From the IMG/VR virus record IMGVR_UViG_3300023198_001275, positions 1-25,332 of that record: DNA of 25,332 bases; one strand, given 5' to 3'. Position 1 is the first letter of the stretch; each line of letters starts with the position of its first letter. The translations under genes were made by a program, and so were the position numbers. The DNA is from a virus. The notes beneath the pieces were generated by a model that was not told where the DNA came from, ran no database searches, and saw only the letters and a list, made by a program, of their open reading frames with translations. Positions 1 to 25,332 of this stretch are shown here, piece after piece.

Positions 1-2
1 TA

Positions 3-1973
3 GATGTGCTACCAGAATTAACTGATTTAGAGGATTATTTTGTATATAGAGAGGTGACTGACGATGAGGAGCGATATGAGGAATTACTTGTAAGTACAAA
101 GGGTTATAAGGGTGATGATTTACAGGGTTACATTGAGTCAGAAATAAATGGTATGACGATTAATGGTTCGCCAATTACAGTTCACGATTTCATTAGAGAT
201 TATGCAGCTCAAATAAGGGTAGCTATTCCAATTCCACAATTAAAATCTTTATCTGAGAGAGCGATTAATTCTTTAATTGAGTCTGGCTATTTCATTAAAT
301 ATAACGACTCTGTTTCTGTATTAAACCCTAAGCAATTAAGGAGAAATGTTATTATAAAAAAAAGTAGCCCTAATAGCGTGTTTACTTATGACGAATTGAT
401 TTTGATTAATGACGAGGAGTATACTGAAAAGTACATTAATAAAATACATAATAGTGACCGCTTAAAGGTTTTATTTACGACTAAAAATGTAGAAGAGGCA
501 ATAAATTTTCTATTAGATAGACGACATATGTGGAATCCTTATGATGGTTATTTGGGTCATATATTTTCTAATATTATGAATGCTACTGTAAGACCAGAAC
601 AAACCTTGAAGAGATTATTTTCAGGTGAAATTAAGATTAATGGTACAATACTTTATGCATTCATTAAAAGATTAGATGAAGGTAAAAACCTTGAACCATT
701 GGTGTTAAAGTCATTAACATCAGAGATGATTAATGGATTTCATATTGATACTATATATACCCTTATACAGAGTTTTAATGAACCACAAAGTAGTGGTTAT
801 TTGATTCATAGGTTAATGACAGAAACGACACTTGGTAATAGGGATGTTGATTTAAATAACCCAAAACTTAAAGGTGGTAGAGTTTTTAAGAGTAGTGTTA
901 TGAAGTTTTACAGTTACTTACTTGAATATTCAAATATGTCTGATGTAAATACTATACTAGATATCATTTCTAATAATATTGATGAAGTAGATATTAGAAG
1001 TTTAGTACATGATTTAGGTCGTAATAGTGATATGCATAATACTGAACGTAAAGGTGGTGAACGAGGATTTTTCTCTAAAAGTTTAATGACTTTCCCTAAT
1101 ATTTATGATAAAATACATAGGGGAGATTGGGATATCATTATAAGAGATAGTATATTGAGTGGTGATGATGCGTTTGCTAATCAAGTTCTTGATGTAGTTT
1201 TTAGTAAATTTGAAATTTCCGATTTAAGTTGGGTTTTTAGGAATGTGCTTGACCAAGATAATATACCTGCTAAATATAAAGATAAAATAATTAATAAGCT
1301 CTTCGCCATTGGGGATTTATCTTTATCATTATTTACAGAGTGTATAAGGTATCATAGTAACCCAGAAATATTTTTAGATATAATATTATCCAATAGTGAT
1401 TTACGCTGGGCTTTTTATGAGGATTGGAATATAAGGGTTTTACTGAGAAAATCTAAAAACCCAGATAAGGTGATATTTAAATTATTACATGATACTGATT
1501 TTATGAAAAAGGTTGGTTATGAGCCTTTTTCGGATATGATGAAACTTCATAATGATACGGAAAAATTAATACATTATATCTTAAATAATAATACACTTAT
1601 ATTTAATTTCATTATCGTGTTTGATTATGTAGGGATACTCAACGTATTACAACACACTAAAAATAAAAATGAGCATGTATATAAGCTAATTAATAATGAT
1701 GTATTCAAAGATAGTGTCACATCGGGCATCTACCTTAAGTTAATAGATTATGTAGATGACCCAATGATACCTATACGTGCTTTGTTAAACAATAAAAGGT
1801 TAGTTAATAAAGATACTCACCCAAGGGACCTTAAGGTAATTTATGATGGTGTTGGTTGGAACCATGACTACCTTCTTAAGAAAGTAAAACGTTTATTTGA
1901 TGAAATGGGTTTGACCATGGAATCGGTTAAATCTAAGAAGTTAAGCCTTTCAGAGATATTTAAAAATTTATAG
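3..1973 (+). CDS. Large helical protein of unknown function, 5' end probably outside window
   Basis: I do not recognise this protein. The frame is open from the first bases of the window; the first possible start inside it is a GTG at position 6, but there is no upstream signal and the frame stays open before it, so the gene most likely begins upstream. At least 655 residues are visible. The product looks mostly alpha-helical with many Leu/Ile/Asn/Asp residues and no membrane segment or signal peptide. A Lys/Gly/Arg-rich stretch lies near residue 350. The second half (roughly residues 400-620) reads like irregular helical-repeat (armadillo/HEAT-like) sequence, which is only an impression. It ends in a basic tail. 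Its stop is followed at once by a late-type ATATTTATA motif serving the next gene. Confidence 0.6.
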   Translation, partial: DVLPELTDLEDYFVYREVTDDEERYEELLVSTKGYKGDDLQGYIESEINGMTINGSPITVHDFIRDYAAQIRVAIPIPQLKSLSERAINSLIESGYFIKYNDSVSVLNPKQLRRNVIIKKSSPNSVFTYDELILINDEEYTEKYINKIHNSDRLKVLFTTKNVEEAINFLLDRRHMWNPYDGYLGHIFSNIMNATVRPEQTLKRLFSGEIKINGTILYAFIKRLDEGKNLEPLVLKSLTSEMINGFHIDTIYTLIQSFNEPQSSGYLIHRLMTETTLGNRDVDLNNPKLKGGRVFKSSVMKFYSYLLEYSNMSDVNTILDIISNNIDEVDIRSLVHDLGRNSDMHNTERKGGERGFFSKSLMTFPNIYDKIHRGDWDIIIRDSILSGDDAFANQVLDVVFSKFEISDLSWVFRNVLDQDNIPAKYKDKIINKLFAIGDLSLSLFTECIRYHSNPEIFLDIILSNSDLRWAFYEDWNIRVLLRKSKNPDKVIFKLLHDTDFMKKVGYEPFSDMMKLHNDTEKLIHYILNNNTLIFNFIIVFDYVGILNVLQHTKNKNEHVYKLINNDVFKDSVTSGIYLKLIDYVDDPMIPIRALLNNKRLVNKDTHPRDLKVIYDGVGWNHDYLLKKVKRLFDEMGLTMESVKSKKLSLSEIFKNL

Positions 1974-1982
1974 ATATTTATA
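1974..1982 (+). promoter_or_regulatory. Putative late promoter motif ATATTTATA
   Basis: ATATTTATA lies 13 nt before the ATG at 1996 and matches the motif found before many plus-strand genes here. Its core TATTTATA is the reverse complement of the T4 late box TATAAATA. The promoter role is inferred from recurrence and position. Confidence 0.55.
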
Positions 1983-1995
1983 TAAAAATAAAAGA

Positions 1996-2457
1996 ATGAA
2001 ATTAATAATAACGGAGGACCAATTTAATAAGTTGCCAATGGGTGATAACCCTTCTAGTTCTAACATTTATGAAAGGGCTTGTATTGGTGCCAATCAGAAG
2101 TTAAACTCTATTTACCAGGAAATCAGTTTTATAACTGTTAAAGATTTGCTTGAGGGCAAGGGTAATCTTGGGAAGCTTGAGGATTCCGCTACAAAATATC
2201 ATGATGCTTGTAATAAATTACATCGTAAATTATATAATGAGACTAAGCCATCGACTGAAGAAGAGTACTGGAGAAATGAGGTAGCTATTGAGGATAAAAG
2301 AAATCAATTAGATGATTTATTAAGACCTGTATATGACAAGTATACCTTAATTACTGACGTCATCTATGATTTACAGCAAATATATTATAAGCATGTTGAA
2401 GAGAATAATGTTGATTTGAATGGTATCTTTGGTGATATCAGAACTATTGACGTTTAA
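1996..2457 (+). CDS. Unknown protein with N-terminal ITE-type tag
   Basis: A 153-residue protein of no family known to me. It begins MKLIITEDQFNKL, the short tag shared in variant form by several other proteins in this window, which may be a capsid-targeting peptide cleaved after I-T-E. The rest is strongly helical and charged, with a probable coiled coil between about residues 60 and 130, and no Cys cluster or membrane segment. A late-type motif lies 13 nt upstream of the ATG, which fits a virion-associated or late product. Its 3' end overlaps the convergent nuclease-like gene by 14 bp. Confidence 0.65.
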   Translation: MKLIITEDQFNKLPMGDNPSSSNIYERACIGANQKLNSIYQEISFITVKDLLEGKGNLGKLEDSATKYHDACNKLHRKLYNETKPSTEEEYWRNEVAIEDKRNQLDDLLRPVYDKYTLITDVIYDLQQIYYKHVEENNVDLNGIFGDIRTIDV

Positions 2458-2905
2458 CTTTCCTTACAATGAAGTGTTTTTTATATTGATATCTAGGCAA
2501 CAGCCATCCTTTTGTATTTGAACCAGCGTCTCCTGAGAATTCAGTTTTAGGGATATTGTTATCCATAAGTAATTGTTTAAGTACATCTGTTTGAATATAC
2601 CATATTTGTCTAAGATGTTCATAATACGTAACAAACCATTTGGCTTCAGTAACAATAATTCCAGAACCCTTTCCCCTACATTCGTATTCAATGAATAAAT
2701 TACCAGTATCATTTTCTGGTTTACAGAAAACATCTGTTTTTATTTCATATTTAATTTCTTCATTATTGATGTTCATAATTACATCATAACGATTATCTTT
2801 ATTATCTGTTATAAAGGTTGCGCCTATTGATTCTAGGTCTTTAATTACCACTGTTTCACCGTGTTCACCCACAACGATATCTTTAGTGAAGTTGTACTCT
2901 GCCAT
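2444..2905 (-). CDS. PD-(D/E)XK nuclease-like protein
   Basis: This 153-residue protein has the arrangement of a small PD-(D/E)XK nuclease: Glu residues in a first helix (GEHGE, residues 13-17), an Asp at the end of a strand (D41 in RYDV), then E54-x-K56 in EIKTD. Downstream GNLFIEYECRGKGSGI (about 68-83) resembles conserved sequence in phage and resolvase-like members, where the Glu after the N-L/F-I pair is conserved. Probable role: DNA cleavage in recombination, repair or host DNA breakdown; the substrate cannot be read from sequence. It has its own Bacteroidota-type promoter (TATATTTG, 2930-2923) and converges on the previous gene, so it is likely expressed early. Confidence 0.6.
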   Translation of the reverse strand: MAEYNFTKDIVVGEHGETVVIKDLESIGATFITDNKDNRYDVIMNINNEEIKYEIKTDVFCKPENDTGNLFIEYECRGKGSGIIVTEAKWFVTYYEHLRQIWYIQTDVLKQLLMDNNIPKTEFSGDAGSNTKGWLLPRYQYKKHFIVRKVKRQ

Positions 2906-2922
2906 TTTTATTTTAATTTATA

Positions 2923-2953
2923 CAAATATACTAAAATTTAAAACAAAAATCAA
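2923..2953 (-). promoter_or_regulatory. Bacteroidota-type promoter (TTG-N20-TATATTTG)
   Basis: On the minus strand a TATATTTG (2930-2923) fits the Bacteroidota -7 consensus TAnnTTTG, with TTG (2953-2951) 20 bp upstream. It drives the PD-(D/E)XK-like gene. Confidence 0.65.
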
Positions 2954-2962
2954 GTATTTATT
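2954..2962 (+). promoter_or_regulatory. Putative late promoter motif GTATTTATT
   Basis: A variant of the ATATTTAT motif, 14 nt before the ATG at 2977. Confidence 0.4.
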
Positions 2963-2976
2963 ATAAAAGAACTTTA

Positions 2977-3243
2977 ATGTGTGAAAAAACCAAAAGGAAG
3001 ATAGATAGAGCTACCATTCTTTATAAAATATTCTTAATATCTATGATATTTACTCAAGTATATCCAATTATTTTTGTGTTGATACCATGGGAAGCAATAT
3101 TGGTACATTGCACTATCGCCATATACTTACTGTTTAGATATTATATGTTGGTTCGAATGAGAAAAAGGGCTATTAATTTAGATTTGACCCTTACGGAGTT
3201 TTTACAAGAGCGTGAAAATTGTGTTTCGGATAGTAAATACTAA
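2977..3243 (+). CDS. Small protein with two predicted membrane helices
   Basis: An 88-residue protein of unknown function. Residues about 15-37 (ILYKIFLISMIFTQVYPIIF) and about 40-60 (IPWEAILVHCTIAIYLLFRY) are two hydrophobic segments with a short loop. Basic residues at the N-terminus and after the second helix (RMRKR) suggest both ends face the cytoplasm. Holin, antiholin or superinfection-exclusion roles are possible for a small two-helix phage protein, but nothing specific supports one. A late-type motif precedes it. Its stop overlaps the stop of the convergent minus-strand gene. Confidence 0.6.
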   Translation: MCEKTKRKIDRATILYKIFLISMIFTQVYPIIFVLIPWEAILVHCTIAIYLLFRYYMLVRMRKRAINLDLTLTEFLQERENCVSDSKY

Positions 3244-3611
3244 TACTTTTTAGGTTTACCAAACCAAGTAACACTCTTTTTACTTGAAGGTAAAGATTTC
3301 TTAAGTGGTAGTTTATTTGACTTTGTATGTACAGTGTTTAATACTGGACATGATTTTATAAAATCCATAACTATCATCATTGAGTCTTTCTGATTGCAAC
3401 CGAATACTTTGGTAATTAACTCAATAAGGTCTGCAACCACCAATTCTGAGTCTATTCCTTGCGACCATTTATATGATTTTTCATGATTTCTAATGTAACC
3501 TTCTGTAATGCAAATCACACGGGTCCACTTACCAGAATTATTTTTAATCTTTTTAACACTAAAATCTTCGATTAGAAAATTATTAATGAGTTTTTTTGAA
3601 TCTTGAGTCAT
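3240..3611 (-). CDS. Unknown 123-residue protein
   Basis: Not recognised. The first two thirds look folded (mixed alpha/beta, with a WTRVICITEGYIRNH strand-like region); the last 30 residues are basic and low-complexity (KSNKLPLKKSLPSSKKS), typical of a nucleic-acid-binding or disordered tail. A late-type motif AATATTTATC lies upstream on the minus strand. It converges with the two-helix membrane gene and overlaps its stop by 4 bp. Confidence 0.55.
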   Translation of the reverse strand: MTQDSKKLINNFLIEDFSVKKIKNNSGKWTRVICITEGYIRNHEKSYKWSQGIDSELVVADLIELITKVFGCNQKDSMMIVMDFIKSCPVLNTVHTKSNKLPLKKSLPSSKKSVTWFGKPKKY

Positions 3612-3630
3612 TTTATGAATAATTATATAT

Positions 3631-3639
3631 GATAAATAT
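3631..3639 (-). promoter_or_regulatory. Putative late promoter motif ATATTTATC
   Basis: Minus-strand ATATTTATC, 19 nt before the ATG at 3611. It overlaps the -33 element of the plus-strand promoter at 3639-3670. Confidence 0.4.
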
Positions 3640-3670
3640 TTGTTTTATAAGTAAAAAATTCGTATATTTG
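3639..3670 (+). promoter_or_regulatory. Bacteroidota-type promoter (TTTG-N20-TATATTTG)
   Basis: TTTG (3639-3642), 20 bp spacer, TATATTTG (3663-3670), followed 16 nt later by the ATG at 3687. This is a close match to the Bacteroidota housekeeping promoter. Confidence 0.7.
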
Positions 3671-3686
3671 TAAAAAATAAAGATTA

Positions 3687-4016
3687 ATGAAAAAATCAAC
3701 TTACATACCCAATGATAATTTTGAGGTATCGGTATTCATAACACTGACCGAATTTTGTCATGATAAGGCAAGTCGTAGTGGGTTTACTAATTTAAATCGG
3801 TGGGGTTTGTATTACCGAAATCAAATTGTTGGTAATGCAGATTTAAAGGGTATCTCCAAACAGTTATCAGCGTTATATACATCTATGAGTAGGATGTACG
3901 CTTTAACTGTAAAAGAGATAAGCACATTCATCATTCTTTATTTCAAGCATAATATGTGGAGGTTTTATGAGCCATTACTAAATGCGAGAAAAGCCTATAC
4001 TGGCTCTTTTTATTAA
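3687..4016 (+). CDS. Unknown 109-residue protein
   Basis: Not recognised. The sequence is rich in aromatic and basic residues (WGLYYRNQ, YFKHNMWRFYEP) with a likely helical middle section. There is no membrane segment, signal peptide or Cys motif. A host-type promoter directly upstream suggests early expression, and the thioredoxin gene follows 41 nt downstream with no clear promoter of its own, so the two may be co-transcribed. Confidence 0.55.
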   Translation: MKKSTYIPNDNFEVSVFITLTEFCHDKASRSGFTNLNRWGLYYRNQIVGNADLKGISKQLSALYTSMSRMYALTVKEISTFIILYFKHNMWRFYEPLLNARKAYTGSFY

Positions 4017-4057
4017 ACAAGTAAAATAATTAAAAAAAATTTAAAAAAAGTAAATTT

Positions 4058-4369
4058 ATGGTAGAAACGATAACCAACACGAATATTAGTAGTGTTTTAA
4101 AAGAAAATGAAATCACAATAATTGATTTCTGGGCAGAATGGTGTGGACCTTGCAGAATGTTAGGGCCAATTATTAATGATGTAGCTGAAAAAAACAATGA
4201 TGTTTTGGTTGGTAAGGTAAATGTGGATGACAATAGCGATTTGTCAGTAGAGTATGGGGTTAGAAATATCCCTACGTTAGTATTTGTTAAAAATGGTAAA
4301 GTTGCTGGACGGTTAGTAGGAGTTAGTTCAGCGGTACAGATTCAAAAAGTAATAGACTCTTTAAAATAA
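4058..4369 (+). CDS. Thioredoxin
   Basis: A complete 103-residue thioredoxin. The active site WCGPC is at residues 28-32 inside the family-typical FWAEWCGPCRMLGP, and the cis-proline is P72 (NIPTLV). Length is that of a classic single-domain thioredoxin. It would reduce disulfides in the cytoplasm; in T4-like phages thioredoxin/glutaredoxin genes usually supply electrons to ribonucleotide reductase for DNA precursor synthesis, but no reductase gene is in this window. A strong rho-independent terminator follows, so it ends the transcript begun before 3687. Confidence 0.93.
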   Translation: MVETITNTNISSVLKENEITIIDFWAEWCGPCRMLGPIINDVAEKNNDVLVGKVNVDDNSDLSVEYGVRNIPTLVFVKNGKVAGRLVGVSSAVQIQKVIDSLK

Positions 4370-4386
4370 AGGGTAAATTATGTTAG

Positions 4387-4414
4387 AAAAAGCCCCTTTT
4401 TAGGGGTTTTTTTA
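4387..4414 (+). terminator. Rho-independent terminator
   Basis: Stem AAAAAGCCCC / GGGGTTTTTT with a short T-rich loop and a T tract, directly after the thioredoxin gene. Confidence 0.85.
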
Positions 4415-4424
4415 GTTTATATAG

Positions 4425-4433
4425 ATATTTATT
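4425..4433 (+). promoter_or_regulatory. Putative late promoter motif ATATTTATT
   Basis: ATATTTATT ends only 3 nt before the annotated ATG at 4437. If it acts like a T4 -10 late box, transcription would begin at or after this ATG, so either the mRNA is leaderless or the next ATG (4452) is used. Confidence 0.5.
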
Positions 4434-4436
4434 AAT

Positions 4437-4772
4437 ATGAAGAAAAAATTAATGGTAACAGAACGTCAATTGGCATTGATAACTAAGGAAATCAATGAGA
4501 CCAATAGCAATGTTAGATTGCGTAATAAAATTCAAGATTTTCTTGAGGCTGATTATGAACCATCTGGTGGAGTTAAAAATATTGCCAATGAGTTTTATAG
4601 TACGGCTTTGATTAAAAAGAAAATTGATGGTGAATTAATTACTCCACAAGCATTATGTGATTACCTAACAAATAAATTTGACGGGTTAAAAAAGAAAGAA
4701 ATTATAGATAGTATAGAGGGTTGGTTTTACGATGATTATAACCGTGAAACTGGATTACGAAAGAAAGTATAA
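4437..4772 (+). CDS. Unknown protein with N-terminal VTE-type tag
   Basis: A 111-residue protein opening with MKKKLMVTERQLALI, a variant of the shared tag seen at 1996 and inside the 7439 gene. The remainder is mostly helical (residues 20-100) with charged residues and no recognisable domain. Two starts are possible: ATG 4437 and ATG 4452, which would begin MVTERQL and remove the basic leader. A late-type motif sits immediately upstream and a terminator follows, so this is a single-gene unit bracketed by terminators. A virion-packaged role is inferred from the tag only. Confidence 0.6.
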   Translation: MKKKLMVTERQLALITKEINETNSNVRLRNKIQDFLEADYEPSGGVKNIANEFYSTALIKKKIDGELITPQALCDYLTNKFDGLKKKEIIDSIEGWFYDDYNRETGLRKKV

Positions 4773-4787
4773 GTAATTGTAAAAAAA

Positions 4788-4835
4788 AAACAAACCCTAT
4801 TGGCCTAATATCAAGCTAATAGGTTTTTTTTTGAA
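4788..4835 (+). terminator. Probable rho-independent terminator
   Basis: An imperfect hairpin (AAACCCTATTGGC pairing with GCTAATAGGTTT, one bulge and one mismatch) followed by nine T, after the 4437 gene. Confidence 0.7.
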
Positions 4836-4863
4836 ATATAGGTAAAGGTTGGTTGAAAATTTG

Positions 4864-4872
4864 ATATTTATA
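4864..4872 (+). promoter_or_regulatory. Putative late promoter motif ATATTTATA
   Basis: ATATTTATA, 33 nt before the GTG start at 4906. Confidence 0.5.
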
Positions 4873-4905
4873 TATAAGATAAATTAAATAATTAAATTTA
4901 ATATT

Positions 4906-5226
4906 GTGAGAGTAAACAACGACAACAACGCTTTGGTTGGAAGGAATTCAACTAAAGATTCTTTAAAAATTAGTACATTAACATTCTGGGATGAAAACGA
5001 AATCGAAAGGGGAATTACATATGATAGTATCCTACAAGATTTAACAGATTTAAATTATAGTCATTATATAAGCGAGTTAGATTATAGACTCAATGATGGG
5101 GAAAATATAAATGAAGTTTTAATCTCAATTATAACCAAAAATAAAGACACTAAATCGACCATAGGTTATCATCAGAATATAATCCAGCATTATTTAAACC
5201 AAGATTTCATGAAATTGTTCGAATAA
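4906..5226 (+). CDS. Unknown 106-residue protein, GTG start
   Basis: Not recognised. The only plausible start is GTG (MRVNNDNNALVG), as no in-frame ATG lies nearby. An Asn-rich N-terminus is followed by an acidic, probably helical body (about residues 30-105). No membrane segment or metal motif. It is preceded by a late-type motif and followed after 2 nt by the -33 element of the LRR gene's promoter. Confidence 0.5.
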   Translation: MRVNNDNNALVGRNSTKDSLKISTLTFWDENEIERGITYDSILQDLTDLNYSHYISELDYRLNDGENINEVLISIITKNKDTKSTIGYHQNIIQHYLNQDFMKLFE

Positions 5227-5228
5227 AA

Positions 5229-5260
5229 TTTGTTTTATTGATTTATTTTTCGTACATTTG
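5229..5260 (+). promoter_or_regulatory. Bacteroidota-type promoter (TTTG-N20-TACATTTG)
   Basis: TTTG (5229-5232), 20 bp spacer, TACATTTG (5253-5260), 17 nt before the ATG at 5278. Confidence 0.72.
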
Positions 5261-5277
5261 CACATATATTAGAATGA

Positions 5278-6720
5278 ATGAAAAAAAATAAATCAATTGA
5301 GCGTATTTCGTTCCTTGCTGAAAAGTTTAACGTATTCACAAATGATGAGTATGATGAGCTAACGGAAAAGGATGGTGTGATATTAGTGGAAGGAAATGCA
5401 ACTATGGGAGTTATCGCATTATATACCGTTAAAAAGTATGATAATGGTGATTTAAAGGTAGATGACCATAATAATACAATTTCTAATTGGATTGGTATTC
5501 ATGAGAATGTGTTTGTCAATATGGTTCAATCTGACCCTACGGTAAACAAAATTTATGTTCAATGGATGCTTTCAGTATTCACTAATTATTTGAAGAAGGG
5601 TCAAGTGACGTTTGCCAAGAGGTTTGCGTGTGAGGATTTACCGCAAGCTAAAGAATATCTTGAGTTATTCGATGGTAATAAGTTTAAGAAAGCATTCAAG
5701 AGGATGTGTAGCGCTAATTTTGCGTTTAATAGTATTGCTGACCCGTCTAATATTAATCAGTATAAGAATCTAAGTCAGTTATTTGATGCTGTTGACCCTT
5801 ATATTGAGCGAGATGTTTCAAATCTAGAGCGTGGATTGGCTGGGTTTGTTAAAAGTGGTGAAGCTGAAATCCCATTCAAGGATAGGAATTTTACAGTTTA
5901 CACACCATTTACGAAAGAAGCTAGTGCTGTATTATCATCATTTACTAGTTGGTGTACATCTAAGCTTAGTTATAGCAACCACGAAGGGTATACCAATCAG
6001 AAAACTCCAATGGGTACTAAATCGAAATTGTATATTATCTTTGATAATAATTTCTTTTTACCAGAAGAGGACCCAAATCATTCAGATGGTTTATGGCAGT
6101 TGCATGTCGAGAGTGGGCAACTACAGAATAAATCTAATAGTTCAGAGCCTAACTTTGTTGCTAAGGTATTGGATAAGAGTGAAGGTCTTAGTGAGTATTT
6201 TTATGACTTGCTAATGAAAATGGCTAGGATGGGTAGCAACAAGATTAATGAGAATGTATATGCATCACGATTGGTTAATTTCGGGTTTAGTGATATATTA
6301 TTTGAGATAATCGAAAAGAATGTCGATAAGATACAATTTATGAATCAAAATTTAAAAAAGATTCCAGATATGACAAAATTTAAGAATTTAAATTCGTTGT
6401 ATTTATATAATGTTAAATTAGAAGAGTTGCACGATTCGGTAAGTAAGTTAAAAAAATTAAATACTTTATCATTACCGAATAATAAATTAAAGACAATACC
6501 TAGAGGTGTTTGTTATTTAAAAAATCTAACATCTATTAATTTAGTTGGGAATAAAATAGAATCACTTCCCGATGAATTAGGAAAGTTAGATAGAAAAAAT
6601 GGAGGTGGGTTAATTCGTATAGCCTTTGGTCAAAAAGAAGTTTCAAAGGAAATTTTAGCCAAAGCACGAAAGTTATTACCTACCACCGAGATAGTAGAAT
6701 TTGATAACACAAAAGGCTAA
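5278..6720 (+). CDS. Leucine-rich-repeat protein with a WCTS-type phage domain
   Basis: A 480-residue, at least two-part protein. Residues about 200-300 hold a pattern I have seen in other large-phage proteins: a WCT(S/A) motif (225-228), then LYIIF (251-255) and WQLHVESGQL (273-282); its function is unknown to me. Residues about 352-437 contain four leucine-rich repeats (for example LKKIPDMTKFKNLNSLYLY, then L-x-x-L-x-L-x-x-N-x-L units), which form a solenoid used for protein binding. The N-terminal 200 residues are unassigned. It has no signal peptide. A host-type promoter suggests early expression, so an intracellular host-interaction role is a reasonable guess. A weak AT-only hairpin with a T run follows the stop. 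Confidence 0.7.
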   Translation: MKKNKSIERISFLAEKFNVFTNDEYDELTEKDGVILVEGNATMGVIALYTVKKYDNGDLKVDDHNNTISNWIGIHENVFVNMVQSDPTVNKIYVQWMLSVFTNYLKKGQVTFAKRFACEDLPQAKEYLELFDGNKFKKAFKRMCSANFAFNSIADPSNINQYKNLSQLFDAVDPYIERDVSNLERGLAGFVKSGEAEIPFKDRNFTVYTPFTKEASAVLSSFTSWCTSKLSYSNHEGYTNQKTPMGTKSKLYIIFDNNFFLPEEDPNHSDGLWQLHVESGQLQNKSNSSEPNFVAKVLDKSEGLSEYFYDLLMKMARMGSNKINENVYASRLVNFGFSDILFEIIEKNVDKIQFMNQNLKKIPDMTKFKNLNSLYLYNVKLEELHDSVSKLKKLNTLSLPNNKLKTIPRGVCYLKNLTSINLVGNKIESLPDELGKLDRKNGGGLIRIAFGQKEVSKEILAKARKLLPTTEIVEFDNTKG

Positions 6721-6723
6721 TAA

Positions 6724-6746
6724 AATAAACCCTCTTTATTTTTTTA
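6724..6746 (+). terminator. Weak possible terminator
   Basis: AAATAAA / TTTATTT stem with a CCCTC loop and a following T run. The stem is all A/T, so the terminator call is weak. Confidence 0.35.
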
Positions 6747-6778
6747 GTTAATAATGTATAATTAGAGAAATAGAAATT

Positions 6779-7309
6779 ATGGAAGAAAACAAAATCTTAT
6801 GGAAGAGGGTTCACCACGGAAACATAAATGAACCTTTAATCGACTACTTAGAAAAGTTAGTTGAGGAACAACACGAATTAGGTAACAGTATTAAAATATG
6901 TGTTGGAACTGATTCACAAAAAAGAGGTAAAGGGTACAAGTACGCTATTGCTATTATTTTTGAGATGAAACAACCTATGGGAATGGTTGGTGGTGTTATG
7001 ACTTATAAGGGTCTTGGTGCTAAGGTTATTTCAGGTACATTCGTAGAGAAAATCAGACCGAGTCTTCAAGAAAGAATGCTTAAAGAGGTGCAATTATCAA
7101 TTGATGTTGGGTATAACATTCTTCCACTGGTTGAGTTGTATGATATTGACATGGAAATCCATGCCGATGTTAACCCTAACCCAATGGCTGGGTCTCACGT
7201 AGCATTGAAACAAGCAATGGGATTCATTGAAGGTATGGGATTCAACTGTAAGGTTAAGCCCGAAGCGTATGCAGCTTCGACAGGCGCAGATAAGATGTGT
7301 AATACCTAA
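6779..7309 (+). CDS. YkuK/DUF458-like RNase H-fold protein
   Basis: A 176-residue protein matching the YkuK/DUF458 family of predicted RNase H-fold nucleases. Visible hallmarks: GTDSQ (residues 43-47), a conserved Glu in the helix LKEVQLSID (E103), HADVNPNP with D130, and KPEAYAASTGADK at the end with D171. D45, E103, D130 and D171 would form a metal-binding acidic cluster typical of the fold. Substrate is unknown. The very end is unusual: the last 13 codons and the stop are repeated in frame at 7340-7381 with mostly synonymous or conservative changes, and the two copies flank a perfect 16-bp inverted repeat. No clear promoter is seen directly upstream. Confidence 0.75.
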   Translation: MEENKILWKRVHHGNINEPLIDYLEKLVEEQHELGNSIKICVGTDSQKRGKGYKYAIAIIFEMKQPMGMVGGVMTYKGLGAKVISGTFVEKIRPSLQERMLKEVQLSIDVGYNILPLVELYDIDMEIHADVNPNPMAGSHVALKQAMGFIEGMGFNCKVKPEAYAASTGADKMCNT

Positions 7310-7341
7310 CTATTAATATCTTTACTATTAATAGTTAGGTA
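7303..7341 (+). repeat. Perfect 16-bp inverted repeat at a gene end
   Basis: TACCTAACTATTAATA (7303-7318), loop TCTTTAC, and its exact reverse complement (7326-7341). The left arm contains the stop codon of the YkuK-like gene. The stem is followed by coding-like sequence, not a T run, so it is not a normal terminator. Confidence 0.85.
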
Positions 7342-7381
7342 TGCCTCAAGCTCAGGGGTCGATAAAATATGTAATAGCTAA
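7340..7381 (+). pseudogene. Duplicate 3' end of the YkuK-like gene
   Basis: Thirteen codons and a stop (reading YASSSGVDKICNS) align one-to-one with the last codons of the upstream gene (YAASTGADKMCNT). The segment is in the same frame, 72 bp downstream, and most differences are synonymous or conservative. No stop lies between the two copies other than the first TAA. It looks like a remnant or alternative 3' end. Confidence 0.7.
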
Positions 7382-7400
7382 TCTTTTTTAGAATTATTTT

Positions 7401-7409
7401 ATATTTATT
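7401..7409 (+). promoter_or_regulatory. Putative late promoter motif ATATTTATT
   Basis: ATATTTATT, 29 nt before the ATG at 7439. Confidence 0.5.
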
Positions 7410-7438
7410 AATATAACGATAAATTAAAATATCTTAAG

Positions 7439-8023
7439 ATGAAAAATAAAAAAGTAAATATTAACGAAGATGCATTGGTTGAGCTAATCTACAACATAAC
7501 TGAAAGAACTATCAATGAAAGAATTGAAAAGGGAGAACTTAAAAAGGTTATCGCTCCTAAGAAAACTACTAAAGTACAAGTAACCGAAAGTCAATTGGCT
7601 GAATTGGTTAAAACTGGTAGAGTTCTTAACGTTAAAAAAAAAAGCGTGAATGAATCCATGAATAATCTTGATTGGGGTAAGTCTACCGATGAGCGAAATG
7701 CTAATTTAGATAAATACCATTCTTTAGAAACTGATACAGAAAAAAAAGGGTTTGCAAAAAACCTTAAAGGTCAAGAAGATTTGGATGAAGCTATACCTTT
7801 AAAACCAAAGTTAATACCTGAAAATGGAGATGAAGAAATTGAAAGGTCTGTGGCTTTAGAAAAATTGTTCACAGCCCCAGAAGGTTATCAACCAATTAAT
7901 AGTCTAGAAGATTTAATCAGTCAAGCAATAGAGATTTCTAGAAAATATGATTTTGGGTCTGAGGAAATTGGAAGAGCAGCTGCTCATATAGCAAGGCGTT
8001 TCGACCTTAAAAAACATAACTAA
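7439..8023 (+). CDS. Unknown protein with two ITE-type tag motifs
   Basis: A 194-residue protein with no recognised domain. It holds two versions of the shared tag: KVNINEDALVELI near the N-terminus and KVQVTESQLAELV at about residues 45-57, separated by a Lys/Thr-rich stretch. The middle is charged and probably disordered; residues about 140-190 look helical. The late-type promoter and the tags suggest a protein packaged in or built into the head, possibly processed at (I/V)xE sites. A terminator follows. Function is unknown. Confidence 0.6.
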   Translation: MKNKKVNINEDALVELIYNITERTINERIEKGELKKVIAPKKTTKVQVTESQLAELVKTGRVLNVKKKSVNESMNNLDWGKSTDERNANLDKYHSLETDTEKKGFAKNLKGQEDLDEAIPLKPKLIPENGDEEIERSVALEKLFTAPEGYQPINSLEDLISQAIEISRKYDFGSEEIGRAAAHIARRFDLKKHN

Positions 8024-8045
8024 TATTACCTAAAAAGAAATTATA

Positions 8046-8075
8046 AAGCTAAACAGAAATGTTTGGCTTTTTTTG
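8046..8075 (+). terminator. Rho-independent terminator
   Basis: Stem AGCTAAAC / GTTTGGCT (one G-T pair) with loop AGAAAT and a run of T. Confidence 0.8.
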
Positions 8076-8092
8076 TTTACTTTAAACCCGTA

Positions 8093-8101
8093 ATGTTTAT
8101 A
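8093..8101 (+). promoter_or_regulatory. Weak late-type motif ATGTTTATA
   Basis: One mismatch to the ATATTTATA motif, 7 nt before the ATG at 8109. Low confidence. Confidence 0.3.
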
Positions 8102-8108
8102 TTCTGGT

Positions 8109-8795
8109 ATGACAATATTAGAACAATTAAAACGAAGTGTAGAGCCTTTATTTTCATCTGTATTTTATGATGAATACATACAAGCCAGTGAAAAAGCATT
8201 CGATTGTGCATTTAATGGCACTTCTACCTTCTTTCCATGGGAAAAACCCAAACTAATACCTGAAGATTATAACATAGGAGTAATCTATGGCGCTAGTGGT
8301 AGTGGGAAATCAACCCTTCTTAAAGAATTCGGTAAAGAAGATACCCATACTTGGGACAATTCAAAATCAATCATATCTCATTTCGATAATCCTGATGACG
8401 GAATCAACAAATTATCAGCCGTAGGACTTAATTCAATACCTAGTTGGTACAAACCTTATAACGTATTATCCAATGGTGAGGCATTTAGAGCTGATTTAAG
8501 CCGTTCTATTAAAGATGGGGCAGTGATAGATGAATTTAGTTCAGTTGTTGATAGAAACGTTGCTAAAGCATCCTCAGTTGCCTTATCCAAATATATTAAA
8601 CGTAACAATATTAAAAATGTAGTTATATCTACGTGTCATGAAGATGTTTTGGATTGGCTGGAACCTGATTGGGTTATTAATACCAACAATGGAGAAGTGT
8701 ATGACGGGGATTTTATTCAAGGCCAGCTATCAATATCGAGATATATCGAACAAAGTACGATATCTGGCCTATGTTTAAAGACCATCATTATTTAG
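8109..8795 (+). CDS. ABC-type ATPase half of a COG2401-like protein, frameshifted
   Basis: The ATPase part has a Walker A (GASGSGKST, residues 61-69), a degenerate ABC signature (LSNGE, 120-124), a Walker B (AVIDE, 138-142) and a switch histidine (CHED, H177). The motifs VLSNGEAFRADLSRS and DEFSSVVDRNVAK resemble COG2401, described as an ABC-type ATPase fused to an acetyltransferase domain. Here the two halves lie in different frames: homologous-looking sequence leaves this frame near residue 199 (positions 8703-8709, at a GGGG run), so the last 28 or so residues are probably off-frame. The GNAT half follows in the -1 frame. Either one base is missing in the G run, the gene is broken, or a frameshift joins the halves. 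The native activity of this family is not established. Confidence 0.75.
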   Translation: MTILEQLKRSVEPLFSSVFYDEYIQASEKAFDCAFNGTSTFFPWEKPKLIPEDYNIGVIYGASGSGKSTLLKEFGKEDTHTWDNSKSIISHFDNPDDGINKLSAVGLNSIPSWYKPYNVLSNGEAFRADLSRSIKDGAVIDEFSSVVDRNVAKASSVALSKYIKRNNIKNVVISTCHEDVLDWLEPDWVINTNNGEVYDGDFIQGQLSISRYIEQSTISGLCLKTIII

Positions 8796-9184
8796 ACCAT
8801 AACTTAGCCAAGGCTACGAGATGTTTTATTGGAGTTTGGAATGGACAAGTAATTGCTTTTAGCGCAAGTATGACAATGCCAAGTGGTACATTGAAAAATG
8901 CTTGGAGAGAATCTAGGACTGTTATACTTCCAGACTTTCAAGGAATGGGAATTGGGGTTAGGTTCTCAGATGCCATTGGTCAAATCCATTTGGATGACGG
9001 AAAGAGATATTACTCTAGAACCGCACATCCAAGGATGGGTATGTATCGTGAAAATAGTGAGTTATGGAAAGGAACTTCTAAGAATAGAAAGTTACGCAAG
9101 GATATAACACACGAGAATATCTTTAATAATCATTATGCTGACAACAAACGTGTTTGTTTCAGCCATGAGTATATAGGTCGGTAA
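8771..9184 (+). CDS. GNAT acetyltransferase half of a COG2401-like protein
   Basis: Contains the GNAT acetyl-CoA-binding signature VILPDFQGMGIG (residues 51-62, Q-x-x-G-x-G) and an N-terminal HHYLDHNLAKATRCFIGVW typical of the acetyltransferase part of COG2401 proteins. Family-like sequence starts before the ATG: the frame is open from about 8705 and reads RGFYSRPAINIEIYRTKYDIWPM, which continues the ATPase half. So the ATG at 8771 is probably an internal methionine and the gene is one fused unit split by a 1-nt shift. It could still be expressed alone. It converges with the next minus-strand gene. Confidence 0.7.
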   Translation: MFKDHHYLDHNLAKATRCFIGVWNGQVIAFSASMTMPSGTLKNAWRESRTVILPDFQGMGIGVRFSDAIGQIHLDDGKRYYSRTAHPRMGMYRENSELWKGTSKNRKLRKDITHENIFNNHYADNKRVCFSHEYIGR

Positions 9185-9185
9185 T

Positions 9186-9506
9186 TTAAACATCTTTATG
9201 CCTTTTTATAATATCAAGGTAAACTTCCCATTTATTAGATTCTAATTCCTTGGAATACCTATCTTTTTGCCCTTGGGTTAATTTGATAGGTTCTGTATAC
9301 TTAATCACCTTATGATACCTAGAGTTGGACATACCTTCTTTTACGAATCTTGCTAAGAAAATTGCTTTTTCTTTTTGTTGTTCTTCACTTCCATATGTAC
9401 AGCAATAATCACATCCGTATGAATAGAATATATTCTTACAAGAGCATTGTGGGTTACATGGTTCGTTTAAGTGCATACAAGGGCACGATTTAATTTCTAT
9501 TTCCAT
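9186..9506 (-). CDS. Small Cys-cluster (probable zinc-binding) protein
   Basis: A 106-residue protein. The N-terminal 36 residues carry a dense cysteine set: C8, C10, C17, C21, C23, C32, C35, C36 plus H12, in the pattern CPCMH-C-C-C-GCDYCC followed by TYGSEEQQKEKA. I recall this arrangement from conserved phage hypotheticals; it most likely binds zinc. The C-terminal part is helical and charged. Its start overlaps the end of the upstream HAD/cREC gene by 17 bp, so the two are translated from one mRNA. Confidence 0.6.
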   Translation of the reverse strand: MEIEIKSCPCMHLNEPCNPQCSCKNIFYSYGCDYCCTYGSEEQQKEKAIFLARFVKEGMSNSRYHKVIKYTEPIKLTQGQKDRYSKELESNKWEVYLDIIKRHKDV

Positions 9507-10278
9507 TTTTTAAATATGAGGTTAATAATCCTTGAATATTTTCAGCTCCAACTGGGTTTGCGCTTTGTATTACCCAGGATGGAAGTTCTTTTTTATAATC
9601 CATACAGTACTCGACTAACCATTTAGCGCAGTCCATTCCTGTTTTCTCGTGCCAAATCACATTTTCTTGTTGTGTTGCATTATCATAATATCTATCAGCT
9701 AAATCATGGTCAAATGCAATTTGATTTGGTAACCCATTATTAAGTACCCAATTAGTAAATTCTTTATAACTTTTAACCCAAACGACATTATCAAGATTAT
9801 CAACCCATTTTGGGGTGTAATTTTCTAACCATTTCTTATCTAAATTAAATGGGTCTCTACAATCGTCAAGCCAAAGCAACGTTGATTGGTTATTTAATAT
9901 ATGATTACATTGTTGTTTCCAATTATTATGCGTGGCTCTTAATATGGCTGGAATATGCCCATCCAAATTCAAGTTATTAACTTCAACGGTACAATCATCC
10001 AAGTGCCATAAGAATTCATTAGTCTCATCTATTATGTCCGACTTTAATTCCATATTACAGAATATGATTCTTTCATTGGGAATCTTAAGACTCTTTGCAA
10101 CCGCATATAAATCAGCATTCCAATCTTTATTACCCCAGCGTTTGAATGCTTCTGCATTATCGAACCTAGCTGTGCATATCCACACTTCGTAACCCCTTTC
10201 AATTAATTCGAAGGCGTAATCTTGCACCACTCTTAAATCTAGGGTACTGTCAAAATCAAAACTTATTTTTTTCTTCAT
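9490..10278 (-). CDS. HAD phosphatase-like + cREC-like fusion, predicted RNA-end processing
   Basis: A 262-residue two-domain protein. Residues 1 to about 100 look like a HAD phosphatase: FDFDST with D8 and D10, motif II T36 (ICTAR), a Lys at 79, and acidic D93-D94. Residues about 133-258 match the cyclic-phosphate-processing receiver-like domain (cREC): LWLDDCRDPF (D138, D139, R141), FDHDLAD (D190, D192), KTGMDCAKWL, and QSANPVGAENI near the end. In the family the last motif usually begins with His (HSANP); here it is Gln. cREC is predicted to process RNA 2',3'-cyclic phosphates, and HAD domains remove 3' phosphates in Pnkp-type enzymes, so the fusion may heal cleaved RNA ends. The function is inferred from the domain pair. 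Confidence 0.6.
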   Translation of the reverse strand: MKKKISFDFDSTLDLRVVQDYAFELIERGYEVWICTARFDNAEAFKRWGNKDWNADLYAVAKSLKIPNERIIFCNMELKSDIIDETNEFLWHLDDCTVEVNNLNLDGHIPAILRATHNNWKQQCNHILNNQSTLLWLDDCRDPFNLDKKWLENYTPKWVDNLDNVVWVKSYKEFTNWVLNNGLPNQIAFDHDLADRYYDNATQQENVIWHEKTGMDCAKWLVEYCMDYKKELPSWVIQSANPVGAENIQGLLTSYLKNGNRN

Positions 10279-10279
10279 A

Positions 10280-10489
10280 TTAACGCCACCATTCTTTGGA
10301 TTTTTTTTCTTGTATAATTTCTTCTTCTTTATCTACTACTGTTTGAGACTTATGATATTCTCTACCATATTCTTCAATGAACATAGCGAAATAGTCAATT
10401 AATTCTTCATCTGTGGGTTCTTTATCGTCATACATACCATAACAAGTATCTTTGGTAAGTATTTTCTTAACGATGTCTTTAGGCTTCAT
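10280..10489 (-). CDS. Unknown small acidic protein
   Basis: I choose the ATG at 10489 (69 residues, MKPKDIVKKIL...), which overlaps the stop of the upstream gene by 11 bp in a typical coupled arrangement; a TTG at 10516 would add nine residues. The product is charged and helical, ends in EKKSKEWWR and has no recognised domain. It ends 1 nt before the HAD/cREC gene starts, so it belongs to the same transcript. Confidence 0.55.
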   Translation of the reverse strand: MKPKDIVKKILTKDTCYGMYDDKEPTDEELIDYFAMFIEEYGREYHKSQTVVDKEEEIIQEKKSKEWWR

Positions 10490-10835
10490 CTTCAAGTTTT
10501 TTGAGTCCGTGTTCAATCATTTCATCAAGGCAAGTTCCACCATTATAGTATGAAGTGTTAAACGTAAAAATACCATCATCAATTTTAGTCATCTTAATCC
10601 AACAATCATTAGGGTCCTCTTCAATTAAATTAATAATTTCATATAAGTCAGTATTATTATTTACAAACCCCATATGTGAAACATCAAATAATTGAGATGA
10701 ATATTCGTAGCTATCATGTATTTCATAATCAGGAAATCTCTCTCCTAACATTCTTTTACATTGCCCTTGAAAATCTTCGTGTGCGTGTTTAGGTATTAAT
10801 TTTATTTTACCTGAATATTGCTTAGTTTCACTCAT
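10479..10835 (-). CDS. Unknown conserved-looking 118-residue protein
   Basis: Not assigned to a family. The protein looks alpha/beta, with a striking C-terminal FNTSYYNGGTCLDEMIEHGLKKL. It is the first gene of a minus-strand operon (this gene, a 69-residue protein, HAD/cREC, Cys-cluster protein) driven by a strong Bacteroidota-type promoter just upstream, so it is likely made early. Confidence 0.6.
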   Translation of the reverse strand: MSETKQYSGKIKLIPKHAHEDFQGQCKRMLGERFPDYEIHDSYEYSSQLFDVSHMGFVNNNTDLYEIINLIEEDPNDCWIKMTKIDDGIFTFNTSYYNGGTCLDEMIEHGLKKLEDEA

Positions 10836-10852
10836 ACCTTTATAATTTAATA

Positions 10853-10884
10853 CAAAGATACGTAATTTATTTTATATAAACAAA
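10853..10884 (-). promoter_or_regulatory. Bacteroidota-type promoter (TTTG-N20-TATCTTTG)
   Basis: On the minus strand TTTG (10884-10881), 20 bp spacer, TATCTTTG (10860-10853), 18 nt before the ATG at 10835. It drives the four-gene operon down to 9186. Confidence 0.72.
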
Positions 10885-10885
10885 T

Positions 10886-11488
10886 TTAGTGACCTCTATT
10901 TGCAATTAAATAGTTTGGGGATATTCTGGAGAAGCCAAATTTATTCCATTTCTCCACACCTTCTAGTTCTGGTGATACAATAAAAGAGTTTATATATTTG
11001 AATACTTCCCATAGTGAAGCCATTGCTTGGCTCATAATAAAGTTTGAATCATAATCCTTTTTGAATTTAACTCCTACAATTTCCATTGTATTTTCAGTAT
11101 CGGCTGGAGTTAAATAAATAACACCCGCATTTCTATCATTATATTTTATCAATACGCTGATAGTGTCAGGGCTTTCATCGATGATAAGAGATTTAACATC
11201 CTCTTTAAGGAAGTTTTTGATTGTTTTTTTAGTAGATTCTTCAACAGCCTCTAACTTATCATAGTATTTTTTATCTTCCCAGATATGGTCTATTGCTATT
11301 TCTCTAGCAATAGCTGCATCGTCAGTATGTTCTAATTCAACTTTAATTCCTTTTTCTAATTGAGAATTAATTATCTTTTCTAGTGACTCAAATTGAATTG
11401 ATGCCCAAGAATCGTCACCGTGATGTGCTACTAAATCTTGAACTGTTTTATTATCTGCTAATCCACCTGGTATTTTATCTTTACTCAT
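10886..11488 (-). CDS. DUF5661 protein with a possible acetyltransferase-like C-terminus
   Basis: The N-terminal 80 residues match DUF5661: IPGGLADNKT near the start, then QLEKGIKVELEHTDDAAIAREIAIDHIWEDKKYYDKL (about 43-80). The function of DUF5661 is unknown. Residues about 90-200 look like a separate alpha/beta domain; MASLWEVFKYINSF and VEKWNKFGFSRI resemble the end of GNAT-type acetyltransferases, but no clear acetyl-CoA loop (Q/RxxGxG/A) is visible, so this is only a suggestion. It starts 6 nt after the ART-like gene and shares its late-type promoter. A helix around IKNFLKEDVKSLI contains (I/L)xE-like sites. Confidence 0.65.
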   Translation of the reverse strand: MSKDKIPGGLADNKTVQDLVAHHGDDSWASIQFESLEKIINSQLEKGIKVELEHTDDAAIAREIAIDHIWEDKKYYDKLEAVEESTKKTIKNFLKEDVKSLIIDESPDTISVLIKYNDRNAGVIYLTPADTENTMEIVGVKFKKDYDSNFIMSQAMASLWEVFKYINSFIVSPELEGVEKWNKFGFSRISPNYLIANRGH

Positions 11489-11494
11489 AATATT

Positions 11495-12172
11495 TTATTT
11501 TATAATTTTAATGTGACTAGGGTCGAAAACCATTCTAACTGTCGATTTTCTTGACCCACCTTCGTATGAATCTAGAACTCCTACAACATCTATATAATCA
11601 AATTTAAACCATTCACCTATAACTGCTATAACGTCTGTTTTTAAGCTAGTCTTATCTCTTTGAGTGAAAGTAAATTTAGCTATAATTTCATTAATCTCAT
11701 CTTCGCCAATACCCGCATTTATAAATCCTCTTTTAACCTTATCTAAGCTTATAAATCTAAATCTATCCCCCGTAGCTACGATTGTAACAGCTTTACCGTC
11801 ACTTACCTTTACCTTCAACACCTTTTCAACAGCACCTTGGTAATCCATTGCTCTTCTAGTATCAGCATACGTTCTAGCAACGGATGAATCATTGGTTATA
11901 AATATAGGCTTTCTTAATGTAAATTTTGATTTTAATTTTGGTGCCATATCCAAATATTTCCAATAAGCATCATCATCACCACTTTCTCTAGAACTTTTAA
12001 GTTTATCTTGCCATTGATAATATTGTTCCAAATCTGGCACATAATCAACGGACATTGTTCTGGATGTAAACCCGCCTTCTTGTTCTAGACTTCTAACATC
12101 GGGAGTTCCATGAAACCATACTTGGCCACCATTTAGCCCTTCCCTTAGTAATATCTTAATTGAATTCTTCAT
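11495..12172 (-). CDS. ADP-ribosyltransferase-like protein with capsid-targeting-like N-terminus
   Basis: A 225-residue protein. After an 11-residue leader (MKNSIKILLRE) it reads VWFHGTPD (H21), a GGF turn, PIFITNDSSVARTYAD (Y102) and ends VRMVFDPSHIKIIK. This is the usual layout of phage and toxin ART-fold proteins of the H-Y-E type: His in the first strand, Tyr in the 'A..YA' helix, and a closing V-V/F-D-P strand. The third catalytic acidic residue usually just before that closing strand is not obvious (TVRMVF here), so activity is uncertain. The leader has an L-R-E site matching the T4 prohead protease consensus (I/L)xE, as in T4 Alt and internal proteins that are packaged and injected. 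A doubled late-type motif abuts the ATG. Confidence 0.5.
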   Translation of the reverse strand: MKNSIKILLREGLNGGQVWFHGTPDVRSLEQEGGFTSRTMSVDYVPDLEQYYQWQDKLKSSRESGDDDAYWKYLDMAPKLKSKFTLRKPIFITNDSSVARTYADTRRAMDYQGAVEKVLKVKVSDGKAVTIVATGDRFRFISLDKVKRGFINAGIGEDEINEIIAKFTFTQRDKTSLKTDVIAVIGEWFKFDYIDVVGVLDSYEGGSRKSTVRMVFDPSHIKIIK

Positions 12173-12187
12173 TATAAATATAAATAT
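12173..12187 (-). promoter_or_regulatory. Doubled late-type motif ATATTTATATTTATA
   Basis: Two overlapping minus-strand copies of ATATTTATA (12187-12179 and 12181-12173) lie immediately before the ATG at 12172. This leaves room only for a very short or absent leader. Confidence 0.5.
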
Positions 12188-12189
12188 AA

Positions 12190-12218
12190 GAAAAAAGCCC
12201 TTAATTAGGGCTTTTTTT
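12190..12218 (-). terminator. Rho-independent terminator overlapping a gene end
   Basis: Stem AAAAAAGCCC / GGGCTTTTTTT. On the minus strand it lies over the last codons of the zinc-binding gene (KKKKSPN-stop) and has a T tract, ending the clpC operon. It is symmetrical and could also stop plus-strand transcription. Confidence 0.75.
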
Positions 12219-12497
12219 CTTTTTAAGTTGTCTGGCTAATTCTTCATGTAATAAATAACCATCATACCCTAAGTCCTCTATTAGCTTATCGACCCTTTCT
12301 TCTTCCCAATATTCCTCAGCTCTATCAACTTGATAGGAGCTTTCGCAATTATCACATCTCCATTCCTCACATTGATTGTGTAGCGTAAATTGAACTACAC
12401 AATCCTCACAAGTTAATTCTTCACATCGTGCACATGGATACTCGGCTAATTCACCACAAATGTGACATGTGTCCACTACTTTACTTTCGGTGTCCAC
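12201..12497 (-). CDS. Small zinc-binding protein, GTG start
   Basis: A 98-residue protein with nine cysteines in pairs: CHIC (11, 14), CARC (22, 25), CEDC (30, 33), C43, and CDNC (48, 51). This looks like one or two treble-clef or B-box/HIT-like zinc sites, suited to protein or nucleic-acid contact. The C-terminal half is acidic and helical and ends in a Lys run. The GTG start overlaps the clpC stop by 1 nt (TAGTG), so translation is coupled; a second in-frame GTG lies 21 nt further on because the junction is duplicated. Co-expression with a Clp unfoldase makes an adaptor role conceivable, without direct evidence. Confidence 0.65.
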   Translation of the reverse strand: MDTESKVVDTCHICGELAEYPCARCEELTCEDCVVQFTLHNQCEEWRCDNCESSYQVDRAEEYWEEERVDKLIEDLGYDGYLLHEELARQLKKKKSPN

Positions 12498-12508
12498 TAC
12501 TTGACTTT
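12469..12508 (-). repeat. 21-bp tandem duplication across the clpC / zinc-protein junction
   Basis: GTGTCCACTACTTTACTTT (12469-12487) and GTGTCCACTACTTGACTTT (12490-12508) differ at one base and are 21 bp apart. Each contains the minus-strand overlap TAGTG of the stop and start. Confidence 0.8.
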
Positions 12509-14965
12509 TGTAGTTATACCCTCTTTAACGCTGTACCCTAACTTGATAGTTCCACCTTCTTTTAGTGCTCCATCGACCACTGCATCTGCGATTGGGTCCT
12601 CAACGTATGTTTGAATGGCTCTATTAAGAGGTCGTGCACCATACTCTTTATGATACCCTTTCTTAGCTATGAAATCTATAGCACCTTTTGTTAATTCTAA
12701 TGTATAACCTAATTCTAATATACGTTCTTTAACTACATCAAGTTCATTCTCAATGATAATTCTAATATGTTTAGGTTGTAAGCTATTAAAAATAATTGTA
12801 TCATCAATTCTATTTAAGAATTCTGGTTTAAATTTATCCTTAAGCGCTTTTTGAATGATGGCTTTTGCTCTTTCTTCTTCATCAATGATAGAATTACCAC
12901 CGAATCCAATACCATTACCAAACTGAGATAGTTGTTTAACCCCAATATTTGAAGTCATGATGATAAGCGTATTTTTAAAGTCCACTTTTCTACCATTACC
13001 ATCAGTTAAATGACCTTCATCTAATAATTGTAACAATAAGTTAAATACATCGTCATGAGCTTTTTCAATTTCATCAAAAAGAATTACTGAATAAGGTTTT
13101 CTTCTTACGTATTCGGTAAGTTTACCACCTTCCCCATATCCAACATATCCTGGAGGCGCTCCAATCAATTTAGACATTGAATGTTTCTCCATAAATTCTG
13201 ACATATCCACTCTGAATAGACTTTCTTTATCTCCAAATACATGTTCAGCCAATACTTTAGATAAGTATGTTTTACCAACCCCAGTTGGCCCTAAGAAGAT
13301 AAACGACCCGATAGGTTTATTTACGTTCTTGATACCTAAACGGCTTCTTTTGATTGCTCTAGCAACCTTTGCAACCGCTTCGTCTTGTCCAATAACTTTA
13401 CCTTGAATATCAACATCTAAGTTCTTAAGTGTATTATTTTCTTTGGTAGACATTTTATTAAGTGGAATCCCAGTCATAGTTGATACAACTTCGTTAACCA
13501 TTTCACTTGTAATTTCAGTAACTGCTTGAGAAGAAGTGTCCCATTTTACTACCATTTTATCTAACTTATTTTTTATCTTAGCCTCTTGTTGTTTGATAGA
13601 TTGTGCATCCTCATATCGTTGTTGAAGAACCATATCACCTTTTTTCTTGTATAGGGTTTCTAACTCTTGTTTCAATTTAGCGATATCATCTGGCATTTTA
13701 ATATCTATGTTAGTTGTTGCCCCAACTTCATCTAAAATATCAATTGATTTATCTGGCATTGCTCTATCCGAGATATATCTATTACTTAATCTAACAATAT
13801 CTTTTATTACTTCATCTGAATATGTAACTTTATGATATTTTTCATAATTTTCCTTGATGTTGGTAAGAATCTCAATAGTTTCCTCAACACTTGGTTCTTC
13901 AATCAATACTGATTGAAATCTTCTGGTTAAAGCACCGTCTTTCTCAATGTGTTCACGATATTCATCTAATGTAGTAGCACCAATTATTTGAATTTCTCCA
14001 CGAGCCAATGCTGGTTTGAATATGTTGGAAGCATCTAGAGCTCCAGAAGCATTTCCAGCCCCAACCAATGTATGTAATTCATCAATGAATAAGATTACAT
14101 CAGTATTTTCTTTTAGTTCTTCAAGAATAGCTTTCATTCTTTCCTCAAACTGTCCTCTATATTTAGTTCCAGCAACGATTGATGCTAAATCCAATGAGTA
14201 TATTTTCTTATTCAATAGTGGTTTAGAAGCCTCACCTTTATTAATTAATGTTGCAAGACCTTCAATTATTGCAGTTTTACCCACACCAGGTTCACCAATA
14301 AGAACTGGGTTGTTTTTCTTTCTTCTTGAAAGGATACCAGTCATTCTCCTTATTTCTTGTTCTCGGCCAACTACTGGGTCAACTTTTCCGTTTTCAGCGG
14401 CTTTTGATATATTTCTACAGAAATTATCGAGGGATGGTGTCTTAGAAACACCGTCTTTATTTATTTTTCTTGTTTTCTTTGGTCTGATTGGTCCATCTTC
14501 TTCCAACCCGTTATCATCATCTAAATTATCTGCCATATTTCCTTGTATTTTAAAAATTATATAATTAATATTAAGTTTTAATAATAATTTTTGTGACTGA
14601 GACTTACCTCTAAGTATTCCTAGCATTAAATGGATTTCATCGATAGTATCCTTTTCAGAGGTTGTACATTCGTGGTCCATTTGGTTAACTACGAAATTAG
14701 TACCTTGAGTTGGCATTAATTCCTTAGTTTTATACTGTGAGTTAGCAACATAATTGTTACTACTTAAAAATAAGTACAATGAATCATAAAGTTGTTCAAC
14801 GTCAACACCTAAATGGCGAAGCGTTTCCACTGCTTTATTATTGTCATCGAGTATTAAAGACAAAAGAATGTGTTCTGGCTTTAGCTTATTATCCCCAAAG
14901 GATATTGCTTGGGCCATGGCACCCTTCATTATACTTTTTACTCTACTTCCAATTACATTGTTCAT
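12497..14965 (-). CDS. clpC: ClpC-type AAA+ unfoldase (Clp ATPase)
   Basis: A full-length 822-residue Hsp100 unfoldase. Residues 1-140 form a Clp N domain. The first AAA+ module has Walker A GEPGVGKT (224-231), pore loop KYRG (268-271), Walker B VILFIDE (290-296) and arginine finger RRF (348-350). A short middle domain with a UVR-like stretch (about 446-468) points to ClpC, not ClpB. The second module has GPTGVGKT (559-566), pore loop GYVGYG (606-611) and VILFDE (627-632). An IGF tripeptide (686-688) at the place of the ClpP-binding loop suggests it can dock to a ClpP protease, yet no clpP lies in the window, so the host ClpP is the likely partner. It has a Bacteroidota-type promoter and leads a two-gene operon with the zinc-binding protein. 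Confidence 0.93.
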   Translation of the reverse strand: MNNVIGSRVKSIMKGAMAQAISFGDNKLKPEHILLSLILDDNNKAVETLRHLGVDVEQLYDSLYLFLSSNNYVANSQYKTKELMPTQGTNFVVNQMDHECTTSEKDTIDEIHLMLGILRGKSQSQKLLLKLNINYIIFKIQGNMADNLDDDNGLEEDGPIRPKKTRKINKDGVSKTPSLDNFCRNISKAAENGKVDPVVGREQEIRRMTGILSRRKKNNPVLIGEPGVGKTAIIEGLATLINKGEASKPLLNKKIYSLDLASIVAGTKYRGQFEERMKAILEELKENTDVILFIDELHTLVGAGNASGALDASNIFKPALARGEIQIIGATTLDEYREHIEKDGALTRRFQSVLIEEPSVEETIEILTNIKENYEKYHKVTYSDEVIKDIVRLSNRYISDRAMPDKSIDILDEVGATTNIDIKMPDDIAKLKQELETLYKKKGDMVLQQRYEDAQSIKQQEAKIKNKLDKMVVKWDTSSQAVTEITSEMVNEVVSTMTGIPLNKMSTKENNTLKNLDVDIQGKVIGQDEAVAKVARAIKRSRLGIKNVNKPIGSFIFLGPTGVGKTYLSKVLAEHVFGDKESLFRVDMSEFMEKHSMSKLIGAPPGYVGYGEGGKLTEYVRRKPYSVILFDEIEKAHDDVFNLLLQLLDEGHLTDGNGRKVDFKNTLIIMTSNIGVKQLSQFGNGIGFGGNSIIDEEERAKAIIQKALKDKFKPEFLNRIDDTIIFNSLQPKHIRIIIENELDVVKERILELGYTLELTKGAIDFIAKKGYHKEYGARPLNRAIQTYVEDPIADAVVDGALKEGGTIKLGYSVKEGITTKVK

Positions 14966-14988
14966 ATAAAATCATTAATTTATTACTG

Positions 14989-15018
14989 CAAATATACGAA
15001 AAATAATTCAATAAACAA
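14989..15018 (-). promoter_or_regulatory. Bacteroidota-type promoter for the clpC operon
   Basis: Minus-strand TTG (15018-15016), 19 bp spacer, TATATTTG (14996-14989), 23 nt before the ATG at 14965. Its -33 end lies in the palindrome CAATTG shared with the divergent promoter. Confidence 0.7.
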
Positions 15019-15049
15019 TTGTTTTTTCACTTTTTTTTTAGTATATTTG
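15019..15049 (+). promoter_or_regulatory. Bacteroidota-type promoter for the KTSC gene
   Basis: TTG (15019-15021), 20 bp spacer, TATATTTG (15042-15049), 26 nt before the ATG at 15076. It is divergent from the clpC promoter. Confidence 0.7.
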
Positions 15050-15075
15050 TATAAATTATTAAAAATTAAACAATT

Positions 15076-15504
15076 ATGATTATTAGCAGAGTAGAAAGCG
15101 GTGACATTATCAAAGGATATTACAAGTCATCAAACATTTCATTAAGTGAGTACAATAAAAGTACCAAAGATTTAACCATTACATTTAACTATGGTGGTGT
15201 ATACAAGTATTCAGATGTTCCAGATAAGGATTATTTCAGATTGGAATTGGCAGAGAGTCAAGGTAAAGTTTTAAATTCACACATCAAAGCATATGCATTC
15301 GAGCAAATGGATTCAGTAAGTAAGAGTGATGTTAAAAAATTACTTAAAGAGATTAGACAAGAGGAAATCTCTTCGTTTGAAAGGAAAATTATCGACCTTA
15401 TGAGTGAAATCAGAGTTGACTATTTCCAAAATGGAGAAGTTGAATTGAATGCCAAGTTGATGAAACAACTTGATGACACTAGAGCTTTCTTAGCAAAGTT
15501 GTAA
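15076..15504 (+). CDS. KTSC-domain protein
   Basis: Residues about 17-73 match the KTSC domain: YKSSNISLSEYNKSTKDL, then LTITFNYGGVYKYSDVP and a closing helix with Ala-x-Ser-x-Gly (AESQGKVLNSHIKAY). The domain is common in phages and is of unknown function, sometimes fused to RNA-related domains. The C-terminal half (75-142) is a charged helical region, possibly a coiled coil. A host-type promoter divergent from clpC drives it, and the next ORF starts inside its stop codon (TAATG). Confidence 0.75.
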   Translation: MIISRVESGDIIKGYYKSSNISLSEYNKSTKDLTITFNYGGVYKYSDVPDKDYFRLELAESQGKVLNSHIKAYAFEQMDSVSKSDVKKLLKEIRQEEISSFERKIIDLMSEIRVDYFQNGEVELNAKLMKQLDDTRAFLAKL

Positions 15505-15713
15505 TGGAAAAGAAATATCTAGAACTCCCACCTGAGGGTTTGGCATCAATAATGGATAGGCAAACTAGAAAACCTTTTCCATTACCTAGCCTAGAATTTC
15601 CTAGTGAAGTAAAATGGAAAGAAGGTGATTGCCTACCATATTATAGTCCAGATGATATTAAATTGGTTGGTTATCAATCTCATCCAGTGATAAAGGCTCC
15701 TTTATCTAATTAA
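15504..15713 (+). CDS. Small Pro-rich protein of unknown function
   Basis: A 69-residue protein whose ATG shares a base with the KTSC stop codon (TAATG), so it is translationally coupled. It is rich in Pro, Leu and Tyr (RKPFPLPSLEFPSEVKW) and probably lacks a large fold of its own. No family recognised. Confidence 0.55.
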   Translation: MEKKYLELPPEGLASIMDRQTRKPFPLPSLEFPSEVKWKEGDCLPYYSPDDIKLVGYQSHPVIKAPLSN

Positions 15714-15729
15714 AATTTTTGATTCTGAC

Positions 15730-15738
15730 ATATTTATT
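15730..15738 (+). promoter_or_regulatory. Putative late promoter motif ATATTTATT
   Basis: ATATTTATT, 15 nt before the tail-tube ATG at 15754, within a 10-bp inverted repeat (15723-15732 and 15753-15762). Confidence 0.55.
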
Positions 15739-15753
15739 ACTAAACATAATATT

Positions 15754-16218
15754 ATGTCAGAATTATTACATAAAGTACTATCGTTAGAGTTTAAGAGAAC
15801 AAATAGGTTCATCGTAAAATACTCTAGTCCATTCGAGGATATTCAACCAATTATAACGTATAAAGCCAACAGACCAATCTATAACGCTTTAAAATCTAAA
15901 TGGGAAGATATTACTCTTTTATTAAGAGACCCAATCTTTCCATCAACGTCAAAAATTTTAATCAAAGGATTAGAATCAATAAAGGAGAGAAAGAAATATA
16001 GAAAAGAAATTAGTAGATTAGAACATAAATCTTTAATAAATCCAGAATTTATATATATAGAAATTGAAATGCTTGACCCAACGGGTGTGGTTGTGGAGAA
16101 ATGGAATATTAAGGGTAAAATAAAAAAGGTTAATTTTGGGGTTCTAGATTATACTGATGATGGGCTTTCACATATAGAACTTATTTTTAAGGTAAAATCG
16201 GCAACATTAAGCATTTAA
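15754..16218 (+). CDS. Probable tail tube protein (T4 gp19-like)
   Basis: A 154-residue protein. FIVKYSSPF near the start and the second half (EIEMLDPTGVVVEKWNIKGKIKKVNFGVLDYTDDGLSHIELIFKV, split here only by reading) follow the pattern of T4-type tail tube proteins: 'LD-x-x-G-x-x-x-E-x-W', then a 'V-x-F-G-x-L-D-Y' strand, then an alternating hydrophobic strand. Length is near that of T4 gp19 (163). Such proteins stack as hexameric rings to form the inner tube of the contractile tail. Its position upstream of terminase and portal fits the T4 order 17-18-19-20 only loosely. It has a late-type promoter. Confidence 0.6.
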   Translation: MSELLHKVLSLEFKRTNRFIVKYSSPFEDIQPIITYKANRPIYNALKSKWEDITLLLRDPIFPSTSKILIKGLESIKERKKYRKEISRLEHKSLINPEFIYIEIEMLDPTGVVVEKWNIKGKIKKVNFGVLDYTDDGLSHIELIFKVKSATLSI

Positions 16219-16242
16219 TCTTGCTTTTTCTATTTTTATTAC

Positions 16243-16251
16243 ATATTTATA
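16243..16251 (+). promoter_or_regulatory. Putative late promoter motif ATATTTATA
   Basis: ATATTTATA, 15 nt before the ATG at 16267. Confidence 0.55.
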
Positions 16252-16266
16252 AGAAAAAGGTAAATA

Positions 16267-16491
16267 ATGAATAAAGTTATACACTTATCAACTAGTGCTG
16301 ATACTTCAACGTACATGTACACACAAGTATATGCTGGAGTTGGGGGCACCATAGTACTTAACGGTACTTCTGTAACAATGGCCACTCAATCTACAATAGA
16401 TATTCAAGTATTGGAGATAACTGGGGCAGCTGGTATTTACGTAATAGGATTTAAAAAAGTGGGTCATCCACCAACACAAATAAACGGATAA
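16267..16491 (+). CDS. Small beta-rich probable virion protein
   Basis: A 74-residue protein rich in Thr, Val, Gly and Ile with alternating hydrophobic strands (TQVYAGVGGTIVLNGTSVTMATQSTIDIQV). It looks like a small beta-sandwich or decoration-type protein. No family is assigned with certainty. The late-type promoter and position between tail tube and structural genes suggest a virion component; the next gene starts 17 nt later, likely on the same transcript. Confidence 0.5.
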   Translation: MNKVIHLSTSADTSTYMYTQVYAGVGGTIVLNGTSVTMATQSTIDIQVLEITGAAGIYVIGFKKVGHPPTQING

Positions 16492-16508
16492 ATTAAAAAT
16501 CAATATAA

Positions 16509-17327
16509 ATGAAAAATAATATTATTAGACCTACAGGGTTAAAAGGTAACGAAAAAGTAAACAGAATGAGAAGTTTAATGGGAATGTCTCCTATTAATGA
16601 AAGTGCTGAAAACACTCGTTCAGTTGTTGAGTTAAAGAAACTTGGACCTGACGGTAAAGTTTATGGTATTGTTAGGGAAAACCACGAATACTATATTAAA
16701 ACCGCAGTTAAAAAACCAAATTTAATTGCCGAAGATTTTAAATATATCGGTGGATTAAAAAATAAAAAAGAAGTTGTATATGAAAGCTATGCTAAAGCTA
16801 TCAAACAACTTAACCTTAAATTCATTAGTCTTAACGAAGCATTGGGTAATGTAGGTGAGGTTAATACTTTTTTAAATGAATCTTTTGAATCATACAATGA
16901 AAAGCCAAAACCAAGTCAACCAGATACCTTAATGGGTACTGTTAAATCTCCAGGAAAAAATGATGGTCATGAAAGTGAAATCATCAATGATTCTGGTGAA
17001 ACTGGAAACCCTGATGTTAAAACTCCACCAGTTGTGGAAGAAGATGACGTTGTTGAAGGTGAAGAAGCTATCGAAGAAGATGTTAATGCATTCGGAGAAG
17101 GTGGTGACGATGAGGACCATTTAAAAGGTGAAGAAAAAGATGATGATATTGAATTAACTGAAGGTGAAAAAGCTATCGATAGAATGATTCTTGAAAACAA
17201 AACTCCAGCGATAGCAAAAAAAGTTGAAGGCAAAGTTGAAGAAGTTGTTGTTGAAAGAAGAATGAGTATTGCAACTGCATTACAAAAAATCGATGAAGGA
17301 GTAAACTCTCAAAAAAAAAAGAAGTAA
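16509..17327 (+). CDS. Virion structural-type protein, zero-frame product upstream of an A10 slippery site
   Basis: A 272-residue protein with a folded N-terminal region (about 25-110: VVELKKLGPDGKVYGIVRENHEYYIKT..., NLIAEDFKYIGG) and a long acidic, low-complexity region (about 150-215). It contains several (I/L)xE sites (PINE, LNE), as do T4-type head proteins cleaved by the prohead protease. The frame stops at 17325 right after a run of ten A. Sequence that continues the reading is open in the -1 frame, so a longer fusion (about 645 residues) is possible. I recall related phage structural proteins from memory as continuous across this point, but could not check. Confidence 0.65.
   Translation: MKNNIIRPTGLKGNEKVNRMRSLMGMSPINESAENTRSVVELKKLGPDGKVYGIVRENHEYYIKTAVKKPNLIAEDFKYIGGLKNKKEVVYESYAKAIKQLNLKFISLNEALGNVGEVNTFLNESFESYNEKPKPSQPDTLMGTVKSPGKNDGHESEIINDSGETGNPDVKTPPVVEEDDVVEGEEAIEEDVNAFGEGGDDEDHLKGEEKDDDIELTEGEKAIDRMILENKTPAIAKKVEGKVEEVVVERRMSIATALQKIDEGVNSQKKKK
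17311..17327 (+). other. Candidate -1 ribosomal frameshift site (A AAA AAG)
   Basis: In the zero frame the run reads CAA AAA AAA AAG AAG TAA, which contains the heptamer A AAA AAG (17315-17321), the E. coli dnaX slippery site. An AAGGAG lies 13 nt before it (17296-17301). A -1 slip joins the 16509 frame to the 17387 frame. A homopolymer sequencing error or transcriptional slippage would give the same picture. Confidence 0.55.
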
Positions 17328-17386
17328 CTGAAACAAAGTTTAAATTAAAATTAGATAACCCATCTCCTGAGCAACCATCTCAAGAT

Positions 17387-18445
17387 ATGGGTTCTCCTGT
17401 TCCTAGTGAGAACCCATTGGCAGCTCCAGAAGGTTTTGGTGATGTTCCAGAAATGGGTGACGCTCCAGAGGTAAATGATAAACCATTTGATGATGAACCA
17501 TTCGATGCTGGTGTTGAAGCCAACGAAGAAGAAAATCCAGAAAAATACATACAACAATTAGCGGGTAAATTAGGGCAAAGCCTTAGAAAATATACTGATG
17601 ATATGGGCCAAGCTGATTATGATTTAGAAAAGTTTGCAATCAACAGTGTGTTATCTGCAACCAATTCAGGTCAAATGGACCAACAAGACCAAAACGATAT
17701 TATAAGTAAGGTTAAGAGTGCATCTACTGATGGCTCTGGTGGTGATGGTGAAGAAGCTGGTGAAGGTGGAATGGGTGCTCCAAGTGAAGAGCCTATGGGT
17801 GATGAAGGTGGAGAAGAAGCTGATGGTGGTAGTGAAGAATTAGATTTTAGTAATATTGATATGGAAGAGGGTCATAATCCAAATCCTAATGGAAAAACAG
17901 TATTTCAAGATATGACTTTAGGTGTTAAAGATGGTGGAATGGAAGAAAATAAGTATTTAAATTTGGAAAGTACGGAAAAAAGTAGTATATTTGTAAGTGA
18001 AACAGAAACTATTAAAAATATGATACGACAAACACTAACAGAATCTCCTGTTATTACTCCAAAAACAAAACCAACAACTACTCCAACTAGAACTCCTAGT
18101 AGAAGAAGTAAACCTTGGACTATTATTCCAGAAAGCGTACCAGACCCAGAGCCAAAAGGAGAGGTAACGCCAATCACTTATATTAATAGTGATAAATTTA
18201 CAAATGATGATGTAGTAATCACATTTGATGTTGGGGATGTAAGATTTGTTGAAACATTTACAAATACTGATGAAGTGTTAGAAAAGCCAATGGCTTATAA
18301 TGAACCTTGGATTTATGACTTTAGAACTGAACCATTATCAAATAATAAAATATACGGTGTATCGGTTGCATTTTATGGTAACCCAACCACTGATTTAGTG
18401 CTTGATGGATTTGTAGATAATCCACCTCAAATTGAAGAGATATAA
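17387..18445 (+). CDS. Acidic virion structural-type protein, likely -1 frame continuation of the 16509 gene
   Basis: The frame is open from about 17312, 75 nt before the first ATG (17387), and continues the sense of the upstream gene (KKKEVTETKFKLKLDNP...). From the ATG it encodes 352 residues: a helical segment NPEKYIQQLAGKLGQSLRKY and EKFAINSVLSATNSGQMD (about 45-110), a Gly/Glu-rich low-complexity part, a Thr/Pro/Arg-rich linker (TPKTKPTTTPTRTPSRRS) and a C-terminal beta-rich domain of about 110 residues. No promoter or ribosome site precedes the ATG. It is probably made mainly as a fusion with the upstream protein. Its stop overlaps the next start (TAATG). Confidence 0.65.
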   Translation: MGSPVPSENPLAAPEGFGDVPEMGDAPEVNDKPFDDEPFDAGVEANEEENPEKYIQQLAGKLGQSLRKYTDDMGQADYDLEKFAINSVLSATNSGQMDQQDQNDIISKVKSASTDGSGGDGEEAGEGGMGAPSEEPMGDEGGEEADGGSEELDFSNIDMEEGHNPNPNGKTVFQDMTLGVKDGGMEENKYLNLESTEKSSIFVSETETIKNMIRQTLTESPVITPKTKPTTTPTRTPSRRSKPWTIIPESVPDPEPKGEVTPITYINSDKFTNDDVVITFDVGDVRFVETFTNTDEVLEKPMAYNEPWIYDFRTEPLSNNKIYGVSVAFYGNPTTDLVLDGFVDNPPQIEEI

Positions 18446-18852
18446 TGGATGATTTGAAACTGATATATGTTCATCAACTTGGACCTGATTGTTATGATAA
18501 TTATATTTACCAATTTATATTTTCTGATACTATAGAGAATATTGATGGTGAGGGATGGGATTCATATCCAGCTGGAGGTAACCCATATCCACCTAACAAG
18601 GATGTTATTAAACAAGTAGGTAGAATTGAAGGTGATTTGAAATTAATAGTGCTACAAGATAATGAACAATTTTCAATGTGGGATGCAATTGACGGTGTTG
18701 TATCATTAGCTTGGGAAAATATCGATGGATTAGATGATTACCCAGAAAACCGTTTAACCTTTTCATTCGGAATGAAATTACAAGATGTTAAAGACTTGTT
18801 ATATGAAAGGGATATTAACTTAGAATATGAAAAAAAATTAACCAATGGCTAA
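18445..18852 (+). CDS. Conserved-looking phage protein of unknown function
   Basis: A 135-residue protein. Its pattern (LIYVHQLGPDCYDNYIYQFIFSDTIENIDGEGWDSYPAGG, read in parts, then MWDAIDGVVSLAWENID) is one I associate with conserved hypothetical proteins of T4-like phages; the role is unknown. The fold looks alpha/beta with many aromatic and acidic residues. Start and stop overlaps with both neighbours (TAATG before it, 8 bp after it) place it in the late structural operon. Confidence 0.65.
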   Translation: MDDLKLIYVHQLGPDCYDNYIYQFIFSDTIENIDGEGWDSYPAGGNPYPPNKDVIKQVGRIEGDLKLIVLQDNEQFSMWDAIDGVVSLAWENIDGLDDYPENRLTFSFGMKLQDVKDLLYERDINLEYEKKLTNG

Positions 18853-19342
18853 AAAAATAAAAGAAGGGGATATCACAACCGATATCGATACGTACAAAAA
18901 AAATAAGTATGACATAGATTCTCAAATGGATGATGAACAAGATACGTTAAACTTAACATCAAGTAATACCAATGAAGGTTCAATTGATGAAGTGCTTAAA
19001 TTACCTATGAGTGATGTAATAAGTAGTTTAGGAATTAATTTACACGGAAAGACACCAGAGCAACGACAAAGTATTTTAACTTTCATTAGACAAATGATGG
19101 GTGATTTACAATCCAAATTTGGTGTTGGCCCTTTATTGGGTGAAAGTGATGATAAAGAAGATTTCCAAGACCCAGATTTATTTGGTGATGAAGAAAGAGC
19201 TGAACGTGAAATGGATGAAAGTTTTGATGATTTAATGGAGTCATTAAATAAAAAAGGTGGTCCAATCGTTGATGTTACCAAAAGTGTTAATCCTAGAATC
19301 AAAAAAAGTGACCTAATAGAATATTATAAAAATAAAAAATAA
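18845..19342 (+). CDS. Acidic helical phage protein of unknown function
   Basis: A 165-residue, strongly acidic protein with an ISSLGINLHGKTPEQRQSIL helix pair around residues 59-80 and an acidic region (EDFQDPDLFGDEERAEREMDE). It ends in a basic tail with a helix (KKSDLIEYYKNKK). It could be a head-assembly or scaffold-type factor by position and composition, which is inference. It overlaps both neighbouring genes (8 bp and 1 bp). Confidence 0.6.
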   Translation: MAKKIKEGDITTDIDTYKKNKYDIDSQMDDEQDTLNLTSSNTNEGSIDEVLKLPMSDVISSLGINLHGKTPEQRQSILTFIRQMMGDLQSKFGVGPLLGESDDKEDFQDPDLFGDEERAEREMDESFDDLMESLNKKGGPIVDVTKSVNPRIKKSDLIEYYKNKK

Positions 19343-20571
19343 TGGAAAATAAATTTAAGAGTATGGCAATGAGAGCTTTAGATAATAAAGTTAGTAAAAA
19401 GCTGAACATCAGTGAAAGTCGAATGACTTATGAAGATGACCACTCTGAAAGGTTAAATCCAGTATTGGCTAAACAACTAAGAGATAGGAAAACTTCTTTG
19501 GGTGCACATCCTATTTTCCCAGAAAGTGATGATATGCATTTTGAAGAAAAACTAATGTCAAAAAGGTTTACTGACGTATTAAAGAATTTCAAAAGACATC
19601 ACAATACCGAAGTTGCAGATTTAGGTACGTTTTACCAAGAGCAAGCTCAATTGATAATGAGTATTATCAATATGGAGAAATCCAACAAGGTTGAATTGGA
19701 ACAAATGGCGATTAATTTAATCAGAGAGGAATTCGATATGACCGAAGCTGATGTAGAGATAGTAGCTAATTTAACTTCTGATTTTAAAGACTTTAACGAG
19801 TCTGATTCAAGACAAGAACCAGAGAGAGATGTTGATGTTACATTTGATAATCACGCTGAATTAGAACAAGCTAATAAAGAAGTTTATAAACGTAGATTTG
19901 TAAACGCTTTGATTCAAGGTTCTGCAAAGAAAGTGAATCATATGTTTCATGTGGTTGATGAAGAGTTACAGAATATGGAACCTTTATTACCTAATAGTTA
20001 CGCCAAATTAATGACTGGTGCTGACTACGCTTATATGCTTGAAGCTAATGGAGGTAAACGAATGATGGGTGGTAGAGTTCAAGTAGAATTCCCAACTGTA
20101 GAGGGTAATAGACCTAAGATTACGGCTATGGCCATAACGTTCCCAGTATTGATTCATGAGATTATGAAAGGTGTTATGGAAATTCTTTCAAGACATGGTT
20201 TACCAGAAAACACTGATGTTGCAAAATATGCGTTGGCTAAGGCTGATTATATGAATGCTGAGATTTGGGATATGAGACTAGGACCACCAATTTGGGAGAA
20301 GTTCGTAGAATCATTACCGCCAGAAGATTTTCCGTTGAAACATCACGCATACATTGAATTGGTTGCGTTACCAGTTGATGAGTTCAATGATACCATGAGA
20401 GAGATTTTATTAGGTAGTAGAGAAGGTAAAGCTAAAATGCAAATGATTATAGATGACGTAAAAGATGATTTAAGAAATGATGATTTTGACAATGCAATGG
20501 AACACATTAGTGATGATGATTATTTAGGTCCAGAGGATTTAGATAACATTGACGATGAAGAATGGTTCTAA
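19342..20571 (+). CDS. Conserved-looking structural-operon protein of unknown function
   Basis: A 409-residue protein not assigned to a family. N-terminal KKLNISESRM is a variant of the shared ITE tag. Residues about 60-150 are helical; about 190-370 look like one folded alpha/beta domain with conserved-looking pieces (RVQVEFPTVEGNRPKITAMAI, KYALAKADYMNAEIWDMRLGPPIWEKF); the end is very acidic (DDDYLGPEDLDNIDDEEWF). It begins with overlap of the preceding stop and is followed by a terminator, so it closes the operon that starts near 16267. A head or neck structural role is likely from position only. Confidence 0.65.
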   Translation: MENKFKSMAMRALDNKVSKKLNISESRMTYEDDHSERLNPVLAKQLRDRKTSLGAHPIFPESDDMHFEEKLMSKRFTDVLKNFKRHHNTEVADLGTFYQEQAQLIMSIINMEKSNKVELEQMAINLIREEFDMTEADVEIVANLTSDFKDFNESDSRQEPERDVDVTFDNHAELEQANKEVYKRRFVNALIQGSAKKVNHMFHVVDEELQNMEPLLPNSYAKLMTGADYAYMLEANGGKRMMGGRVQVEFPTVEGNRPKITAMAITFPVLIHEIMKGVMEILSRHGLPENTDVAKYALAKADYMNAEIWDMRLGPPIWEKFVESLPPEDFPLKHHAYIELVALPVDEFNDTMREILLGSREGKAKMQMIIDDVKDDLRNDDFDNAMEHISDDDYLGPEDLDNIDDEEWF

Positions 20572-20590
20572 AAATAAAGTAAATTATATT

Positions 20591-20624
20591 AAAAAAGAGG
20601 TTTCGTAATGAAGCCTCTTTTTTT
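20591..20624 (+). terminator. Rho-independent terminator
   Basis: Stem AGAGGTTTC / GAAGCCTCT (one G-T pair) with loop GTAAT and a T tract, between the structural operon and terminase. Confidence 0.85.
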
Positions 20625-20652
20625 GTTTTAGCGCATTATGTGAGGTTTTAGT

Positions 20653-20661
20653 ATATTTATA
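20653..20661 (+). promoter_or_regulatory. Putative late promoter motif ATATTTATA
   Basis: ATATTTATA, 11 nt before the terminase ATG at 20673. Confidence 0.6.
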
Positions 20662-20672
20662 TTAAAAACTAT

Positions 20673-22490
20673 ATGTTAACATCGAATGAAATATTAGAGG
20701 AATATGCTAAATGTTTAATGGACCCAACATATCCAATTACGAATTATCTTAAAACATTTGATATGACGCAAGAGGGTTTTGTACCTTTTAAATTATTCCC
20801 AAAACAAATTGAAATTATAGGTGACTATGAAGAGTTTAGATATAATTTAGTGACCAAACCAAGACAAGCTGGTATTTCAACTATTACACAAGCGTATATG
20901 GCAACCAAGATTGCCTTTGCAGACCCAAACAAACCCGAAACCATTCTGGTGTGTGCGAATAAATTAAAATTAGCCCAAAAATTCCTTAGAGGGATTAAAG
21001 ATTATTTGATTCAATATCCAAGATGGGTGTGGGGTGATGAATACTACGGTACTAAAGAAAATGAAGATAAGGATATCTTCTTGCAAAAAAATCAAACTGA
21101 ATTAGAATTAGTAAATGGTTGTAAGGTTATTGCAGTAGCAACATCAACCGATGCATTAAGGGGTTTTACACCTTCTTACTTAATATTTGATGAGGCAGCC
21201 TTTATTGATAAAGGTGCTGAATTATATGCCGCTGCGATTACATCGTTAGGTACTGGGGGAAAATGTACACTTATTTCAACTCCAAACGGTTTAGATGAAT
21301 TATATCATAGAACTTACGAACAATCAATTAGTGGTAATAATAGCTATAATGTTATTGAAATGAAATGGTATCAAGACCCACGTTATAATGGTTATAATAA
21401 TGGTGGTGGAGATTTAGTTTGGTATCATGAAGAAGATGAAAGTAAACGTATCGTTGAGGTAGAATTCACGTTTGATTCGTATAAGAAAAAAGTGAAAGAC
21501 GGTTATATACCAACGTCAACTTGGTATCGTGATACTTGTGAAAGTATGAATAACGATAAGAGAAGAATTGCACAGGAATTAGATGTATCATTCTTAGGCT
21601 CTGGGGGTAACGTAATCGATGACAAATATTCGACCTACCACGAGAAACATTTCGTTGAGGCTCCTAAATGGACCAATGGTGAAGAAGATGAAATATGGAT
21701 TTGGGAGGAACCTATTGAAGGTCACCAATATATATTATCTGCCGATGTCGCTAGAGGGGATGGTGAGGATTCATCCACTATTGTTTTAATAGATTTTACA
21801 ACAATGACTCAAGTAATGGAATATAAAGGAAAAGTTCAATCTGATTTACTAGGTTATATTGTCGATGAATATGCACGAATATATGATGCGTTGGTAGTTG
21901 TGGATATTACTGGTGGAATTGGTGTTGGAACTATTAATAAGTTAATGGAATTAGGAACACCTAATTTATATTACGGTGACGCTAGTAACAGACCATTAGA
22001 TAAATTAACAAGTAGGATTGTAAACTTTACAGATGAAGGTAAATATCCTGGATTTAACTGTGCCTCTGGTGTTAGAACTCCAGTTATTTCACATTTAGAA
22101 ATGATGATTAGAACCAACGGGTTTAAAGTTCGTTCTAAAAGGCTTGTTTCAGAAATGAGAACCTTTGTATTTAAAAATGGTCGTCCTGACCATATGGATG
22201 GTTATCATGATGATTTATTAATGGCATTAGGTTATGGATTATGGGTTGCCGAAAATTCATTTAAAAAATTAACAGCCTCAAAGGCAAAAACAAAGGCAAT
22301 ATTAGCTGGTTGGACAATCGCTGGTAATGATGGTAGTGATAATTTAGAAAAAGAATATGGTGAGAACTTTGTCTCAAAACAAAACCGAGGTAAAAAAGCA
22401 ACGAAAAAACCTAACTTTAGCCCAACAGTAGCTAGAACAATGCAAGACCCTACTGGAAAATATATGTGGCTATTTAGTGGTTCAAGATAA
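20673..22490 (+). CDS. Terminase large subunit (T4 gp17-like)
   Basis: A 605-residue protein, close to T4 gp17 (610). The N-terminal ATPase has a Walker A-like KPRQAGIST (62-70), a Walker B YLIFDEAAF (169-177) with the catalytic Glu, and a coupling motif STPNG (202-206). The C-terminal RNase H-like nuclease shows SADVARGDGEDSS with D358, VVVDITGG (D411) and DGYHDDLLMALG with D513/D514. It docks on the portal, pumps DNA into the prohead by ATP hydrolysis and cuts concatemers at headful. The portal gene follows 63 nt downstream. No intein or frameshift is present in it. Confidence 0.95.
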   Translation: MLTSNEILEEYAKCLMDPTYPITNYLKTFDMTQEGFVPFKLFPKQIEIIGDYEEFRYNLVTKPRQAGISTITQAYMATKIAFADPNKPETILVCANKLKLAQKFLRGIKDYLIQYPRWVWGDEYYGTKENEDKDIFLQKNQTELELVNGCKVIAVATSTDALRGFTPSYLIFDEAAFIDKGAELYAAAITSLGTGGKCTLISTPNGLDELYHRTYEQSISGNNSYNVIEMKWYQDPRYNGYNNGGGDLVWYHEEDESKRIVEVEFTFDSYKKKVKDGYIPTSTWYRDTCESMNNDKRRIAQELDVSFLGSGGNVIDDKYSTYHEKHFVEAPKWTNGEEDEIWIWEEPIEGHQYILSADVARGDGEDSSTIVLIDFTTMTQVMEYKGKVQSDLLGYIVDEYARIYDALVVVDITGGIGVGTINKLMELGTPNLYYGDASNRPLDKLTSRIVNFTDEGKYPGFNCASGVRTPVISHLEMMIRTNGFKVRSKRLVSEMRTFVFKNGRPDHMDGYHDDLLMALGYGLWVAENSFKKLTASKAKTKAILAGWTIAGNDGSDNLEKEYGENFVSKQNRGKKATKKPNFSPTVARTMQDPTGKYMWLFSGSR

Positions 22491-22507
22491 TTTAGTATAA
22501 TCTATTG

Positions 22508-22516
22508 ATATTTAGA
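22508..22516 (+). promoter_or_regulatory. Weak late-type motif ATATTTAGA
   Basis: One mismatch to the ATATTTATA motif, 37 nt before the portal ATG at 22554. Confidence 0.35.
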
Positions 22517-22553
22517 TTATATTAACTATAATTAAGTTATAAAATAAAATATA

Positions 22554-25332
22554 ATGGCAAAAAAACAACAAAGAACTGTATGGCAAAAAATTGACGGTAT
22601 TTTCGGTAAAGATGGTTTAAACCCTAATGCTAAGAAAAATAATCGTTATGCTATCGGTAATCAAGAAATATTAAGGACACAATCCAAAGAGGAGTTTGAT
22701 ACGGCAAAATTACAAGCTCAACAAACCAAGTATCTTGCTGGTATGTGGAATAAGGTTGATGGAGAATTATATCAACAAGCTATTCATTATGAAACAACAA
22801 GGGTTGGTTCCTACTCAGATTTTGAGACAATGGAATTTTATCCAGAAATTTCAGCAGCATTAGATGTAATGATGGAAGAATCCACAACACCTAATGATAA
22901 AGGAGATGTTATCAATGTTTATTCTGGAAGTAAGCGTGTAAAAAGTATACTTGAAGATTTATTCGTTAATCGATTGGATATACATACGTCATTACCAATG
23001 TGGACAAGAAATACTTGTAAATATGGCGATAACTTCGTTCACTTAAATGTGGATGATAGCGCTGGTATTATCGGTGCAAGACAATTACCTAATTTTGAAA
23101 TAGAACGTAGAGAGAATGATATTCATGGAATTATTTCACCATCTCAATTGGAAGGTGTTAATGCTGATGAAAGTAGAAATAAAACAAAATTCTTCTGGAA
23201 AGGAAAAGATGTTACATTCAACTCTTGGCAAATCGCTCACTTTAGATTACTAGGTGATGATAGAAAATTACCTTATGGTACTTGTTTAAAAGGTGATACT
23301 AGAATTAATACAATTGATGGTGTTAAGGAAATTTCTGAAATTAAAAAAGGTGATATCGTCACAAGTTTTAACATTAAAACGCAATCTAAAGAATTATCAC
23401 CAGTTTTAGATACGATAAATTCTGGTAGTAAAGAATGTTTTAGAGTTAGTACACGACATAATTTTATTGACTCATCTAAAGAGCATAAAGTGTTAATTTT
23501 AGAAAATGATGAATTTATTTATAAAAATGTTTTAGATTTAAAATTAGGTGATTTATTAGTAATTAATAAAAATGAAAAAACAAAAGAATTAATCTCAATT
23601 GATAAAACTGAACCTGAAAATAATAAAAATGGGTGGTTTAATAATATAAATTTAATTCCAAATGAGGTGGATGAAGATTTTGCCCAATTATTTGGGTTCT
23701 TAATTGGAGATGGATGGGTAAATCATACGGTAAATACAGTCTCGTTTGCTTTAGGTACTGATGAAGAAACTAACGAGTATTATATAGAATTATTAAGAAG
23801 ATTTAGTGGTGGTAATCCTAGAGTAGTAAATGATGGGAAGCAAGTAGTTTTATCGTCTAAATTATTATCAACGATTTTAAAGAGAATGGGATTTGGGGGT
23901 AAATCTTATGAAAAAAGATTACCACAATGGATTTATAATACTACACCTGATATACAAAAATCACTATTAGCTGGTTTAATGGATGCTGATGGATGGTGGA
24001 CTAAAGATGAGTGGGTTGTTGGTTGTCACATTGAGTTAAATAATGAGCAATTAATTAAAGATTTAAAAATCTTATTACAAAGGATTGGTTATAAATCGGG
24101 TTCAATTAGAAGTAGAATAAGAAAAACTCCTACTATCGAAGGACGTGAAATTAAAAATGTAAGGGAAAGTTTTATGATAACATTTTTTGATTCTTATTTA
24201 ACTCAAATGAAGAAATGTGAAAATAAGAATAGATTGTTAGAAAATTATATATTAGAACCAATTAATAAGATTGAAAGTATTGGTGAACATGAGACATTTG
24301 ACATTTATGTTGAAAATGAGAATCATAATTTTTACGCCAATAACATTGTAGTTCATAATAGCTTCTTAGAGAAGGCTAGACGTATTTGGAAACAACTTAT
24401 ACTATCTGAGGATGCGATGTTAGTCTATCGTGTAACTAGAGCGCCAGAAAGGCGTGTATATAAGATAAATGTTGGTAATATTGATGACCAAGATGTAGAA
24501 GCATATGTAAATGAGATTGCAAATAGGTTTAAACGTTCACCATTGGTTGACCCACAAACAGGTCAAATGGATTTACGTTACAACCAATTAGGTTTAGACC
24601 AAGATATATTCGTACCAGTTAGAACTGACGATGCCCCTAATCCTATTGATACACTTCCAGGTGCTCAAAATTTAGACCAGATTGCAGATATTGAATATTT
24701 ACAACGTAAATTATTTACTGCATTAAGAGTTCCTAAACCTTTCTTAGGTTTTGAAGAGCCAACGGGTGAGGGTAAGAATTTAGCTTTACAGGATATTAGA
24801 TTCTCAAGGACAATCAATAGAATTCAACAAGCAATGCTTCACGAATTAAATAAAATTGCGATTGTGCATTTATACTTATTAGGGTTTGTTGATGATTTAG
24901 ATAATTTTACACTAACACTTAATAATCCATCAACTCAAGCTGAAATGCTTAAGGTTGAACATATGCGTGAAAAAGTTGGATTATATAAAGATGCTGTTGC
25001 CGATGCTGGTAATGGGTTTGGTGCAATGTCAATGACTAGGGCTAAAAGAGAAATCTTAGGTTGGAGTGATGATGAAACCAAACAAGATTTACTTGAACAA
25101 CGTATTGAAAAAGCGGCAGCTTCTGAACTTGAAAACACTGCTCAAGTTATTAAACATACTGGATTCTACGATAGAGTTGATAGAATTTATGGAGATATGG
25201 AAATGGCTAAAGAAGGTGGTCAAGTAGCCGAAGAAGGTGAAGATGGCGGTGGTGCTTCTGGTGGAGGTGCTGGTGGCGGAGGCTTCGGTGGAGGTTTTGA
25301 CGCTCCTGATTTAGATTTAGAAGATGATGGTG
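22554..25332 (+). CDS. Portal vertex protein (T4 gp20-like) with an in-frame intein, 3' end beyond window
   Basis: The frame is open from ATG 22554 to the end of the window with no stop. The N-extein (243 residues) reads SYSDFETMEFYPEISAALDVMMEE..., NTCKYGDNFVHL and ends IAHFRLLGDDRKLPYGT; the C-extein resumes SFLEKARRIWKQLILSEDAMLVYRVTRAPERRVY and continues with GLDQDIFVPV, ALRVPKPFLGFEE and a helical stem. These are strong T4 gp20-type portal signatures, and joining the exteins restores the conserved PYG-x-S-x-L-E-x-A-R-R stretch. The 12-fold portal ring starts head assembly and conducts DNA. The visible C-terminus is Gly-rich then acidic (DLDLEDDG). The gene is partial. Confidence 0.93.
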   Translation, partial: MAKKQQRTVWQKIDGIFGKDGLNPNAKKNNRYAIGNQEILRTQSKEEFDTAKLQAQQTKYLAGMWNKVDGELYQQAIHYETTRVGSYSDFETMEFYPEISAALDVMMEESTTPNDKGDVINVYSGSKRVKSILEDLFVNRLDIHTSLPMWTRNTCKYGDNFVHLNVDDSAGIIGARQLPNFEIERRENDIHGIISPSQLEGVNADESRNKTKFFWKGKDVTFNSWQIAHFRLLGDDRKLPYGTCLKGDTRINTIDGVKEISEIKKGDIVTSFNIKTQSKELSPVLDTINSGSKECFRVSTRHNFIDSSKEHKVLILENDEFIYKNVLDLKLGDLLVINKNEKTKELISIDKTEPENNKNGWFNNINLIPNEVDEDFAQLFGFLIGDGWVNHTVNTVSFALGTDEETNEYYIELLRRFSGGNPRVVNDGKQVVLSSKLLSTILKRMGFGGKSYEKRLPQWIYNTTPDIQKSLLAGLMDADGWWTKDEWVVGCHIELNNEQLIKDLKILLQRIGYKSGSIRSRIRKTPTIEGREIKNVRESFMITFFDSYLTQMKKCENKNRLLENYILEPINKIESIGEHETFDIYVENENHNFYANNIVVHNSFLEKARRIWKQLILSEDAMLVYRVTRAPERRVYKINVGNIDDQDVEAYVNEIANRFKRSPLVDPQTGQMDLRYNQLGLDQDIFVPVRTDDAPNPIDTLPGAQNLDQIADIEYLQRKLFTALRVPKPFLGFEEPTGEGKNLALQDIRFSRTINRIQQAMLHELNKIAIVHLYLLGFVDDLDNFTLTLNNPSTQAEMLKVEHMREKVGLYKDAVADAGNGFGAMSMTRAKREILGWSDDETKQDLLEQRIEKAAASELENTAQVIKHTGFYDRVDRIYGDMEMAKEGGQVAEEGEDGGGASGGGAGGGGFGGGFDAPDLDLEDDG
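23283..24359 (+). mobile_element. Complete intein with LAGLIDADG homing endonuclease in the portal gene
   Basis: A 359-residue in-frame insertion. Splicing blocks: Cys1 and CLKGDTRINTIDG at the start, a B-like block SSKEH (H68), F block ETFDIYVENENHNFYANNIV, then VVHN with penultimate His358 and terminal Asn359, followed by Ser as +1 residue. The endonuclease is a two-motif LAGLIDADG type: LFGFLIGDG (136-144, D143) and LAGLMDADG (229-237, D236). All residues required for splicing and cutting are present, so it is probably active in both. It sits at a conserved extein site (PYGT / SFLEKARR), as mobile inteins usually do. Confidence 0.95.

Follow-up and report, generated by a model that had tools for sequence, protein, structure and literature searches.

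The window (the whole stretch of viral DNA analysed, 25,332 nucleotides) carries two overlapping open frames that meet at a run of ten A, upstream of the gene for the large subunit of terminase (Table 1). The 0-frame closes with the codons CAA AAA AAA AAG AAG TAA; the open -1 frame spans 17297-18445, and the first ATG in it (17387) lies 60 nt past the stop of the short frame. One A added at the run joins the two into a fusion of 645 residues. Both predicted products are acidic, with a pI of 4.9 and a mass of 30 kDa for the short one and a pI of 4.4 and a mass of 71 kDa for the long one. On these points a preliminary description of the same DNA was accurate: it had noted the 272-residue frame and its TAA, the ten A, the -1 frame open across the run without a start codon, a fusion of about 645 residues, the A AAA AAG heptamer with an AAGGAG 13 nt upstream of it, and a 7-bp stem (17357-17363 with 17387-17393), which turns out to be the base of a larger hairpin. 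It had, however, placed the stop directly after the run, from which it is separated by G AAG. The third frame ends within 8 codons in all of the 125 split loci described below, as against 91% of synonymous variants; always present, this stop is only weak evidence as a signature of slippage. Since three A10 runs are found in this AT-rich window, against 2.3 expected, an A10 by itself is unremarkable, and it is the conservation among relatives that matters. Another of these runs lies at 7634-7643, inside an ORF (7439-8023) whose product would be truncated by a slip there; conservation of that run was looked for in relatives and was not found.

Table 1. Features of the split gene and of its conserved neighbourhood in the window
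Feature	Position	Strand	Remarks
74-aa gene, conserved upstream neighbour	16267..16491	+	96/133 loci
0-frame ORF, short product of 272 aa	16509..17327	+	conserved N-terminal domain, about residues 1-113; acidic tail
AAGGAG, SD-like	17296..17301	+	family enrichment absent; probably without function
A10 run, proposed RNA polymerase slippage site	17311..17320	+	at least nine A in 125/125 split loci
A AAA AAG heptamer in 0-frame register	17315..17321	+	window's own clade and a few others; 5/109 loci
-1-frame extension, 374 aa	17321..18445	+	contains the KFKLKL motif and a conserved core (residues 53-132); C-terminal beta domain predicted
0-frame stop TAA of the short form	17325..17327	+	
TGA closing the third frame	17329..17331	+	reached with 9 or 12 A
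ETKFKLKL codons (ETKYKLKL in the family)	17330..17353	+	conserved; upstream of the frame's first ATG, 17387
RNA hairpin directly 3' of the KYKLKL codons	17354..17396	+	-14.8 kcal/mol, z -2.8; shape conserved, sequence not
135-aa gene, conserved downstream neighbour	18445..18852	+	123/133 loci
409-aa gene, conserved downstream neighbour	19342..20571	+	87/133 loci
Terminase large subunit	20673..22490	+	

IMG/VR was scanned with each half of the gene and with alignments of the halves, which gave a few hundred loci; by profile HMMs for the conserved N and C cores, 134 distinct viral loci carry both, and because these are mutually related, counts made over them are not independent. Relative to the N core, the C core is in frame -1 at 125 of the 134 loci, and at every one of these 125 the stretch where both frames are open contains at least nine A (A10 at 109, A11 at 8, A9 at 7 and A12 at 1, the run lengths being those given in the metagenome assemblies). 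Single-frame homologues account for 8 loci, namely L080, L165 and L327 (A10), L196-198 (A11), L114 (A8) and L150 (no run), and a single locus, L002, has the opposite frame relation (A9). In a deep protein tree built on both cores (190 columns, 19.8 changes per column) the frame state changes five times. Adding one A gave an uninterrupted fusion at all 73 loci first tested, and the fusion reads on into the conserved ETKYKLKL motif. An alignment of related phages had been proposed in the preliminary description as a check, and the A-run split is kept; the two independent genes that it had considered as the contrary case are not what the relatives show, and its claim of one gene with two products, joined by a -1 shift at the run, is supported by the 125 loci. 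Because the same -1 split recurs throughout the relatives, an error or a pseudogene peculiar to the window is ruled out. As established by this comparison, the frame split is genuine and old, one gene being kept in two frames, at a run of about ten A, by a large group of uncultured T4-like phages.

Three loci deserve separate mention. The A9 run of L002, a close relative of the window, lies at 2975-2983, and slippage could still join the frames there, or the assembly may be in error. In L081 a long insertion separates the run from the KYKLKL motif and puts the C half about 430 nt past the run, with both run and motif kept. The divergent L114 (QCKH01000009.1) comes from a Prochlorococcus single-cell genome, in which its 64-kb contig may be that of a co-sorted phage.

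Judged across the relatives, the conserved property is the length of the run and not its register. The register of dnaX, A AAA AAG, occurs at 5 of the 109 loci tallied; the usual contexts are TTA AAA AAA AAA Gxx, GTA AAA AAA AAA and AGT AAA AAA AAA CTC, and CAA AAA AAA AAG is that of the window's clade. Moreover, the codon preceding AAA AAA AAA ends in A at 90 of 104 loci, when 48 +/- 4.6 would be expected from codon usage, and a run of ten or eleven A is kept even in several of the single-frame homologues listed above. The background was taken from 677 other ORFs of the fetched loci, compared on the sense strand with synonymous shuffles. Runs of five to eight A occur there at expectation (for A8, 143 versus 144), A9 is found 18 times versus 58 expected, and runs of at least ten A are found 5 times versus about 44. 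The heptamer A_AAA_AAA is also under-used (304 versus 425 expected), partly because the runs of at least nine A are lost. Nine was the threshold found most often in bacterial genomes for selection against slippage, and Baranov et al. (2005, PMC1088944) regarded the keeping of an A9 run among homologues as a mark of purposeful slippage. The avoidance of runs of at least nine A could also reflect replication slippage or ribosome sliding.

We consider it probable, from these sequence comparisons, that one gene gives rise to two overlapping products by programmed transcriptional slippage at the A10 run. RNA polymerase would copy the run, most transcripts retaining ten A, and these would direct synthesis of the 272-residue short form, which stops just past the run; some transcripts would gain one A (or lose two), and on these the ribosome would continue into the -1 DNA frame and produce the 645-residue long form. 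The N-terminal domain and the acidic tail would be common to both forms; the long form alone would add the KYKLKL motif, a second conserved core and a C-terminal module that varies. RNA polymerase would thus be the enzyme that slips, both products would be made, and their ratio would matter for the building of the virion. The family shows what is expected of programmed transcriptional slippage, that is, at least nine A at the transition, a run conserved beyond the needs of the protein, and avoidance of such runs elsewhere. Single-base insertion predominates when A/T runs are transcribed (PMC5574713), and this preference of the polymerase predicts the -1 DNA arrangement. Since the single-frame homologues keep ten or eleven A, a slip there would yield the short form; with one extra A, L080 would indeed make a short form ending in EKKKL, which resembles the ordinary one. 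Among the A-runs of tssM, versions that slip to the long form and versions that slip to the short form likewise both occur, one homologue following this reverse logic (PMC4256274).

A second conserved element lies beyond the run. The RNA just past the KYKLKL codons folds far better than synonymous variants encoding the same protein, with a mean z of about -3.5 to -3.8 at offsets of 0-6 and values near zero from 18 nt onward. For the best window the mean z over the 125 split loci is -4.6, and 90% lie below -2; in windows 150 nt downstream the figures are -1.2 and 20%. From clade to clade the arms of the hairpin have different sequences. In one group, an alignment of 13, pairing in the outer stem reaches 99%, with 3 of 9 pairs changed on both sides, and this is abolished by sliding the partners. 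An Rfam search returned nothing above threshold. Measured to the start of the hairpin, the distance from the run is 9-613 nt (median 42), that from the motif has a median of 8 nt, and fewer than 1% of loci have the hairpin about 4-10 nt from the run. As it tracks the motif and not the run, its position is not that expected of a ribosomal stimulator. The hairpin is absent from the single-frame L080, L196-198, L150 and L114, and present in L165 and L327; its absence from several single-frame homologues suggests that it is of service to the split arrangement, and it may, though the single-frame lineages are few, shield the untranslated RNA past the short stop from Rho or from decay. Bypassing in T4 gene 60 involves a KYKL motif and a hairpin. 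A bypass of that type at the present hairpin was considered and rejected, because at every locus the reading frame continues through the hairpin.

The preliminary description had favoured a ribosomal mechanism like that of dnaX and had listed slippage by RNA polymerase as an alternative; among the relatives it is the alternative that finds the better support, and the dnaX-like mechanism is not supported. Of the competing explanations the most serious, if an unlikely one, is nonetheless that the ribosome makes a programmed -1 shift where the run ends, on A AAA AAG or A AAA AAA, and is helped by the hairpin. Every split locus offers an A-rich heptamer that could serve for a shift in the required direction, both heptamers are slippery for ribosomes, the conserved downstream hairpin is missing from several single-frame homologues, and the under-use of A_AAA_AAA in other genes would also fit. 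The -1 direction is, in addition, nearly uniform, which by a published rule would be called ribosomal, but the authors of that rule themselves assign two-ORF dnaX genes with an A10 run to transcription (PMC3711429). Against ribosomal frameshifting, seven A suffice for a ribosome, without the additional A favoured before the Lys codons, yet no split locus has fewer than nine, and runs of seven or eight A are not avoided in other ORFs. The optimal AAG register is scarce, L002 would require the opposite shift, and the hairpin, at its variable distance, follows the KYKLKL codons, whereas dnaX-type shifting goes with a stem-loop or pseudoknot about 5-9 nt downstream. Nor is there a Shine-Dalgarno (SD) stimulator, since SD-like sequences upstream of the run are not enriched (16.5% versus 13.8% in shuffled sequences) and SD sequences are not used at the gene starts of these phages (3.8% versus 5.9%). 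These gene starts are A-rich and SD-less, as in Bacteroidota, which would suggest hosts in that group. With SD hardly enriched and gene starts that do without it, the AAGGAG of the window is unlikely to act.

Sliding of the ribosome over consecutive AAA codons, as distinct from a single-step -1 shift, is an improbable source of the long form. Three consecutive Lys codons are always present within the run of at least nine A, and E. coli ribosomes do slide on poly(A), but sliding is slight at A9-A10 and robust at A11 (PMC4363877), and here A10 is the modal length, with A11 in only 8 of 125 loci. Two independent genes, sequencing error and phase variation are, on the comparative evidence, all very unlikely. 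If the C half had a start of its own, or if ribosomes re-initiated past the short stop, ATG 17387 could serve in the window, yet this codon sits inside the hairpin, many loci have their first ATG after the conserved ETKYKLKL, and 14 of 109 loci have no ATG, GTG or TTG between the run and the C core, which leaves their C half without an independent start to account for it; L114, L150, L080 and L196-198, moreover, have the N and C halves as one fused protein, and we attach hardly any weight to this explanation. Least credible of all is a sequencing error (which the preliminary description had also raised), a gene in decay or phase variation through slippage of DNA, for although A10 is mutable and error-prone, and L002 and perhaps L165 and L327 could be such variants, many independent assemblies show one and the same frame relation (125 of 134 loci, these 125 with at least nine A), both halves are conserved, and the near uniformity of the frame relation is unlike the mixed frames expected from phase variation.

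Transcriptional slippage, the reading that we prefer, has parallels in several known systems. In tssM1 of Citrobacter rodentium and tssM3 of Yersinia pseudotuberculosis an A-run also lies shortly before a stop, the long form needs an added A, and the outcome is two forms of a protein that belongs to a tail-like machine; for these genes both proteins and transcripts carrying 10-15 A have been demonstrated, at about 20-25%, whereas the phage gene is known from its sequence, and no RNA structure was reported near the tssM site, in contrast to the hairpin of the phage family (PMC4256274). The A9 run of Thermus thermophilus dnaX, a case of transcriptional slippage, is like the A9-A10 run considered here, and in the two-ORF dnaX genes with A10 (GeneTack) the longer product needs a -1 transition exactly as in the phages (PMC3711429), although dnaX is another gene and a cellular one. 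A/T runs of about nine also lead to alternative products in Shigella spa13 and mxiE and in slippage genes of IS elements (PMC5009743, PMC1088944), the proteins being unrelated to that of the phages. E. coli dnaX shares with the window's own clade the A AAA AAG heptamer and an SD-like sequence upstream of it. It differs from the phage family in that these phages do without SD, their stem is too far from the run and at a variable distance, the register is not conserved, the run always has at least nine A, and the shifted product is the long one. Tail assembly chaperones G/GT of lambda and HK97 are also made as short and long forms by a -1 shift, from a gene in a morphogenesis module; however, there is no sequence match, the phage protein described here is larger, acidic and encoded upstream of the terminase, and the slip signal is another. 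The split gene does not fit as a G/GT chaperone gene, which would resemble known chaperones and lie between tail tube and tape measure genes: its N half has no PHROG or Pfam match, it is located upstream of the terminase, and a homologue of the window's tube-like gene occurs upstream in only 6 of 133 loci.

The split gene has a conserved setting, in which the 74-aa gene, the split gene, the 135-aa gene, the 409-aa gene and the large terminase follow one another, with the portal gene next in the window. From this conserved position upstream of terminase and portal, the product most likely belongs to the virion or to its assembly, in a distant lineage of T4-like phages. Its designation as a structural gene in the preliminary description is accordingly plausible by position, but no domain or fold match was found to go with it. 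Searches of Pfam, PHROGs and PDB sequences, together with fold searches, revealed no function; the N half had no PHROG or Pfam match, and the C half ends, in other clades, in modules that match PHROGs of function unknown. The AlphaFold models are weak (pLDDT 63 and 60), with a confident beta domain only at the C terminus of the window's protein, and the fold search, made with these mostly low-confidence models, gave no match. Among cultured phages (INPHARED), nucleotide and protein searches at the sensitivity used found no relative, and profiles compared with the nearest isolates and with huge-phage records found no match, so that there is no annotation or host to borrow. The portal gene (22554-25331) appears, by eye from its translation, to contain an intein, running from CLKGDTRINTIDG... 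to ...NNIVVHNS with a LAGLIDADG-like stretch, and the complementary strand at 12497-14965 appears, also by eye, to encode an 822-aa AAA+ chaperone resembling ClpA/ClpB.

When a tailed phage has a programmed frameshift, the ribosome is usually held responsible. The class of event proposed here is already known, and transcriptional slippage in phages has been suggested from single genomes for a methyltransferase of a Campylobacter phage (PMC2853527) and for an Acinetobacter prophage (PMC6095929). In the open-access literature searched, phage transcriptional slippage appears only as such single-genome suggestions, and slippage conserved in a phage lineage together with a separate hairpin was not found; slippage kept across 125 loci would make a strong comparative case. 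We see about as much reason to accept as to doubt a wider proposition, namely that a large uncultured T4-like lineage uses programmed slippage of RNA polymerase, and not ribosomal frameshifting, to set how much of each of two forms of a virion-assembly protein is made, that the slip site is paired with a separate hairpin which stands at varying distance and is required only where slippage is the route to the long form, and that this two-part module has not been described before. The avoidance of runs of at least nine A may report, genome-wide, the onset of slippage by the polymerase of the hosts. The A-run and the distant hairpin form a testable pairing and, if the proposal is true, gene callers split a conserved gene across a whole phage lineage.
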